Below, piece after piece: positions 1 through 64,000 of a DNA stretch of 64,000 nt. Each line of letters starts with the position of its first letter. The first letter of the stretch is position 1. The DNA is from an uncultured delta proteobacterium (GTDB lineage Bacteria; Myxococcota; Myxococcia; Myxococcales; 40CM-4-68-19): the NCBI GenBank assembly GCA_903911145.1, contig CAIWCD010000046.1:1-64000 (forward strand), written 5' to 3'. Made by a program: the position numbers and the translations under genes. The notes under the pieces are model-generated. The model made no database searches. It was not told the origin of the DNA and saw nothing but the letters and a program-made list of their open reading frames with translations.

Positions 1-340
1 CTGATATCCGCGCCCGCGATATGTCCGCTCGCCTTCGAGAGGCTGCAGTTCTGCGTCGCCGGCTGCGACTTGATGCTGACGAGATATGCGGCGGTATCGG
101 CGACCTTCGTCGCGAATTGAAACGTCGTCGCACCAGCGGTGATCGTGAGGTCGTCGGAAGCGTTGTCCTGCAGAACGAGCCCACTGCCGATGAGGCCGGA
201 GACGGTTCCGCCGACGGAATAATCAATCGTGGCTGCTGGTGTGGCGGAGCATTGCTGCAGGCGGCGGACGTCGCGACGAGCAGGCCTGCGATGCAGTTGA
301 GACGAACCCTGCTGCTGCTCAAACGCGTGACCGCTCGCAC
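1..340 (-). CDS. Lipoprotein with GTVSGL-type beta repeat; partial, reading frame broken
   Basis: The gene runs off the left edge, so only its N-terminal part is visible. From a GTG at 340 (or TTG at 322) one frame reads a basic start, a hydrophobic stretch and a lipobox, VATSAAC, suggesting export and lipid attachment. Near base 260 the convincing reading moves to another frame and continues as GGTVSGLIGSGLVLQDN plus about 55 residues, open to base 1. The GTVSGL...SGLVLQDN pattern is known from beta-rich surface or secreted proteins. Adding one base near 260 joins the halves. Function is unknown; the frame break could be an assembly error or real decay. The 170 bases between this gene and the next hold nothing I recognise. 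Confidence 0.45.
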   Translation of the reverse strand, partial: MRAVTRLSSSRVRLNCIAGLLVATSAACSNAPPHQQPRLIIPSAEPSPASSAVGSFCRTTLPTTSRSPLVRRRFNSRRRSPIPPHISSASSRSRRRRTAASRRRADISRARIS

Positions 341-511
341 AATTGCGTTCGTCAAGTTGGCCCCTCGAACGCGCGCGACTGGTGTGGCCTTCGAACTCGT
401 TTCGCGCGGATATCCGGATTGTGCACCGGGCGCCGGAGTTCGTTCAACGTTGCGAATGCGCGTTCTCGGCGCGCACGGCATATCCGCAGCGCAACAGCAG
501 CTGTGCGAGGC

Positions 512-703
512 TCAGCTGCGCTTGGTGCGCTTTGCCTTCGCGAGCCCGCGCGCGAGGCTCGCGCCGAGGATGACCTGCTCCTTGGGCGGTGCTTCCGCTG
601 CGCAGGAGTTCGCGGTGCGTGAAATCCCAAAGCGCCAGACGATATATGCGGCGGCTATCGCGCAGAGTCCGGCGGTGACCACGATATCGAGAGAGGGAAT
701 CAT
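512..703 (-). CDS. Small single-pass membrane protein downstream of feoB
   Basis: 63 residues: a short N-terminus, one hydrophobic segment (about residues 5-22, VVTAGLCAIAAAYIVWRF), then a polar tail ending in Lys/Arg. The ATG lies two bases after the feoB stop (TGACCATG), so it is probably translated with feoB. Its position and size resemble the FeoB-associated Cys-rich membrane proteins, but it has only two Cys and lacks their C-terminal Cys cluster, so homology is not proven. A role beside the ferrous iron transporter is inferred from position. Confidence 0.55.
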   Translation of the reverse strand: MIPSLDIVVTAGLCAIAAAYIVWRFGISRTANSCAAEAPPKEQVILGASLARGLAKAKRTKRS

Positions 704-705
704 GG

Positions 706-2931
706 TCAGGTGAAGCCCAGCCAGCGACCGCCCTGATAGACGATGAACGATCCGCCGAGCGCAAGCGCGAGCATGTAGGCGAACTGGAATGCGGGCCAGC
801 GCCACGAGCCGGTTTCGCGGCGGACGGTCGCAAGCGTGCTTGCGCACTGCATGGCCAGCACGAAGAAGACCATCAGCGATAGACCGGAGAGCGGCGTGTG
901 CACCGGGCGGCCGGCCTCATCGCGATCGTCGCGCATGGCATCTTGCAGCGATTCGGGATGATCCTCGGCGCCTTGCCCGAGGCCGTAGACGAGGCCGAGC
1001 GTCGAGACGAGAACCTCGCGCGCGGCGAAGCTGGCGATGAGTCCGACGCCGACCTTCCAATCCCAGCCGAAGGGGCGCAGCGCCGGTTCAATCGCGTGGC
1101 CAAGGCGGCCGGCGACGCTCTGCTCGAGCCGCTGCTTGGCGAACTTCGCTTCCAGCGCGGCAAGCTGCGAATCACGTTCACCCGCATCTGGCGCGGGCGC
1201 GAGCGTGAGCTTGGCGTCTGCGTAGTCAGCCTCCAGCTTCGCTGAGCGGGGAAAATTAAAGAGAGCCCAGAGCAGAATCGTGATGGCGAGGATGATCGTG
1301 CCGGCGTCGATAAGGAAGCGCGAGACCTTCGACCAGACATGGCGCGTGAGCGCGCGTAGGCGCGGGCGACGATAGGGCGGCAACTCGAGGACGAACGGCG
1401 AGGGCGCAGTGGCGAGCAGCGTGCGCTTGAAGAGCGCGGCCATGCAGAGCGCAGCCGTGATGGAGAGCGCGTACATCGAAATCATCACGATGGTGCCGAC
1501 CTGGATGAAGCCGAGCACGGGTGCGCGCGTGGCGAAGACGGTGGCGATCATCAGGCCGTAGACAGGCAGGCGCGCCGAGCAGGAGATGAGCGGCGTCACG
1601 AGGATGGTGACGAGACGATCGCGGCGATTTTCGATGGTGCGCGCCGCGAGGATGGCGGGGACGGCGCAGGCAAAGCCCGAGAGCATCGGCACGAAGGCGC
1701 GGCCGTGGAGGCCGACGCGCGAGAGCACACGGTCGAGCAGGAATGCGGCGCGCGCGAGATATCCGGAATCCTCGAGCAGGCCGAGGAAGAGGAAGAGCAC
1801 GACGATCTGCGGGACGAAGACGACAACGTTGCCGACGCCCGCGATCACGCCGTCGATCACCAGCGAGCGCAGCAGCGGCATCCGTGCGGGCAGCAGTTGC
1901 GCGACGTGGATTCCGAGCCCGTGCATCCCATCCTGGATCGCGTCCATCACCGGCTTGATGCCGGCGAAGAGCGTCTGGAAGAGTGCGCCGAAGATGGTCA
2001 CCAGGATCAGCGGGCCGAGAAATCTGTTGAGTGCAAATGAATCGATCCGCGCGGTGAGGCGTTCGGAGCGGGTGAGCGCATCGGGCGCGCGCTGCTGCGT
2101 CACGGCGATGTGCCAGGCGGCGATGCGGGCATAGCGAGAGGCGACGGCGCGCTCGATGATTCCCGCGCCATCGATGCGCGAGAGCAGGCCGCGCACGGGT
2201 TCGCTGAACTGCACGGCATTCGTAGCGCCCGCGTTGAGCGCGACGGCCCACAGCCCGATCGAGGCAGCGTCTCCCGCGAGCCCAAGCTCATCCGCGACGC
2301 GTTGTCCGAGTGCGATGATCTCCGGCGAGGCGTTCACCGGTGGTTCGTGCGCAGGCACTGGTGGCACGCTCTGCTGCGCAGCGATGGCCTCGCGCAGCTC
2401 CTTCACTCCCTGTCCGCGCGCCGCGGCGACCGCGACCACCTTTGTGCCAAGCTCCTTCGCGAGGCGCGCCACATCGATCGTCGTGCCGTCGGCCTCGACC
2501 GTGTCCATCATCGTCAGCGCGACGATGACGGGAAGGCCAAGCTCGCGCAGCACCGCGACCAGATAGAGATTGCGCTCGAGGTTCGTCGCGTCGACCACCG
2601 CGATGATCACGCTCGGTCGCGGCGTTCCCGGCAGCCTCCCGAGCAGTCCATTGAGAGCGACGGCCTCGTCTTCGGCGCGCGGCACGAGGCTGTAGGTACC
2701 CGGCAGATCGACCAACCGCGCGGTCTGTCCGCCACCGAGCGCGACGAGCGCTTCGCGATGTTCCACGGTGACGCCGGGATAGTTCGCCACATGCGCGCGC
2801 GAGTCGGTCAGCGCATTGAAGAGCGTGGTCTTGCCGGAATTGGGATTGCCGAGCAGCGCGACGATCTCCTGCCGGGCCGCTCCTGGCGCGGCCTCGAGCA
2901 GCGTCGCCTCCGCGCGAGCAGCGCCGCTCAC
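706..2931 (-). CDS. feoB: Ferrous iron transporter FeoB
   Basis: 741 residues, a normal FeoB length. FeoB is the inner-membrane Fe(II) permease with an N-terminal G domain. G1 is GNPNSGKT at residues 28-35, G2 lies around YPGVTVEH, and G3 is DLPGTYSL. The G4 position reads TMMD where NxxD is usual. A large helical membrane region with the Gate-type segments follows (CSARLPVYG; the second core near SFAAREVLVSTLG). The start overlaps the feoA stop by four bases (ATGA), so the two are translationally coupled. Regulation is probably by Fur through the site upstream of feoA. A copy of the TTGAGTGCAAA repeat lies inside the gene at 2026-2043. Confidence 0.96.
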   Translation of the reverse strand: MSGAARAEATLLEAAPGAARQEIVALLGNPNSGKTTLFNALTDSRAHVANYPGVTVEHREALVALGGGQTARLVDLPGTYSLVPRAEDEAVALNGLLGRLPGTPRPSVIIAVVDATNLERNLYLVAVLRELGLPVIVALTMMDTVEADGTTIDVARLAKELGTKVVAVAAARGQGVKELREAIAAQQSVPPVPAHEPPVNASPEIIALGQRVADELGLAGDAASIGLWAVALNAGATNAVQFSEPVRGLLSRIDGAGIIERAVASRYARIAAWHIAVTQQRAPDALTRSERLTARIDSFALNRFLGPLILVTIFGALFQTLFAGIKPVMDAIQDGMHGLGIHVAQLLPARMPLLRSLVIDGVIAGVGNVVVFVPQIVVLFLFLGLLEDSGYLARAAFLLDRVLSRVGLHGRAFVPMLSGFACAVPAILAARTIENRRDRLVTILVTPLISCSARLPVYGLMIATVFATRAPVLGFIQVGTIVMISMYALSITAALCMAALFKRTLLATAPSPFVLELPPYRRPRLRALTRHVWSKVSRFLIDAGTIILAITILLWALFNFPRSAKLEADYADAKLTLAPAPDAGERDSQLAALEAKFAKQRLEQSVAGRLGHAIEPALRPFGWDWKVGVGLIASFAAREVLVSTLGLVYGLGQGAEDHPESLQDAMRDDRDEAGRPVHTPLSGLSLMVFFVLAMQCASTLATVRRETGSWRWPAFQFAYMLALALGGSFIVYQGGRWLGFT
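2026..2043 (+). repeat. Palindromic mini-repeat copy inside feoB
   Basis: Contains the core TTGAGTGCAAA followed by TGAAT where other copies have CGATT. In the feoB reading it encodes part of the peptide SFALN. It is one of five exact copies of the 11-base core in the window. Confidence 0.5.
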
Positions 2932-3263
2932 TTGCGATCCCGGCCAGTGCGCGGTGTCGGCAGCGTGACCGACCGGACCGCGAAGCGCGAGAGATCGGCC
3001 CGCCGCACGCAGAGCCTCGTTCCGCGCACGCGCACTTCGATCGGATCTCCGCCGGGCGCGCGCCGCGTCAGAGTCAGCGACGTACCTGGCGTCAGTCCCA
3101 TCTCCAGCAGACGCAGGATGGTCGTGTTGAGCCCGTCGGCCTCACCGAGAATTGCCGCCGCGCCGAGCGGAAGATCGGCAAGACAGACGCGCGGCTCGAG
3201 ACGGGGCGCCTGGGCGGCGTCGTCGAGTTCATTCAAGGGAAGAACGGGAACATCGAGCGACAT
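2928..3263 (-). CDS. feoA: Ferrous iron transport protein A (FeoA)
   Basis: 111 residues. The C-terminal 80 residues form the small SH3-like FeoA domain: an LG(E)xxG..ILRLLEMGLTPGTSL core followed by DPIEVRVRGTRLCVRR and a final basic stretch. FeoA is a cytosolic partner needed for FeoB-dependent Fe(II) uptake. It is the first gene of the operon, overlaps feoB by four bases and has a candidate Fur site in its promoter. The N-terminal 30 residues are an acidic/Pro extension. The ATG chosen is the first in frame; no strong ribosome site is visible before it. Confidence 0.93.
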   Translation of the reverse strand: MSLDVPVLPLNELDDAAQAPRLEPRVCLADLPLGAAAILGEADGLNTTILRLLEMGLTPGTSLTLTRRAPGGDPIEVRVRGTRLCVRRADLSRFAVRSVTLPTPRTGRDRK

Positions 3264-3298
3264 GCGGCCTTGTCCAGCAGAGTGCAGAAGGAGATTTC

Positions 3299-3330
3299 AA
3301 TTATGATAATCAAACTCAATTTCATCGCAA
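3299..3330 (-). promoter_or_regulatory. feoA promoter with Fur box
   Basis: Reading toward feoA, TTGCGA (3330-3325) is followed by 16 bases and TATCAT (3308-3303), a plausible sigma-70 promoter ending 40 bases before the feoA ATG. The plus-strand stretch 3299-3317 matches the 19-base Fur consensus GATAATGATAATCATTATC at 14 positions, including an unbroken ATGATAATCA, and covers the -10. This fits iron repression of feoAB. The remainder of the 309-base gap between feoA and ridA (3331-3572) shows no gene or clear signal. Confidence 0.65.
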
Positions 3331-3572
3331 ACATGCTCCCGCAGCGCACGCAGGTCAAGCCGCGCATGGTCCGTGCGGGCGCGACCAATCGGCGCAGGGC
3401 AGGGCGCGGATTCCTCCGCGTGGCATGGGGGAGCCCGCCCCGGGAGTTTCCCGCCGCTCGGGTTGTGAGCAGAGAGCGCCGCCAGCGGGCGAAGCAGAAT
3501 CAGTGCAGGCGCAGAACAGCACAGCGGCACAGAGCCGCGCATCGTCGACGTGCCTGTCGGTCCGTTGCTGCC

Positions 3573-3965
3573 TCAGCTCGCCGCGGGACGCAGCGCGATC
3601 ATCTCGATCTCGACACGCGCCCCCTTCGGCAGCGCCGCCACCTGCACGGTCGAGCGCGCGGGCGGCGCCTCGGCGAACCGCTTGCCGTAGACCTCATTCA
3701 CGACCGCGAAGTCCGCGAGGTCGACGAGAAAGATGGTGCTCTTGACGACGTTCGCGAAGCTGCACTGAGCGGCCTTGAGCACCGCCTCGAGGTTCTGCAT
3801 CACGCGCTCCGCTTGCGCGCGGATATCGCCCTCGACCATCGCCTGCGTCTTCGGGTCGAGCGGGATCTGGCCGCTGGTAAAGAGCAGCGAACCGACGGCG
3901 ATCGCCTGCGAGTAGGGTCCAATCGCTGCGGGGGCATCGGGGGTCGAGATGACGTGTCGGCTCAT
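3573..3965 (-). CDS. ridA: RidA family reactive enamine/imine deaminase
   Basis: 130 residues from the ATG giving MSRHVISTPDAPAAIGPYSQ, the usual RidA start; a longer in-frame ATG at 4004 adds 13 unconserved residues and was not used. RidA hydrolyses reactive enamine/imine intermediates made by PLP enzymes. Family features visible are IGPYSQAI near the start, FTSGQIPLDP, the conserved Arg in PPARSTVQVAALP that binds substrate carboxylate, and the C-terminal VEIEMIAL. It lies 42 bases downstream of the (p)ppGpp synthetase gene and may be cotranscribed with it. Confidence 0.92.
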   Translation of the reverse strand: MSRHVISTPDAPAAIGPYSQAIAVGSLLFTSGQIPLDPKTQAMVEGDIRAQAERVMQNLEAVLKAAQCSFANVVKSTIFLVDLADFAVVNEVYGKRFAEAPPARSTVQVAALPKGARVEIEMIALRPAAS

Positions 3966-4007
3966 GGGCTGGGCATCCTCGAAGCCTCGCGGGGTGAGCG
4001 TCAAGCT

Positions 4008-6191
4008 CTAGACGCGCTCGACGGTATGCACGCCCGGGATACTTCCGATTGCGCGAATCGCATCATTCAGCTGCTTCGCATCCGTCACTTCAATCTCGAA
4101 CGTACTCACGGCTCCGCGCTTATCCTGCGTCGCGCGCGCATCCGCGTGGACGATATTCACGCCGATATCAGCGAACGTCTCCGACATCTTCGCGAGCAGG
4201 CCCTTCTTATCGTCGCTCTTGATGCGCAGATGGACCGAGCGCTTGAAATCCCCGCGCACGTCCCACTGCACGTCGACGCGCCGCTCGAGATCCGACTCCA
4301 TCGCCTTCTTGCAGCCGCGCACGTGCACGGTGACGCCGCGGCCGCGGGTAATGAATCCGGTAATCGGATCGCCGGGCACCGGCGCGCAGCACTTGCCATA
4401 GCGGACCAATACATCGTCGATACCACCGATACGCACGCCGCCCGTGGTGCGCGTGCGCTGCGCGACCCGCTTGAAGAGTTCGGTTAATCTCCCGGCGGGA
4501 TTAACGGCCGGCGTCTCGTCTGTGCGCGCTTCGGGATTCTTCGCCGCGAGCTTTTCCGGAGGAACCAGCTTCTGCAGCACGTTGGTCGGCGAGAGCTTGC
4601 CGTACCCGACTGCGCTGATTAAATCGTCGGCGCGCGCGTGCCCCATTTCATTGGCGGCCTTGAGGAAGTCGGACGACTTGGCGAGCTTCGAGAAGTTGAG
4701 ATCGAACCGCTTGAATTCGCGATCGAGCAGGTCGCGCCCGATATCAAGGCTCTTCTCCCGCTGCTGCTGCTTGATATAGGCGCGGATGCGCGCCTGCGCC
4801 CGGCTGGTCTTGACGAACGAGAGCCAGTCCTTATTGGGCCGGATATTCGGATTGGTGAGGATTTCGACGCTATCGCCGTTCTTCAGCATATATCGCAGCG
4901 GAACGATCTTGCCCGCGACCTTGGCGCCCGCACAGTGCGAACCGACCTCGGAGTGGATGGCATAAGCGAGGTCGATCGGGGTCGAACCATACGGGAGGCT
5001 CTTGACTTCGCCCTTCGGCGTAAAGACGAAAACCTCGTCGCTGAAGAGGTCCACTTTAACGGTATCGAGAAACTCGCGCGAATCCTTCAGCTCGCTCTGC
5101 CATTCCATTAACTGCCGAAGCCAGGCGAACTCCTTCTCGTCCTTCGCCGCGCGACCTTCCTTATAAGCCCAATGCGCCGCGATGCCTTCTTCGGCGATCC
5201 GGTGCATCTCCTCGGTGCGCATCTGGATCTCGATGCGCTCGCCCGCGGGACCAATCACGGTGGTGTGCAGCGACTGGTATCGATTGGGCTTGGGGATCGC
5301 GATGTAATCCTTGAATCGACCCGGCACCGGCTTCCAGAGCGAGTGGATTAAACCCAAGGCCTCGTAACAGGCGGGCACCGATTGCAGGATTAACCGGAAC
5401 GCGACGAGATCGTGCAGCTCAGAGAAGGCGATCTGGCTCTTCGACATCTTTCGCCAGATTGAATAGAGATGCTTGGGCCGCCCGTCGACGCGCGAGGTTA
5501 ATCCCGCTTCCTTGAGCTTAACCTGCAGCAGTTCGACGACCTCATCGATGAACTTCTGCCGATCCTTCTGCGACTGTGCGACCTCAGCTTCAATCGCCGC
5601 ATATTCGGCCGGCTTGAGATACTTGAAGGCGTGATCTTCTAATTCGATCTTAATCCACTGGATACCCAGCCGGTGCGCGAGCGGCGCATAGATATCCAGC
5701 GTCTCCTGCGCGATCCGCTTCTGCGAATCGGGCTTCATATGCTCGAGCGTCCGCATGTTGTGCGTGCGGTCGGCCAGCTTGACGAGGATGACGCGGATAT
5801 CCTTCGCCATCGCCACGAGCATCTTGCGCAGGTTCTCGGCCTGCTTCTCCTCGTGCGTGGCCTGGGCGAGCGGGACATTCGACAGCTTGGTCACGCCCTC
5901 GACCAGATCGAGCACGCCCTGGCCGAAGAGGTCGCGAATCTCCTCGGGCTTGGCGAGCGTGTCCTCGATGGTGTCGTGGAGCAGTCCCGCGACGATGCTC
6001 GCCTCGTCGAGCTTGAGCTCCGCGAGCAGGCCTGCCACCTCGAGCGGATGAATCAGGTACGGCTCGCCCGATTTGCGGATCTGCCCCTGGTGGACCTTCG
6101 CCGAGTAGACGTAGGCCTTCTTGATCAGATCGAGATCGGCCTCGGGCCGGTAGCTCGCGACGCGCTCGAGGATGTCGTTGAGGCGGATCAT
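4008..6191 (-). CDS. Bifunctional (p)ppGpp synthetase/hydrolase (RelA/SpoT homologue, Rsh)
   Basis: 727 residues from MIRLNDILERV; a longer in-frame opening upstream is rejected because it is Arg-rich and unconserved. The protein makes and degrades (p)ppGpp in the stringent response. Domains in order are an HD hydrolase with its HD pair (LLHDTIEDT, residues 71-79), the synthetase (RPKHLYSIWRKM, later RYQSLHTTV and ERIEIQMRT), a TGS domain (VFVFTPKGEVKSLP), a conserved C-terminal zinc-finger-like stretch (YGKCCAPVPGD), and an ACT domain at the end. An intact HD motif predicts active hydrolase. The gene uses unusually many TTAA-containing codon pairs for this window. Confidence 0.95.
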   Translation of the reverse strand: MIRLNDILERVASYRPEADLDLIKKAYVYSAKVHQGQIRKSGEPYLIHPLEVAGLLAELKLDEASIVAGLLHDTIEDTLAKPEEIRDLFGQGVLDLVEGVTKLSNVPLAQATHEEKQAENLRKMLVAMAKDIRVILVKLADRTHNMRTLEHMKPDSQKRIAQETLDIYAPLAHRLGIQWIKIELEDHAFKYLKPAEYAAIEAEVAQSQKDRQKFIDEVVELLQVKLKEAGLTSRVDGRPKHLYSIWRKMSKSQIAFSELHDLVAFRLILQSVPACYEALGLIHSLWKPVPGRFKDYIAIPKPNRYQSLHTTVIGPAGERIEIQMRTEEMHRIAEEGIAAHWAYKEGRAAKDEKEFAWLRQLMEWQSELKDSREFLDTVKVDLFSDEVFVFTPKGEVKSLPYGSTPIDLAYAIHSEVGSHCAGAKVAGKIVPLRYMLKNGDSVEILTNPNIRPNKDWLSFVKTSRAQARIRAYIKQQQREKSLDIGRDLLDREFKRFDLNFSKLAKSSDFLKAANEMGHARADDLISAVGYGKLSPTNVLQKLVPPEKLAAKNPEARTDETPAVNPAGRLTELFKRVAQRTRTTGGVRIGGIDDVLVRYGKCCAPVPGDPITGFITRGRGVTVHVRGCKKAMESDLERRVDVQWDVRGDFKRSVHLRIKSDDKKGLLAKMSETFADIGVNIVHADARATQDKRGAVSTFEIEVTDAKQLNDAIRAIGSIPGVHTVERV

Positions 6192-6382
6192 TGCGGGAAC
6201 CGGAGAAGGTAACGGACAGATGCCGCGCCGCGCAATCGCTTTGCTGAAACCGGCTCGCGCCATCGTCTCTTTCCCGCGAGGCTCCACTTGCGGACCGCGC
6301 ACATCCCTCCGTAAAGTCCGCGGCCGTTCCTGTTCACCCCCGAATGCGCGCAGAGCCAAAACGCGCGCCACGAGATCGATCC

Positions 6383-8404
6383 ATGTTCTGTCCGAACTGC
6401 GGCGTGGAGAATCAAGACACCGCCGTCGAGTGCCGCCGCTGCCACGTTCCGTTCCAGGAGGATCTGGCTGTTGACGCCCACGCCGCGCCCGCCGCCGAGG
6501 CGCCGGTCGAGGCGAACGATGCCGGGGCAATCTGCGGCCGCTGCGAGACGTTCAATGAGCCGGGAGTCGAGCGGTGCACCACTTGCGGATATCCGCTGGT
6601 CGGTGCGGCCGAACCCACTGCGCACGAGCACGAGCACGAGCAGGCGACAGCGCACGACACGCCTGCCGAGGCAACCTCGGGCCTCGCCGATGAGGTCGAC
6701 GGTCTGGCGATCTCTGCGGACGAGGCGCACGCGGCGCACGGAGAGGATGCGCACGCGGCACACGCGGACGAGCACCCCGCGCCGCACCATGACGACGCCA
6801 CGCCTGCGGATGGTCTCGCGCCGGTCGCCGCCGAGGCGGAGCAAGCGCACGAGCACGAGCATGTGCAGGAGTCGCTCTCCGCTGAGCCCGCGTTCGAGCC
6901 TACGCCGACCCGACGTCCAGTTTCCTCGGTCGTGCCTGTGTCCGCGCCCCGCACGGCTGCGCCGATCGCAGCTCCCGTGGCGGCGCCGATCGCAGCGGCC
7001 CCCATCTCGGCTCCCGCAGCGACAGAGAAGACCTGCGCGAGCTGCGCTTCGATCAATCTGCCCAACGCGAAGTTCTGCGCGGAGTGTGGAACGCCGTTCC
7101 CGAAGAACGTCGCAGCCGCGCCAGCCGCGGTCGCGCCGGTGGTTGCCGCTGCATCGACGGTGATTGCTCACGAAGAGCCTGCCCACGTCGAGGCGCCGAA
7201 CGAGGAGATGCATGCGGCTGCATCTCACGAGGAGAGCCACGAGGAGGCACACGCGCAGCTGCATGATGATGCGCCTGCGGAGACGCACGAAGAGGAGTCG
7301 AGTGCGCCGGAGTTCGACGCGCAGAAGACCGATCCGAGCATGCGCGCGCGAGTGCGTGGCGCCGAGGTGACCGCAGAGCACCCGCCGCTCGAGCTTGCCG
7401 AAGAGCCGGCACACGAAGAGCTGGCGCACGAAGAGCCGGCGCACGAAGAGCTGGCGCACGAAGAGCTGGCGCACGAAGAGTCGGCGCACGAAGAGTCGGC
7501 GCACGAAGAGCTGGCGCACGAAGAGTCGGCGCACGAAGAGCTGGCGCACGAAGAGCCGGCGCACGAAGAGCCGGCGCATGAAGAGCCGGCGCATGAAGAG
7601 CCGGCACACGAAGAAGAACTTCCCGCGGCTGCTGCCGAGGTGCCTGCTGAGGAGGAGTTCGCGGCTGCTGCCGAGGCGCCTGCGGAGGAGGAGTTCGCGG
7701 CTGCTGCCGAGGCGCCTGCGGAGGAGCCGGTTGCGCAGGAGCCGGTTGCGCAGGAGCCCCCGTTCACCGTCCAGCTCGTCGTCGAGCAGGGTGCGCACGC
7801 GGGGACTTCGTTCCAACTGCTCGCGCTCGAGAACACGATCGGCGGCGCGGATGCGTCCGTCGAACTCACGGACGACCAGCACGTCGCCGGCCACCACGCG
7901 ACGGTCTACTTCGAGGAGCAGCGGCTCATTCTGCGCGATGAAGGTGCGCCGAACGGTGTCTTCGTCAAGCTGCGTGAACCGACCGCGATCGAGCCGGGCG
8001 ATCAGTTCATCGCGGGTGAGCGACTGCTTCGCTTCGAGGGGCCGGTCGAGCTCGGTACCTCCGAGGTTGCCGAGCCTCCGTTCCAGGGTTCGCCGCGGCC
8101 GCCGGCCAACGTCGTGCGGGTTGTCGAGATGCTCGCGGGCGGCAAACTCGGCCGCAGCTGCCATCGCGCAGGTCCGGTGATCGCGGTGGGCAAGACTGGC
8201 TGTGACCTGAACTTCCCCGCTGATCCGCTGCTCGCGGGCCGCCACGCGGAGATCCATCTTGCTGAGGACGGGACGGCGTCGATCGTCGATCTCGGCACGG
8301 GCGAGTCGGGGGTTCTGCTGCGGCTGGCGCACGGTGCCGCGATCGAACTGCAGACCGGCGATCTGCTGCAGATCGGCACGCAGGTCATGCGCGTCGAGAT
8401 GTAG
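6383..8404 (+). CDS. Zinc-ribbon and double-FHA protein with PAHEE repeats
   Basis: 673 residues from [12 protein letters not shown]. Three CxxC...CxxC zinc ribbons are visible: at the very start, near residue 50 ([19 protein letters not shown]) and near residue 215 ([19 protein letters not shown]). A long Ala/Glu/His-rich region follows, including 14 five-residue [PLS]AHEE repeats at about residues 342-411. Two FHA domains end the protein (about 455-545 and 575-670; the second keeps GRHAEI). FHA domains bind phosphothreonine, so this is a likely partner of the adjacent kinase; that is inference. It resembles the second zinc-ribbon/FHA gene at 10057. Confidence 0.85.
7406..7615 (+). repeat. 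15-bp tandem repeat, 14 units, in the FHA protein
   Basis: Fourteen in-frame 15-base units of the type [c/t][c/t]ggc(g/a)ca(c/t)gaagag encode [PLS]AHEE. The first codon alternates between Pro, Leu and Ser; most of the rest is identical, so the array has probably expanded and contracted recently by recombination or slippage. Because the unit is a multiple of three, length changes keep the frame. Confidence 0.9.
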
Positions 8405-8419
8405 AGCGGCGAATCGTCG

Positions 8420-9967
8420 TCAGCGATCGCGCTGCTCGCCCGGATCCGCGGGCGGCAGCGTCGATTCAATCAGCGCGACCTGCGCCGCATACGTCGCCGC
8501 GTCGAGCTTGACTGCCAGATCATACTGGGCGCGAGCGCGGGCGGGCTGCGTGTGAAGGTAGAGGCCGGCGAGGCTGTAGTGCGCTCGCGCATTGTCGGGA
8601 TCGAGCGCGACGGCCTGCTCAAGGAGATCCCGCGCGGAGGCCGTATCGCTCTCTCGCTGGAGCTGGTGGGCCTGTTCGAAAAGGGTTGATGCCTTTGCGC
8701 GAGCCTCCGAGGCCGGCGCTGCATCGGCACCCGCCGCTGAGGTTATCGAATTCGATAATTTCGGTAATTTCGATAACTCTCCGCTCGCGGGAGATGCAGT
8801 CTGCCTGCGGCCGATGAAGAGCGAGAGCCCGATCGCGCCGAGCAGCCCGGCGAACAGCGCGACCCACCGAAACTTCGTGGGGAGGCGCTTGAGCGCCGTC
8901 GGCCCGGACTGCGCGTTCGCCGGCTGCGTCGCGGTCACGGCCGGTGTGTGAATCGCCGTCGGCCTCTGTGACAGCTCCTGAGGCGACAGGCTGCTCCCTG
9001 GCGCGGCGTGCAGCTCGAGCAGCAGCCGCCGAAACTCGCCCGCATCCTGCGGTCGCGCGCTCGGCTCCTTGTCCATCGCGCGCAGAATCAGCCGCTCCAT
9101 CTCTGGGCTGATCGCCGCTTGCGGCGCGCGTTGGCGCGGTGGCATTGGCTCCTCGTTCACCTGGCGCGTCAGCACTTCCATCGAGTTCCCGCCGTCGAAC
9201 GGCAGCTCTCCCGTCGTCAGCTGATAGAGAATGATGCCGACGGCGTAGAGGTCGCAGCGCGCGTCGATGTCGCTCCCGGTCGCCTGCTCGGGAGACATGT
9301 ACTGCGGCGTCCCGCAGACGACATCCGAGCGAGTCAGCCCAGGCAGATTCGAGTCGAGGATCTTGGCGATCCCGAAGTCGAGCACCTTGACGGCGTCGGC
9401 CTGATCAAGCCGCTGCTCGACCATGATGTTCTCCGGCTTGAGGTCGCGGTGGATGACGTTGTGCGCGTGCGCCTCGGCCAGCGCCGAGAGCACCTGCGCG
9501 ACGAGATGGATGATGCGCGTCTCGGAGAGCGGCCCTTCGTCGCGCAGCAGCGTGCGCAGGTCCTTGCCCTGCACGTACTCCATCGCGATGTAGAGCGTCC
9601 CCCCGTCGCTGACCCGACCGAAGTCGACCACGTGGATCGCGTTGGGATGGTTGAGTCGACTCGCCGCCTGGGCCTCCCGCTCGAAACGGCCAACGAGCGT
9701 CGGATCGTCGAGCAGCGCGGGCTTGAGCACCTTGAGGCAGATCTCCTTGCCGAGCGAGAGGTGCATCGCCTTGTAGACCTTGCCCATGCCGCCCTGGCCG
9801 ATCACGCCCTCGATGCGGAAGCGGCCGGCGATGGTCTGGCCGAGGAGGGGATCGCGCGGGCGGGCCGCGCCGGGCCTGGCGTCGCCGCACGCGGCGCAGG
9901 AGAGAGTCGGTTCCTCGGGATACGGCGTCTGGCAGCGCGTGCAGTTCAAGCGAGCAGAGGATCGCAC
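8420..9967 (-). CDS. Hanks-type Ser/Thr protein kinase with zinc ribbon, membrane helix and TPR tail
   Basis: About 515 residues from a GTG at 9967; an ATG at 10042 in the same frame would start only 15 bases from the divergent FHA gene and is less likely. Order: zinc ribbon (CTRCQ...CAAC), kinase domain with GQGGMGKVYKA, the Lys in EICLKVL, HRDLKPEN, DFG and a GTPQYMSPEQ activation region, then a Pro/Thr-rich linker, one membrane helix (VALFAGLLGAIGLSLFIG) and TPR-like repeats (ARDLLEQAVALDPDN). All catalytic residues are present, so it should be an active membrane-anchored kinase with a C-terminal extracytoplasmic sensor. FHA genes on both sides suggest a phospho-signalling unit. Confidence 0.9.
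   Translation of the reverse strand: MRSSARLNCTRCQTPYPEEPTLSCAACGDARPGAARPRDPLLGQTIAGRFRIEGVIGQGGMGKVYKAMHLSLGKEICLKVLKPALLDDPTLVGRFEREAQAASRLNHPNAIHVVDFGRVSDGGTLYIAMEYVQGKDLRTLLRDEGPLSETRIIHLVAQVLSALAEAHAHNVIHRDLKPENIMVEQRLDQADAVKVLDFGIAKILDSNLPGLTRSDVVCGTPQYMSPEQATGSDIDARCDLYAVGIILYQLTTGELPFDGGNSMEVLTRQVNEEPMPPRQRAPQAAISPEMERLILRAMDKEPSARPQDAGEFRRLLLELHAAPGSSLSPQELSQRPTAIHTPAVTATQPANAQSGPTALKRLPTKFRWVALFAGLLGAIGLSLFIGRRQTASPASGELSKLPKLSNSITSAAGADAAPASEARAKASTLFEQAHQLQRESDTASARDLLEQAVALDPDNARAHYSLAGLYLHTQPARARAQYDLAVKLDAATYAAQVALIESTLPPADPGEQRDR
8741..8779 (-). repeat. AT-rich 9-bp repeat/palindrome in the kinase linker
   Basis: The plus strand reads TTATCGAATTCGATAA (a perfect palindrome) continuing into two further 9-base units, TTCGGTAAT and TTCGATAAC. 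In the kinase frame this gives the linker peptide LSKLPKLSNSI with rare TTA and ATA codons. The tract is strikingly AT-rich within a GC-rich gene. Confidence 0.6.
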
Positions 9968-10056
9968 AGATCTGCAGCTGAAGGGACAGGGTTGGAGAGA
10001 GGCTCTGTCGGTCAGCGATTGACCGCATCGGATCGACGGCATAAAAACGGCGCCCC

Positions 10057-11121
10057 ATGGATTGCCCTAAGTGCGGTGCGTTCAACGAGAACCCGGTTGG
10101 CTCCTGCCTCTCCTGCGGCGCGACGCTTCCTGAAGTCGAGGCAGCGAGGCCCACATTCGTCGGCGGAAAGGCGCCTGCGCGCGCCGGTTCGAGTCCGCGT
10201 CTGACGGCGAGCGGCGTGCCTCCCAAGCAGTGTCCGAGCTGCAGCACGCTCAACGCGGCGGCGTTCAAATTCTGCGCGCGCTGCGGGACTCCGCTCGGTG
10301 CCACCGGTGTCGCGCTCAAGCCGCAGGCGATTCCGGCGGCTCCGCCTCCGGCTGCTGCGCCCGCTCCGCGTCCTGCGCCCAAGGCCGCGCCAGTGGCGGC
10401 CAAGCCTGCGCCCATCGCAAAGGCTCCAGCGCGGCCAGCACCGCCTCCTCCGTCGCGCCCGGCTCCCAAGCCCGCGCCGGCGCCGCGCCCTCGCGCACGT
10501 GTCAGCGCGATCGCCCGCGATGGCTCGACGTCGGCAGACTTCATCCTCACGCGCGATGAGACCCGCGTCGGTCGCGCCGTCGCCGAGGGCGAGGTGAAGC
10601 TCGATCAGGATCCGTTCATCGGCCCAGTCCACGCTGTCTTCAAATTCGACAACGGCCAGCTCACCGTGCAGGACGCAGGCACGCAGAACGGCGTCTTCCT
10701 CTGGATGAAGCAGCGCGCGCTCGAGTCGGGCGACGAGCTGCGCGTGGGCCGGCAGCGACTGCGCATCGAGTGGATCCCCGACGAGCCGGAGGACACTTCG
10801 GAGCAGCAGCTCTTCGGCAGTCCGAATCCCGGCTATGCCGCGCGCGCAGTCCAGCTGCTCGAGGGCGGCGGCGATGGCGACGTCTATCCGCTCAAGGCGG
10901 GCGACAACCTCATCGGCCGCGGCACCGGAGACGTCAGCTTCCCGAGCGACGGCTACGTCTCAAGCCGCCACGCGATGATCACGGTCGATGACGGCGCGCT
11001 CTCCGTGAAGGACCTCGGCTCCGCCAACGGAACCTTCGTGCGCATCTCCGGCAGCGCGCCGGTGGCGAGCGGCGATCTACTGCTCGTCGGCGAGCAGATC
11101 CTCCGCATCGATCCCGCCTGA
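10057..11121 (+). CDS. Zinc-ribbon and double-FHA protein
   Basis: 354 residues. Two zinc ribbons open the protein (MDCPKCGAFNENPVGSCLSCG splits as CPKC/CLSC; then CPSCSTLNAAAFKFCARCG). An Ala/Pro-rich linker follows (about residues 100-148), then two FHA domains. The second has the canonical IGRGTGDVSFP...VSSRHAMI...LGSANGTFV motif and should bind phosphothreonine; the first is more divergent. The gene starts 90 bases from the divergent kinase GTG, so the two may share a control region. It is the shorter relative of the gene at 6383. Confidence 0.88.
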   Translation: MDCPKCGAFNENPVGSCLSCGATLPEVEAARPTFVGGKAPARAGSSPRLTASGVPPKQCPSCSTLNAAAFKFCARCGTPLGATGVALKPQAIPAAPPPAAAPAPRPAPKAAPVAAKPAPIAKAPARPAPPPPSRPAPKPAPAPRPRARVSAIARDGSTSADFILTRDETRVGRAVAEGEVKLDQDPFIGPVHAVFKFDNGQLTVQDAGTQNGVFLWMKQRALESGDELRVGRQRLRIEWIPDEPEDTSEQQLFGSPNPGYAARAVQLLEGGGDGDVYPLKAGDNLIGRGTGDVSFPSDGYVSSRHAMITVDDGALSVKDLGSANGTFVRISGSAPVASGDLLLVGEQILRIDPA

Positions 11122-11133
11122 GTCGTTGAGCGA

Positions 11134-11168
11134 TCGCGGAAAGCCGCACCCAGCGTGGCTTTCCGCGA
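11134..11168. terminator. 12-bp stem hairpin between convergent genes
   Basis: TCGCGGAAAGCC pairs perfectly with GGCTTTCCGCGA across an 11-base loop, between the 3' ends of the FHA gene and the sigma-factor gene. The position fits a bidirectional terminator. There is no T-run on either side, so it may need Rho or act only as an RNA end. Confidence 0.6.
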
Positions 11169-11171
11169 GAT

Positions 11172-11189
11172 GGTTTGCACTCAAACTAT
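11172..11189 (-). repeat. Palindromic mini-repeat copy
   Basis: Minus-strand reading GTTTGAGTGCAAACC contains the exact TTGAGTGCAAA core with matching arms GTTTG/CAAAC. It lies directly after the hairpin and touches the sigma-factor stop codon. Confidence 0.6.
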
Positions 11190-11869
11190 CCGAGCACGGC
11201 CTCCGTCAGCTGATCCTTCACGCGCGCGCGGAAGCGTTCGAGCCGCATCGTGACGGCGCTCTTGCCCACGCCCATGCGCTGGGCGATCTCTCGCGCTGAG
11301 AGCGTCCCCTCCAGGTAGAAGAGCTGCACCGTCTCTTTCTCCGGACCTTCGCGCAGACCGTCGATCACGCTGCGGACCGCCTGCAGCGCGGCTTCGCGCT
11401 CGAGTTGATCGCAAGCCGCGGGCGCGCTGTCGTTGGAGAGGAGCGACTCGCGCGTCGCTTCATCGGCGGCGCGGCGACGCGTGCTTCGCGCCGTCAGATG
11501 GCTGCGCGCACGATTTCTCGCGATGGTGGACAGCCAGGCCGCGAATCGATCGGCGTCCTGCAGCGATGCGAGCGCTCGGAACGCGCGGACGAAGGACTCC
11601 TGCACGATGTCCTCCGCTTCGTCGGCGTCGAGATCGTTGAAGGACGCGGCCACGCGCGACACTCCCGCTCGATGCTTCGCGTAGAGCGCCTCCTGCGCTT
11701 GCCGTCCTGCGCGCCCTCCGGCGAGAGCGCGCGCGACCAACTGCGCGTCCTGCGTCGCATCGTCGGGGACGAGCGTCAGCATGGGCTTGATGGGAACCGG
11801 ACGTGCAGCAGTGCGGCTTTGCTCTGCGCAGTTCGAGAAGGAGTTGGCCATGCGCAGAGGGGAATGCAC
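11186..11869 (-). CDS. ECF-type RNA polymerase sigma factor
   Basis: 227 residues from 11869; an ATG at 11782 (MLTLVPDDATQD) would give about 198 residues, and no ribosome site decides between them. Region 2 is seen as FNDLDADEAEDIVQESFVRAFRAL...FAAWLSTIARNRARSHL, and region 4 as a helix-turn-helix with YLEGTLSAREIAQRMGVGKSAVTMRLERFR. It directs RNA polymerase to specific promoters. No anti-sigma gene lies next to it, so its control is unknown. Confidence 0.88.
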   Translation of the reverse strand: MHSPLRMANSFSNCAEQSRTAARPVPIKPMLTLVPDDATQDAQLVARALAGGRAGRQAQEALYAKHRAGVSRVAASFNDLDADEAEDIVQESFVRAFRALASLQDADRFAAWLSTIARNRARSHLTARSTRRRAADEATRESLLSNDSAPAACDQLEREAALQAVRSVIDGLREGPEKETVQLFYLEGTLSAREIAQRMGVGKSAVTMRLERFRARVKDQLTEAVLG

Positions 11870-11901
11870 CGCGCGTGCCCAGTGGCCGGAGATCTCTAAC
11901 C

Positions 11902-11920
11902 GGTTGAGTGCAAACGATTT
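11902..11920 (+). repeat. Palindromic mini-repeat copy upstream of mutS2
   Basis: Reads GGTTGAGTGCAAACGATTT, with the exact TTGAGTGCAAA core and the CGATT continuation. It lies in the gap between the divergent sigma-factor gene and mutS2. Confidence 0.6.
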
Positions 11921-12036
11921 CGTCTTCGCTCGATCCCCTCGAGCGTGTGCGCAGCTATGACAGGCGCGTCGCGGATACGGTCTGGGCGCGTGTGATCGCG
12001 ATCACGCACGGTCATTTGCGCCGCGCGGAGGGATCG

Positions 12037-14628
12037 ATGACTCTCTCGCCCCTCATGCACTCTGGACTCGCAGGGATGTTGTCGCCGATCGACGCGAAGG
12101 CGTTGGAGGCGCTCGGTTGGCCGACGTTGACGGCAGCGCTCGAAGCGCGGGCGCGCACGCCGATGGGCCGTGCGCTCTGTCGGGCGATGACACCCGGCCT
12201 CGACGTTGGCGAGATCGATGCGCGGCTTGCTCGCGTGGAGGAGGCGCGGCTCCTGCGCCGTCTCGATCGAGAGGTGCCTCTCGCGGATGCTCTCGATGTC
12301 CGCACGTCACTGGGCCGGGCCGCTCGCGAAGGTGCTCTCGAGCCCGCTGAACTGCTGCAGATCGAACGACTCATTCGCGCCGCCTCAAGCGCGCGCCGCT
12401 TTCTCGCGACGCAGGCCGATCGTGCGCCGCTGCACTTTGCCTGGAGCGAAACGCTGACCGATCTGCTGCCGCTCGCGAATGAACTCGCGCGTGCATTCGA
12501 TGCGGGCGGCAAGCTCCTCGACGGCGCAAGTGCGCTCCTGGCCGAGTTGCGCGCGCGTGCGACTGGCCTGCACCGCGCGATCAAGGGGCGACTCGACGGC
12601 ATGCTCGAGAACAGCGACGTCACGGGAATGCTTCGCGACACCTACTACTCGGTGCGCGGCGATCGCTACGTGCTGCCCGTGCGCGCCGAGCACAAGAGCC
12701 ATCTCCCCGGCATCGTGCACAACGCCAGCGGCAGCGGGCAGACGCTCTTCATCGAGCCGCAGGAACTCGTCGAGCTCGGCAACCAGTTGACCATCGCGGA
12801 GGCTTCGGCGCTCGAGGAGGAGCAGCGCATTCTTGCCGAACTCTCGAGCGCGGTCGGTCGGCGCGCGCCCGAACTGTCCCGCGATGTCGAGACGCTCTCC
12901 TGGATGGATGAGGTGGCCGCCGCGGCCCGTCTCGCGGACGATCTCAACGCGACGCCGGCCGTACTGAATGAGCGCTCAGCGGCTCCAGGCGCGACCGGGA
13001 GCGATCCGGGCAATGCGAAGAGCGGCGATCTTTTTCGTCTGCGCGAACTTCGCCATCCGCTTCTTGTCCTGCAGCAGCAGGCGCGCGCGTTGGCCGATCC
13101 AGGCCGCAAGGTGAACGTGATCGCCAACGATGTTTCACTCTCCGGGCGGGCGCGGGCGCTGATCGTCAGCGGTCCGAACGCGGGTGGGAAGACGGTGACG
13201 ATCACCGCAGTCGGGCTCTCGGCGCTGATGGCGCGCGCGGGGATTCCCATTCCGGCAGCGCGCGGGTCGGTGTTGCCGCTCTACGCGCAGGTGCTGACGG
13301 CGATCGGCGACGAAGGAGATCTTTCGCGCGATCTCTCGACGTTCACGGCGCACCTGGCTGCGCTCAATCGGATTCTCCAGCAGGCTGCTCCCGGCACGCT
13401 GGTGCTCATCGACGAGATGGCCGCCGACACCGATCCGCGCGAGGGCGCGGCCATCGCAGTCGCGGCGCTCGAGCAGCTTGTCGAGGCGGGCGCACAGGTG
13501 CTCATCACGACGCATCTCGAGGAGCTCAAGGCGCTCGGCCTGACCGATCCTCGCTTCGCTTCGGCGAGCGTTGGCTTCGACGTGAACAAGCTCGCGCCGA
13601 CCTACCAGCTGGCGTTGGGTGCAGCGGGCGCGTCGTCGGCGATCGAGATCGCGCGGCGTGTGGGGCTTCCGGAGCCGCTCTGCGAGCGGGCGCGCGCTAT
13701 CCTCGGCGGTGGCAGCTCGGCAATCGCGGCGGCGTTGGAAAAGCTCGAGCGCGAGCAGGGCGAGCTCGCGGCGGCGCGTGCGGCAGCGCAGGCGGAGCGT
13801 GCAGAACTCGAGAAGTCGCGGCTGCTCTTTGATCGCGAGCGGCGTGCGCTCAAGGCGCTCGAACAGGCGACGCGCGAAGGGGCGCGCGACTTGTTGATCG
13901 AGGACCTCGAGCAGCGCAGGCAAGAGGCGGTGCAGCTCATCGCGGAGCTGCAGGCCGCGCCCAGCATGGCCGGGGCGGTGCGGGCCGAGCAGGCGCTCAA
14001 GGCGATGGCCGCGAGCGAACTGCAGCAAGGGGAGCGATCGCGCGCGGCAGCGCAGGTGCGTGCGGAGCAGGAGGCTGAAACGGAAAACGCGCCAGTCCAG
14101 GCTGGGCGCGGCTCTGCGCGCGCGACGGCCCATCCGGAGAAAGACGAGGCGACGCTGGTCGCGGGTGCAAGCGTTCGCCATGCGCGCCTCGGCAGTGAAG
14201 GGCAGATCGTCGAACTGCTCGGGGATCAGGCGCTCGTGCAGATGGGCTCGCTTCGCATCAAGGTCGAACTCGCCGAACTGATTCCACTCGCTCGGAAAGC
14301 TCGCGCTCCCGATGCCCAGTTCAAGAAGAGCAAGGCGGAACGGCTCGAGCGCGGCGCCGCGGCCAGAGCGGTTCCGCTCGTCGCGCGGCAGACCGTGATC
14401 GACGTGCGCGGCCATCGGGTCGAGGAGGCGCTGCGATTCCTCGAGGAGTCGCTCGACGGCCATCTGCGCGCGGGCGTCGAGGAGGTGCAGGTGCTGCACG
14501 GTCACGGCACGGGCGCGCTCAAGAGCGCCGTGCGCGAGCATCTGGCGCGAAGTCCCTACGTGAAGAAGGTGCGCGCGGCCGCGCCCCACGAGGGAGGCGA
14601 TCAGGTCACGGTCGCCGAGTTGTCGTAG
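12037..14628 (+). CDS. mutS2: Endonuclease MutS2
   Basis: 863 residues from an ATG preceded by GGAGG at a good distance (GGAGGGATCGATG); an earlier in-frame opening lacks such a site. MutS2 is a MutS-like ATPase with a C-terminal nuclease, implicated in suppressing recombination or rescuing collided ribosomes. Visible features are the MutS core and clamp, Walker A SGPNAGGKT (about residue 377), Walker B VLIDEMAADTDPREG, a coiled-coil Glu/Ala/Arg-rich stretch (about 560-690), and a terminal Smr domain (DVRGHRVEEA, LHGHGTGAL). All ATPase and Smr motifs are intact. Confidence 0.95.
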   Translation: MTLSPLMHSGLAGMLSPIDAKALEALGWPTLTAALEARARTPMGRALCRAMTPGLDVGEIDARLARVEEARLLRRLDREVPLADALDVRTSLGRAAREGALEPAELLQIERLIRAASSARRFLATQADRAPLHFAWSETLTDLLPLANELARAFDAGGKLLDGASALLAELRARATGLHRAIKGRLDGMLENSDVTGMLRDTYYSVRGDRYVLPVRAEHKSHLPGIVHNASGSGQTLFIEPQELVELGNQLTIAEASALEEEQRILAELSSAVGRRAPELSRDVETLSWMDEVAAAARLADDLNATPAVLNERSAAPGATGSDPGNAKSGDLFRLRELRHPLLVLQQQARALADPGRKVNVIANDVSLSGRARALIVSGPNAGGKTVTITAVGLSALMARAGIPIPAARGSVLPLYAQVLTAIGDEGDLSRDLSTFTAHLAALNRILQQAAPGTLVLIDEMAADTDPREGAAIAVAALEQLVEAGAQVLITTHLEELKALGLTDPRFASASVGFDVNKLAPTYQLALGAAGASSAIEIARRVGLPEPLCERARAILGGGSSAIAAALEKLEREQGELAAARAAAQAERAELEKSRLLFDRERRALKALEQATREGARDLLIEDLEQRRQEAVQLIAELQAAPSMAGAVRAEQALKAMAASELQQGERSRAAAQVRAEQEAETENAPVQAGRGSARATAHPEKDEATLVAGASVRHARLGSEGQIVELLGDQALVQMGSLRIKVELAELIPLARKARAPDAQFKKSKAERLERGAAARAVPLVARQTVIDVRGHRVEEALRFLEESLDGHLRAGVEEVQVLHGHGTGALKSAVREHLARSPYVKKVRAAAPHEGGDQVTVAELS

Positions 14629-14632
14629 TCGA

Positions 14633-14664
14633 AATCGTTTGTATGCCAATCATTGGCACTCAAC
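14633..14664 (-). repeat. Enlarged palindromic repeat between mutS2 and malQ
   Basis: On the minus strand it begins GTTGAGTGC, contains one extra module CAATGATTGGCATAC and ends AAACGATT. It is the basic element GTTGAGTGC-AAACGATT opened by one 15-base module. It follows the mutS2 stop by four bases and lies 36 bases beyond the malQ stop. Confidence 0.65.
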
Positions 14665-14700
14665 ACATCTCGCGAGCGCCTGCACCGTGCGCCGCTGCCG

Positions 14701-16266
14701 TCAGCGAAGGCGGCCCGTCTCCTGCGCGAGATTGCGCAGCGTGCTGGCCATCGCGCGGATCTGCGGCTCGTTCTCCAGTTCGCCACCGAGTTTCCACGGC
14801 AGACGCCAGGTCCAATTGTGCGTACCGACAGTGCCGGGCGTGTTCATCCGATCGGCCCAGCCGAGCGCGTCGGTGATCGGAATGAGCAGAGCATCCGACG
14901 ACGAGACGTAGGCGAGCCGGAGGAACGCATCGCGCGTGCGTGCGGTGAAGCGATGCGCGTCGATTCCTTCAAGACCGCGCAACTCCGGCTGCGCCAACTG
15001 CAGACGGCGCTCTCCATCGGAAAGCGACTCCCACCAGGTCGCGACCGCTTCGCTGTCGTGCGTGCCCGTCACGCACAGAGAGATCGACGGGAAGCGCCGC
15101 ACATCGCGCGGCTGCCCGTTGTCGTTTTCCCAGCGAAGAACTTTCGTACCCGGCAGACCCATGCGCGAGAGCGAGTGGCGCACGAAATCAGGCACCGTGC
15201 CGAGGTCCTCGGCGAGCAGCTGCGCGCGCTGGCCGAGCAGCGAGAGAATGCGCTCGCCCTGCATGAGCTGCGATCGCTCGTCGGACGGCGTGAAGAATGC
15301 GGGCGCGCGCCGGCCATTGATCACGATCGGTCGACCGTAGGTTCGATAGAGCCCGACGACGTGATCTGCCCGGAACGCGTCGTACAGCTCGGCAGCGCGG
15401 GCCGCGCGCGGCGTCAGCCACGGGTCTCCAGCGTGGCGCATCTCGTCCCAGCGCGGGACGGGCAGTCCCCAATCCTGGCCATCGGCAGAGTAGGCATCGG
15501 GCGGAACACCCACGGTCGCATCGAAGCGGAAGAATCGCTGCAGCTCCCAGACCTCCGATGAATCCTCCGCGCACATGAACGGAAGGTCGCCGACCATCTT
15601 CACGCCCAGCGCATTGCACTCCGCGCGCGCTTTTCTCCACTGCGCATCAGCGAGCCACTGGATCCAGATCAGCTGCTCGATCTGGTGCGCGTGCGATTCG
15701 CGCGCGTGTGCAAGCACGCTCGGCTCACGCTGCCTCAGCGCGGGCTCCCAGTCTCGCCAGCTCTTCTCTCGCTCGTCGTGCAGCGCGCGGTAGAGCGCGA
15801 ACTCTTCGATCCAGCTCTTGTGACGTTCGCGGAAGGCCGCGAAGTCTCGTGCGCGTTCATCACCGTTTGCCTGCGCACCGTTCTTGAACTTCGTGAACGC
15901 GCGCCCGAGCGCTGCCAGCTTGACTTTGCGCACGCTGGAGAAGTCGACGCGGTGGGCTGCGCGATGCGCCGCAAGCGCCGCACGCTCGTCGCCAGTGAGC
16001 GATTCGTCGCCGCCATGCTCCGGCACTTGCGACAGCTCGATGTGCACCGGTTCGAGCGCGTTCGAACTGCCCGCGGCATACGGACTGTCCTGTCCCGGCG
16101 ACACCTCGTTGAGCGGCAGGAACTGCCAGAGCGAGCAACCGGCGCTGCGCAGGAGCCGCGCGATCGCTGGCGCGTCGGCGTAGGACGCGAGCTCACCGCG
16201 CGGTCCGCGGACAGAGGAGAGCGGGAGGAGCAGACCGGCGCGACGACCGAGAGAGTAGCGGGCCAC
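14701..16266 (-). CDS. malQ: 4-alpha-glucanotransferase (amylomaltase, GH77)
   Basis: 521 residues from a GTG preceded by AAGGA eight bases upstream; upstream in-frame sequence is Arg-rich and unconserved. The enzyme transfers 4-alpha-glucan segments in maltodextrin and glycogen metabolism. GH77 motifs seen include VSPGQDSPYAAGSSNALEP near the N-terminus, KMVGDLPFMCAEDSSEVW, VGVPPDAYSADGQDWGLPVP (nucleophile region FRADHVVGLYRTY), AEDLGTVPDFV with the acid/base Glu, and GTHDSEAV. Length and motif order are normal. It appears to be a single-gene transcript with a promoter at 16289. Confidence 0.93.
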   Translation of the reverse strand: MARYSLGRRAGLLLPLSSVRGPRGELASYADAPAIARLLRSAGCSLWQFLPLNEVSPGQDSPYAAGSSNALEPVHIELSQVPEHGGDESLTGDERAALAAHRAAHRVDFSSVRKVKLAALGRAFTKFKNGAQANGDERARDFAAFRERHKSWIEEFALYRALHDEREKSWRDWEPALRQREPSVLAHARESHAHQIEQLIWIQWLADAQWRKARAECNALGVKMVGDLPFMCAEDSSEVWELQRFFRFDATVGVPPDAYSADGQDWGLPVPRWDEMRHAGDPWLTPRAARAAELYDAFRADHVVGLYRTYGRPIVINGRRAPAFFTPSDERSQLMQGERILSLLGQRAQLLAEDLGTVPDFVRHSLSRMGLPGTKVLRWENDNGQPRDVRRFPSISLCVTGTHDSEAVATWWESLSDGERRLQLAQPELRGLEGIDAHRFTARTRDAFLRLAYVSSSDALLIPITDALGWADRMNTPGTVGTHNWTWRLPWKLGGELENEPQIRAMASTLRNLAQETGRLR

Positions 16267-16288
16267 GATGGCTTCCTTTGGAGAGAGA

Positions 16289-16294
16289 ACTCTA
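16289..16294 (-). promoter_or_regulatory. Candidate -10 element (TAGAGT) of malQ
   Basis: TAGAGT on the minus strand ends 22 bases before the malQ GTG, leaving a leader with the AAGGA ribosome site. The same hexamer precedes other genes here (32070 and 44722). No convincing -35 was seen. Confidence 0.4.
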
Positions 16295-16381
16295 GGTTGA
16301 GCGTGCTGCGGTGGGCGCCACGAAGCCAGCCGCCGCGTGCGCGAGAGACGCCGCGCGAGGGTTCGTGTTACAGCCGCCGCC

Positions 16382-16654
16382 ATGAGCAAACAGGCGACGA
16401 CCGATCATGGCCGCATCATCCACTTCGCCGGCGCGCATCATCTGTTCCCGGTGGCGAAGAAGGCCGACCACGCGGCGATTCGTTTGAGCACCAACGATTC
16501 GTGCGGCGAGGACGACGTGCGCATTGGCTGGGACACGTTCTTCCGCGCCTTCATCGACGGCGGGATGGTTTTTGTCCACGATGAGGCGGAGGGCCGCGCC
16601 GTGAAGAGTTCTGATGCTGCGGCGGCCCTGCAGTCGGGATCTTCGGCGGCGTAG
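16382..16654 (+). CDS. Conserved small acidic protein of unknown function
   Basis: 90 residues from MSKQATTDHGRIIHF. The body (HHLFPVAKKADHAAIRL, then GWDTFFRAFIDGGMVFVHDE) has strong G/C third-codon bias like real genes here. It resembles short proteins I recall from myxobacteria that carry an (I)xWDxFFxxF...FVxxE pattern; this is recollection, not a search. Its last 104 bases overlap the 3' end of the RNase R gene on the opposite strand. Function is unknown. A copy of the palindromic mini-repeat is embedded (IRLSTND). Confidence 0.65.
   Translation: MSKQATTDHGRIIHFAGAHHLFPVAKKADHAAIRLSTNDSCGEDDVRIGWDTFFRAFIDGGMVFVHDEAEGRAVKSSDAAAALQSGSSAA
16481..16499 (+). repeat. Divergent palindromic mini-repeat inside a small gene
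   Basis: CGTTTGAGCACCAACGATT matches the family consensus except in the loop and next base (GCAC in place of GTGC, and CCAACG in place of CAAACG). It is a weaker member. Confidence 0.35.
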
Positions 16655-19634
16655 GCTTGCTGCCTGGCGGCGCGAAAAGATCCTGCTCGCGCAGCCAGCG
16701 CTCCTTGCCGCTCTCTGCATGAGCGGGTTCGTCGCGCCGCTTCTCGAAGCTGCGCGTCGGCGCCGGTTTCGCCTCTGCGTGGTGCTTGACGAATCCGCGT
16801 TGGGCGTGGCGCGCAGGTGCGTGCGCTTCTTCGCGCGGACCCGCGTGCGGCCGCTTCGGGGCCTGCTCTTCGAATGTCTCGAGCGGCGCGATCCGTCGCG
16901 GCGGAATGCGCTCTCCTCCGCGCCCAGCATGGACGGGCGTGCTTCTCAGCTCGCGCTTGCCCGCGCGGATCGAACGTGGGGCAGGGCTCACCTGCTCGGG
17001 CTCGCCGACGATGGCGAAGTTGATCCGCCGCCGCGAAGGCTCCGCGCTCACCACGCGAATCTGGATGACGTCGCCGAGCGCCCAGCTCTTGCCTGAGCTG
17101 CCCATGGTGATCTTCTGCAGCTCGGTGTCGAGGCGAAGTCCGTGGCCGAGCGACTCTGCGGGAACGAGGCCTTCGACCGCCGGCGCATCGAGCAGACAGA
17201 AGAGGCCCAGGTCCGCGACGCCCGTGATCGTCGCACGGAACTCTTCGCCGACGTGCTCCTGCATGAACGACGCGCAGTAGAACGAGACGACATCCCGCTC
17301 TGCGCGCATCGCCGCGCGTTCGCGCTCCGAGCACTGCGCGCCGACTCCCGCAAGCTGCGCCTCTTCGTCGTCGCGCTCCTGCTTGCTCTGCGGCTTTCCT
17401 CCGCGGGCCCACTGCTTCCAGAGCAGGCGATGCACGGTGAGATCGGGATAGCGGCGAATCGGCGAGGTGAAGTGCAGGTAGGTCGGCGCCGCGAGACCGT
17501 AGTGGCCGATGTCGTCGGGCGCGTAGAGCGCCTGCATCATCGAGCGCAAGAGCAGCTGCGTGAGAGCGCGCTGCGCGGGGTGGCCCTCGAGCTGCTTGAG
17601 CAGATCGCCGAGCGCCGACGGCGTGAGCCGCGCGGGCAGCTTGAAGCCATGCGTACCGGCGAGCCCACCGAACGCGATGAGCTTGTCCGCGTCAGGCTGG
17701 TCGTGGATGCGATAGAGCGTCGGCAGATTGCTCTGCGAGAAGAAGCGCGCGACCGCTTCGTTGGCCGCGAGCATGAACTCTTCGACGAGCCGATGCGCGT
17801 CGTTGCGCGGGCGCGAGACGATCTCGGTGACCGCGCCTTTCTCGTCGAGGATGATCTTCGCTTCCGGCAGATCGAAGTCGAGCGCGCCGCGGCCGAACCG
17901 GACCGCCGTCATCTTCTTCGCCAGCTCGCCCGCGACGAGCAGTTCAGGTACGCGCACCGCTACGCGTTCTTCACTCTGCGCCTCGCCCGCGAGCACCGCG
18001 GCCACTTGCGTGTACGTCAGGCGCGCGTGGCTCTTCATCACGGCCGGATAGAGCTCGGCCGCGCCCGGAACGCCGTTCGCGTCGAGTTGCAGATCGCAGA
18101 CCATGCAGAGCCGCTCGACGTCGGGGTTGAGCGAGCAGATTCCGTTCGACAGCTCCTCGGGGAGCATCGGCAGCACGGTGCCCGGGAAGTAGACCGACGT
18201 CGCGCGCCGCAAGGCTTCGCGATCAATCGGCCCCTCCTCGGTGACGTAGCTCGCGACATCCGCGATGGCGACGACCAGTCGATATCCTGCGCCGCTCTTC
18301 TCGACGAAGACGGCGTCGTCGAAATCGCGGGCGTCTTCGCCGTCGATGGTGACGAGCGGGAGCGTGCGCAGATCGCGGCGACCTTCGTGGTCCTCCGGGC
18401 GCACGTGGTCGGGAACGGCTTCGGCGGCCTGCTGCACCGCTGCGTCGAACTCGTCGGAGAAGCCCTGCGCGTATGCCGATGCGAGAATCTCGAAACGCGC
18501 TTCGCCCCGCGCTCCGAGCGGACCGATCATCTCGCCGCGCATCGGACCTTGGGTTTCACGACGCAGGCGTACCTTGACGAGCGCGCCGTCCTGCAGCGCC
18601 GGATCGCGCGGCACGAAGATCGGCCCCGCCATGCGTCGGTCATGCGGCTCGACGAGCGCCTCTTTTCCCCGCACGCGATAGGTGCCGATGGCCAGCTGCC
18701 TTCGCGCCTCGACGATCTGCACGACCTCGCCGATCGTGCGCCCATCGCGGCCTGGCGCGATCCGCACACGGACGATGTCGCCGTCGATCGCGTCGGCAGT
18801 GCTGCCGGGCGGAACGAAGACATCTTCATCGCGGCTCGACCCGCCGAGCAGCGCAGAGACGAATCCGTACCCTTCGGCTTTGAGGTGGATCAGTCCGACC
18901 AGCTCTCCCGAGCGAGGACGCGGCGCAGGCGCGGGCTTCTTCTCTCTCGCCTCTCCCCATGCAGCCGCACCGCGAGGCGCAGTGCGTATCTCGGTCTGCG
19001 CTTGCGCGTGCTTGCGCAACCGGACGCCTTCGGCAAGCGCGGCGGGAACCTTCGCCGCCACAGTCTTCGCGGGCCCGCTGCGCGCTGCTGCGCGAGCACC
19101 ATGGGCAGGCTCGGCCAGCTGCTCGCTCCCAGATGCTGCGTGTCGGTGCGCCGCTGCGGCCGGCGCGTGCGCGGCAGGAGTCACCTTCGCCGCATGGAAC
19201 TGCTTCTCGGGGGGCGGCCCCTCGTGCGTCACCGCTGCACGATGCGCTTTCGCCAGGGTGTGCGCGGCCGGTTTCGCCTGCGTTGTAGCGCGTTCCCGGA
19301 CATGTGGCGGCACCAGCGGCTGTCGCCCGCGAGACTTCTCTTTGCGCGGATGCGGAGCCGCGGCGTGGACCGGCGCTGTCGGTGCCGGGTGCGTGGCGAG
19401 TCGATAGCGAGCGCCATCGAACACGGCGCTCCCGTCGTTCACCAGCGTGCGCAGAGACGCGCGCAGCTTGGGCTTGCGCCCACCGCTGGCGGGAATCTGC
19501 TCAGAAAGTTGTTTCAGGGTCAGGCCAGCCGGCGCGCTCTTGAGCGCTGCAAGCAGAGCCTCTGCTTCGATCACTTCACGATGATTTGAGTTCAAACGAT
19601 CTCTTCTTGTTGGCCCAGAATTGGGCCGGGTCAC
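16551..19634 (-). CDS. rnr: Ribonuclease R (RNB family 3'-5' exoribonuclease)
   Basis: 1027 residues from a GTG five bases after the anti-sigma stop, preceded by AAGAAGAG. RNase R degrades structured RNA. Order: winged-helix-like N-terminus (EVIEAEALLAALKSAPAGLTLKQLSEQ), a long Ala/His/Lys/Pro-rich linker (about 85-230) not found in standard enzymes, cold-shock/OB domains, RNB catalytic core with GEDARDFDDAVF, and an S1 domain (ATITGVADLGLFCLL). A basic Pro/His/Arg-rich tail of over 100 residues ends it. The catalytic Asp cluster is intact. It is the third gene of a sigma/anti-sigma/rnr operon. Confidence 0.93.
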   Translation of the reverse strand: MTRPNSGPTRRDRLNSNHREVIEAEALLAALKSAPAGLTLKQLSEQIPASGGRKPKLRASLRTLVNDGSAVFDGARYRLATHPAPTAPVHAAAPHPRKEKSRGRQPLVPPHVRERATTQAKPAAHTLAKAHRAAVTHEGPPPEKQFHAAKVTPAAHAPAAAAHRHAASGSEQLAEPAHGARAAARSGPAKTVAAKVPAALAEGVRLRKHAQAQTEIRTAPRGAAAWGEAREKKPAPAPRPRSGELVGLIHLKAEGYGFVSALLGGSSRDEDVFVPPGSTADAIDGDIVRVRIAPGRDGRTIGEVVQIVEARRQLAIGTYRVRGKEALVEPHDRRMAGPIFVPRDPALQDGALVKVRLRRETQGPMRGEMIGPLGARGEARFEILASAYAQGFSDEFDAAVQQAAEAVPDHVRPEDHEGRRDLRTLPLVTIDGEDARDFDDAVFVEKSGAGYRLVVAIADVASYVTEEGPIDREALRRATSVYFPGTVLPMLPEELSNGICSLNPDVERLCMVCDLQLDANGVPGAAELYPAVMKSHARLTYTQVAAVLAGEAQSEERVAVRVPELLVAGELAKKMTAVRFGRGALDFDLPEAKIILDEKGAVTEIVSRPRNDAHRLVEEFMLAANEAVARFFSQSNLPTLYRIHDQPDADKLIAFGGLAGTHGFKLPARLTPSALGDLLKQLEGHPAQRALTQLLLRSMMQALYAPDDIGHYGLAAPTYLHFTSPIRRYPDLTVHRLLWKQWARGGKPQSKQERDDEEAQLAGVGAQCSERERAAMRAERDVVSFYCASFMQEHVGEEFRATITGVADLGLFCLLDAPAVEGLVPAESLGHGLRLDTELQKITMGSSGKSWALGDVIQIRVVSAEPSRRRINFAIVGEPEQVSPAPRSIRAGKRELRSTPVHAGRGGERIPPRRIAPLETFEEQAPKRPHAGPREEAHAPARHAQRGFVKHHAEAKPAPTRSFEKRRDEPAHAESGKERWLREQDLFAPPGSKPTPPKIPTAGPPQHQNSSRRGPPPHRGQKPSRRR
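19583..19600 (+). repeat. Palindromic mini-repeat copy at the rnr start
   Basis: GATTTGAGTTCAAACGAT has perfect TTTGA/TCAAA arms. It lies in the first 20 codons of rnr and encodes part of RLNSNH, so it changes the protein N-terminus. Confidence 0.5.
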
Positions 19635-19639
19635 TTCAT

Positions 19640-19963
19640 TCAGCTCTTCTTTGTATCAGAGCTTGAGTCAGGCTGTTGCGCGCTGCTGCCGCAGTCGCCC
19701 TTCTTGCTGTCGCAGGTGAAGCCAGGGATGGCCCCTTTGAGGAACTGCTGCAGCGACGTCACGAGCTCTCTTGGCATCTGCGCGGCGAGCGTTTCACGCG
19801 CCAGCACTGTGGTCTTCTTGTAGGTCCGCACAAATGTGATGCAAGGCATGCAGCGAGACAGGTGCGTCTCGAGCGCTGTCGTCCGCTCGCGCGAGAGCGA
19901 ACCTTCCAGGTAGTCGCCCAGGAGCGACACGCACTCGGAGCACTGTTCGATGAGTTCGACCAC
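19640..19963 (-). CDS. Zinc-finger anti-sigma factor (ZAS/zf-HC2 type)
   Basis: 107 residues. The N-terminal 40 residues carry the anti-sigma zinc site (THLSRCMPC, the HxxxCxxC pattern) after CSECVSLLGDYLEGSLS. There is no membrane segment, so it should be a soluble anti-sigma acting in the cytoplasm. A further pair of Cys sits in the tail (FTCDSKKGDC), which could sense redox state; that is inference. It lies 130 bases downstream of the ECF sigma gene at 20094 and directly upstream of rnr. Confidence 0.85.
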   Translation of the reverse strand: MVELIEQCSECVSLLGDYLEGSLSRERTTALETHLSRCMPCITFVRTYKKTTVLARETLAAQMPRELVTSLQQFLKGAIPGFTCDSKKGDCGSSAQQPDSSSDTKKS

Positions 19964-20093
19964 TTGTGCTCGCCTCGGTGTTGCGCGGACCCGCTCTTGC
20001 CGCGCGCTCTACGTGAAACCTCACTCCATCCAGATGCGCCCGGGCCTTGCCGGATTCGGGATGGGCGAGAGAAAGCCTCTGCAGAATCTTGCA

Positions 20094-20756
20094 CTATCCG
20101 CCGAAAAAGTCGCCCAGTTGTTCGCGCAGCGCAAGCCGGGCGCGGTGAAGACGGCTCTTCACTGCGGGCACGGTCAGCTCGAGCGCGTCGGCGATGTCTT
20201 CATTCGACAGGCCGTCGACGTCCTTGAGCAGAAACACCGTGCGGTAGTCGTCGGGAAGCGTGCGGACCGCCGCGTTGATGTGTTCGCCGAGTTCCTGCGA
20301 GAGCAGCTTTTCGTCGGCGCGCTGCGACCAGTCGCTGTGCGGCGGCTCCTCGTGCTGGCCATCGGCAGTGAACTTCGGACCTGCCAGCTCCTCGGCCTGC
20401 TCCGAGACCGCATCGGGCGCGCGCCGCTTGCGACGCAGCCGCATCAGCGCACCGTTCGCCGCGATCCGATAGAGCCAGCTGGAGAACTGCGCGTCGCCGC
20501 GGAAGAGCGGCAGCTTCTGCCACGCGTTGAGAAACGACTCCTGCAGGATCTCCTGCGCATCGGCCTCGCTTCCGGTCATGCGCAGCGCGAGCCGATAGAG
20601 CTGCCGCTGGTGGCGCGCGACGAGGATGGCGAACGCCTGCGAATCCCCCTTCTGCGCGAGCAGCACCAGAGCGGCGTCCGGCGGGTGGCCGTCGGTCGGA
20701 GCGGGCGGTTCGGTCGCCGCACTCTGCGGGCCGGTCTGGTTCGTCGGAGCGTACAT
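20094..20756 (-). CDS. ECF-type RNA polymerase sigma factor
   Basis: 220 residues. Region 2 is seen in HQRQLYRLALRMTGSEADAQEILQESFLNAWQKL and FSSWLYRIAANGALMRLRRKR (segments of sigma2); region 4 in YRTVFLLKDVDGLSNEDIADAL followed by AVKSRLHRARLALREQL. The RpoE-like arrangement and the zinc anti-sigma gene next to it mark a paired sigma/anti-sigma switch. Its promoter at 20771-20799 is one of the clearest in the window. Confidence 0.92.
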   Translation of the reverse strand: MYAPTNQTGPQSAATEPPAPTDGHPPDAALVLLAQKGDSQAFAILVARHQRQLYRLALRMTGSEADAQEILQESFLNAWQKLPLFRGDAQFSSWLYRIAANGALMRLRRKRRAPDAVSEQAEELAGPKFTADGQHEEPPHSDWSQRADEKLLSQELGEHINAAVRTLPDDYRTVFLLKDVDGLSNEDIADALELTVPAVKSRLHRARLALREQLGDFFGG

Positions 20757-20770
20757 AACGGGAGGCTTGG

Positions 20771-20799
20771 AAGCTAAGGCAGCGAAGGGGGCATGGCAA
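20771..20799 (-). promoter_or_regulatory. Sigma-70-like promoter of the ECF sigma gene
   Basis: TTGCCA (20799-20794), a 17-base spacer and TAGCTT (20776-20771), ending 14 bases before the ATG at 20756. The -35 is close to TTGACA and the spacing is ideal. TAGCTT also serves as the likely -10 of the lipoprotein cluster genes. Confidence 0.6.
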
Positions 20800-20864
20800 G
20801 GGCGCCCGGACGATTAAAGTCCGACGCAACGCCGGAGGCCCGACAGGCCCAGATGGCGCAAGCA

Positions 20865-21001
20865 GGGTGTTGAACTTCGCCTCGGTCGCCGGAATCGAAG
20901 AAGGGAGGAGATCCTCGTGAACGAACGATCCGCCGCGCAATCCCGCGTCTCTCCTCGTCGCCGTACACAACGGTACCGCTCGTTCGCGAAATTCAACACC
21001 C
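20865..21001. repeat. 137-bp element with 16-bp inverted ends
   Basis: GGGTGTTGAACTTCGC (20865-20880) and GCGAAATTCAACACCC (20986-21001) are inverted copies with one mismatch. Between them are further complementary stretches (GAACGA near 20920 and TCGTTC near 20981). The right end is three bases beyond the stop of the glycosyltransferase gene. It could be a folded RNA, a terminator or a MITE-like insertion; no second copy is in the window and no known RNA family is recognised. Confidence 0.45.
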
Positions 21002-21003
21002 GG

Positions 21004-22704
21004 CTAGGGCGCGCCAGGCCTGCCCGGCCGCGCGTAGACGACAATCTGCGGCGTCTCGTCGAGGTAGAGCCCGGTCGCGGGCCGCGTGGTGCGAAACGCG
21101 TTCCACGTCTCCGGCTCGCGATCGCGGAACTCCCGATGCCATTGCAGCGCTGCGTAATCCGCGTCGCCCGGCCCGTTCGAGTAGCGCAGATCGCGGCGCA
21201 GCATGTTCATCAACTGGTAGGCGTGGAAGCTCTCGCCGTTGACCTCGTGGAAGAAGATGCGAGCGCCGATCGGGGCGTGGCTGTTGATCCAGGGCAGGAC
21301 CGCAGTGACGTTGCCCGACCAGTACTGGCGCTGCATCCCGAGGCTCGCTGCGCCCGGCTCGTTGCCTGCGAACTCGCCGTAGGCAGACGTTCCGTACGGA
21401 TGCACGCGAACGATCTGGACCAGGCCAGGCGCGAGCGCGAGCACCGCCGAGAGAACGACCGCACGACGCTCGCTGAGCCGGGGGAACGCTGCTGCGGCAT
21501 CGTGCGCGAGCTCGACGAGGATCGACGCGGCCTCGGGCGCGAGCAGCGCGGGAACGACCAGCCAATGCTTGATGCCGCCGAAGATGGGCGTCGTGCGCAG
21601 CATGAACGGCAGAAGGCTTGCGCCCGCGACGCCGAGTTCGAGAAGCGCAAGTGGCGAGAGTGTGCGCCGGGCAAATCGCCAGAGCAGACGCACGCCGGCC
21701 GCGCCCAGCAACGCCACCGTCGTGATCGGCAACGTCAGCGCGAGCAGCGCGACCGGATAGCTGATGGGGAAGGGCGGCTGGCGAAGCAGATCGCCGAGGT
21801 ACCACCACGAGTAGTGGACGTGATTCAGATGAAACGAGATCCAGTCGTTCAGATGCCGGGTGGTGTCGTGCCAGAGCAGCGGCCAGACGGCGATGAGCAC
21901 GAACGGCCCGACGAGAATCCAGGGCAGCGTCTTGAGCGCGCGGATGCGCAGCGCACCCGGACAGAGCAACGCGTGTGCGAGCAGCACGGGCGGGAGAAAC
22001 CATGCGTTGTGCTTGGTCGCGAGCGCGAGTCCATAGACGACGCCGAAGACGAGATTGCGCTTCCACGCACGAGGAGGCTCGCCATCGATGAGGCCGAGTG
22101 CGCGGGCCCACGTGAGCGCGACTGCGGCGGTGAGCGCGCAGATCGGGATGTCGAAGCAGGCGAGGTGGCCGTGGAAGAACGTGCGCTCGGTGAACCAGAA
22201 GATCATCGGCGCGATGATTCCCGCTGCGCGTGAGCGCGTGAACGCGAGGCGTGCGATGCAGTAGGTGAGGATGCCGCCGAAGACGAAGGCGGGCATGCGC
22301 CAGGCGGTCGTGTCGCCGAGCAGGCCGAGCGTGCGTGCGAAAAGGAGATGAGAGGCGGCGAAGCACATCTTCGCCAGCGCCGGGTGCTCCGAGTTGATGC
22401 GGAAGAACTGCTCGGTCGCGCCCGCTTCCATCGCGGTGAGGGGCGCGCGCAGGAAGAGTCGGATCCACTCTTCGTAGCTCGAGGCTGCCGCGAAGTAGTA
22501 GCCCTCGTCGCGCGTGAATCCGATGGGCGCTTGAGTCACGAACAGCGCGATGAACGTGGCCAGGCCCATGAGCGCTGCGAGCGCGCGCTCGGAGAGGCCG
22601 CCTGGCGCGGGAGCGGGCGGCAGAGTCGTTTGAGTGCCAATGATTGGTGTACCAACTATTGGTGTACCAACCATCTGCGGGTGCTTCGCTTTGGCCGCGC
22701 TCAT
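21004..22704 (-). CDS. Membrane glycosyltransferase of the GT39/PMT-like (ArnT-like) superfamily
   Basis: 566 residues from MSAAKAKHPQ; its ATG overlaps the stop of the upstream gene. About ten hydrophobic segments are visible. The first extracytoplasmic loop carries the acidic pair typical of this superfamily (FTRDEGYYF), and EHPALAKM follows. Such enzymes transfer sugars from polyprenyl-phosphate donors to proteins or lipids at the membrane; the substrate here is unknown. Residues 10-25 (MVGTPIVGTPIIGT) are encoded by the enlarged palindromic repeat and are probably not part of the original protein. Confidence 0.8.
   Translation of the reverse strand: MSAAKAKHPQMVGTPIVGTPIIGTQTTLPPAPAPGGLSERALAALMGLATFIALFVTQAPIGFTRDEGYYFAAASSYEEWIRLFLRAPLTAMEAGATEQFFRINSEHPALAKMCFAASHLLFARTLGLLGDTTAWRMPAFVFGGILTYCIARLAFTRSRAAGIIAPMIFWFTERTFFHGHLACFDIPICALTAAVALTWARALGLIDGEPPRAWKRNLVFGVVYGLALATKHNAWFLPPVLLAHALLCPGALRIRALKTLPWILVGPFVLIAVWPLLWHDTTRHLNDWISFHLNHVHYSWWYLGDLLRQPPFPISYPVALLALTLPITTVALLGAAGVRLLWRFARRTLSPLALLELGVAGASLLPFMLRTTPIFGGIKHWLVVPALLAPEAASILVELAHDAAAAFPRLSERRAVVLSAVLALAPGLVQIVRVHPYGTSAYGEFAGNEPGAASLGMQRQYWSGNVTAVLPWINSHAPIGARIFFHEVNGESFHAYQLMNMLRRDLRYSNGPGDADYAALQWHREFRDREPETWNAFRTTRPATGLYLDETPQIVVYARPGRPGAP
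22626..22674 (+). repeat. Largest palindromic repeat, with two 15-bp modules
   Basis: Starts TCGTTTGAGTGC, then modules CAATGATTGGTGTAC and CAACTATTGGTGTAC, and ends CAACCAT. It sits near the 5' end of the glycosyltransferase gene, where it is translated in frame as a short Val/Gly/Thr/Pro/Ile repeat. The same left half occurs at 14633. Confidence 0.7.
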
Positions 22705-23498
22705 CGTGTCGTCCAGGCGGCGATGCAGATCGTCGGGCGGAAGGGGCCGGGCGTCGAGGCGCGCAGCTCGAGCTGAAGCGGGCTTGCGCTGCCGGAGGGA
22801 ACGTCCGTGCCGAGCCACGCAGGTGAAGAATCGACCGTCCGAGCAAGCACGACTTCGCCGAGTTTCTGCTCGCCCGAAAACGCTTCGACGCGGATGGGGA
22901 CGAGCTGGTTGTCATAGGCCCTCTCGCCGATCACGCCAGCGCGCAGATGGAGCTTGCTTCCCGCGTCGCCAGAGAGAGTGAGCCGCGCCGGATCGCGCTC
23001 GCCGCCCACTGGCATCGCGCGGCAGGCGTGCGTGACGTACTGCACCTCATGCCACTCGAGCGGCGGCATCGGGAAGGCGAGATCGGTCGCGAGCGGCGGC
23101 GCGTGGAGATCCCAGGCCGTCAGCGAGAGCGGGCCGAAGCGGAGCGCCTCTCCCTGCATCGTCGCGCCGCGCGTGCGCAGCTGATCCTCCGCGCGCGTGA
23201 ATCCCGAAAATGGCGTGCCGGGCAGCGCGAGCATCCACAGGTGGGACGCGCCGACGTAGTCCGCGTGAGAGAGATCCTCCTCGGCGAGCACGGGGCCTGT
23301 GTCGACGAAGAGGCGTGCGCGCTCAAGCCACGGCGGCCAGATCTGCACCGCGTCGCCGGCCTGCATATGCCCGCGCAGATAGGCCGCGGCCTCGCCGTAG
23401 TTCCCGCTCGAGGGAAGCCGCGATGAGAGAGTGAAATCGAACGCGAGCGCGCCGAGCGAGAGCAGCGCGAGCGCGATGAATCCTGGCGCGCGACTCAA
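22701..23498 (-). CDS. Exported or membrane-anchored protein, unknown function
   Basis: 265 residues. An N-terminal hydrophobic segment (PGFIALALLSLGALAFDFTL) is followed by a periplasmic domain with RGHMQAGDAVQIWPPWLERAR and HADYVGASHLWMLALPG. That arrangement is often seen in proteins linked to membrane glycosyltransferases; the link here rests on the four-base overlap with the downstream glycosyltransferase gene. No catalytic motif is recognised. Confidence 0.6.
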   Translation of the reverse strand: MSRAPGFIALALLSLGALAFDFTLSSRLPSSGNYGEAAAYLRGHMQAGDAVQIWPPWLERARLFVDTGPVLAEEDLSHADYVGASHLWMLALPGTPFSGFTRAEDQLRTRGATMQGEALRFGPLSLTAWDLHAPPLATDLAFPMPPLEWHEVQYVTHACRAMPVGGERDPARLTLSGDAGSKLHLRAGVIGERAYDNQLVPIRVEAFSGEQKLGEVVLARTVDSSPAWLGTDVPSGSASPLQLELRASTPGPFRPTICIAAWTTR

Positions 23499-23502
23499 GA
23501 CT

Positions 23503-24039
23503 CTAGCCCTGACCCAGCTTGATCTTCTTCTCGCTCTTCTCGCGGCAGAAGAGACAGAGCGCGACCTCTGGATACTGGAGAAATCCCGGCGCCCATCCCG
23601 GGTGCATCGCGCAGCGCGGGTCGTAGCAGTGGTGCAGATCCCAGAGGTGACCGACGTAGTGCGCGGCCCGCTTGGCGAGGCCCGCCTCGAGCGACAACTG
23701 GTTCTTCCCTCCGAGCAGAGCCGAGCTCACAACGCACTTTCCTGCGCCCTGCTGAGCGAAGCCGTCGGTCGGCCCCTTGCCCATCGGCCCGAGCGGCGCG
23801 GAGATCGGCGCGGTCGTCAGATACAGGAGCTTGTCGTCGCCGTAGAGCTCGGTGTCATCGTCGATCTGGTCGATCAGCTTGGCGCCGTCGTAACCGCCCA
23901 GGGCCTGATCGAGCGCGCTCTTGGGCAGCTTCGCCTCGCCCTGCAGCTCGCAGCCCATCCCGTAGGCGGCGTGCAGCCTGCGCTGGACATGGTCGAGCAC
24001 ATCGGGCGGGAACTCGCCAAGTGTGACGATGCGGATCAT
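23503..24039 (-). CDS. Archaemetzincin-like protein lacking the catalytic glutamate
   Basis: 178 residues, the family length. The start (TLGEFPPDVLDHVQRRL) and middle (DDDTELYGDDKLLYLTTAP) match archaemetzincins (peptidase family M54). The zinc motif HExxHxxGxxHC reads HYVGHLWDLHHC at 127-138. The three His ligands and Cys138 are kept, as are Cys143, Met145 and the final CxxC (162-165), but the catalytic Glu is Tyr128 and the Gly is Asp134. It should bind zinc but not cleave peptides. It overlaps carD by four bases, suggesting a role tied to that regulator. Confidence 0.75.
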   Translation of the reverse strand: MIRIVTLGEFPPDVLDHVQRRLHAAYGMGCELQGEAKLPKSALDQALGGYDGAKLIDQIDDDTELYGDDKLLYLTTAPISAPLGPMGKGPTDGFAQQGAGKCVVSSALLGGKNQLSLEAGLAKRAAHYVGHLWDLHHCYDPRCAMHPGWAPGFLQYPEVALCLFCREKSEKKIKLGQG

Positions 24040-24962
24040 GACTTCCCCTTCTTCGCCTTGACCGCACTCTTGGGCTTGTCGCCCTTCGCTGGCTTCTTGG
24101 CTGCAGCAGCCTTCGCGGGAGCGGCCGCCTTCGCGGGCTTCTTCTCCTTCGCGCTCTTGGCCGCCTTGGCCGCGGGCTTGGCCTTGCTCTCGCTCCTGGC
24201 CGCCTTCACCGCGCCGCCGCCCTTCGGCACGAGCTGCAGCTTGCGCTTGGGCTTCTCTTCCTCGGCCTCGCCGTCCTCCTCGGACTCTTCGCTTGCTCCG
24301 GCTGGCGCAACCTCAGCGACGTCCTCTTCGTCCTCATCTTCGAATCCGAGGTCGTCATCCGCGCTGCGCATTCCCTTGAGCGGAAGCGCGACCACGGGCG
24401 CGATCAGCTTGAGCTCGACTCCCTTGCGCTTCATCCCCGCGGGAGGGAAGAGCGCGTAGTCGAGGTTGTCCTCGGCGGTGTGCATCGAGATGTTGCAGGC
24501 CGCCGCGATCTCTCCGAGCAGCAGGTGGCGCGCCGAATCGTAGAGCTCGCGCTCCTTCTGCGGCAGCGGCCGGATGCGCGTGAGCGCGTGCAGACCTTTG
24601 AGCACCTCGGCAGTTCCGAAGAGGCCGCCGCCCGTCATCTTGTCCGCGTTCTCGCGGTGACGAACCTTCCAGTCGAGCTGCGGATCGTCGTTCGGCGAGG
24701 CGAGATAGTCGAACACCTCGTCGATGATCTCCGCTGACGCCACCTTGCGCAGGCCGATGCCCATCACCTTCGCGCGCGGCACCATCACCGTCGCGCCGTC
24801 CTCTTCGCGCTTGAGCAGCACCATCTCGAGCGAGTGGCCCGCGGCGATCTGTTTCACCTCGACACCGGTGATGCGGCAGATGCCCTGGTTTGGATAGACA
24901 ACGCGGTCGCCAACGCGCAGCGAACCATCGCCGATCTGGATCTCTTTCCCCGAGGTCGTCAT
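24036..24962 (-). CDS. CarD-like transcription regulator with histone H1-like tail
   Basis: 308 residues. The N-terminal 165 residues are a CarD/CdnL domain (RVGDRVVYPNQGICRITGVE, then a helical part), which binds the RNA polymerase beta subunit. An acidic stretch (DDDLGFEDEDEEDVAEV) and a long Lys/Ala/Pro tail follow from about residue 230, resembling histone H1 or HMGA DNA-binding tails. Myxococcus CarD combines the same domain with a basic, acidic-flanked HMGA-like tail, though there the tail comes as AT-hooks; no AT-hook RGRP is seen here. It is the first gene of an operon with the archaemetzincin-like gene. Confidence 0.85.
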   Translation of the reverse strand: MTTSGKEIQIGDGSLRVGDRVVYPNQGICRITGVEVKQIAAGHSLEMVLLKREEDGATVMVPRAKVMGIGLRKVASAEIIDEVFDYLASPNDDPQLDWKVRHRENADKMTGGGLFGTAEVLKGLHALTRIRPLPQKERELYDSARHLLLGEIAAACNISMHTAEDNLDYALFPPAGMKRKGVELKLIAPVVALPLKGMRSADDDLGFEDEDEEDVAEVAPAGASEESEEDGEAEEEKPKRKLQLVPKGGGAVKAARSESKAKPAAKAAKSAKEKKPAKAAAPAKAAAAKKPAKGDKPKSAVKAKKGKS

Positions 24963-25109
24963 CGGCGCAGCTGCCTACACCTCACTCCTGGCTCGGTCAA
25001 TTCGCGCCGCGCATCACGTGCCGGCGCAAAAATTGACGGTTCCTCTGCGCGTGAGATGAGTGCCGCGAATTCGAGCAGGGCAGGCCTCTGCACGATTGCC
25101 ACGACGAGG

Positions 25110-25361
25110 ATGCAGATGAAGCTGACGATTGCGCTCTGGTGTGCCGCCTTGATCTGCGCTGGCTCTTTCGTCGCGCGCGCGGGCATCGTGCATCGCCAGC
25201 AGGACAGAGAGCGTGCCGCGGTAAAGGCCGAGCTCGCGGGGCGCACTCCGCGCAGTGAGAGCGAGCGGATCGCCATGCTGGGCGTCGAGGGGCGGCTTCA
25301 GTCGCGGCTGCATCGGCTCGCCTCTTCGCCGCGTCACACGCCGGTTCGCGCAGTGCGCTGA
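25110..25361 (+). CDS. Small putative exported protein
   Basis: 83 residues from an ATG (a second at 25116 fits better with GAGG five bases before it). A hydrophobic N-terminus (LTIALWCAALICAGSFVARA) looks like a signal peptide or anchor; the rest is charged and may be helical. No family is recognised, and the call rests on the signal-like start and codon bias. The 130-150 bases on either side carry no other clear gene. Confidence 0.35.
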   Translation: MQMKLTIALWCAALICAGSFVARAGIVHRQQDRERAAVKAELAGRTPRSESERIAMLGVEGRLQSRLHRLASSPRHTPVRAVR

Positions 25362-25497
25362 ATCGGTAGAGCACGCGCGCATTCTTCCATATCGTCGCTG
25401 CGACATTCCTCGCGTTGCGCGCCCAATCCCTGCGCGCTAAGACGCGCCCGCGCGCTCACTCCCTTGCGCGCCTGGCGCCCGCCGCAGAGGATCCAAC

Positions 25498-27303
25498 ATG
25501 GCCGATTCGTCCTCCGAACTCTCCCCTCTCGCCGTCGCGCAGGGCCGTGGCGGCGGCTTCCTCTTCACGCCCGTGGCTGCGCGCCCGTTCACGACGCCGG
25601 AGATGTTCTCGCCTGAGCAGCGCGAGTTCTTCCGCACCGGCTCCGACTTCGAGGTCAAGGAGGTCGACACCAAGATCGAGCAGCTCGAGAAGAAGGACAA
25701 CGCGCTGATGCGCTCGCTGGTCGGTCGCGCGGGCGAGCTGGGCCTGCTCTCGGTCGACGTTCCCGAAGCGTACGAAGGCATGGGTCTCGACAAGACCACG
25801 TCGATGCTGGTCGCCGAATCGCAGAGCCACTACGGCTCGTGGACGACGACGTTCGGCGCGCACACCGGCATCGGCACGCTGCCGATCGTCTTCTTCGGAA
25901 CCGAGGCGCAGAAGGCGAAGTACCTGCCCGATCTCGCCACTGGCAGGAAAGTGGCCGCGTACGCGCTGAGCGAGGCTGGGAGCGGCTCGGATGCACTCGG
26001 TGCGCGGACGATCGCCAAGCTTTCGCCCGATGGGAAAGAGTACGTCGTCAACGGCGGCAAGATGTGGATCACCAACGGTGGCTTCGCCGACATCTTCATC
26101 GTCTTCCTCAAGATCGACGGCGACAAGTTCACCGCGATGATCATCGAGCGCGGCACGCCCGGCTTCACCATCGGGCGCGAGGAGCACAAGCTCGGCATCC
26201 GTGGCTCGTCGACGACGCCGCTGATCTTCGAGGAGGCGCGCGTGCCGGCCGAGAACGTTCTCGGAGAGATCGGCAAGGGCCACAAGATCGCCTTCAACAT
26301 CCTCAACGTCGGGCGGCTCAAGCTCGGCGCGTTCTCGCTCGGCGGGATGAAGGCGGCGCTCGAGAAGGGGATCTCCTACGCGAGCGAGCGCAAGCAGTTC
26401 GGCAAGGCGATCGCGTCGTTCGGACTCATCCGCGAGAAGCTCGCGCGCAGCGCCGCGCAGATCTACGCGGCCGAATCGATGACTTATCGTGCGAGCGGTC
26501 TCATCGACGAGGTGATCGCGCGCGGCGGCGCCCATGGCGGCTCGGAGAGCCATGCGGCCGTGATGCACGCGATCGAGGAGTACGCGCTCGAGGCCTCGAT
26601 GATGAAGGTCGCAGGCTCGGAGTGGCTCTTCCAGATCATCGACGAGGTGCTGCAGATCCACGGCGGCAACGGCTTCGTCGAGGACTATCCGATCGAGCGC
26701 GCGTATCGCGACAACCGCGTCAATCGCATCTTCGAAGGGACCAACGAGATCAACCGGCTGCTCATCCCGGGTACGTTCTTCAAGCGGGCGATGAAGGGCG
26801 AGCTGCCGCTGCTCGACACCACGAGCGACATCGACGCCGAGATCGACAATGCCGCGCTGATGCCGGCGCCGACGGGGCGCCTCGCTGCAGAGGCGCGCGG
26901 CGCGGAGATGGCGAAGCGGCAGTTCCTCTTTGTCGCGCGCGCGGCCGCAATGCTCGGGCCCGAGCTCGAGCAGCACCAGGAGGTTCTCGCGGCGCTCGCG
27001 GATGTCGCGATCGAGGCCTACGCGATGGACTCGATGCTGGGGCGCACTCTGGCTCAGGCGGCTGACGAGCCCAATGCAGCGCTGCGCGATGCGCTCTGCC
27101 GCTTCTTCTGCATGGAGAGCCGCGAGCGGGCGATGACGCGTGCGCGTGCGGCGCTCTCGTCGGTGATCGGCGAGGCCGACGTCGGCGAGCAGATGGCGCG
27201 ACTCGAGAAGCTCTATCGCTACACGCCGGTGAATGCTGGGGCCGTGCGGGAGCCGATCGTGGAGGCGCTGCTCGCGAAGGGGCGCTATCCGCTCGATTAC
27301 TAG
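25498..27303 (+). CDS. Acyl-CoA dehydrogenase, very-long-chain (ACADVL-like) type
   Basis: 601 residues, matching the longer VLCAD-type enzymes with an extra C-terminal domain. It oxidises acyl-CoA to trans-2-enoyl-CoA with FAD in beta-oxidation. Visible are AYALSEAGSGSDALG and MWITNGGFADIF (FAD/substrate), LGIRGSSTTPLIFEEARVP, ERKQFGKAIASF, QIHGGNGFVEDYPIER and IFEGTNEINR with the catalytic Glu region. The start ATG lies after AGAGGATCCAAC. A hairpin repeat follows the stop immediately (27307). Confidence 0.93.
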   Translation: MADSSSELSPLAVAQGRGGGFLFTPVAARPFTTPEMFSPEQREFFRTGSDFEVKEVDTKIEQLEKKDNALMRSLVGRAGELGLLSVDVPEAYEGMGLDKTTSMLVAESQSHYGSWTTTFGAHTGIGTLPIVFFGTEAQKAKYLPDLATGRKVAAYALSEAGSGSDALGARTIAKLSPDGKEYVVNGGKMWITNGGFADIFIVFLKIDGDKFTAMIIERGTPGFTIGREEHKLGIRGSSTTPLIFEEARVPAENVLGEIGKGHKIAFNILNVGRLKLGAFSLGGMKAALEKGISYASERKQFGKAIASFGLIREKLARSAAQIYAAESMTYRASGLIDEVIARGGAHGGSESHAAVMHAIEEYALEASMMKVAGSEWLFQIIDEVLQIHGGNGFVEDYPIERAYRDNRVNRIFEGTNEINRLLIPGTFFKRAMKGELPLLDTTSDIDAEIDNAALMPAPTGRLAAEARGAEMAKRQFLFVARAAAMLGPELEQHQEVLAALADVAIEAYAMDSMLGRTLAQAADEPNAALRDALCRFFCMESRERAMTRARAALSSVIGEADVGEQMARLEKLYRYTPVNAGAVREPIVEALLAKGRYPLDY

Positions 27304-27306
27304 TGC

Positions 27307-27403
27307 GCCGCGGGGCACCGATGGTCGCGGCCGTGCTTGCTGCGGGGATCGGTGGGGCCGCTCCTGAACTGCGCGCGGCCGCGACCATCGGCTGCCCCGC
27401 AGC
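27307..27403 (+). repeat. Long hairpin repeat directly after the acyl-CoA dehydrogenase stop
   Basis: GCGGGGCA plus CCGATGGTCGCGGCCG pairs with CGGCCGCGACCATCGG plus TGCCCCGC, a 24-bp stem with one bulged base and a loop containing GCCGCTCCTGAACTGCGCG. A related element follows rho (55185). It may be a terminator or 3'-end stabiliser. Confidence 0.7.
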
Positions 27404-27480
27404 TGATGACCGATCAAAAGCGCGGCGGGATACTCGTCGTGGGATTGCGGCGCGTGGGTTGATTCCGGAGGAGCTTGACG

Positions 27481-29319
27481 ATGGCGATGCTTGATCCGCA
27501 TAGCTGTGCCGATCTTTCGCAGGGGCAGGTGCGCGCGGTGCAGCTGGAGCTGCGCGTTGATTTCGAGAAGAAGATTCTCGAGGGGGAAGCGACGCTGATC
27601 CTCGCGGAGCCGTCTCGCGGTGGGCCTCTCGATCTCGACACGCGTGGGCTTGCGATCGAGTCGGTGCAGCTTGCCAGCGATCTCGGCGGAGATACGCAGG
27701 ACCGCTCTGGGGGCGGGCGAGCGGATTCTGGCCTGGCGCTCGCGTTCACGCTACATGCTCCGCCGAACGGTGCGGAATGGATGGGCGAGCGTCTGCGCGT
27801 CGAGCTGCCGAAGGGCGCGAAGAGTGTTGTCGTGCGGTATCGAACCTCACCGGACGCGAGCGCGCTGCAGTGGCTCGAACCCGCGCAGACCGCAGGCGGC
27901 GTGCATCCGTATCTCTTCTCGCAGTGCCAGGCGATCCACGCGCGCGCGGTGGTGCCGCTGCAGGACACGCCCCGTGCGCGCATGACGTACGCTGCGCGCC
28001 TGCACGTTCCACGCGCGCTGAAATCGCGGATGTCCGCGCGCAGCCTGGGCCGGAGCGATTCGCGATTCGGAGCTGCGTGGGCCTGCGACGCGTTCGAGAT
28101 GCCGCAGGCGATCCCCCCGTATCTGCTCGCGCTCGCGGTCGGCGATCTCGCGGAGCGCGCGATCACCAAGCGCTCGTCGGTGGTCGCCGAGCCCTCGCAG
28201 CTCGATGCGGCGGCGTGGGAGTTCGCCGAGGTCGGCGCGATGATGGACGCGGCCGAGAAGCTCTTCGGACCCTACGCGTGGGAGCGCTTCGATCTGCTGC
28301 TGATGCCGCCGTCGTTTCCCTACGGCGGGATGGAAAATCCGCGGCTCACGTTCCTCACACCCTCGCTGCTCGCGGGAGATCGCTCGCTCGCCAACGTTGT
28401 CGCGCACGAACTCGCGCATGCGTGGACGGGCAATCTCGTCACCAACGCGGACGCGAATCACTTCTGGCTCAACGAAGGCTTCACCGTCTATGCGGAGCGG
28501 CGCATTCTCGAGGCGCTCTCTGGTCGCGCGGCGAGCGAGCTGCACGCCGCCATCGGTCGACACGAACTCGAAGAGGCGATCACCGATTTTGCGAAGACGC
28601 CGGAGCTGACGCGGCTGCGCAACGATCTGGTCGGTACCGATCCCGACGTCGCCTACTCGCAGGTGCCGTACGAGAAGGGCTACCTGTTTTTGCGCGCACT
28701 CGAGGAGAGCGAAGGGCGCGCCGCGTTCGATCGTTTCCTCCATGCGTGGATTGAACGCCACTCCTTCCAGAGCGTGACCACCGACGCGTTTCTCACTCTC
28801 GTGCGCGAGCAGTTGCCGGGCGTGGAGAGCCGCGTGCCTCTGCTCGCGTGGATCGACGGCGCGGGCATTCCCGAGCATGCGCCCCGCGCGGAGTCGGAGA
28901 GATGGTTTGAGGTCAAACGATCGGTCGAGAGCATCTCGCGCGGCGAACTTCCGACGGCGACGCAAGCCGCTTCGTTCACGCCCGCCGAGTTGCTGCTCCT
29001 CCTGCAGTCGCTGCCTGCGTCACTCACCGCCGAGACGTGCGCCGAACTCGATCGACTCTTCGCGCTTCGAGAGAAGCAGAGCGTCGAGCTGCGCTGTGCG
29101 TTCCTCTGCATCGCAGTGCGCGCGGCCATGCCTGGCGCGGACGGGCGCGCGCGAGAGCTTCTGCTCACCACCGGGCGGATGAAGTTTCTGCGGCCGCTCT
29201 ATGGCGCTCTCTCTGCGCGTGGAGAGACGCGCCAGTTCGCGCGCACTCTCTTCGCCGAGGCCTCATCGCGCTACCACCCGATCGCGCGCGCGGTGCTCGC
29301 GCCGCTGGTCGGCGCGTGA
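27481..29319 (+). CDS. M1 family zinc aminopeptidase
   Basis: 612 residues from an ATG with GGAGGAG seven bases upstream. M1 enzymes remove N-terminal residues from peptides. The substrate motif YGGMENPRL and the zinc site HELAHAWTGNL...NEGFTVYAE (HExxH plus downstream Glu) are intact. No signal peptide is seen, so it is probably cytosolic. Domain order and length resemble the LTA4H/aminopeptidase B branch. A mini-repeat copy encodes WFEVKRS near residue 480. Confidence 0.92.
   Translation: MAMLDPHSCADLSQGQVRAVQLELRVDFEKKILEGEATLILAEPSRGGPLDLDTRGLAIESVQLASDLGGDTQDRSGGGRADSGLALAFTLHAPPNGAEWMGERLRVELPKGAKSVVVRYRTSPDASALQWLEPAQTAGGVHPYLFSQCQAIHARAVVPLQDTPRARMTYAARLHVPRALKSRMSARSLGRSDSRFGAAWACDAFEMPQAIPPYLLALAVGDLAERAITKRSSVVAEPSQLDAAAWEFAEVGAMMDAAEKLFGPYAWERFDLLLMPPSFPYGGMENPRLTFLTPSLLAGDRSLANVVAHELAHAWTGNLVTNADANHFWLNEGFTVYAERRILEALSGRAASELHAAIGRHELEEAITDFAKTPELTRLRNDLVGTDPDVAYSQVPYEKGYLFLRALEESEGRAAFDRFLHAWIERHSFQSVTTDAFLTLVREQLPGVESRVPLLAWIDGAGIPEHAPRAESERWFEVKRSVESISRGELPTATQAASFTPAELLLLLQSLPASLTAETCAELDRLFALREKQSVELRCAFLCIAVRAAMPGADGRARELLLTTGRMKFLRPLYGALSARGETRQFARTLFAEASSRYHPIARAVLAPLVGA
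28904..28921 (+). repeat. Palindromic mini-repeat copy inside the aminopeptidase gene
   Basis: GGTTTGAGGTCAAACGAT has perfect GTTTGA/TCAAAC arms around GG. It is translated in frame. Confidence 0.45.
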
Positions 29320-29340
29320 CGATCCCGTAGAGTGCGCGCC

Positions 29341-30474
29341 GTGCGTCACTCCCTTGCTTTGCGCCGCAGCTTCACTCGTGCAGCGCTGCTTGTTCTTTCG
29401 CTGCTCCTCTTCGCAAACCCGCGCGCAGCGCAGTCCGCAGAGCTCCCGGCGTTCACGGGATACGTCGTCGATCGAGCCCAGATCATTGACGCGGCGAGCC
29501 TCGCTCAGTTCACCCAGCTCGCGTCGCAACTCGATCACTCGGGCATCGCGCAGCTTGCGCTCTGCACCATCACGGCCGAGACGCTGGGCGACGTGTCGAA
29601 AGAGGAGTACGCGACAACGCTCTTCAAGCAGTGGGGTCTCGGGCATGGAAAGAAGAAGGCCGATGGCGTCCTGATCCTGCTGGTGCCGGGCCCGCCAGGT
29701 CACCGCAAGATCAAGGTGGAAGTCGGCTACGGGCTCGAGGGTGTTCTTCCCGACGGCAAGGTCGGCGCGCTGCTCGATGCGCTCGCGGTCCCTCATCTCA
29801 AGCGCGACGAATACGGACCCGCTGCGGCCTCGCTCGCGGTCGGGATTGCGCAGGTGCTCAACTCCGACGCGGCGGCAGGTGGAGACAGCGCTCCGGCCGT
29901 AGACGGGATGCGTGGCGGCATCGGCCTCGGTGTCGGCAGCCGCGGGCAGCAAGAGGCGGACGGCGTCTTCGGTCTCGCGGCGGCAGTGATCGCGATGTGC
30001 ACGCTGCTCGTCGTGTTGATGGTCAGCGCGGGCCGCCGGCGGTTTCCCGGAGCAGGAACGGCGCTCATCGGCGCGGCGCTCGTCGGCGCGTCGGTGTTCG
30101 CGCTCCTCGTCTTCGGCGGACCCATGGGCTGGCTCGCGCTCGCGGGCGGCCTCGTCGTCAACGGGCTCTCCTACTGGAGCATCCTCGGCCACAAGTGTCC
30201 GCAGTGCCGCGCGTGGGTACGAATCCACGAGCGGGTGCTGGTGGCGCCGACTGCGTTCTCCACGGGCATGGCTCACGTGATGGAGAGATGCACGCGCTGC
30301 AAATACGGTCGCGACTACGACCGCGTGCTCGCGCGCCGTTCGCCACCTTCGAGTTACAGCGGCGGAGGCGGCGGGAGCTCCTGGAGCGACAGCGGAGGCG
30401 GTGGAGATTCGGGTGGCTTCTCTGGCGGAGGCGGCGGCGACTCGGGCGGCGGCGGAGCAGGGCGCGACGTGTAG
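29341..30474 (+). CDS. TPM-domain membrane protein with Gly/Ser-rich tail
   Basis: About 377 residues from a GTG at 29341 (another at 29332). A signal peptide ends near ANPRAAQSA; a TPM domain follows (YVVDRAQIIDAAS, LFKQWGLGHGKKKADGVLILLVP, VEVGYGLEGVLPDGKVG), then two membrane helices. A CxxC pair (KCPQCRAW) and a second one (ERCTRCKYG) suggest a zinc site, and a tail of GGGGGSSWSDSGGGG type ends the protein. TPM proteins are implicated in photosystem repair or envelope processes; the role here is unknown. TAGAGT overlaps the first GTG. Confidence 0.85.
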   Translation: MRHSLALRRSFTRAALLVLSLLLFANPRAAQSAELPAFTGYVVDRAQIIDAASLAQFTQLASQLDHSGIAQLALCTITAETLGDVSKEEYATTLFKQWGLGHGKKKADGVLILLVPGPPGHRKIKVEVGYGLEGVLPDGKVGALLDALAVPHLKRDEYGPAAASLAVGIAQVLNSDAAAGGDSAPAVDGMRGGIGLGVGSRGQQEADGVFGLAAAVIAMCTLLVVLMVSAGRRRFPGAGTALIGAALVGASVFALLVFGGPMGWLALAGGLVVNGLSYWSILGHKCPQCRAWVRIHERVLVAPTAFSTGMAHVMERCTRCKYGRDYDRVLARRSPPSSYSGGGGGSSWSDSGGGGDSGGFSGGGGGDSGGGGAGRDV

Positions 30475-30482
30475 TTCGAGCA

Positions 30483-30511
30483 ATGTGACACTGGATGTAA
30501 CGTTGTCACAT
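30483..30511. repeat. Inverted repeat ATGTGACA/TGTCACAT between convergent genes
   Basis: Perfect 8-base arms separated by 13 bases, just after the TPM gene stop and downstream of dnaB. It could be a terminator stem or protein site. The string CAATGTGACACTG that begins it recurs inverted at 49188-49200. Confidence 0.4.
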
Positions 30512-30565
30512 CGGCTGCAGTTGTCTTTGAGCCCGCAGCCCGCACCGCATGAAGCAAGCAGCGCG

Positions 30566-31972
30566 CTACTCGCCCCCCGACGGAACGTACTCGCGTGCGA
30601 GATTCTCGAAGCGCGTGAACTCGTGAAGGAAGGCGATGTTCGCCGTTCCGATGGGGCCGTTGCGCTGCTTGCCGATGATCACCTCGGCCACGCCCTTCAC
30701 GTTCTCGTTGTCCTTCTCGTAGACCTCTTCGCGATAGAGAAAACAGATCGTGTCTGCGTCCTGTTCGATGGCGCCCGACTCGCGCAGGTCGCTCATGATC
30801 GGCCGCTTGTCGGGCCGCTTCTCGAGAGAGCGGTTGAGCTGCGAGAGCGCGATCACCGGCAGCTTGAGCTCCTTGGCGAGACCTTTGAGCGAGCGCGAAA
30901 TCTCGCTGATCTGCTGCTCGCGCGATTCGATCCGTTCGTTGCCTTTCATCAGCTGCAGGTAGTCGATGATGATCAGGCCCAGCGGTGCTTCGGTCGTCAT
31001 CAGCTTGGCCGCGAGGCGGCGGCACTTCGCGCGAAGATCGAGCGCAGTGAGGCCAGGCGAGTCATCGATGTGCATCGTCGTCTCGGCGAGCTGGCCCGCC
31101 GCGTGTGCGAGCTTCGGCCAATCGCTCTCGATCAGCCGGCCCGTGCGCAGCCGCTGCGCATCGACGCGCGCCTCGCTCGCGAGCATGCGCATCACCAGCT
31201 GCACCGACGGCATTTCCAGAGAGAAGATCGCGACGCCGACCTTTTTCGCGTTGAACTTTGCGCGAATCGCAGCGTGCGCTGCGATGTTCAGACAGAACGC
31301 TGTCTTTCCCATCGACGGGCGGGCCGCGAGGATCACCAGATCGCCGGGCTGAAATCCCGAGGTGAGTCGATCGAGATCGGAGAAGCCGGTCGAGATCCCC
31401 GTGATCTCCTCCTGCCGCTCGTAGAGGCTCTCGATCTGCTTGAAGGCGTCCTTGACGATCTCCTTCACCGCGATGAAGCCGCTCTGGTTCTGCTGCTCGG
31501 TGATGGCGAAGATGCGGCGCTGGGCATCGTCGAGGAAATCGCCGACCTCGCCCTGCTGCTCGAATCCCTGCGCGGCGATCGCCTGCGCCGCTTCGATCAT
31601 CCGGCGCGCGACGGCCTTCTCGCGCACGATGCGCGCATACCAGGCGACGTTCGTGGTGACGGGCACCACCTTGTCGAGCAGGTCGATGAAGTCGTCGCCG
31701 CCGATCGACGCGAAGACTCCCTGCTGCGTGAGCGCATCCTTGAGCGTGACGCGATCGATCGGCTGGCTTTTCTGCGACAGCTCGCGCATCGCCTCGAACA
31801 CGCGCCGGTGCGCCTCTCGATAGAAGTCCTCCGCCTTGAGGATCTCCTGCACGTCATCGAAGGCGGAGCTGTCGAGGAGCACGCCACCGAGCACGCTGCG
31901 CTCGGCATCGAGGTTCTGCGGCGGAATGCGTCCCACAGGTGCTGGGCGAACTTCGGTGAGTGCCTGGCTCAA
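30566..31972 (-). CDS. dnaB: Replicative DNA helicase DnaB
   Basis: 468 residues from a TTG preceded by GAGGAGG eight bases upstream; further upstream sequence is unconserved. DnaB unwinds DNA at the replication fork. N-terminal domain: PPQNLDAERSVLGGVLLD. RecA-like domain: Walker A ARPSMGKTAFCLN, Walker B LIIIDYLQLM, SQLNRSLEKRPDKRPIMSDLRESG and the C-terminal LREYVPSGGE region. All motifs are intact. The L9/S18 cluster, often next to dnaB, lies a few kb upstream on the same strand. Confidence 0.96.
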   Translation of the reverse strand: MSQALTEVRPAPVGRIPPQNLDAERSVLGGVLLDSSAFDDVQEILKAEDFYREAHRRVFEAMRELSQKSQPIDRVTLKDALTQQGVFASIGGDDFIDLLDKVVPVTTNVAWYARIVREKAVARRMIEAAQAIAAQGFEQQGEVGDFLDDAQRRIFAITEQQNQSGFIAVKEIVKDAFKQIESLYERQEEITGISTGFSDLDRLTSGFQPGDLVILAARPSMGKTAFCLNIAAHAAIRAKFNAKKVGVAIFSLEMPSVQLVMRMLASEARVDAQRLRTGRLIESDWPKLAHAAGQLAETTMHIDDSPGLTALDLRAKCRRLAAKLMTTEAPLGLIIIDYLQLMKGNERIESREQQISEISRSLKGLAKELKLPVIALSQLNRSLEKRPDKRPIMSDLRESGAIEQDADTICFLYREEVYEKDNENVKGVAEVIIGKQRNGPIGTANIAFLHEFTRFENLAREYVPSGGE

Positions 31973-32084
31973 GCTGAATCCTCCTCGGGCGACCGTTGGA
32001 GAGATCCAACCTGTGCTTGCGCGGAGCAAGGAGAAAACGCGCTGCCTCGATGCGTGCAGCGATTTGCAGTAGAGTGCGCGGTCC

Positions 32085-32609
32085 ATGCCTGATGACGAGC
32101 GGCCGAAGCGGACGAAGAGCTGGAGCGAGATCGACAAGCAGCGCGACAAGAGCGGCGCGCGGCGCGGCGGCGATCGCGAGCGCGAGTCGTTCGAGAAGAC
32201 GACCGGCTACAGCAAATACAAGGCGAACCTCGACCGGCTCTTCTCCGGCGGAGTCGAGCTTCCCGAGCACATGCGCGAGAAGGCCGACCCGAGCGGGGAG
32301 GGCGCGGTCCGCGATGAGGCGCGCAAGAAGCTCTTCGCCATCGAGGACGGCAAGCTCTTCAACGCGGCGGCGACGGAGTTCTTGAAGAGCCACGCGCTGC
32401 CCGACGATCCTCGTCTGCTTGATCGGCTCCTCTCGCATCCCGATGAAGACGTGGTCGAGCAGGCGTTGACGCGGCTCGAGGAGCTGCACAAGGCCGGCAC
32501 GTTGAAGGCTCCTCCAGCGCTCAAGCAGCGGCTCTCGACCGTCGAGGTCGACAGCGGGATCCCCAGTGTGCGGCGCCGCGCGACCGAGCTGCGCCGGGCG
32601 CTTCGGTAG
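32085..32609 (+). CDS. Conserved hypothetical protein, helical
   Basis: 174 residues from MPDDERPKRTKSWSEIDKQR. A very charged N-terminus (Arg/Lys/Asp-rich) is followed by YSKYKANLDRLFSGG and a helical C-terminal part (LPDDPRLLDRLLSHPDEDVVEQALTRL split here) that reads like one or two HEAT-type helices. I recall similar proteins in myxobacteria but know no function. TAGAGT ends ten bases before the ATG, so the transcript may have almost no leader. Confidence 0.7.
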   Translation: MPDDERPKRTKSWSEIDKQRDKSGARRGGDRERESFEKTTGYSKYKANLDRLFSGGVELPEHMREKADPSGEGAVRDEARKKLFAIEDGKLFNAAATEFLKSHALPDDPRLLDRLLSHPDEDVVEQALTRLEELHKAGTLKAPPALKQRLSTVEVDSGIPSVRRRATELRRALR

Positions 32610-32647
32610 CGGAGAATCAAGCTGGGCGCGGACGAGCGGCTTGCTGC

Positions 32648-33247
32648 TCAGCGCGCGACGATCATCCCGGCCGACTCGGCGAGCAGCACCGCGAGTTCAA
32701 GCGGAACGCGCAGACCCTTGACGCGATTCTTCGCCGGGTCGAGGAAGAGACCGCGCGCACCTGACAGATCGGCCTTGCTGAGGTCGCAGGCGGTGAACGT
32801 CGCTCCGGTGAGATCGCACTCGGAAAACGTTGCGGCGCAGAGGTCGGCGCTCGCGAAGTTGGACTCGTTGAGCGCGCAGCGAAGAAACTCTGTCTTGCGC
32901 AGGTTCGTCCCGACGAACGAGGCGTAGCGCACGTTGCAGTCGACGAATCGCAGCTCGGGATTCTTCGCGACGTCGGTCCAGTCGATGCCCATCAGCCGGC
33001 TGCGACGGAACTCCACGCCGCGCAGCCGCATCTGCGTCGGGACCATCCGCGCGAGATCGCAATCGTCGAAGACGCAATCCTCGAAGATCGTCGCGGGCCA
33101 GCGGGTCGCGCCCAGCTTGAGATTGCGGAAGGTGCAGCGGACGAACTCCTTGCCCGCAATCACCTGCGCGGCGAGATCGAGCTCGGTGAACGTCTCGTCT
33201 TCAAACAGCTCGCGATCGTCGAGAGGAGATGGCGACACGTTCAGCAC
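32648..33247 (-). CDS. Pentapeptide-repeat protein
   Basis: About 199 residues from a GTG eight bases after the upstream stop. The body is a series of A(D/N)LXX-type repeats (KEFVRCTFRNLKLG, FEDCVFDDCDLARM, SNFASADLCAATFSECDLTGATF), which fold as a right-handed beta helix. Function is unknown; some family members mimic DNA and protect gyrase, many do not. It is probably cotranscribed with the small zinc protein at 33256. Confidence 0.8.
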   Translation of the reverse strand: MLNVSPSPLDDRELFEDETFTELDLAAQVIAGKEFVRCTFRNLKLGATRWPATIFEDCVFDDCDLARMVPTQMRLRGVEFRRSRLMGIDWTDVAKNPELRFVDCNVRYASFVGTNLRKTEFLRCALNESNFASADLCAATFSECDLTGATFTACDLSKADLSGARGLFLDPAKNRVKGLRVPLELAVLLAESAGMIVAR

Positions 33248-33255
33248 GAGCCGAT

Positions 33256-33546
33256 CTACGCTTCGGGTTTGATCCCGAGGAACGTCATCAGATCGAACGG
33301 CTCCTCGACGCGGCGATTTTCTCCCGCGCCTTTCCACGAGCGCGAGCGGCCGCAGTTCGCGCAGTAGCAGAGGTCGCGCCCGCCGAGCGTTTCGCCTCGC
33401 AAGGACCAGGTCTCCTCGGCGTACTCGTCGCAGAGCTCGCAGGCCTGCACGCGATCGGAGGGCTTGAAGCCGCGATCCTTCAGCTTCTTGCGAACGGCAG
33501 CGGCGTGCTCAAGCCAGGGAGGAAGCGGCGGACGTTTTGGACCCAT
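33256..33546 (-). CDS. Small zinc-binding hypothetical protein
   Basis: 96 residues from MGPKRPPLPPWLEHAAAV. Two CxxC pairs, CELC and CANC, about 24 residues apart, suggest a zinc ribbon; a second CxC occurs at CYCANC. No family is recognised. It lies directly upstream of the pentapeptide-repeat gene. Confidence 0.6.
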   Translation of the reverse strand: MGPKRPPLPPWLEHAAAVRKKLKDRGFKPSDRVQACELCDEYAEETWSLRGETLGGRDLCYCANCGRSRSWKGAGENRRVEEPFDLMTFLGIKPEA

Positions 33547-33593
33547 GCGCGAGACGATAGCACGAGGGTGCGGGCACTCTTCGACTCGCATTC

Positions 33594-34898
33594 CTACTCG
33601 GCGGAATGCTCACTCTCGCGCTCTTCGCGGGCCAGCACGAACGCGCCTTTGCTCTTGTCGTAGACGTAGGTGCTCACCGTCACCGCATCGTCTCCTTCGG
33701 CTTCGCGAATCCGGATCTGGCCGACGCGCGCATCGACGCGGGCGCGATAGAGGTCGTGCTTGTCGAGGAGATCGACGGCTTTTCCCGCGCGCACGGTCTT
33801 CACCACCAGCTCGCTCGCACGCTCGCCGCAGCTCGGGCAGGAGAGCTCCACGAGCAGATCGGGATCGCTGTCGCCGGTCACATCGTGTGTCTCGACATGC
33901 GTGATCTTCTGCAGATCGTTGTCCTCCTCGTCGCCGCTCGTCCGCTCCCAGAGCGGCTTCCAGCGTCGCTTGATCGCGCCGGAAGGGTCGAGCTTGAAGA
34001 GTCCGATATAGCTGCGCTGCGCCGCCCACGTCGGGCCCGATTCGCCGAGCGCCTCCTGCGACGGGGTCAGGCTCGTTCCCCAGAGGATCGCGTAGGGCTG
34101 CCCGTCGTAGTCGAGCCGCCGCGCCATGCGGACACGCATGTTGGCGAACGGCTTGGGGCGCAGATTTGCCAGCTCGCCGGAGAGCGGATGCGGCTTGCGC
34201 TCGAGCACGATCGCGACGGCGCGCGCAGGCTGCGAAAGAGGTCCAGCGGCCTCGAGCGCGGCGCGGTGATCGCCGTCTTCCCACTGCAGCGTGAAGATCT
34301 TGTTGTCGTGATCGCGCCGCAACTGCTCGAGCGCTGGAGAGCCCCAGGCGCGCGTGAGCTGAAACTCGAGATCGGTCAGCGGCGGCGCAAGCTGCGGATC
34401 GAAGGTGAGCCTGAGCGCGAGCAGCTCACCTCCAGCGCGCGTGTCGTCCCAGGCGAGGTTCAGCTTGGCGATCTTCTCGTCGTTTGCGGTGAGCGCGCAC
34501 TCCGCGTGCCCCATCGGCGCGGCGAGCGCGGTTGCGCAGCTCTTGAGTTCCGCCAGCGCTGCAAGCTGCGTGAGCGGCTGTTCGAGATCGAATCGGCCGA
34601 AGCGCGCGACGAACGGAAGCGGCTGCGGGGGCTTGATGGGCGCGGTCTGTGGCCCTGTCGGCGCCGTCGGCCCTCCCGGCGCTGTTGAACTCCCGGGCGT
34701 CGTTGCACCGGTCATATTGGAGGGTTGCGCGTTGCCCGTCGCTGCGTTCGCGCTCGGCGGAGCGTCCGCGCTGGCTGCCGATGCGCCGCTCTTCGCCTGC
34801 TGCAGCCGAGGTGTCTTCCCCGCCTGCGCGCGCGCGGCCTGGGCGGCCAGCAGCAGGCCCGCGCAGAGGAGAATCGAGTACCTGGCCGCCGTCGTCAT
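33594..34898 (-). CDS. Exported protein with Pro/Thr-rich linker, unknown function
   Basis: About 434 residues from MTTAARYSILLCAGLLLAAQ. A signal peptide (cleavage near AARAQA), a low-complexity Ala/Pro/Thr linker (about residues 30-100) and a folded domain of about 320 residues follow. The domain has ELKSCATALAAPMGHAEC and a late SCPSCGE motif that may bind metal; the C-terminal part, with VTGDSDPDLLVELSC, is reminiscent of FG-GAP-like Asp-rich turns. It lies downstream of rplI on the same strand and may be in that transcript. Confidence 0.65.
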   Translation of the reverse strand: MTTAARYSILLCAGLLLAAQAARAQAGKTPRLQQAKSGASAASADAPPSANAATGNAQPSNMTGATTPGSSTAPGGPTAPTGPQTAPIKPPQPLPFVARFGRFDLEQPLTQLAALAELKSCATALAAPMGHAECALTANDEKIAKLNLAWDDTRAGGELLALRLTFDPQLAPPLTDLEFQLTRAWGSPALEQLRRDHDNKIFTLQWEDGDHRAALEAAGPLSQPARAVAIVLERKPHPLSGELANLRPKPFANMRVRMARRLDYDGQPYAILWGTSLTPSQEALGESGPTWAAQRSYIGLFKLDPSGAIKRRWKPLWERTSGDEEDNDLQKITHVETHDVTGDSDPDLLVELSCPSCGERASELVVKTVRAGKAVDLLDKHDLYRARVDARVGQIRIREAEGDDAVTVSTYVYDKSKGAFVLAREERESEHSAE

Positions 34899-35083
34899 CT
34901 GCCGCTCTTTCTCCATCTCGGCGCTGCGCGAAACGCACCTTCGCGCTTCGTGTGGCCATTCTGCAAATGCGAAAGCGGCGCATGGGGAGCGATCTCTCGC
35001 CACCAACGCGCCGCCTCGCACAACAAGAGCGCTGCATCGGCGAGGTCCGCACCCAGGCGGCTCCTCGCAGACACAGCCGCCGA

Positions 35084-35530
35084 CTACTTCTCCGCCGCGA
35101 TCGTAACTTTAAGTTTCGCCACGACTTCGGGGTGCAGCTTGACCTCGACCTCGTGGTTGCCAAGCTCCTTGAGGGGCTCGTGGAGGTGGATCTGCTTGCG
35201 GTCGATCTCGTAGCCCTTCGACGCGAGCTGATCGTGGATGTCCTTGCTCGTCACCGAGCCGAACATCTTCTTCTCCTCGCCCACCTTGCGGGTGAACGAG
35301 AGCTCGATCGCCGAGAGCTTCGCGGCCTGCGCCGTCATGTTTGTGCGGTGCTTGGCTGCGCGCGCGAGGATGCCCGACTTCTCGTGCTCCATCTGGCGCA
35401 CGTTCTTCTCCGTCGCGAGCACGGCGTGCGCGTTCGGGAGGAGGAAGTTGCGGCCGTAGCCGGTCTTGACATCGACGAGCGTTCCGGCCTTGCCGAGATG
35501 CTCCATGTCCTTCGTCAGAATGACTTTCAT
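35084..35530 (-). CDS. rplI: 50S ribosomal protein L9
   Basis: 148 residues. Typical L9: the start is MKVILTKDMEHLGKAG followed by VKTGYGRNFLLPNAHAVLAT, then the long connecting helix and a C-terminal rRNA-binding domain (KMFGSVTSKDIHDQL). It is part of the rpsF-rpsR-rplI cluster; the rpsR stop is 11 bases upstream. Confidence 0.97.
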   Translation of the reverse strand: MKVILTKDMEHLGKAGTLVDVKTGYGRNFLLPNAHAVLATEKNVRQMEHEKSGILARAAKHRTNMTAQAAKLSAIELSFTRKVGEEKKMFGSVTSKDIHDQLASKGYEIDRKQIHLHEPLKELGNHEVEVKLHPEVVAKLKVTIAAEK

Positions 35531-35541
35531 GGCGCGATCCT

Positions 35542-35889
35542 TTAGGCGTTCTGCATGACGGTGTAGGGGAGCAGCGCGACGTTGCGGGCCCGCTTGATGG
35601 CGGTCGCGACTTCGCGCTGGTGCAGGGCGCAGTTGCCCGAGATGCGGCGGGGAACGATCTTGCCGCGCTCGGTGATGAAGTACTTCAACTCGCCGTTGTT
35701 CTTGTAGTCGATCTTGGCGTTCTTGTCGGCGCAGTACCGGCAGACCTTGCGGCGCGAGAATCCACGCCCGCCGCGCTCGTCGCCACCGCGATCACCACGG
35801 TCGCCACGGTCACCGCGATCGCTGCGATCGCCGCCGCCGCTGCTCTTGCCGCCAAATCCGCCGCCGCTCTTCTTGAATCCGTCGTTCAT
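35542..35889 (-). CDS. rpsR: 30S ribosomal protein S18 with Gly/Asp/Arg-rich N-terminal extension
   Basis: 115 residues. The C-terminal 67 residues are S18 ([50 protein letters not shown]), with the CxxC...C...H pattern of zinc-binding C+ forms. The N-terminal 45 residues are an unusual Gly/Ser/Asp/Arg region with RGDRGDRGD repeats coded by 9-base tandem units. It lies between rpsF and rplI. Confidence 0.95.
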
Positions 35890-35919
35890 ATTCGTCTCCG
35901 AAAGGTGGATGGCGGTGAA

Positions 35920-36444
35920 CTACTCGGCCTCAACGTCGGCAATCTCATCCGGCGCGACGCGCTCTTCGCCAAAGCTGCGCTCGCCAAAGCCGCGGTCGCC
36001 GCCGAACTCTTCACGGCCCGTGCGCTCCGGCGTCTCGGGATCGCCCGGCAGCTTGACGTCGGCCTCGATGGCGCGCGTCGCTGCTTCGACGTTCTCGGCG
36101 ATCTTCACCGACTGGTACTTGAGCACGTCGTCGGTCATGCGCAGGTTGCGCTCGAACTCGGCCACGGCCTTCGAATCGCCGAGGAACTGGAACTGAACGA
36201 AGATCGCGCGCGGGTGCTTCTTCACCTCGAACGCCGTCTTCTTCTTGCCCATGTTGGTGACCTTGATTACCTTGCCGCCGTCGCGGTGAACAACTCCGCG
36301 CATGCGCTCAACGACCTTGTCGACCAGGTCGTCGGCCAGATCGGGCCGCATGAGGAAAATGGTCTCGTACTCGCGCAGCCGGACTCCGGCGGCGTGCACC
36401 GGACCGGCTGCTGCCGTCGATGCGCTGGTGGTTGCTTCAGACAT
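35920..36444 (-). CDS. rpsF: 30S ribosomal protein S6, extended at both ends
   Basis: 174 residues from MSEATTSASTAA with GAGG six bases before the ATG. The S6 core (REYETIFLMRPDLADDLVDK, KKTAFEVKKHPRAIFVQFQF, RNLRMTDDVLKYQSVKI) spans about residues 24-120. The N-terminal 20 residues are Ala/Ser/Thr-rich. The C-terminal 50 are acidic/Gly-rich, with GDRGFGERSFGEE echoing the S18 extension. S6 and S18 bind each other on the ribosome. Confidence 0.95.
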   Translation of the reverse strand: MSEATTSASTAAAGPVHAAGVRLREYETIFLMRPDLADDLVDKVVERMRGVVHRDGGKVIKVTNMGKKKTAFEVKKHPRAIFVQFQFLGDSKAVAEFERNLRMTDDVLKYQSVKIAENVEAATRAIEADVKLPGDPETPERTGREEFGGDRGFGERSFGEERVAPDEIADVEAE

Positions 36445-36515
36445 GGTGACCTCGTGGGTTGTAGCTGCCTGGTGAGGCAGCGAGGCTTGCAACTGCGGTG
36501 GGACTGCTTGCTGCT

Positions 36516-37121
36516 CTAATACTTCTCCTGCGACTGCTTGCCCTGCTTCGGCTTGATGTTGAAGGCATTCATCGCCTTCTTCGGACCCTCGGCCAGTGCG
36601 AGGAGCGCCGCTTGTGCTGCCCGGCTCAAGAGACCATCGGATCCTTCGAGCGCTGCCTCCTCTTCCGAGGAGAAATTCGAGAGAACCCAGTCGGCCGGAT
36701 CCCACTGTGCGGGGGGCCTGCCGACTCCGACTCGAACCCGGATGAACTCGCCTTGCCCGAGATGCTGGCGCAGGCTCTTCAATCCGTTGTGCCCTCCGTC
36801 TCCGCCGCCGACCTTGATGCTGATGCGGCCGAATTCGAAGTCGAGTTCGTCGTGGATGACGACGATTGAGTTCAATTCCACCCGGTAGAAGCGCGCTGCA
36901 GGCCCGACCGCTTCTCCACTTGCGTTCATGAAGGTCTGCGGTTGCAGAACCATCACGCTGTCGCCGTGGTGGCGGCCGGTGCCGAGGAGCGCGTCGTAGC
37001 GACTCTGGTCGATCCGGGCGCCGCAGATGCGGGCCACCTCCTCGGCGGCCCGAAACCCGACGTTGTGCCGGGTGCGCGTGTACTTCGCACCCGGATTTCC
37101 CAGACCGACGACGAGCTGCAT
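36516..37121 (-). CDS. pth: Peptidyl-tRNA hydrolase
   Basis: 201 residues. Pth releases tRNA from dropped-off peptidyl-tRNA. Motifs: VVGLGNPGAKYTRTRHNVGF with the catalytic His20 region, QPQTFMNASGEAV, IVVIHDELDF, and GGGDGGHNGLKSL. The C-terminal 20 residues are Lys/Gln-rich. It lies three bases after rplY and before rpsF, a common bacterial order. Confidence 0.97.
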   Translation of the reverse strand: MQLVVGLGNPGAKYTRTRHNVGFRAAEEVARICGARIDQSRYDALLGTGRHHGDSVMVLQPQTFMNASGEAVGPAARFYRVELNSIVVIHDELDFEFGRISIKVGGGDGGHNGLKSLRQHLGQGEFIRVRVGVGRPPAQWDPADWVLSNFSSEEEAALEGSDGLLSRAAQAALLALAEGPKKAMNAFNIKPKQGKQSQEKY

Positions 37122-37124
37122 GGA

Positions 37125-37853
37125 CTACTTCTTCGCGCCCTTCGCGGCGGCCGGAGCAGCCTTGCCATCCGCGGCGGCCGGTGCGGCCTTGCCGTCGGCA
37201 GCCTTCGGAGCCGGCTTGCCATCGGCGCCCACTGCGGCGGCCTCGGCGCCCGGAACCGCGGCGGCCTCGACCTTGACCTCCTCCTTCTCGGGGATGGCCA
37301 CGACCGCGATGGTCGCCGTGCCGTCGACGCGGAACTTCACGCCCGCGGGCGGCTTGACGTCGGAGACGTGGAGCGACTCAGCGATGCCGAGGCTCGAGAC
37401 GTCGACTTCAATCTTCTCGGGGATGATGCCCGGGAGGCACTCGACGAGAATGGTGCGCGCGACCTGCTGGAGGATGCCGCCGTCGGCCGCGCCCGCGGGC
37501 TTGCCGATGAGGACAACCGGGACCGGCACGGTCACGTCGTGGTCCATCCGGATGTCGAGGAAGTCGGCGTGGAGGACGGCGCCGTTGAGCGGATCCTTCT
37601 CGTAATCCTTGAAGAGCACGGTGCGGTTCTGACCGCCATCGATGACCAGCTCGATGACCGTGTTGAACTTGCGCGGCGTCGCGATCGCCTTCTTGAGCAG
37701 CAGCGGGTCGATGGCGATGTGCGCCGGCTTGTCGTGCTTGCTGTAGCAGACGGCAGGGATGAGCCCCTTGAAGCGGAGCTGGCGCGCGGGACCCTTGCCA
37801 GAGAGCGTGCGGAGGGTCGCGGGGAGTTTCTGGGTTTCAGTCGACGTCGACAT
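37125..37853 (-). CDS. rplY: 50S ribosomal protein L25 (Ctc form)
   Basis: 242 residues from an ATG preceded by GGAG. It binds 5S rRNA. The N-terminal L25 domain shows RTLSGKGPARQLRFKGLIPAVCYS, and the C-terminal TL5/Ctc beta domain shows FLDIRMDHDVTVPVPVVLIG. The tail (about residues 190-242) is Ala/Lys/Pro-rich and repetitive. It is the first gene of the ribosomal cluster. A TAGCTT hexamer at 38026-38021 is a possible -10 about 170 bases upstream; the rest of 37854-38122 shows nothing recognisable. Confidence 0.95.
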   Translation of the reverse strand: MSTSTETQKLPATLRTLSGKGPARQLRFKGLIPAVCYSKHDKPAHIAIDPLLLKKAIATPRKFNTVIELVIDGGQNRTVLFKDYEKDPLNGAVLHADFLDIRMDHDVTVPVPVVLIGKPAGAADGGILQQVARTILVECLPGIIPEKIEVDVSSLGIAESLHVSDVKPPAGVKFRVDGTATIAVVAIPEKEEVKVEAAAVPGAEAAAVGADGKPAPKAADGKAAPAAADGKAAPAAAKGAKK

Positions 37854-38122
37854 CTTGTGTGCTCCGTGAAGACCGATGTAGCCACCGTCGCAGCGGGCTG
37901 CTGCGGCATGGGAATGGTGGCCCTCGGGGAGTGGATCTGCCCGAAAGGGGGGCGGTGACTAGCATGGGGGCGCGGGAGGCGCAAGTGGGGCCTGCGATCG
38001 GGCGCTCACGCTCTTTTGGGAAGCTATACGGACGGCGATCGTGGGCGTCTCGATCCTGGCGCGCGTGCGCCGCCTGCGGGGCCGGGCGAAAGAGAAGAGA
38101 GAGAGGAGGAAGGAGTCCCGGG

Positions 38123-38463
38123 TAGAGTCCGTCTCTCGGAAGTTGCTTCGTGGACTTTGCAAGAGTGCTGTCGGAGCTGATCGCCTTCTTCGCTGGCCGT
38201 GGGATTCGGCACGGGGCGGCCCAGGGAGATCTTCAGCGACATGGCCTCCTCACTCGCGTGGAAGACCTCCAGCGCGCCCGCGGTCGAGCTTGAGCTTTCG
38301 CTCACGATGACCCCGGAGGATGCGGCGGTGCTACGCCGGGCGTCTACCGCCAGCCATCTCTCTCCTGCCGACTATGCGCGCTTTCTGGCGCAGTTTCGCG
38401 TTTCTCACGAGCCGCTTCGCAACCGCGAAGGGCCCATGTGGAGACGAGCGCTTCACCCTCTGA
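38123..38463 (+). pseudogene. Decayed copy of a nucleotidyltransferase/partner cassette
   Basis: The stretch copies the cassette at 44722-45457: the TAGAGT promoter region, then GTGGACTTTGC and MDFARVLSELIAFFAGRGIR, equal to the start of the intact nucleotidyltransferase. Most of that gene is then missing; only a scrap (GGGAGATCTTCAGCG) survives before the partner gene. The partner reads SSAPAVEL...SHLSPADYARFLAQFRVSHE like the intact one, but an extra A after GGGCCC breaks its last codons. It ends at 38463, seven bases from lipoprotein A on the other strand. Confidence 0.75.
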
Positions 38464-38469
38464 GTGCGA

Positions 38470-39956
38470 TCAGATGCCGCCGTCGGCGCTGTAGTGGTGG
38501 ACGCGAGCTGCGCCGGTGCTGTCGACGGTGAAGAGCTGAGTGGCGCTCAGCGGCGCGACGAACGTGAACTTGGCGCCCGCGGTGCTCGTCGGGCAGCCGT
38601 CGAGAACGGGAGGGGGCTCTTGGTAGATCTCGAGAGAGTTGTCCGCGTTGGAGACGTCGATGGTGAAGTCGAACGTGTAGATGCCGTCCACCGCGATCCA
38701 TGCGGAGCGCAGCGTGCTGGTGGTGTTCGATGGCGTCGCCTGGTCGATCATCAGAGTGTGGAGCGTCGTCGGGTCGTCGACCGCGCCAGGTGCTCCAGTG
38801 ATGGCGGTGCTCCAGATGGTGCGCTGGCTGGACCAGGATGGGTGCGCCGATGCGCCATCCGGGCTTACTGGCGTCAACGCGTTGAACTGGAACTCCTGCG
38901 TCGACGAGTAGAGGTAGATGAACGTCGAGACATAGATCTGCGGAGCGGATCCAGAGGCCTTGAGTACGAGCGGACTATTCGGCGGCCGCGGGTCGCTCGT
39001 GGTGCTGCCGAAGAGCGAGCCGGTGGCGAGGTCGATCGTCGTCGATGCCTTCGTAATGGAGGAAGCGTTCGCCGCGTTGGTCGTCATGAGCCAGTGCGTG
39101 TTGCCTCCGGGGAGCAGCAGCGGATCGAGGATGCGAACGTCGTTGTTCCCGACGTCCGGGAGAGCGGGCGATCCGTGCGGACCCACGCCCGCGTCCGCCG
39201 GGTCGCAGAGCGGGAAGCTCGAGTCTGGGCAGAGCGTTGCGACGTTCCCGAACGCGATCAAGTTCGTTCCGCCCGTCTCAGGATTCTGAGGGTCTGAGCC
39301 GGAGGTCAGGCCGCCCAGCGCGAGACCCGAGCTGAATCCTCCATCGGAGAAGAGCTGCGCCTGCTCTCCGTTTCGGCAGCTGTCTGGCCCGCTGAGGAAC
39401 GTCGAACCTGGCGCGAAGCCGATCACCGACGCGCAGGGAATGCCGCCGACGAATCGTCCGGGCCCGACTGCGAGCGCAGTGGGAACGACGGCAGAGTTCT
39501 TCGGGCCGACGTTGTAGGCCGTGACTCCTCCGGCCGAGTCGCCGAGTAGAAGGTAGGTCTTCCCGCCATTGGCGACGAAGGCGATCGCCGAATAGCTGGG
39601 CTCGCCGACGTTGGGGACCGCACCGGCGTGGAAGACCGGCAGCGAGACGTTCTGGAATGTGATCGTCCCGCCGTCTTCGCCATTCGTGATGGCCATGTTG
39701 CAGGGACCGATCGGCGAGGTATCGCCTCCGCCCTTCCTCCTCCTGCGCCTCCCGCGCTGCCACCTCCAGTGCCGCCGGCGCTCCCTCCTGCCGAGCCGCC
39801 ACCGCTCCCTCCTCCCATGCCGCCTCCGCTGCCTCCGTCGGAGCTGGCGTCGAGCGCTGCATTCACGATCAGCGAACAGCCTGATGCAGATACGAGCAGC
39901 GCGATCAGGGGCGCCAGCGCGGCGGGAGAGCTGGTTTGCGTCGAGCGGCGTTGCAT
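38470..39956 (-). CDS. Lipoprotein A of a four-member paralogous family; frame broken in the linker
   Basis: The start is MQRRSTQTSS with lipobox SASGC and a Gly/Ser/Ala linker of GGGSGGGSAGG type. Around 39735-39745 (GGAGGAGGAAGGGCGG) the frame must change to reach the conserved domain, which is open from CNMAITNGEDGG to the stop. One added base repairs it. The domain (about 400 residues) shares AFVANGGKTYLLLGD, ALAVGPGRFVGGIPCASVIG, FLSGPDSC and a terminal FVAPLSATQLFTVD with lipoproteins B-D. It is likely on the cell surface or in the periplasm. Function is unknown. Confidence 0.7.
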
Positions 39957-40120
39957 CTGGAGGGCCTCAACGCGGTGTGCGCGTATCAACATGCGATCGT
40001 GAAAGCTCAAGCACGATGGCTGGCGTGAGCACAAGCAGAAGCGACCCGCAATCGCATGCGTCACGATCCGCGCGCGCTGCACCTCTCCTTGAGGACCGCT
40101 CAGAGGCCGCCGTCGGTCGA

Positions 40121-41596
40121 TCAGTTCGGTACTTTGTGGACGCGCGCGTGGCCGCTCGTGTCGATCGTGAGGATCTGCTCGGCAGTGAGCGGCGCGGCGA
40201 AGACCACGTTGCTGCTGCAGTGATCGATGGCGGAGTGGGTCCAGCTCCATCCGGGTATGCCGGCGCCGGGCTTCGGTGCCGCGTCGGAGTAGGAGACGCC
40301 TCCATCCGTGATCCAGACGGCGCGCAGTGCAGTTCCTCCGTCGCCAAGAGCGAGCGTCAGGGTCCGCAGAGAGGTTGCGTCCGCGGCGAGCGGCTCGCTG
40401 CCCTGCGCACTCAGCTGATACCGGCTGTCCGGCCTCTGGAACAAGGTGTCGAGTTTGTTCGCCCCGCCGTCGCCTGCGGAGAAGACCGTCACTGCGACGT
40501 ATTGGACGCCATCCGGAGTCGCGATCATCGATGTGCTGGCGGGTGATCCGCTGATATCCGCGAAGTGATCCCTGTTCCCTGATGGATCCCCGGCCAGGTC
40601 CCGAACGAGGCCAGCGTCAGCCACGTTGTCGGTCAAGATCCAGTGCTTGCCTCCGTCGAGCTCGACCAACACGTCGAGGGTGCGCCAGCCCCCGTCCGGA
40701 ATGGCTCCGATGTTGGTGCCACCATCTGCGAGCGGACCGCGCGAACTGGAATCGAGGAGGCAGGCTGGATAAGTGGTGTCCGCGCAGAGCACAGCGGTGG
40801 CGCCGAACGCGACCGCGCTCGAGCCTCCCTGCTCCAGCCCTCCTGCCGTTACTCCGGCGACCGCGAGTCCGTCGGTCGAAAGCCCTGAGAGCCACTGCGG
40901 CAACTGGGACTGGTTGCTCCAGCAACTGTTGCTCGGCCCGGTCAGGAAGATCTCGCTCAAGGAGTTCACAGTGGTCGCGCCTATCACTTCCGCGCAGGGG
41001 ATGTTGTTCACGTAGCGCCCCGGCCCGACCGCGAGCGCGGTGAGCCGGGCCTGATTCGTCAGGCCCACATTCCACGCCTGGATTCCGCTATCGACAGTGC
41101 CGAGGAGAAGATAGGTGGTCCCGTTGGCCACGAACGCGACGGTCGAGATCGGCTTCTCGCTGCTCGGATTGAACGGGATCGCCGCCGAGTGGAACGCGAT
41201 CGGCTGCGAGACGTCGACGCTGTCGAAGACGATGTCGCTGCCCCTGTGATCTGCGTCGATGATCGGGTCGTTGCAGGCGCTACCGCCGCCGGAGCCTCCT
41301 CCTGCACCGCCCGCGGAGCCGCCACCAGAGCCACCCGCAGCACCTCCCGCGCTGCCACCTCCCGCGCTGCCCGCACTTCCTCCGGCTGCGCCACCCGCGA
41401 CGCCGCCACCAGAGCCGCCCGCAGCACCTCCAGCGCTACCGCCGCCGTGACCTCCACCACCACCACCCGCGTCGGGCGCGCTGTCCGACATCTTTCCGCC
41501 GACAATCAGCGTGCACGCGGGGGCGACGACGATCGCGCAAAGCAGCGCTGCGAGCGGTCCGGCGCTGCGCAGGCGGTTGAGTCGAGTCGAGCTCAA
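40121..41596 (-). CDS. Lipoprotein B of the paralogous family
   Basis: 491 residues from a TTG with GAGG upstream (CGAGGTCGTTTTG). The signal ends in the lipobox VVAPAC. A linker of about 70 residues is almost only Gly, Ala and Ser. The conserved domain follows: TVAFVANGTTYLLLG, LTALAVGPGRYVNNIPCAEV, IFLTGPSNSCWSN, CADTTYPAC, HWILTDNVADAG, LRAVWITDGGVSYSD, and VFAAPLTAEQILTID with a final HARVHKVPN. The repeating hydrophobic/Asp-Gly pattern suggests a beta-rich, perhaps propeller-like fold; that is inference. Its TTG overlaps the repaired stop of the upstream gene. Confidence 0.8.
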   Translation of the reverse strand: MSSTRLNRLRSAGPLAALLCAIVVAPACTLIVGGKMSDSAPDAGGGGGGHGGGSAGGAAGGSGGGVAGGAAGGSAGSAGGGSAGGAAGGSGGGSAGGAGGGSGGGSACNDPIIDADHRGSDIVFDSVDVSQPIAFHSAAIPFNPSSEKPISTVAFVANGTTYLLLGTVDSGIQAWNVGLTNQARLTALAVGPGRYVNNIPCAEVIGATTVNSLSEIFLTGPSNSCWSNQSQLPQWLSGLSTDGLAVAGVTAGGLEQGGSSAVAFGATAVLCADTTYPACLLDSSSRGPLADGGTNIGAIPDGGWRTLDVLVELDGGKHWILTDNVADAGLVRDLAGDPSGNRDHFADISGSPASTSMIATPDGVQYVAVTVFSAGDGGANKLDTLFQRPDSRYQLSAQGSEPLAADATSLRTLTLALGDGGTALRAVWITDGGVSYSDAAPKPGAGIPGWSWTHSAIDHCSSNVVFAAPLTAEQILTIDTSGHARVHKVPN

Positions 41597-42524
41597 AACG
41601 ACCTCGCGAGGAGAATTTCGCCGCCGTGCTGCGTGGGGGGGCGATCGCTGCGGTCGGCGCGGATTCGCTTGGAGCGCCGAGCCAGAGCCAGAGGGCTGCA
41701 CCGGCGCTGAGCGCGGCGGCACCGTAGAGAATGTCTGCGGTGTGCGCGCGGGCGAGCGCCGAGTCCGAGTGCGGCGAGGCGTTGACCGCATTGAGCGCGG
41801 CGATGCCGAATCCTGCGCCGACGCCTGCGAGCACTGCTGCGGCACTCCCCGTGATGATCGCCCACTGCCGACGGGAGATCCCGCTCGAGTGTGCATCGGT
41901 CGAGACGAGTGGCGCGCCCTGCGTGGGCGCCGCGCTGGTGGCCGGGTTGCTGCTGGTCGCGCTGCTGCTTGATGCATTCGCGTTGGCGACGCTCGTGGTC
42001 TCCGCGAACAGCTTGGTCGCAGCTGCGCGCATCGAACGCACGAGCAGCGCCTGCGCCTTCGCGACGCTGTCGGCGTAGCGCGCGAGTGGCTGCGCGTGGT
42101 GCGCGTCGATGCGCACGGCCGAGATGAGGTACTGGTTTCCCGCGACCGAGACGCTGGCCTGCACCACTTCATCCACGCCCATCGCGCCCGCGAGCTCCGC
42201 GATGCAGCGCTCGCTCTCCTCGTCGCAACCCATCTTGCGCTTGGTCTCCTGAAACCCGAGCAGCGCGCGGATGTCGGTGGAGACCAGCGGAGGCACGCCA
42301 CGGCGCTCACCGACTTCGCTCGCAAGAAGCTGCGTCAGGTACGGGCCGAGCGCGGCGTCGATCTGCGCATCGAGATGCACGTCCATCACGACGACCTTGG
42401 CCGGGCCTTTGGCGTGCGTCGCGGGAGTGGCCGCAGGCGCGGCGCGCAGGCCCGTCGAGACGACCAGCGCGACGAGAGTGATGAGCCCGGAGATCCGCGA
42501 GAGAAAAGGAGCGCGTGAGTGCAT
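41593..42524 (-). CDS. Exported protein with CsgG/FlgO-like N-terminal region; frame broken at C7
   Basis: Starts MHSRAPFLSRIS with a signal-like segment, then KVVVMDVHLDAQIDAALG, LLASEVGER and VDEVVQASVSVAGNQYLISAVRID, a pattern like the ABD-type domains of CsgG, FlgO and TolB-N relatives. Two membrane helices follow (WAIITGSAAAVLAGVGAGFG and ILYGAAALSAGAALWLWLG). In a run of seven C near 41640 the frame goes wrong; with eight C the protein ends GGEILLARSF and stops at TGA 41595-41593, overlapping the TTG of lipoprotein B. Without repair it runs on as Arg-rich sequence to 41436. Confidence 0.6.
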
Positions 42525-42528
42525 CCGC

Positions 42529-42540
42529 GCAAGCTAGCAT
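42529..42540 (-). promoter_or_regulatory. Shared extended -10 element; leaderless start of the CsgG-like gene
   Basis: Minus strand ATGCTAGCTTGC contains TG-C-TAGCTT, an extended -10. The ATG at 42524 begins seven bases after the hexamer, so the transcript probably starts at or near the A of ATG. The same 12 bases occur at 43961 and 46950. Confidence 0.5.
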
Positions 42541-42578
42541 CGTCGCGGCCGCTCGTGTCCCGCGAATGAACGCAGCCG

Positions 42579-43898
42579 CTAGTGGCCCACGCCGCGAGAA
42601 TCCTGCAGGTTGCTCGGCACGCGATGGACGCGCGCGTTGTGGGCGCGGTCGACCGTGAAGATCAGCCCCGCATTCAGCGGCGCGGCGAACGTGATGTCGC
42701 TGCCGCACGAGTCGCGGCGCGGCAGACTGAACTTCGCGTTGACGTCGTCCGCGGGATTGTCGAGGTCGGCCATGAACACGCCTCCATCTGCGAGCCAGAC
42801 GGAACGCACGGCGCTTGCTCCGCTGGCGCGATCAACTGCCAGCAGGTGAAGCGACGCAGGGTCTGCCTGTGCGTCGACGATCGGCCCTCCTACGGCGGTC
42901 AACAGCGGCGGCGCGTAAAGGGCGCGCTCGAGGATCTTGTTGGCTCCATCCGAGTACACGTACTCGAGCACGAGGAGTTGCGCTCCAGCGAGCTGCGAAG
43001 AGTAGGGAGTCGTTGCGAGAGGCGACACGAACTGAGGGCCGGGGAGAGGCAGAGAGCTGTTCGTGAGATCAGCGAGTGCACCTGCATCGGGGCCGTCGGT
43101 CGCGACGAGAATATGCGCGCCACCATCTTCGACCAGCAGGTCGAGGACGCGCCATCCTCCATCTGCGACCGGAGCCGGCATTGTCGGGAAGGTAATGCTC
43201 TGCCCCGCGCAGTTGGGAAAATGCCGATCTTCGCAGACCTGTGCGTCGGTGCCGGCGGAGATGATGGTCACGTGGGCGGCGTCCCCGATTCCTCCGAGTG
43301 CGACGCCATTGGAACTGGAGAGCGGAAACGACTGCGGCGGCGTGCCCGTGCTGTTCCAGCAGCTCGGCGGGCCGCTCAGCCAGGAATCAGCCGGCGAATC
43401 GCCGAGGATCGTCAGCACGGACGCGCAAGGTTCGCCGCTGATCGTCCGCCCCGGCCCGACGGCGACCTGCGAGGGCTCACGGGGCCAGACTCCCGAGACA
43501 TCGATCGCGGAGACGCTGGTGTCGCTCGCGCCAGTGAGCACCAGATAGGTCCGGCCGTTGGCGACGAACGCGACTGCCGCATAGCCTGGCGCGCTCGGAC
43601 TGGGGAGGGCGGCGGAGTGATAGGCGGGATAGAGGACGGGACCGACGAGCGGTCCTCCGTCGTTGCCGTCGATGATCGCGAAGCCGCAGCCCGAGTCGAT
43701 GCCTGCGTCGCTGCCGCCTGCGTCGCTCCCCGCGTCTCCTCCGTCGCCCGCGTCGCCGCCGCCATCAGAGGATTCGAGCGACCGGTTGTCGAGCGCGCGA
43801 TCGACGAGCAGCGAGCACGCGGGCGCGGCGCCGAGCGCGCAAAGCAGTGCTGCGAGCGGGGCCGCTTTGCGCGCGATGTTCATTCGAGCGGCGTTCAA
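42579..43898 (-). CDS. Lipoprotein C of the paralogous family
   Basis: 439 residues from a TTG with CGCGAGG upstream, as in lipoprotein B; an ATG five codons on is an alternative. The signal ends GAAPAC, followed by SLLVDRALDN. The linker is Gly/Asp-rich (DGGGDAGDGGDAGSDAGG) instead of Gly/Ala/Ser. Domain: AAVAFVANGRTYLVLTG, QVAVGPGRTISGEPCASVL, SWLSGPPSCWN, CEDRHFPNC, SLHLLAVDRASG, VRSVWLADGGVFMADL and ITFAAPLNAGLIFTVD with a final ARVHRVPS. Frame intact. Function is unknown. Confidence 0.8.
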   Translation of the reverse strand: MNAARMNIARKAAPLAALLCALGAAPACSLLVDRALDNRSLESSDGGGDAGDGGDAGSDAGGSDAGIDSGCGFAIIDGNDGGPLVGPVLYPAYHSAALPSPSAPGYAAVAFVANGRTYLVLTGASDTSVSAIDVSGVWPREPSQVAVGPGRTISGEPCASVLTILGDSPADSWLSGPPSCWNSTGTPPQSFPLSSSNGVALGGIGDAAHVTIISAGTDAQVCEDRHFPNCAGQSITFPTMPAPVADGGWRVLDLLVEDGGAHILVATDGPDAGALADLTNSSLPLPGPQFVSPLATTPYSSQLAGAQLLVLEYVYSDGANKILERALYAPPLLTAVGGPIVDAQADPASLHLLAVDRASGASAVRSVWLADGGVFMADLDNPADDVNAKFSLPRRDSCGSDITFAAPLNAGLIFTVDRAHNARVHRVPSNLQDSRGVGH

Positions 43899-43960
43899 TG
43901 AGTCCTCGCGACGAGAGTCCGCACACCCGGCAGACAAGCCTTTGGGCTGAACGGAGCTGC

Positions 43961-43972
43961 GCAAGCTAGCAT
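43961..43972 (-). promoter_or_regulatory. Shared extended -10 element of lipoprotein C
   Basis: Identical ATGCTAGCTTGC as upstream of the CsgG-like gene and lipoprotein D, here with a leader of about 60 bases before the TTG start. Confidence 0.5.
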
Positions 43973-44056
43973 TCGCCGCCCGTCGCGCCAGCGATGAAAC
44001 GCACGCGGCGATGCGACCGCCGTCTCGCCCTGAGTGATCAGCGCTGAGGCGCGCTG

Positions 44057-44554
44057 CTACGCCCCGATCGCGCGAAATTCGTTCTTTGCCCACTCGGTGG
44101 CGATGTCGCGGCTGAACTTGAAATTCGCGGGCACGCGGCAGTGGCCGACGCGCTTGCCCTGCGGATCGAGCGCAGAGAGGATCGCGTGCGGCTCGTACTC
44201 GTCGGGGATCTGCTCGAGCGTGACGTCGTACCAGATGCCTCCCCACGCGACCGAGGCGCGCTTCTTCATCGCCGCATCCCGCTGGCGCGCCGAGCGCTCG
44301 AGCACTTCCGATGCGGTCTTGACGAACGTGGTGAACGCGGGCCCATCGAACGGCTTGGGATTTTTCTTATCGCGCCCCATCACCCACGGACTGATCAGCG
44401 CGGGCTCCGCGAGACCGGCTTTGCGAATCTCGACGGCCCAGCCGTCGTCATCTTCATTCTTGATGACGCGCGCGCTCCAGCCGTTCTTGCGCCAGTACGT
44501 ATCCTCCATCACATCGGGCTCTGCGGGCGTCGTCTCTTGTGGGTCGTGGCTCAT
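44057..44554 (-). CDS. Conserved hypothetical protein
   Basis: 165 residues from MSHDPQETTPAEP. The body has YWRKNGWSARVIKNEDDDGWAVE (split here), GPAFTTFVKTASEVLERSA and IWYDVTLEQIPDEYEPHA. It is probably a cytosolic alpha/beta protein. No known domain is recognised. It stands alone between lipoprotein C and the nucleotidyltransferase cassette and shows normal codon bias. Confidence 0.65.
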   Translation of the reverse strand: MSHDPQETTPAEPDVMEDTYWRKNGWSARVIKNEDDDGWAVEIRKAGLAEPALISPWVMGRDKKNPKPFDGPAFTTFVKTASEVLERSARQRDAAMKKRASVAWGGIWYDVTLEQIPDEYEPHAILSALDPQGKRVGHCRVPANFKFSRDIATEWAKNEFRAIGA

Positions 44555-44721
44555 GTGGCGTCTCTCTTACGCTTTATTTGCGAGGCGGGTTGGCTCTCTG
44601 ACTCGCGCGTGCGGAGCGCATTCTGGCGCGGCACTCTGACATTCGCGATTGCTCGGGATTCGTTCCGCCGTCCCGTCTGCCCCTCGGACGCGATGATGGG
44701 AAGGCGCGCCGACTTCCCGAG

Positions 44722-44727
44722 TAGAGT
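44722..44727 (+). promoter_or_regulatory. Candidate -10 (TAGAGT) of the nucleotidyltransferase cassette
   Basis: TAGAGT lies 21 bases before the GTG, with GGGAGG between them as ribosome site. The same layout is kept in the decayed copy at 38123. Confidence 0.4.
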
Positions 44728-44748
44728 TCTCTTCTGGGAGGTTGCTTC

Positions 44749-45288
44749 GTGGACTTTGCGAACGTGCTTGCGGAGCTGGTCGCCTTCTTTGCCGAGAGAG
44801 GGATTCGCTGCGGCGCGGCTGGCGCAATCGCGTTGCACGCGCATGGTGTGACGCGCGCGACGAGCGACCTCGATCTCGTGGTCGAAGAGTCCGGCGCGCA
44901 GGCGCTGCGTGAGCACCTCTCGGCGCTCGGCTACGAGCAGCTCCACGCGTCTGCCGGATTTTCCAACCACCTCCACCCTGACGCCGCGCTCGGACGACTC
45001 GACTTCATCTATCTGGATCCGCACACCGCCGATGTCCTCTTCGGCAGCGCGCAACCCCGGGAGATCTTCAGCGGCGTCACGCTGCCAGTACCGTGCGCGG
45101 AGCACCTCGCCGCCATGAAGGTGCTGGCGATCAAGAACGATCCGTCCCGCGTCTTCCGCGATCTGGCAGACATCCAGGCGCTCCTCGACCTGCCGGGCGT
45201 TGACGAAGACGTGGTGCGCGGATACTTCCATCGGCATGGTCTCCTCGCGCGATTTGAAGAGCTCCAGCGCGCCCGCGGCCGGGCTTGA
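44749..45288 (+). CDS. Nucleotidyltransferase-fold protein of a two-gene cassette
   Basis: 179 residues from a GTG with GGGAGG upstream. The fold signature GAAGAIALHAHGVTRATSDLD carries the paired acidic residues (TSDLDLVV) of pol-beta-like nucleotidyltransferases; AALGRLDFIYLDP gives the third acidic strand. CAEHLAAMKVLAIKNDPSRVFRDLADIQALL is the usual helical end of AbiEii/MNT-like proteins (motif split). Related proteins are toxins or antitoxins that modify tRNA or proteins. The stop overlaps the next gene by 53 bases. Confidence 0.75.
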   Translation: MDFANVLAELVAFFAERGIRCGAAGAIALHAHGVTRATSDLDLVVEESGAQALREHLSALGYEQLHASAGFSNHLHPDAALGRLDFIYLDPHTADVLFGSAQPREIFSGVTLPVPCAEHLAAMKVLAIKNDPSRVFRDLADIQALLDLPGVDEDVVRGYFHRHGLLARFEELQRARGRA

Positions 45289-45457
45289 TCTCTTGCGGTC
45301 GATGAGCGCGGGGGATGTGGCGGCGCTGCGCAAGGCGTCGGCGGCAAGCCAGCTCTCACCTGCGGACTACGCGCGCTTTCTCGCCCAGTTTCGCGTTTCG
45401 CACGAGGCGCTGCGTGCGCGCCGTGGTCCCTGCGGCGCCGAGCGATTCACGCTCTAA
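45236..45457 (+). CDS. Small partner protein of the nucleotidyltransferase
   Basis: 73 residues from MVSSRDLKSSSAPAAGLDLL. It keeps the core SQLSPADYARFLAQFRVSHE and ends RFTL. The large overlap with the nucleotidyltransferase gene implies coupled expression, and the pair is retained together in the decayed copy at 38123. It is likely the cognate partner, as in toxin-antitoxin pairs, but which is toxin is unknown. Confidence 0.65.
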   Translation: MVSSRDLKSSSAPAAGLDLLRSMSAGDVAALRKASAASQLSPADYARFLAQFRVSHEALRARRGPCGAERFTL

Positions 45458-45542
45458 GGCCGCCCGGCTTCCACCGCCGGACCCGTCCCGCGATTGCGTG
45501 CGCTTCGATCGCGGCGGGATGCACCGTTGACTCAAAGTCCGA

Positions 45543-46937
45543 TCAGAGCCCTCCGTCGCTCGGCCCATTCGGCACGCGGTGCACGCGCGCGTTGCCGCTC
45601 TGGTCGACCGTGAAGATCAGATCGCGGTTGAGCGGCGCGGCGAACGCGATGTTGCGGCTGCATGAGTCCAGCGCGGCGGGGCCCCAGTTCGTGTTGGTGC
45701 CATCGACGACGGGCAGGTCGGCGAAGTAGACGCCGCCATCCGAGGTCCAGACCGCGCGCAGCGTGGTTCCGCCGTCGCGCTCGTCGATCGGCATTGTGTG
45801 CAGCGACGCCAGATCGGGATCGGACGGGAGCGTGCTGCTCAGCGAGACCGACGGATTATTCAGGTCCTGGGACCTGAAGATCGAGAAGAGCACCAGCCCG
45901 CCGTCGACGCCCGGGCCAAAGAAGGCCGACTGCACGTACCACTGCTTCGACGCTGCCGATAGAACCGCTGTGCTCACTGGGTTGGGCTCGATGGTAAGCG
46001 TGTTGCTCGGCACGGTGAGATCGACCGCGGCTCCGCCATCCGCGCTGTTGGTCGCGAGGAGCCAGTGCGTGGTGCGAGCGGAATCGACGATCGCGTCGAG
46101 CACGCGCGAGCCGCCGTCGGGGAGCGCAGGAACGGTCGGCCCCGCGATGCCTGTGCAGTTTGGATAGCTCCTGTCCGAGCAGAAGTGCGCCTGCGTGCCC
46201 ACGATGATCAGATTCATTCCCGCATCGAGGTCGCCGCTCGGCGACGTGATTCCACCGAGTGCAATTCCGTTCGGGTCGGAGATGCCGCTATAGGCGAGCG
46301 CCTCGCTGTTCCAGCAGTTGACCGGGCCGCTGAGGAAGGTGCCGAAGCTCGAGACTCCGAGCACGGAGGCGCAGCGCACGCCGCCGACCGTGCGGCCTGG
46401 CCCGACCGCGAGTCCCGTGATCGGGTGGTCGTTCCCACCGACGTCGAACAGCGCGGCGGCCTGCGCGAGCGGATTGGCGAGCGAGCTGTCGCGTGGAGTG
46501 CCGAGCACGAGATAGGCCTCGGTGCCGATGGAGAATGCGACAGCGGCGACAGGCTTCTCGCCGTTGACGGGCCCGGCCGCGGAGTGGAAGACGGCGTTCG
46601 AGACGCCAGCATCGATCGAGGTCGGCGTGAGCTCAACCGGGTTCCAGAGCGCGACGTTGCAGGGATCGTCCACGGGGCCTGCATCGCCGCCGCTGCCGCC
46701 AGCCGATCCACCCGCGGAGCCGCCACCAGAGCCGCCCGCAGCGCCGCCTGCGCTGCCGCCCCCAGATCCTCCTGCCGATCCTCCGCCTGCGTCAGCGGCA
46801 CCGTCGGACATCTTGCCGCCGACGATCAGCGTGCACGTAGGAGCGCCGACGAGCGCGCAGAGCAGCGCGGCGCGTGCGAGCAGGCGCATGGACGCATGGA
46901 CGCATGGACGCATGGACGCATGGACGCATGGACGCAT
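45543..46937 (-). CDS. Lipoprotein D of the paralogous family, with a repeat tract at its start
   Basis: 449-465 residues, depending on which in-frame ATG of the repeat tract is used (46937, 46913 or 46889). From the last ATG it reads MRLLARAALLCALVGAPTC, a lipoprotein signal, then TLIVGGKMSDGAADAGG and a Gly/Ala/Ser linker. Domain: AVAFSIGTEAYLVLG, GLAVGPGRTVGGVRCASVLG, TFLSGPVNCWNSE, CSDRSYPNC, HWLLATNSADGG, LRAVWTSDGGVYFADL and IAFAAPLNRDLIFTVD with final ARVHRVPN. It is closest in style to lipoprotein B. The eight octamers upstream make its expression likely to be phase variable. Confidence 0.8.
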   Translation of the reverse strand: MRPCVHASMRPCVHASMRLLARAALLCALVGAPTCTLIVGGKMSDGAADAGGGSAGGSGGGSAGGAAGGSGGGSAGGSAGGSGGDAGPVDDPCNVALWNPVELTPTSIDAGVSNAVFHSAAGPVNGEKPVAAVAFSIGTEAYLVLGTPRDSSLANPLAQAAALFDVGGNDHPITGLAVGPGRTVGGVRCASVLGVSSFGTFLSGPVNCWNSEALAYSGISDPNGIALGGITSPSGDLDAGMNLIIVGTQAHFCSDRSYPNCTGIAGPTVPALPDGGSRVLDAIVDSARTTHWLLATNSADGGAAVDLTVPSNTLTIEPNPVSTAVLSAASKQWYVQSAFFGPGVDGGLVLFSIFRSQDLNNPSVSLSSTLPSDPDLASLHTMPIDERDGGTTLRAVWTSDGGVYFADLPVVDGTNTNWGPAALDSCSRNIAFAAPLNRDLIFTVDQSGNARVHRVPNGPSDGGL

Positions 46938-46950
46938 GGACGCATGGACG
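46887..46950 (-). repeat. Octanucleotide tract, eight perfect copies, at the lipoprotein D start
   Basis: The minus strand reads (CGTCCATG) eight times. Each unit contributes an ATG, and because eight is not a multiple of three successive ATGs cycle through all frames. ATGs at 46889, 46913 and 46937 are in frame with lipoprotein D; the first one met after the promoter (46945) is not. Confidence 0.95.
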
Positions 46951-46961
46951 CAAGCTAGCAT
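46950..46961 (-). promoter_or_regulatory. Shared extended -10 element of lipoprotein D
   Basis: The same ATGCTAGCTTGC as at 42529 and 43961. The first repeat ATG (46945) begins seven bases after TAGCTT, exactly as in the CsgG-like gene, predicting a leaderless start there. Confidence 0.55.
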
Positions 46962-47009
46962 CGGCCCGGTCTGGCGAGCGCGGCGAAACTTTCCGGCCGG
47001 CGATCCGAT

Positions 47010-47079
47010 CCATTTTTTCCGTGCTCGCTTCTCATCTCCCGCAAGGGGAGATTGCGAGGCTGCGCGCGGCAAAAAATGG
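47010..47079. repeat. 70-bp nested palindrome
   Basis: Outer arms CCATTTTTT and AAAAAATGG enclose inner arms CTCGC/GCGAG and ATCTCCC/GGGGAGAT around GCAA. It lies between lipoprotein D and the small gene at 47227. It might be a terminator, cruciform or small mobile element. The rest of 46962-47209 shows nothing recognisable. Confidence 0.5.
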
Positions 47080-47226
47080 TTCGGGCCTCCGCCGTCCCGT
47101 CGGGTCCGCGATCGCGAGCGCCGAGAGAGTCGAGATAGCCGAGAGGCGCGCATTCGGCGCGAGTGTCGAGGACGTCGCGTGAGCGGCGTGCGTCGTCGAG
47201 CGGTGTCCTCTGATAAGATTCAGCGT

Positions 47227-47427
47227 GTGACCGATCGATCGAACTGGCCGACGCGCAAACTGCAACTGGGCGAGGCGGAGCCGCTCGATGTTGCGCACCT
47301 CACGCCGGGGCAGCGCGTGGAGATGGTCGAGGAGCTCACGAAGCAGGCCTGGACCTTCAAGGATGGGCACTGGAATGAATCGCGACTTCGACGAGATGTT
47401 GTCCGCACTGTTCGCGGCAGGAGCTGA
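47227..47427 (+). CDS. Small antitoxin-like partner of a nucleotidyltransferase
   Basis: 66 residues from a GTG. A TAAGAT hexamer ends nine bases before the GTG, so the leader would be very short. The protein reads LTPGQRVEMVEELTKQAWTF and ends WNESRLRRDVVRTVRGRS. I recall short proteins with this helical ending encoded before DUF6036/AbiEii-like nucleotidyltransferases, where they are thought to act as partner or antitoxin. It overlaps the next gene by 53 bases. Confidence 0.6.
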   Translation: MTDRSNWPTRKLQLGEAEPLDVAHLTPGQRVEMVEELTKQAWTFKDGHWNESRLRRDVVRTVRGRS

Positions 47428-47827
47428 ATTTCTCGTCGTCGGCGCTCACGCCCTTGCGGCGCACGGGTTTCCGCGCGCGACGGGCGATCTCGACCTCTGG
47501 GTGAACGCGACGCCGGAGAATGCAGAACGTGTCTGGGCCGCGCTGGTGGCGTTCGGCGCGCCGCTCGGGGATCTCTCGATCGATGAGCTTTCGAGGCCGG
47601 GAATCATCTTCCAGATGGGGCTCCCTCCGCATCGCATCGATGTGCTGACGAAGATCGACGGCGTCGAGTTTGCCGATGCGTGGACGCGCAGACTGGACGC
47701 GACGATCGACGGGCGATCGCTGCCGCTGCTCGGGCGCGTGGACATGATCACGAACAAGCGCGCGGCCGGTCGCCCGAAGGATCTGGTCGATCTGGAAGCG
47801 TTGCAGAGCGACGGCGCGCGGAAGTAG
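47375..47827 (+). CDS. Nucleotidyltransferase-fold protein, AbiEii/DUF6036-like
   Basis: 150 residues from MNRDFDEMLSALFAAG. The signature FLVVGAHALAAHGFPRATGD continues with LDLWV, carrying the acidic pair; PPHRIDVLTKIDGVEF and LLGRVDMITNKRAAGRPKDLVD follow. This matches type IV toxin-like nucleotidyltransferases paired with a small partner. It is a different subfamily from the cassette at 44749, so two such systems lie 2 kb apart around lipoprotein D. Confidence 0.75.
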   Translation: MNRDFDEMLSALFAAGAEFLVVGAHALAAHGFPRATGDLDLWVNATPENAERVWAALVAFGAPLGDLSIDELSRPGIIFQMGLPPHRIDVLTKIDGVEFADAWTRRLDATIDGRSLPLLGRVDMITNKRAAGRPKDLVDLEALQSDGARK

Positions 47828-47844
47828 TCGCGCGCGCCTTCCGT

Positions 47845-49242
47845 CTACTCGCCCGTGTGCGGCTGCGGATACGTCTTGTCGGGATCGAGCGGCGCGGCAT
47901 ACGGGCCGCTCCAGTTCTGCTCGAAGAACTTCGCCAGCCGCGCCGGCACCGTGCCTCCCTCGACGATGAGCCCGACGTTGCGCGTCTTCGTGAAGTAGTC
48001 CTTCTCCCAGTTGTTGGTGCCGACCCACGCGCTCGCGCCGTCGACGACGAGATACTTCGCGTGGGCGACGCGGGCGAAGGGAAGGTAGCCGCTCGCCAGC
48101 TCCGGCACGGTGAAGATCCGCACGTCGATCGGCTTCAGCGTTCCCGCTGCAGGAACGCTCCCGTCCTTGCCCAGAGCGGTCGCGCGCGATTCGGCTGCAG
48201 CGGGCTGCGCCTCGGGCCTCCACTTCGCGAGCGCCTGCAGTCCCTCGATTGTTCCTTTGCGCAGACTCCAGTGGGAGACGAGCAGGCTCACCGAAACGCC
48301 GCGTGAGGCGGCCCGCTTGAGCGCATCTTCCAGCTCGGGAAAATCTCCGCGGCCGTGCGCGCGATAGGTCAACACCTGCACGCGCACGGACTCCTTCGCG
48401 CCATCGATCAACGCGACGATCGCCGGCAGATCCCAGTGGGTCTCGTCGGGGAGATATCCCTTCGGACTCGCCACCAGCGTGAGGCGCGCGCCATCGTCCG
48501 TGCCGGCAGGAGTGGGGAATCGATCGGTCGGCGTCGAGGCCGCGCGCGCGCTGCGATCAGTTCCCGTCGCCAGCGCCCAGTCGGTCTCGAAGACATCTTC
48601 GAGCGCGCGCACGGCCGCCGGCGCGCGAAAGCGCAACCCGATCTCCTGGATGTGCGAGAGCGAGCGCCAGTCGAAATTCTGGCTCCCCTCGTACGCCTCC
48701 GCGCTTTCGCTCCCGGCATCGACGACGAAGAACTTCGCGTGCTGCACGCCGCCCGCAAGATGCCGATAGTCGATCTGCTGCACCGTCACGTTCGCGCGCG
48801 CCGCGAGACGTGAGAGCGTCTCGGGATACGTCGCGCCCATCTTCGCGTCCGCGAGCACGCGAACCTTCACGCCTCGCGCCGCCGCCGCCTCGAGCGCCAG
48901 AATGCTCGGCTCCAGACTCTGCCCCGCCTCATTCGCGAGATAGAACTGCTCGACATCGATTCTCTTCTGGGCCCGCGCAAACATCTGCGGCCAGACATCC
49001 TTCGCATCGCGAAGGTCCGCGTGATCGAGCGTGCTCTCGATCGGCGCTGACTCGATCAACTCGAGCGGCGATTCAAACGCAGCCCGATCTGCCGCGCTCT
49101 CGGTCGGCGCACCCTTCGCCTCACGAACAGTCCCCCGCGCGGCGCAGGCGCCGAACGAGACGAGTGACAAAGTGACAAACAGTGAAACAGTGTCACATTG
49201 AGGAATTCCGCGTCGTGCATCGACAGCCAAGGCTCGATTCAT
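47845..49242 (-). CDS. Phospholipase D-like lipoprotein
   Basis: About 465 residues from MNRALAVDARRG (a GTG six codons earlier is possible). A hydrophobic segment ends in a lipobox (LVSFGAC). Two PLD-like halves are seen: the first has HAKFFVVDAGSESAEAYEGSQNFD, a close HxKxxxxD match, and the second has HAKYLVVDGASAWVGTNNWEKD. Such enzymes cleave or transfer phosphodiesters in lipids or nucleic acid; it looks most like cardiolipin synthase/PLD envelope proteins. Both HKD sets are complete, so it should be active. Confidence 0.88.
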   Translation of the reverse strand: MNRALAVDARRGIPQCDTVSLFVTLSLVSFGACAARGTVREAKGAPTESAADRAAFESPLELIESAPIESTLDHADLRDAKDVWPQMFARAQKRIDVEQFYLANEAGQSLEPSILALEAAAARGVKVRVLADAKMGATYPETLSRLAARANVTVQQIDYRHLAGGVQHAKFFVVDAGSESAEAYEGSQNFDWRSLSHIQEIGLRFRAPAAVRALEDVFETDWALATGTDRSARAASTPTDRFPTPAGTDDGARLTLVASPKGYLPDETHWDLPAIVALIDGAKESVRVQVLTYRAHGRGDFPELEDALKRAASRGVSVSLLVSHWSLRKGTIEGLQALAKWRPEAQPAAAESRATALGKDGSVPAAGTLKPIDVRIFTVPELASGYLPFARVAHAKYLVVDGASAWVGTNNWEKDYFTKTRNVGLIVEGGTVPARLAKFFEQNWSGPYAAPLDPDKTYPQPHTGE

Positions 49243-49293
49243 GGCCGCAGAGAAAGCCACGAGACGCTCGCCCTGTCATCGCCTCAAATCCCG

Positions 49294-49368
49294 TCCCCCG
49301 CTGCGAGCACGGACACCAGCCGCGGATGCATGTTTGAGCACGGCCGCCACCGTCGCAGCCCCGCTGCG
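49294..49368 (-). repeat. Truncated copy of the 3'-end hairpin repeat, after the EF-G-like gene
   Basis: Minus strand reads GCAGCGGGGCTGCGACGGTG and GGCGGCCGTGCT, then CATGCATCCGCGGCTG and CTCGCAGCGGGG, aligning well with the left half of the rho copy (55185). It begins three bases after the stop but lacks the right arm, so it should not form the full stem. Confidence 0.6.
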
Positions 49369-49370
49369 TC

Positions 49371-51479
49371 CTACGCGCGCCCGATCGGCTGGTTCACGCG
49401 CAAGAGTTCCTTCCCTTGCTCGACATGCCGCGCCCCGAGCACGCGCTGCGCCTCGTGCGTCGGCACCTCTTCGTACGACGCGACCTCCATCGTGAAGTAG
49501 CCCGCGCCCTTGGTGAGTTCGCGCAACTCGGCCGCGTACGTGCGCAACTCGGTCTGCGGCGCGCGCGCGTAGATGAGCGTGCCCTTCGACGACGGCTCCA
49601 TTCCCGAGATCCGTCCTCGTCGCGCAGTCAGGTCGACGATGATCGCGCCGATCAGCGCGTCGGGCACCACCACTTCGAGGCGCATGATCGGCTCGAGCAG
49701 AATCATCCGCACGCGGGAGAGCGCGCTCTTGACCGCCATGGACGCGGCGCAGCGGAACGCGTGCTCGCTCGAGTCGACCGCGTGGAACGCGCCGCCGGTG
49801 ATGCGGATCTCAACGTCCACGAGCGGGAATCTGCCCAGTGGTCCGCGCAACGCTGCATCGCGGATCCCGCCTTCGATCGCGGGAACGAAATTCTTCGGGA
49901 CAACGCCGGGAGGGAGCGCATCGAGGATCTGCACGCCTGCACCGCGAGGAAGCGGAGCCAGCTCGAGCTCCACCTCGCCGAACTGCAGACGGCCGGCGCG
50001 CTCCTTCTTGTAGCGGCCGCGGCCCTGCGCAGGCCCGGATATCGTCTCGTGGTACGCGGAGAGCGGCAACTCGGGATGAACGTCGACGTTGAACTTGCGC
50101 TTGAGCTTCTCGACGGCGACCTCGACGTGGACCTGGCCCATGCCTTTGAGCAGCGTCTCGCCTGTCTCAACGTCGTGCACCAACTCGAGCGACGGATCCT
50201 CCTCGAGCAGCTTGCGCAGAGCGACGCTCGCCTGCGCTTCCTGATCGCGATCGATCTTGAGAGCGTAGGCAATCGCGCGGCGCGGGCGGCCGAGCAGATC
50301 GAACGCAAGCGGCGCATCGGGAGCGCAGAGAACATCTCCGACGCGCGCGTTGTTCAAGTGCAGCAGCCCGATGATCTCTCCCGCGGTCGCCGTCTGCGTC
50401 TCGATGATGCGGCTGCCATCGAGGTGGAAGATCTGCTCGACCGTCTCGGTGTTGCCCGTGCGCATGTTGACGAGCTGTGCGCCCCGCTTGATCTGCCCGG
50501 CGAATACCCGCACCGCGGTCAGTCCGCCCGCTTCGTCGCTCGAGGTGTGGCGGAAGGCGAGCAGCGTCGCAGGCGATTCGGTGCGCGCTGGCCGCTCGAC
50601 GGGCTTGCCGTTCGTGGTCCCTGCGATCGCCCGCCGCGAGAGCGGACCCGGCAGATAGTCGACCATCGCCTGCGCCACGTCGCGCACGCCGACGCCTGGC
50701 CGCGCTGCGCATGCAACCACGGGGAGAAAGCGCCGCCCGAGCACGGCCTCGGCGATCGCGCGGCGCAATCGATCTTCGCCAGGCTCCTGGCCATCGAGAT
50801 ACTTCTCGAGCAGCAGATCGTCCGTCGCCGCGACCGCTTCGATCAGCCGCGCGCGCAGCCGCTTCGCCTCTGCGAGCAGCTCGTGCGGCACCTCTTCGTC
50901 GATGAATCCACCGAAGCGCCCATCGGCCCGCCGCGCGTAGACGTGCGCGCGCATCGAGACGAGATCGACGACGCCGGTGAACGAATCGCCCAGACCGATC
51001 GGCAGCTGGAGCGCGACAGGCCTGGCCGAGAGCGATTTCTCCAGATCGTCGAGCGCGCGCAGAAACGAGGCGCGCTCGCGGTCGAGCTTGTTCACGCAGG
51101 CAAGCAGCGGCAGCGCGCGCTCGGCCGCCATCGACCACTGCCGCTCCGTCTGCCGCTTCACTCCGGAGACCGCCGAGACGAGCAGGAGGCCGCCCTCGCT
51201 CACGGCCATCGAGCGATCGGCGTCGGTGAGGAAGTCCGAGAAGCCGGCGGTGTCGAGCAGGTTCAGCAGCACGCCTTCGTGCTCGGCGAACGTGATGTGC
51301 GTGGCGACGGTGAAGTTGCGCTTGGTCTCCTCTGGGTCCGCATCGAGGCGGCTCGTTGAGCCGTCCGTGCTCGCGCGCGAGGGGGCGTTGTGGCGCAGCA
51401 GCGCTTCGGTGAGCGCGGTCTTGCCTGCGCCGTCGTGAGCGATGATGGCGACGTTGCGAATCTTCTTCGGGTCGATCAT
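49371..51479 (-). CDS. EF-G-like translational GTPase, atypical
   Basis: 702 residues from MIDPKKIRNVAIIAHDGAGK. The P-loop is AHDGAGKT instead of AHVDHGKT; switch region DTAGFSDF replaces DTPGHxDF; NKLD is present. Domains II-V follow the EF-G order, including LVHDVETGETLLKGMGQVHV. It belongs to the EF-G-like branch (sometimes called EFG2/fusA2) that lacks the usual His of DTPGH; substrates and roles differ from EF-G and are mostly unknown. The hypothesis that it works on the ribosome rests on domain order. Confidence 0.85.
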   Translation of the reverse strand: MIDPKKIRNVAIIAHDGAGKTALTEALLRHNAPSRASTDGSTSRLDADPEETKRNFTVATHITFAEHEGVLLNLLDTAGFSDFLTDADRSMAVSEGGLLLVSAVSGVKRQTERQWSMAAERALPLLACVNKLDRERASFLRALDDLEKSLSARPVALQLPIGLGDSFTGVVDLVSMRAHVYARRADGRFGGFIDEEVPHELLAEAKRLRARLIEAVAATDDLLLEKYLDGQEPGEDRLRRAIAEAVLGRRFLPVVACAARPGVGVRDVAQAMVDYLPGPLSRRAIAGTTNGKPVERPARTESPATLLAFRHTSSDEAGGLTAVRVFAGQIKRGAQLVNMRTGNTETVEQIFHLDGSRIIETQTATAGEIIGLLHLNNARVGDVLCAPDAPLAFDLLGRPRRAIAYALKIDRDQEAQASVALRKLLEEDPSLELVHDVETGETLLKGMGQVHVEVAVEKLKRKFNVDVHPELPLSAYHETISGPAQGRGRYKKERAGRLQFGEVELELAPLPRGAGVQILDALPPGVVPKNFVPAIEGGIRDAALRGPLGRFPLVDVEIRITGGAFHAVDSSEHAFRCAASMAVKSALSRVRMILLEPIMRLEVVVPDALIGAIIVDLTARRGRISGMEPSSKGTLIYARAPQTELRTYAAELRELTKGAGYFTMEVASYEEVPTHEAQRVLGARHVEQGKELLRVNQPIGRA

Positions 51480-51560
51480 AGGCTCCCTTGCAGGGCACGC
51501 TTCGCGGCGCGCGACCTTAGCAGGCAACGCGCAGCGGCGCCGATCGTCCGATCCCCCTCT

Positions 51561-51600
51561 GGTTTTCTTGCTGGAAAACCGCACCGACCTCGCATAGAGT
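51561..51600 (+). promoter_or_regulatory. Palindrome and candidate -10 upstream of the DnaJ-like gene
   Basis: GGTTTTC-TTGCTG-GAAAACC (51561-51580) is a perfect 7-base inverted repeat, a candidate operator, followed by TAGAGT at 51595-51600. The 353-base gap between the two divergent genes holds no other clear feature; the leader to 51833 would be over 200 bases. Confidence 0.35.
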
Positions 51601-51832
51601 CTTCGGCCGTCAGCCAATCGGGTGTTCTCTAGCCCCGCAGGCGACTTACGAACGTCAATGGGTTTTCCGCGGTGGGGTCCTTCTCCGCCGCGAAGCCTCG
51701 ACAAGCTGGTTGTGAAAGCGGTTCTCTTCCGCGTGGGTGCGTTCAACGACGCGCCCGATCGATTCACCTCCAGCCCTGCACATCAACGTTCAGCGCGAGC
51801 GACGGCACCGTTTTTCAGGAGTGGGCGAAGGC

Positions 51833-53356
51833 GTGGAGAGATCGCAGAACCAGAGCGCAGAGGGGCGCGTCGCCGACAAGCCGGTGGCGCAGCTGCTCGT
51901 CGAAATTCTGCGCGAGCGGCTCTCCGGCGTGCTCACGCTCAAGGACGATCCCGTCGTGCGCGTGCTCCATCTGCAGGCGGGCGCGCTGCGCTTCGCGGTG
52001 AGCAATGTCCGCACCGAACTCGCTGGGCGCGCGCAGGTTGCTGCCGGACAGATCACGCAGGCGTCGTTCGATCGCGCGCTCGCGTTGGCGAAGGAGCAGA
52101 AGCTCGCGATGCACGACGCGCTCGTGGCGGCGAACGTGCTCACGCCAGAGCAGCTCAAGCCCGCCCTCAAGCAGCAGACCAGTGAAGTCGCGCTCGGCGC
52201 GCTGGCGATGCGGGCGGGTACGCACCAGTTCGCGTCCAGGCTTCTCGAGGCGCAAGGGCCTGTCCCCGATGCGCGCGTCTCGACGGTCGGGCTGGTGCTC
52301 GAGTGGGCGCGCCGGTCGCCGGTGGATGCGCAGACGATGCGCGCCTGGCTCGATGCTCGCGCCCAGCTGCGCGTCGCTCGCAGCTCGGAGCTGGAGAAGG
52401 AATCGTTTGCACTCAAAGCAATCTGGCCGGGCGAATCGGTCACGAGCCAGCTCGTGTCGGGGCGGCCACTGGGGGAGCTGGTTGCGCGCGTGCAGGGGCC
52501 GGAGCTCTCGCTGCTTCATGCGCTCGCCTCGTCTGGGCTGCTGGTTCTCTCTGTCTCGAGCGCGAAGGTTCATCCGGGCGCGCCAGCCGGCTCGGGCGAC
52601 GAAGATCGCCACAAGATCTTCTCGCCGCAGGAGCAGGAGACGCGCCGCATGCTCTTCGGCGAGCGCGATCGATTGAAGCACGCGAGCCACTACGAAGTGC
52701 TCGGCGTTGCGCCAACCGCGACGGTGGCGGAGATCCGCGCGGCCTATCTGGTGGCGGTGCGGAAGTTCCATTCCGATGCGTTCAGCGGCCAGGAGCTTGG
52801 CTCCGCGCGCGGGACCATCACCGAGCTGTTCCAGCGCGTGAACGAAGCGAACCAGGCGCTCAGCTCGGCGACCGAACGCGCCGAGTACGACGTCCTCCTC
52901 GATCGCAAGGCGAAGGGGCTGCCCACCGACGTCGCGCTGATCATGCAGGCCGAATCGCTCTTCCAGAAGGGCGAGCTGCTCTTCAACGCCGGGAAGTTCG
53001 ACGACGCCGAGCCTGTCTTTCGTGAGGCGATCGCGCTCAATCGCGCTGAGGCCGAGTTTCACGCCTATCTGGGAATGACGCTTTTTCGCCGGCGCAACCG
53101 AGCGCAGGATGCGCTGCCTCACCTCGAGAAGGCGCGCAGCCTCGATCCGAAGCTCGCCAGCGCGCAGGTCTTCCTCGCGGCGATCCAGAGCGCGCAGGGC
53201 GACGACGAAGGTGCGCGCCGCATCCTTCGCAAGCTGCTCGAGCAGCATCCTGACAACGCGATGGCGAAGGCCGAGGCCGCGCGCATCCGAACCAAGCTCG
53301 CTGCACAACAGACGAAGAAGCCCGGCTTCTTTGGAAGCCTCTTTAAGAAGTCGTGA
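51833..53356 (+). CDS. DUF4388-DnaJ-TPR protein with altered HPD motif
   Basis: 507 residues from a GTG (the exact start is uncertain). The N-terminal half contains a DUF4388/PATAN-like domain (PVAQLLVEILRERLSGVLTL, then LQAGALRFAVSN). A J domain follows at about residues 282-360 (HYEVLGVAPTATVAEIRAAY, then KFHSDAF), where the HPD tripeptide needed to stimulate DnaK reads HSD. TPR-like repeats end the protein. The domain set is typical of Myxococcota. A mini-repeat copy encodes SFALKAI at 52402. Confidence 0.85.
   Translation: MERSQNQSAEGRVADKPVAQLLVEILRERLSGVLTLKDDPVVRVLHLQAGALRFAVSNVRTELAGRAQVAAGQITQASFDRALALAKEQKLAMHDALVAANVLTPEQLKPALKQQTSEVALGALAMRAGTHQFASRLLEAQGPVPDARVSTVGLVLEWARRSPVDAQTMRAWLDARAQLRVARSSELEKESFALKAIWPGESVTSQLVSGRPLGELVARVQGPELSLLHALASSGLLVLSVSSAKVHPGAPAGSGDEDRHKIFSPQEQETRRMLFGERDRLKHASHYEVLGVAPTATVAEIRAAYLVAVRKFHSDAFSGQELGSARGTITELFQRVNEANQALSSATERAEYDVLLDRKAKGLPTDVALIMQAESLFQKGELLFNAGKFDDAEPVFREAIALNRAEAEFHAYLGMTLFRRRNRAQDALPHLEKARSLDPKLASAQVFLAAIQSAQGDDEGARRILRKLLEQHPDNAMAKAEAARIRTKLAAQQTKKPGFFGSLFKKS
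52402..52422 (-). repeat. Palindromic mini-repeat copy inside the DnaJ-like gene
   Basis: Minus strand ATTGCTTTGAGTGCAAACGA contains the full 16-base form TTTGAGTGCAAACGAT. It is translated in frame. Confidence 0.55.
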
Positions 53357-53375
53357 TGGAAAAAAGGAACAGCAC

Positions 53376-55181
53376 ATGAGCGCAGACGGTCAGCGACCCC
53401 CAGACGACGGCCCCGAGCCAGGCAACGCACGACTCCCCGCGCAGCAGCAGGGCGGTCAGGCGGGAGGCCATGGCGGTGGAGGCCAGCAGCCCGCGGGTGA
53501 GGGCGGTGGGCGTCGACGTTTCCGTCGGCAGCGCCGTGGTGGACGCGGGCGCGGCAAGGGCAAGCCGAATGGCGGGCAGCAGCAGCAGAACCTGCCGGGA
53601 TACGCGCCGCCGCTCGACGCGCAGGGGCGCATCTACGACATCGAGAATGACTCCGACGACGACGGGCCGGACGACGAGGCGAACGGGAACGCCGCGCAGA
53701 AGCCCGCGCCGGTCTCTGCGCCACGCGAACCGCAGGATGGAAATCGCGCGCAGGCTGCTCGCGACAACTCGAGCGAAGCTCCCGCGGTGAGCGACGGCCA
53801 GCCCGCGCCCAGCGCGGTCGCGAGCGATGCTGCTGGTGCAGGCGCCGCGCCAGACGGTGCCGCGAGTCTGCAATCGGCGGTGACGATCGATGCCGCCGCG
53901 GCCACCAGTGCGGTGGCAGCGACCGCGCACTCGAGCCAGCCGCCGCCGCAGCACGGCCAGCAGCAGCAAGGTCAGCAGCAAGGACAGCAGCAGGGTCAGG
54001 GCGGCCAGCAGCACGGCGGCCGCCACCAGCACGGGCAGAATCGCAACCAGCAGCAGCGCCACCCGCAGCAGCCGCGGCCGCCCGAGCAGACCTTCCCCGT
54101 CGAGGGCTATCTCGATGTCGACCACCGCGGGAACGGACGGCTGCGTCTGCAGAAGTTCAACTTCCTCGCGCAGCCGGACGATCCGGAGGTGCCGCGCCAC
54201 CTGATCGATCGCGAGCGGCTGCGTGCTGGCTCATTACTGACCGGCCAGTCATTAAAGCGAAATGGCCGTCTGCAGATGTCGCGCGTCGAGACGGTGGAGG
54301 GGCTCCCGCCCGCGCAGGCAGCGGCCCGGACGCTCTTCCAGAATCTCACCGTGATCGATCCCGATGATCGCTTGCTGATGGAGACGACGCCCAAGGAGCT
54401 GCTCACGCGCGTCATCGATCTCATCTCGCCGATCGGCCTCGGACAGCGCGCGCTCATCGTCGCGCCGCCGAAGACGGGCAAGACGATCATGCTGCAGAAG
54501 ATCTGCCACGCCATCACCATCAACCGCCCCGAGGTGGTGCAGATGGTGCTGCTCGTCGACGAGCGGCCCGAGGAGGTCACCGACTTCCGGCGCACGGTGA
54601 AGGCCGAGGTCTACGCCTCGTCGAGTGATCGGCCGACCGAGGAGCACCTCCAGGTTGCCGAGATGGCGATGGAGCGCGCCAAGCGTCTCGTCGAGGGCGG
54701 CAAGGATGTCGTCATTCTGCTCGACTCGATCACGCGCCTCTCGCGCGCCTACAACAAGGAGGTCGAGTCGTCGGGCCGCACGCTCTCGGGCGGCGTCGAT
54801 TCTCGCGCGCTCGAGCGTCCCAAGCGGCTCTTCGGCGCGGCCCGCAATGCAGAAGAGGGTGGCTCGCTCACCATCATCGCGACTGCGCTCATCGACACCG
54901 GCTCGCGCATGGACGAAGTGATCTTCGAGGAGTTCAAGGGCACCGGAAATCTCGAGATCAACCTCGACCGCGCGCTCGCGGAGAAGCGCATCTTCCCGGC
55001 GATCAACATCCAGACCTCGGGCACGCGCAAAGAGGAGAAGCTCTTCTCGCAGCACGAGTACGAGAAGGTGAAGAAGCTGCGCGGGGCGCTCTTTGCGCTC
55101 AAGCCGGTCGAGGCGATGGAGCGGCTGATCAAGAGCATCGCGGAGACGAAGAGCAACGCGGAGTATCTCGAGGCGATCTAG
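53376..55181 (+). CDS. rho: Transcription termination factor Rho with a long disordered N-terminus
   Basis: 601 residues from MSADGQRPPDDG with AAGGA upstream. Rho is the RNA-dependent ATPase that ends transcription. Residues 1-230 are Gly/Gln/Arg/Pro-rich (GGGRRRFRRQRRGGRGRGKG, then QQQ-rich stretches), far longer than the normal insertion. The RNA-binding domain follows (VEGYLDVDHRGNGRLR), then the ATPase core with APPKTGKTIM, VLLVDERPEEVTDFRR and LLDSITRLSRAYN. The catalytic motifs are normal. Long disordered Rho N-termini occur in some actinobacteria and Bacteroidetes, where they can promote condensates. Confidence 0.95.
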   Translation: MSADGQRPPDDGPEPGNARLPAQQQGGQAGGHGGGGQQPAGEGGGRRRFRRQRRGGRGRGKGKPNGGQQQQNLPGYAPPLDAQGRIYDIENDSDDDGPDDEANGNAAQKPAPVSAPREPQDGNRAQAARDNSSEAPAVSDGQPAPSAVASDAAGAGAAPDGAASLQSAVTIDAAAATSAVAATAHSSQPPPQHGQQQQGQQQGQQQGQGGQQHGGRHQHGQNRNQQQRHPQQPRPPEQTFPVEGYLDVDHRGNGRLRLQKFNFLAQPDDPEVPRHLIDRERLRAGSLLTGQSLKRNGRLQMSRVETVEGLPPAQAAARTLFQNLTVIDPDDRLLMETTPKELLTRVIDLISPIGLGQRALIVAPPKTGKTIMLQKICHAITINRPEVVQMVLLVDERPEEVTDFRRTVKAEVYASSSDRPTEEHLQVAEMAMERAKRLVEGGKDVVILLDSITRLSRAYNKEVESSGRTLSGGVDSRALERPKRLFGAARNAEEGGSLTIIATALIDTGSRMDEVIFEEFKGTGNLEINLDRALAEKRIFPAINIQTSGTRKEEKLFSQHEYEKVKKLRGALFALKPVEAMERLIKSIAETKSNAEYLEAI

Positions 55182-55184
55182 GCG

Positions 55185-55310
55185 CCGCGGGGCACCGAGG
55201 TGGCGGCCCGTGCTCGGACATGCATCCGCGGCTGACCTCCCTGCTGGCTGCGGGGCCGGTTGCGGCCGCTCCTGAACTGCGCGCGGGCCGCCACCTCGGC
55301 TACCCCGCGG
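55185..55310 (+). repeat. Long hairpin repeat directly after the rho stop
   Basis: CCGCGGGG and CCGAGGTGGCGGCCC pair with GGGCCGCCACCTCGG and CCCCGCGG (stems of 15 and 8 bp with a small internal loop), enclosing CATGCATCCGCGGCTGAC and GCCGCTCCTGAACTGCGCGC. It shares its plan with 27307 but the central stem differs with matching changes. Confidence 0.7.
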
Positions 55311-55340
55311 CTAGACAAGGCGGAAGCGTTGTCTCGATCG

Positions 55341-55360
55341 ATCGTTTGAGTGCAAACGAT
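55341..55360 (+). repeat. Palindromic mini-repeat, perfect copy
   Basis: ATCGTTTGAGTGCAAACGAT: perfect 8-base arms around AGTG, the cleanest copy of the family. It lies between rho and the membrane-protein gene. Confidence 0.7.
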
Positions 55361-55382
55361 CGGCGTCGCGGCTCGATCCCGA

Positions 55383-57020
55383 TCAGCGCAGCGCCGGCAG
55401 ATGGAAGACGAGATCGCTGCCCTGCTCGATGAACTCGCCGTCGGGGTACGTCTCGACCTTGCCGCTGTTGTCTTTGCGGTCGGGGCCGACGCTGTAGATG
55501 ATCGCGGCCTCGCCGTCGCGGCGGTAGCGCAGCGGCTGTCCGTCGAACGGATCGACCGGAATCTCGAGCAGCTGCTCCGGCGCCAGCTCGGTGAGCGTCT
55601 CGGGCAAGCGGCCGTGGTGCAGGCGAAAACGCGCGATCGCGACGGCGGTCTCGGCGCAGCTGTGGCGCGCATCCTCCGTCGTGATCGAGCGGAGCCGGTT
55701 GTCGAGGGGAAGGAAGAGCCTCGATGAGCGCTCCTTCCTGGCCAGTTGCTCGAGGTCGGCGTAGCGCACCGATGCGTCCGAATAAAGCGCCTTCCAGAGA
55801 TCGTCGTAATCGGCTCGGTTGGCTTCGACCATCGACGACATCGCCGCCGAGGCGAAGAGCGCGCGGCCCACGTTGACGAAGGCGAGGCCGGCCCGCTCGA
55901 CTCTCGTGATGTGTCCGTTCGGCGGAATGAGCGACAGCATCCAGATGGCCGTGAGCGTCTCCAGATCGGCGAGCTCCGCGTTGGCCAGCATCAGCTGCAG
56001 GCGCGTGTGCAGCTCGGGCGCGCGCAGATCGAGGACCGCGAGCTCCTCGTCGGTCCATCCCTGCACCGCGAACATCTTTTCGAGCACCTGAAGCGGAAGC
56101 TCCGCCCGATACCCTCCGTGGCGCTCGAGCGCGAGCAGCTCATTCTCTTTCTCGATGGCGCGGGTGCGCTGCCCTCCTGCCGCTGAGCGCAGCGCCTCAA
56201 CCTCGAGGAGATCGCCGAGCCGCTTGCGGCCGGTCACGTGGCCGACGACGTGATCGTCGGGGCGCGTGCGGGCGAGCTCGAGGCCGGCAACTTTCCCCTG
56301 CCGACTCGTGCGATCAAACAGCCAGGTCCGGTAGGTCGTCTCCTCGAGCGTGCTGTATCCCGGCAGCGCAGCCGCGCGGCTGGCGAGCCCAAGCGCCACG
56401 CGATTCTTCTCCACCCACTCCTGGAGCGGCGCCGCGAGAGCGAGAGATGCAGGCGCGTTGTTCCCCTCCAGCTGCTCAAGCGCCGCGCGCGCACCGGGCA
56501 CATCGTCGACGCGCACGAGGTGCGGATAGGCCGCCTCGTAGATCGGCGCCGAGTTCAACGCGAGCGGCGGCGGCGGATTGAGCAAGGAGAGCATCTGTTG
56601 AAGCTCGGCCGTCTCTCGTGCGCACAGCTGGCCCGCCGAGACGCTCATGTCGTGCAGCGTGGTGGCGAAGAGCGCGGCCGCCACGGCGCATCCGAGCGCG
56701 AGCCTCTTCCACGGCCAGCTGTGCACCCTCGTTGCGAGGCCGGGCTCGCTGGAGCGCCGGCCGTAGCGGAAGAGCAGCACCTTGCCGATCGCGGCAGCGG
56801 TGATGGCGGATCCGAAGAAGCCGATCGCGAAGGGAACGTGCAACGCGATCGCGGCGGCGGTGACGCCGAGGAGCAGGAGCGCGAGCGGCGCGCCGGTCAG
56901 GAGCAGCGCCGCGAGGAAGATCCAGCGCCCACGCGGCAACTGCGCGTCGATGGCAAGCACCAGTGCCGCCCAGAGGAGCAGCAGTGAGACTCCTTCGATC
57001 CAGAGCAGAATGAAGTCCAT
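55383..57020 (-). CDS. Membrane protein with pseudopilin-like C-terminal region
   Basis: 545 residues. Three or four N-terminal hydrophobic segments (LLLLWAALVLAIDAQ, IFLAALLLTGAPLALLLLGV) precede a helical domain. The C-terminal 60 residues (RFRLHHGRLPETLTELAP, DPFDGQPLRYRRDG, YSVGPDRKDN) resemble the end of type II secretion pseudopilin-G domains, and such ends are common in Planctomycetes and Myxococcota envelope proteins. It lies three bases after the anti-sigma-like gene, in one operon. Function is unknown. Confidence 0.65.
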   Translation of the reverse strand: MDFILLWIEGVSLLLLWAALVLAIDAQLPRGRWIFLAALLLTGAPLALLLLGVTAAAIALHVPFAIGFFGSAITAAAIGKVLLFRYGRRSSEPGLATRVHSWPWKRLALGCAVAAALFATTLHDMSVSAGQLCARETAELQQMLSLLNPPPPLALNSAPIYEAAYPHLVRVDDVPGARAALEQLEGNNAPASLALAAPLQEWVEKNRVALGLASRAAALPGYSTLEETTYRTWLFDRTSRQGKVAGLELARTRPDDHVVGHVTGRKRLGDLLEVEALRSAAGGQRTRAIEKENELLALERHGGYRAELPLQVLEKMFAVQGWTDEELAVLDLRAPELHTRLQLMLANAELADLETLTAIWMLSLIPPNGHITRVERAGLAFVNVGRALFASAAMSSMVEANRADYDDLWKALYSDASVRYADLEQLARKERSSRLFLPLDNRLRSITTEDARHSCAETAVAIARFRLHHGRLPETLTELAPEQLLEIPVDPFDGQPLRYRRDGEAAIIYSVGPDRKDNSGKVETYPDGEFIEQGSDLVFHLPALR

Positions 57021-57023
57021 GCG

Positions 57024-57380
57024 CTATTCCTCGACGGGCGAGAGTTGGAGCGTTTGACAGAGGCGGCGGAGTGCGGGGCTGAGATCGGCTGGCGCGCGCT
57101 CGTCGTTGCTGGCGCGCGCGGTGCAGATCGCGATCGCGCGGGGCGCGCTGCTCGGCGGAGCGGAGAGCGAGGCGCTGCGGACGAGATTGAAGAAGAGCAG
57201 CACGCCCGCAGCGATCGAGGCGGCGAGCCATGTGCGCGGTTCGCGTCGCGGTCGTCCGAGCTTCGCGGGGGCCTCTGCGGCGGCCAGCACGCGAGCGCGC
57301 AGCTGCGCAGAAGGAGCCGCCACGCTCTGATCGAGCAGCCGCTCGATGGCCGCCAGCTCGGTGGGAAGCGGGGAGCTCAC
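57024..57380 (-). CDS. Small membrane anti-sigma-like protein
   Basis: 118 residues. A short cytoplasmic N-terminus (ELAAIERLLDQSVAAPSAQLR), one membrane helix near residue 57 (LAASIAAGVLLFFNLV) and a short outer tail. No zinc motif. Its place directly after an ECF sigma gene (four-base overlap) argues for an anti-sigma or sensor role. That is inference from position. Confidence 0.6.
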   Translation of the reverse strand: MSSPLPTELAAIERLLDQSVAAPSAQLRARVLAAAEAPAKLGRPRREPRTWLAASIAAGVLLFFNLVRSASLSAPPSSAPRAIAICTARASNDERAPADLSPALRRLCQTLQLSPVEE

Positions 57381-57874
57381 GCGACCTCCCCGAGCTGTGC
57401 GCGCAGTCGTTCGAGCGCGTAGCGATAGCGGCTGGCGGCGGTGTTGAGGCTCGTTCCCATGGTCTCGGCGATCTCCGCGAACGTCAGCTGGCCATCGATC
57501 TTCAGCGCGACGACTTCGCGCTGTTCCTCGGGCAGGCTCTGCAGCGCGCGCGACGCGCCCTCGTCAGGGGCTGCGCTCTGCGGTTCGCCCGTCCGCTCCA
57601 GCACGGCGTGCAGTTGCTCGCGCCGGCCGTGCGCGTTCGCTCGCTGCCCCACGGCGTGTCGAAGCGCAGAGAAGAGGTAGGCGCGCAGGTCGGTGATCTC
57701 GACGCGATCGGTGCGGGATCGAACGAGCGCGACGAAGAGATCCTGCACGCACTCTTCGGCCTCCTCGCGAACACCCAGAAGGCGCACCGCGACGGCATAG
57801 AGCCGCGGCGCGAACTGGTCGTAGATCGCAGCGACGTCGTCGGCTCGAGAGATTGGATGCGATTCGGAGGCCAT
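57377..57874 (-). CDS. ECF-type RNA polymerase sigma factor
   Basis: 165 residues from MASESHPISRADDVA. Region 2: YDQFAPRLYAVAVRLLGVRE and ECVQDLFVALV; region 4: LPEEQREVVALKIDGQLTFAEIAET and ALERLRAQL. The start is preceded by no strong site, and a longer opening exists upstream. It heads an operon with an anti-sigma-like gene and a membrane protein, and follows the phosphopantetheinyl transferase gene on the same strand. Confidence 0.88.
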   Translation of the reverse strand: MASESHPISRADDVAAIYDQFAPRLYAVAVRLLGVREEAEECVQDLFVALVRSRTDRVEITDLRAYLFSALRHAVGQRANAHGRREQLHAVLERTGEPQSAAPDEGASRALQSLPEEQREVVALKIDGQLTFAEIAETMGTSLNTAASRYRYALERLRAQLGEVA

Positions 57875-57930
57875 GGATCCCCGGTCATGCTCAGGGAGAG
57901 CGCGCTCCGAGGCGTTCTTGTCTACGCATC

Positions 57931-58775
57931 TCAAAGAATTGTGGCGCCGGTGTTCGTCTCCGGCAGAGGCAGCGCCCGCGCCGCGTTCCAGACGCGCAGG
58001 CTGAGCGTGCGCGGATTCCCAGCGGTGACGAGCGCGGCGGCGAACTCGTCGTTCGGTGCGAGCGCGTGCACGCGCCAGCTCTCCGAGGCTCGCGGATCGT
58101 CGCGATGCCAGCGCAGCTGCACGGGCACGAGGCCCGGCGCGCGCTCTCGCGCTCCAGGCACGCTGACGCGCGCCAGCTCGAAGCCGAACGAAGCGAGGCT
58201 CTGCGACAGGCCGAGACCGGTGGCCTTGATGAACGCCTCCTTCGCCGACCAGAGCGAGAAGAAGGCGCGGCGCCGCTCCGATTCGTCGTCGAGCGCGCGC
58301 AGCGCTGCGCTCTCGTCGGGCGTGAAGAAGCGATCGGCGACGCCGTCGCTGTTGCGCTCGCGGATGCTCTCGAGATCGACCCCGACCTCTCTGCCGCGCG
58401 CGAGCGCGAAGAGCGCGTGATCGCGCGAGTGGCTGACGTTGAACGTGAGCCGTGGCTCCTGCTGCGCCGGAACGCTGTCGGGATCGACCAGGGCTTGCCG
58501 TGCGAGCCGTAGAGGAAGCGCAGGCGCTCCGGAGCCGCGCCCAGCAAGGCCCCGAGCAGCTCGCGCAGCAGGCCCCGGCAGGCGACCCACCGATTGTGCA
58601 GCTCCTCGGTGGCGAACCGATCGGCGCGATCGATCTCGTCGGGAGAGAGCGTGTCGCTCAGCTGCTGGATGCGCGGGCCCGACAGATCGAGCGTCGCGAG
58701 CGCGAGCAGCACCTCATCGTCTGCCGGGAGGAGCGGCTTGAGCAGCGGACTCCACGTGTGCTCGGCGGCGTCCAC
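57931..58775 (-). CDS. Sfp-type phosphopantetheinyl transferase, frame broken
   Basis: From a GTG at 58775 the N-terminal half reads VLLALATLDLSGPR and RFATEELHNRWVACRGLLREL to YGSHGKP; the C-terminal half (LTFNVSHSRDHALFALARG, VGVDLES, FFSLWSAKEAFIKATG) is in another frame. The enzyme would attach phosphopantetheine to carrier proteins; Asp/Glu of GVDLES and WSAKEAFIK are intact. At AAGCCCTGG near 58483 one added C gives GKPLVDPD and joins both halves. Either an assembly error or a recently broken gene. Confidence 0.75.
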
Positions 58776-58792
58776 GCAGCAGTGCCCTCGCC

Positions 58793-59806
58793 TCAGTCGT
58801 GCGATTCGGACGAGGAGTCGCGCTCGCCGCTGCTCTCAATGCCGCCCTCGCTGAGCACGCGCAGGAGCTTGAGCGTCCCGACGCCGTCGCTCTCGGCGAC
58901 CGCGAGCACGTCTCCGTCCCCCGTCGTGAGGCGCACCTTGCGGCCGCGCGGGTAGGGCGGGGCGCGCAGGCGAGAGAGGTCGGCGGGGCCGAGCGTGTGG
59001 CCGTGGCTGACCCGCTTGGCGAGAGCCGGATCAAGCCGCAGCTCCGCGAGATCCTCGAGCGCGCGCGAGAGCGGCATGAGCACGCGTGCGAGCTCATCGC
59101 GTTGTCCGGCCTTGTTCCAGGTCATGAGCTGATCGAGCCCGACGGCCTCCTCGATCCCGAACGCGCCAACGCGCGTGCGCCGCAGCCCGCGCAGATGCGC
59201 GCCGCAGCCGAACCTCTCGCCGAGGTCGTGCGCCATCGTCCGCAGATACGTTCCCTTCGAGCAGCGCACGTAGATCGATGCATCGAAGACGGGCGAGCCC
59301 CCGTCCGGATGCGGGAGCGGTCCCGTGAACGACTTGAGCTCCGCCGATTCGACAAAGACCGATCGTGGCGCGCGCTCAACCTCGACACCTTGGCGCGCGA
59401 GCGCATAGAGCCGCTGTCCATCGATCTTGCGCGCCGAGTACATCGGCGGCGTCTGCTCGATCAGTCCGACGAATCCTCGCAACTCTTCGAGCAGCCGCGC
59501 CTCGGTCACGCCCTCGCAGGGTGCGCGCGTGAGCGTCTTGCCCGCGGCGTCCTGCGTGTCGGTGCTCTCGCCGAAACGGATGAGCGCCTCGTACTCCTTC
59601 TCGCCGTCGGAGATGAAGCCGGCGACCTTGGTGGCGTTGCCGATGCAGATCGGCAGCACGCCCGTCGCTGTCGGATCGAGCGTCCCGGTGTGCCCGCAGC
59701 GCTTCACCTTGAAGATCGTCTTCACGCGCCGCACGACATCGAACGACGTCGGCCCCGACGGCTTGTTGACCACCACCACGCCTGACCAGTCGAGCTTCTC
59801 TGCCAT
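58793..59806 (-). CDS. truB: tRNA pseudouridine(55) synthase TruB
   Basis: 337 residues from MAEKLDWSGVVVVNKPSG; a GTG eight codons earlier is also possible. It makes pseudouridine 55 in tRNA. Motifs: NKPSGPTSFDVVRRV, GHTGTLDPTATGVLP with the catalytic Asp, YEALIRFGESTDTQDAAG, PPMYSARKIDGQRLYALAR, YVRCSKGTYLRTMAHDLG. C-terminal PUA-like region (RGRKVRLTTGDGDVLAV) and an acidic/Ser tail. It is the last conserved gene of the infB operon. Confidence 0.94.
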   Translation of the reverse strand: MAEKLDWSGVVVVNKPSGPTSFDVVRRVKTIFKVKRCGHTGTLDPTATGVLPICIGNATKVAGFISDGEKEYEALIRFGESTDTQDAAGKTLTRAPCEGVTEARLLEELRGFVGLIEQTPPMYSARKIDGQRLYALARQGVEVERAPRSVFVESAELKSFTGPLPHPDGGSPVFDASIYVRCSKGTYLRTMAHDLGERFGCGAHLRGLRRTRVGAFGIEEAVGLDQLMTWNKAGQRDELARVLMPLSRALEDLAELRLDPALAKRVSHGHTLGPADLSRLRAPPYPRGRKVRLTTGDGDVLAVAESDGVGTLKLLRVLSEGGIESSGERDSSSESHD

Positions 59807-59904
59807 CGGGGATTGCGCCTTCACTTTCACTGCTGATCAGGGGCTGCGCCAAAGTGAGCTGCGTGCGCAGGAAATAGTTGTCGAATACAACCAAAGACGG
59901 TTCA

Positions 59905-60975
59905 TCAGCTCCGCAGTGCTGCAAGCGTTTCCAGCGCGCGCTCAATCTCGGTGGCGATGAATCCACGCAGCTCACCCTCGCTGCCGCGGATGGTGCAGCC
60001 GGCGGCGTTGCGATGACCGCCGCCGCCGAACTTCTGCGCGATTGAGGCGACGTCGACAGTGCCGCGCGAGCGGAAGCTGACCCGCCAGTCGCAGACCATG
60101 CCGCCGACGCTGCCCGCGTTCGAGCCCGCATTCTCTTCGGGCTCGGTGAACTGCGCCGCGACCTCGACGCCGCGGATCGAGCGGGCGTGGTTGATGAAGC
60201 CGTCGCTCAGCTCGTCGCTCGAGCCGCAACGTCGCTTCATCTCGTTGGTGATCGTCAGCGTCGCGAGCTTCCCGCCGGGCGCGACCTCAAGCGTCCCGAG
60301 CACGTCGGCGAGCAGCTTCATGCGCGCGAGCGGCTGCTGCTCGTATACGCGCACCGTCATCTCCCACGGGTCAACGCCCGCCTCGAGCAACTCGGCCGCG
60401 CAGCGCAGCGATTCGGGGTCGGTGCTCGCGTAGCGGAATCCGCCCGTGTCCGCGAGGATGCTCGCGTAGATGCTCTCGGCCGAATCGCGCGAGACCGCGT
60501 GGCCGAGGCCCCGGATGATCTTGTGCACGAGTACTCCCACTGCGGCCGCTGCGGGATCGACGTAGTTGATGTCGCCAAACGGCTCAGTGGTGATGTGGTG
60601 ATCGAGGTTGATGAAGACACCTCTGCGCGCACCATCCGGCAGGTCGGGTCCGAGTCGCGATGCCGCGCCGGAATCGGTCGCCACCGTCGCGTCGAACCGC
60701 TCGTCCGGGCTTAGTGTACGAACGACACGATCTGCGCCGGCGAGAAAGCGATAGTTGTAGGGCAGCTCGTCCGGGTTGTAGACGACCACCTCGCGCCCGA
60801 GTTCACGCAGCGCCGCGGCCAGCGCCAGCGCGCTCCCGAGCGCATCTCCGTCGGGATGTCGATGCATCGTGCAGAGCACGCGCCGCGCACCTTTGAGCGC
60901 ATCGATGACCAGAGGAAGATTCTCCTCGGGCCGCCAGTCGCGCGCGTTCTTCACCCCGACGTTGATGGCCTTCAT
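59905..60975 (-). CDS. nrnA: DHH/DHHA1 phosphoesterase, NrnA/RecJ-like oligoribonuclease
   Basis: 356 residues from an ATG with AAGGAG six bases upstream. NrnA degrades nano-RNA and pAp. DHH domain: LCTMHRHPDGDALGSALALA, VATDSGAASRLG, FINLDHHITTEPFGDINYVD with the DHH motif. DHHA1 end: VSFRSRGTVDVASIAQKFGGGGHRNAAG. All metal-binding residues are visible. It overlaps rbfA by four bases; infB-rbfA-nrnA-truB is a known operon order. Confidence 0.92.
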   Translation of the reverse strand: MKAINVGVKNARDWRPEENLPLVIDALKGARRVLCTMHRHPDGDALGSALALAAALRELGREVVVYNPDELPYNYRFLAGADRVVRTLSPDERFDATVATDSGAASRLGPDLPDGARRGVFINLDHHITTEPFGDINYVDPAAAAVGVLVHKIIRGLGHAVSRDSAESIYASILADTGGFRYASTDPESLRCAAELLEAGVDPWEMTVRVYEQQPLARMKLLADVLGTLEVAPGGKLATLTITNEMKRRCGSSDELSDGFINHARSIRGVEVAAQFTEPEENAGSNAGSVGGMVCDWRVSFRSRGTVDVASIAQKFGGGGHRNAAGCTIRGSEGELRGFIATEIERALETLAALRS

Positions 60976-61430
60976 CGCGGCTCCTTGTCTCCCGGTGCCG
61001 CGGCAGACGAATCGCGCGCGCCCGCTCCTGTCGCGGCCGTGCTGCTCTCTTCGTCGCGCGGCGATTCGGCCATCAGTCGGGCGTCGCTCGCCTTCGCTTC
61101 GCGCAGCAGCTGATCGATCCTGTCGCCGCGATCGATCGCCTCGTCGTAGGTGAACGACAACTCGGGCACGACGCGCATGCCGAGCGTGTGCCCCAACTCG
61201 CGCCGCAGATATCCCTTCGCCGCCTCGAGTCCTTGCGCGGTCGCCTTCTGCACCGCCGCGTCGCCATGCACCGTCCAGTAGACGCGCGCCTGCCGCAGAT
61301 CGGGCGAGACCTTCGCGCCCGTGATGGTGACGAGCCCCAGCCGCGGGTCGCGCAGCCCGCGCGCGAGCACCTCGCCCAGACACTGCTGCACCATCTGCCC
61401 CACGCGCGCCGGCCTGCTGTGTGTGCTCAC
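60972..61430 (-). CDS. rbfA: Ribosome-binding factor A
   Basis: 152 residues from a GTG overlapping the previous stop (GTGA). RbfA helps mature the 30S subunit. The KH-like fold shows VGQMVQQCLGEVLARGLRDPRLG, TGAKVSPDLRQARVYWTVHG and MRVVPELSFTYDEAIDRGDR. A low-complexity Ala/Ser tail of about 30 residues is extra. Confidence 0.93.
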   Translation of the reverse strand: MSTHSRPARVGQMVQQCLGEVLARGLRDPRLGLVTITGAKVSPDLRQARVYWTVHGDAAVQKATAQGLEAAKGYLRRELGHTLGMRVVPELSFTYDEAIDRGDRIDQLLREAKASDARLMAESPRDEESSTAATGAGARDSSAAAPGDKEPR

Positions 61431-61939
61431 TTGGCCTTCTCCTCGAAATCCGATTCGGTCAACCAGCCTGCTTCCGTCGTGCCCGCGTCCTGCGCTCCAA
61501 TGGCCGACGTGCCAGTCGGCGCCGCGCTCGTCTCATCGTCGGCATTGGCGAGCAGCCGCTCCTCTTCCTCGAGATCCCAGCCGCTGTCTGCCGCGATCTC
61601 TTCGGGAGTCGGATCGAGCATTGGCTTGTCGGCGAGCGATTCGCGCATCTGCCCGATCGTCTCGATCTCCACTTCGCGCCCGAGCAGCGAGACGTCCGCG
61701 TTCGCCTCGACATCGCGCGTGAACTTCGCGAGCACCTCGTCGACGAAGCGGCGATCGTTGGAGACCACCGAGACGCCGATCTGCGCGCGCTGCCAGACGT
61801 CGTTCTCGCCCACCTCGGCGATCGATGCGTTGTAGCGGGAGCGTGCGCGGTCGACGATCTTGCGCAGCACGTGCCGCTTGTCCTTGAGCGACTGCGCGCC
61901 CGGGATCGAGAGCGTCAACCTGAGGATTCCGACCACCAT
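61427..61939 (-). CDS. DUF503 family protein
   Basis: 170 residues. The first 95 residues are the DUF503 fold (RLTLSIPGAQSLKDKRHVLRKI split, RYNASIAEVGENDVWQRAQIGVSVVSNDRRFV split), standard between infB and rbfA in many bacteria. A tail of about 75 residues, acidic and Ala-rich, is extra. Function is unknown; probably linked to ribosome assembly by position. Confidence 0.92.
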   Translation of the reverse strand: MVVGILRLTLSIPGAQSLKDKRHVLRKIVDRARSRYNASIAEVGENDVWQRAQIGVSVVSNDRRFVDEVLAKFTRDVEANADVSLLGREVEIETIGQMRESLADKPMLDPTPEEIAADSGWDLEEEERLLANADDETSAAPTGTSAIGAQDAGTTEAGWLTESDFEEKAK

Positions 61940-62015
61940 GGACGCCCTGTCTTCTTCCGGTCGATGAGCGCCGCACCCGCGCTGGGAGCGGCGCTCCGCG
62001 ATTCGACCGAAGACT

Positions 62016-64000
62016 CTACGTCAGCGACGGGCGGATCGTCTCGAGTTCGTAGGCCTCGATCACATCGCCCTCGCGGAGCTCGTTGAAGCCCTCGATGCCG
62101 ATGCCGCACTCGAAGCCCTTGTCGACTTCCTTGACGTCGTCCTTGAAGCGGCGCAGCGACGCGATCTTGCCGCTGAAGATCGACTTGGAGTCGCGCTGGA
62201 CGCGCACGAACGCGGTCCGCGTGATCTTGCCGTCGGTGACCGAGGAGCCGGCGATGGTGCCGAGCTTGGGCACGTTGAAGAGCGCCTGCACGCGCGCCTT
62301 GCCGAGCGCCTTCTCCTTGATGATCGCCTCGAGCAGCCCTTCCATCGCGAGCTTCACGTCATCGAGAACTTCGTAGATGATCGTGTACGTCTTGAGCGTC
62401 ACGCCCTTCTGCGCGGCCGTCTCAGCAGCTTTGCTCTCGGTCTTGACGTTGAAGCCGACGAGGATCGCCTTGGAGACGAGGCCCAGCATCACGTCGCTCT
62501 CGCTGACGTTGCCGACAGCCGAGTGGAGAATGCGGACGTTGACCTTGGGCGTGGAGAGCTTGGTGAGCGCGACTTTGAGCGCCTCGAGCGATCCACCGAC
62601 GTCGGCCTTGACGATGACGCGCAGCTCCTTCGCCTCGTCCTTGCTCGACGCCTTGAGGACGTCTTCCATCGTCATCTTGCCGGTCGACTTGGTCAGCTCG
62701 AGATCACGCGCCTTGATGCGGCGGTGATCCGCGATGACTCCCGCGGCCTGTTCGTCCTCGACCACGTTCAGCTCGTCGCCCGCGTTGGGCACGCCGTCGA
62801 GGCCGAGCACCTCCACCGGGAAGCCAGGCGGGACGTCATCGATCGCCTCGCCATGCTCGTTCATCAGCGAGCGCACGCGGCCGCTCTGGATGCCGACGAC
62901 GATCGGATCACCGACGCGCAGCGTGCCCTGCTTGACGAGCACGGTAATGACCGGGCCGCGGCCCTTCTCAAGCTTCGCCTCGATCACCACACCGACCGGC
63001 GTGATGTTCGGATTCGCCTTGAGCTCGAGCACTTCGGCCTGGAGGAGAATCGCCTCGAGCAGCTTGTCGAGACCCTCTCCCGTGCGGGCCGAGACGGGGA
63101 CCATCATCACGTCGCCGCCCCAGTCTTCCGCGAGCAGACCGTGCTCGGAGAGCTGCTGCTTGATGCGCTCGGGCTGCGCGCCCGGCTTGTCGATCTTGTT
63201 GATGGCGACGAGGATCTGCGTCTTCGCGGCCTTCGCGTGGTTGATCGACTCGATCGTCTGCGGCATCACGCCGTCGTCGGCCGAGACCACCAGCACCGCG
63301 ATGTCGGTGATGTTCGCGCCGCGCGCACGCATCGCCGTAAACGCTTCGTGGCCAGGCGTGTCGAGAAAGGTGATCGCCGCTTCGCCGCCATCAGAGCCGA
63401 CGACATCGACCGAGTAGGCGCCGATGTGCTGCGTGATCCCGCCGGCCTCGCCTGCAGCCACGGTGGTCTTGCGGATCGCGTCGAGCAGCGAAGTCTTGCC
63501 GTGGTCGACGTGGCCCATGATGGTGACGACGGGCGGACGCCAGACGTTGTCCTCTTCCTTGTTCTCGACCTCGGGCAGGTAGTCGTCGATCTCGAAGCCG
63601 ACCTTCTCGACCTTCCAGCCGAAGTCGACCGCGAGCAGCGACGCGGTGTCGAAGTCGATCGGCTGGTTGATGGTGACCATCTTCCCGAGCGCGACCAGCT
63701 TGCGAATGAGCTCGTTGCCCTTGACGCCCATCTCCTGCGAGAGCTCGGAGACCGTGATCGTGTCCTCGATGCGCACAACCTTCTTGTGCTCGGCCATCTC
63801 GGTGATCTCGGTGCCCTTGCCCTTCTTCCCCATCTTCTTCTTGTGGCCGCGCACGGGCACGTAGGCCCGCTGCCGCGCCAGCTCGACGAGGTCCTGCTTG
63901 GAGAGGGACTCGTTCTTGTCGACGCGCGGACCCTTCTTGGTCTTCTGCTTGTCCTTGGTGACGTCGATGAACTCCCGGCCGCGGCCAGGTCCGCCCGAGA
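62016..64000 (-). CDS. infB: Translation initiation factor IF-2, partial
   Basis: The last 660 residues are visible; the 5' end runs off the window. IF-2 is the GTPase that loads initiator tRNA. Visible: an IF2_N domain ([21 protein letters not shown]), G domain with [33 protein letters not shown], domain II and the C-terminal domains ending [18 protein letters not shown]. The reading continues upstream of residue MPVRGHKK into [20 protein letters not shown], so no start lies within the window. It heads the infB-DUF503-rbfA-nrnA-truB operon. Confidence 0.97.

Follow-up and report, generated by a model that had tools for sequence, protein, structure and literature searches.

An octanucleotide tract at a leaderless start as a candidate translational frame switch in an uncultured myxobacterial lineage

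Contingency loci built on simple sequence repeats (SSRs) are familiar from host-adapted bacteria; in Haemophilus influenzae, octanucleotide tracts (12–15 copies upstream of hmw) are reported as candidates (PMC2651432). A 2025 review regards phase variation in environmental bacteria, i.e., those of ocean and soil, as a knowledge gap (PMC11868660). In Mycobacterium tuberculosis, variable tandem repeats lie just upstream of the leaderless promoters of lpdA and cysG, in the upstream promoter region, and are described as promoter copy-number variation (PMC12817950). In Beggiatoaceae, TAACTGA heptamer repeats are dispersed before start codons in 169 sets, most of which end before the start codon (PMC4679880).

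The locus considered here lies in a window (i.e., the whole stretch of DNA that was analyzed) of 64,000 nucleotides from an uncultured delta proteobacterium of the Myxococcota. As in lic, mod and hmw of H. influenzae (PMC2651432; PMC11868660), a short, perfect tandem tract occupies the 5′ end of the gene, which is termed D and encodes a probably exported protein; again as in those contingency loci, the unit is not a multiple of three and wrong frames stop early. Unlike in them, the start codon and the promoter-start spacer are part of the D unit, a switch would depend on a leaderless 5′-terminal AUG, and variation is a prediction. As in lpdA and cysG (PMC12817950), a copy-number repeat adjoins a leaderless transcript start, a predicted one at D; however, the D repeat runs from the −10 box downstream and would change the reading frame with the promoter unaltered. 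With the TAACTGA repeats (PMC4679880) it shares short tandem repeats placed no more than a few bases from start codons, where a ribosome-binding site is mostly lacking, whereas D is a single locus with the start codon inside the unit. Within the part of the literature covered, no repeat unit that includes the leaderless start has turned up, nor has repeat-based phase variation in Myxococcota.

The tract consists of eight copies of CGTCCATG, all perfect, at 46950–46887 on the minus strand, a count taken from one assembled genome, the only one of its species among those covered. Together with the flanking TG and CG, the period-8 run, read directly from the sequence, spans 68 bp (46952–46885, minus strand; 8.5 copies, 100% match) and begins on the last base of the −10 box, TAGCTT (46952). 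It holds 60 period-8 matches in succession, far beyond chance: across 60 Markov simulations of the 64-kb window, no period of 4–30 gave more than 19. Among the marks of an SSR contingency tract are a perfect tandem repeat with a unit length not divisible by three, as is the case here, and a shift of the reading frame upon unit change, which at D leads into dead ends of 39 or 45 codons, conditional on use of the first ATG. That the tract is perfect, uninterrupted and placed exactly between the −10 box and the ORF is counted in favor of a contingency tract. The stability of RNA structure within the tract was not above that of shuffled sequences, and an Rfam search at the D locus returned no match.

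The −10 box (46952–46957, minus strand; read directly) is of the extended form TGCTAGCTT, with TG at 46960–46959. Six bases separate it from the first ATG (46943–46945, minus strand), which occupies the leaderless position and is out of frame at eight units, and the start junction, C/A, is pyrimidine-purine. Among 854 genes predicted in this genome by a simple rule combining ORFs with codon-position GC, TANNNT occurred 6–9 nt before an in-frame ATG 60 times, as against six times in the two other frames combined; the leaderless arrangement is present in 61 of the 854 genes, and leaderless spacing marks a real, enriched gene class here. The 12-mer TGCTAGCTTGCG has five exact occurrences in the genome, four of them at D's gene family: its sites are at D, at the gene starting at 42524, upstream of paralog C, at C24 near 122845 (the head of a second family cluster), and one on C2. 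Both the 42524 gene and the gene at C24 near 122845 have an ATG at D's six-base spacing behind TGCTAGCTTGCG, with the C24 site identical to D at 17 of 18 bases through the ATG; in paralog C and the C2 gene, the TGCTAGCTTGCG promoter is followed by a leader. Because promoter and spacing are common to sister genes, D with one unit only, TAGCTTGCGTCCATGCGCCTG, would look like any other leaderless member of the family. From this genome-wide evidence, leaderless initiation is expected at the D promoter, with a predicted start at 46945.

An earlier note, made from the sequence of the window, had proposed phase variation at this locus, and its reading of the anatomy (eight perfect units at the translation start of D, a first ATG at the leaderless position behind TAGCTT, and the same spacing at the 42524 gene, which we find to share TGCTAGCTTGCG exactly) is borne out, although its label ‘CsgG-like’ for the 42524 gene is without Pfam support. 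Since the leaderless census and the shared promoter back leaderless initiation at D, the proposal of phase variation is strengthened and may be called partly supported.

The frame outcomes agree with that note as well. The first ATG (46945) reads MRPCVHAS... and reaches a TGA at 46828–46826 after 39 codons (out-of-frame ORF at 46826–46945, minus strand). The long ORF is read by the ATGs of units 2, 5 and 8 (46937, 46913 and 46889), giving products of 464, 456 and 448 aa, the last of which (ATG at 46887–46889, minus strand) is the shortest precursor, MRLLARAALLCALVGAPTC...; the remaining tract ATGs stop after 23–45 codons. The view that only internal ATGs are in frame with the lipoprotein holds for these three but overlooks one more, at 46961, which overlaps the −10 box. 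Early stops in both wrong frames are counted in favor of a contingency tract. Because the distance from the first to the last ATG is 8(n−1), the first is in frame only at n = 1, 4, 7, 10 and so on, and the note was right that 7 or 10 units would place the leaderless ATG in the lipoprotein frame.

This anatomy fits an on/off switch well, and a plausible route to it begins with the promoter: transcription from TGCTAGCTT would be expected to begin on the A of the first ATG, and the ancestral single-unit form would have been an ordinary leaderless gene like its neighbors. TAGCTTGCGTCCATGCGCCTG holds TGCG twice, 8 bp apart, once in the promoter (TTGCG) and once as the start codon plus CG; this TGCG-TCCA-TGCG direct repeat would be a natural slippage seed, one that defines the repeat unit exactly. 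Because the unit is the promoter-start segment itself, we infer a local origin by slippage from a single leaderless start, in which slippage between the TGCG copies would produce the observed unit and phase and would make the tract begin where it does, on the final T of the −10 box. Slipped-strand mispairing would then add or remove 8-bp units while promoter and transcription start stay unchanged, and each such change would move the ORF 8 bases relative to the 5′-terminal AUG, such that protein would be made at n = 1, 4, 7, 10 and so on, and at other values of n reading would stop after some 40 codons. With eight units, as assembled, expression would be absent or weak, and what product remains would come from those internal ATGs that are in frame, which have no Shine-Dalgarno sequence. 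The tract, the promoter spacing, the leaderless class, the frame outcomes and the intact ORF are visible in the sequence itself. The switch would further require that transcription begin at 46945, that ribosomes use the first AUG strictly, that unit number vary and that a phenotype result. We put the chance at about even that this is a contingency-type (i.e., translational frame-switch) tract made from the leaderless start site itself; that copy number, in a member of the Myxococcota, picks the frame of the 5′-terminal AUG while promoter and transcription start remain constant is a proposal we hold more tentatively, somewhat below even.

The gene that would be controlled in this way (45543–46889, minus strand; 448 aa from the last tract ATG) would encode a signal peptide, a GAPTC lipobox, a Gly/Ser-rich linker and an all-beta domain. 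The note reads it as a lipoprotein, but the lipobox is atypical (GAPTC vs. APAC in paralogs B and C). From these features, the product is probably a secreted, beta-rich lipoprotein, and its prediction as a surface lipoprotein is plausible. An AlphaFold model of moderate confidence (mean pLDDT 69, pTM 0.75) had many beta-propellers among its best Foldseek matches, at TM about 0.4, and we call the modelled fold ‘propeller-like’ only; a Pfam search assigned D to no family. As the note had indicated, D is paralogous, with five paralogs in the genome at 35–42% identity. Outside the genome, searches for orthologues gave weak partial matches only, mainly to the Gly/Ser-rich N-terminal part, and a D gene with high similarity was present in no relative searched. 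Because the ORF is intact, GC by codon position is coding-like (0.66/0.58/0.84) and conserved paralog residues are kept, the gene is not decayed, which is likewise counted in favor of a contingency tract. This family of Gly/Ser-rich, beta-rich probable lipoproteins occupies two clusters (38479–46957 of the window and C24:118994–122862), each of which includes a leaderless partner gene with the TGCTAGCTTGCG promoter, and among the genomes searched its full-length members occur in this one only.

The strongest rival to a contingency switch arises from the unit itself. Because every unit has an ATG, all three frames keep ATGs, and on/off control therefore hinges on strict use of the 5′-terminal AUG; if the internal ATGs start translation well enough, the repeat would buffer, or at most grade, expression whether the tract varies or not. 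Three in-frame tract ATGs at eight units are counted against a switch: at n = 8 the long ORF is open to those at 46937, 46913 and 46889, of which the last stays in frame at any n, and the intact ORF suggests that the protein is made. Also counted against it is that a transcription start one or two bases later would lose the first AUG and expose the second, which is in frame. Internal in-frame ATGs could, in this manner, grade or abolish the switch. However, no Shine-Dalgarno-like sequence occurs within the CGTCCATG unit, and leaderless messages are established to favor a 5′-terminal AUG. That internal ATGs sustain expression in this way strikes us as unlikely, if a serious contender.

Frame-shifting perfect tracts are nearly absent from the genome, which is counted in favor of a contingency tract at D. 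A survey of 2.34 Mb of the 5.3-Mb genome (perfect tracts of about three or more copies, with units of at least 4 bases and not a multiple of three) recovered two, the D tract and an intergenic heptamer at C14:111954; the D tract is the only perfect period-8 tract of about three or more copies in these 2.34 Mb. Across the whole 5.3 Mb, tandem CGTCCATG occurs at the D locus only, so that the tract does not belong to a dispersed intergenic heptamer/octamer repeat family, and a search of 194 other Myxococcota genomes found no run of three or more CGTCCATG units. In the phylum, 5 of 188 genomes carry octamer ATG tracts, whatever the unit, and no inspected one, there or among the matches listed elsewhere, feeds a long ORF from a leaderless start. 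Of the heptamer ATG tracts in the phylum, one (L315, in relative G141; GCCCGAT ×10.6) directly precedes an ankyrin-repeat ORF that has its own downstream start, and is possibly a leader-length tract; the rest lie elsewhere or are ambiguous. Among the matches listed, none of the inspected octamer or heptamer ATG tracts of other genomes has a D-like arrangement. In the 2.34 Mb surveyed and in the phylum scans, no other gene start was seen to carry a tract like that of D; within that scope the D tract stands alone, with no repertoire of such switches in view, which counts against a switch.

A single such locus, with no tract-bearing orthologues, would also be in keeping with a neutral, recent expansion of the slippage-prone TGCG-TCCA-TGCG start, in which there is no selected switching and the gene may drift to silence. 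The slippage seed is evident, and the other octamer and heptamer tracts inspected are mostly away from gene starts. Set against this, a type of tract that is very rare in this genome falls precisely at the start of a gene that is intact and belongs to a promoter-sharing family, and we consider neutral expansion less probable again than expression from the internal ATGs.

It is very improbable that transcription starts further upstream and the tract serves as a variable N-terminal extension, with eight units as the ON state, for although the ATG at 46961 and an ORF from 47153 are in frame at eight units, that ATG shares bases with the conserved −10 box, there is no ribosome-binding sequence close by, the upstream region is a repetitive palindromic element, and the promoter-to-start distance equals that of the sister genes.

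The palindromic element itself (about 100 bp; 46986–47105, minus strand) lies just upstream of the D promoter. It has 14 copies in the genome at E≤1e-4, further ones being on C18, C14, C13, C7, C52, C48, C35, C22 and C39, and none was detected in 11 relatives of the family; the window copy has no Rfam match. The copies share a conserved core, GCCGCGCGCAGCC...GAGCAGCGAGCACGGA, and their arms vary in sequence yet stay complementary. One copy lies within 100 bp of the second perfect frame-shifting tract, CTCGAAC ×12.6 (L132:11790–12041, corresponding to C14:111790–112041); this heptamer was rejected as a start-site tract because it is intergenic and not at a start.

Two other features of the window deserve mention. 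A minus-strand C7 at 41635–41641, in the gene starting at 42524, is the window's only C/G homopolymer of at least 7 and marks the point where the frame of this gene leaves that of its C24 paralog; the paralog-like ending, TQHGGEILLARSF, lies in another frame, its stop overlapping the start of lipoprotein B. This C7 may reflect an indel introduced by sequencing or else be another frame-switch tract of the same cluster. Between and beside the lipoprotein genes, on the plus strand, are two nucleotidyltransferase-like ORFs, one with an AbiEii-type Pfam match (44749–45288; 3.4e-07) and one with a weak match (47288–47827).

If the tract at D does switch frames at its leaderless start, then a leaderless start alone can seed and carry a contingency switch, and one slip at the promoter-start junction would suffice to make an ordinary leaderless gene switchable. 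The locus would let one ask, in a clean natural setting, whether a ribosome on a leaderless message passes over AUGs 8, 16 and 24 bases inward, and repeat-based bet-hedging would reach an environmental, uncultured myxobacterial lineage.
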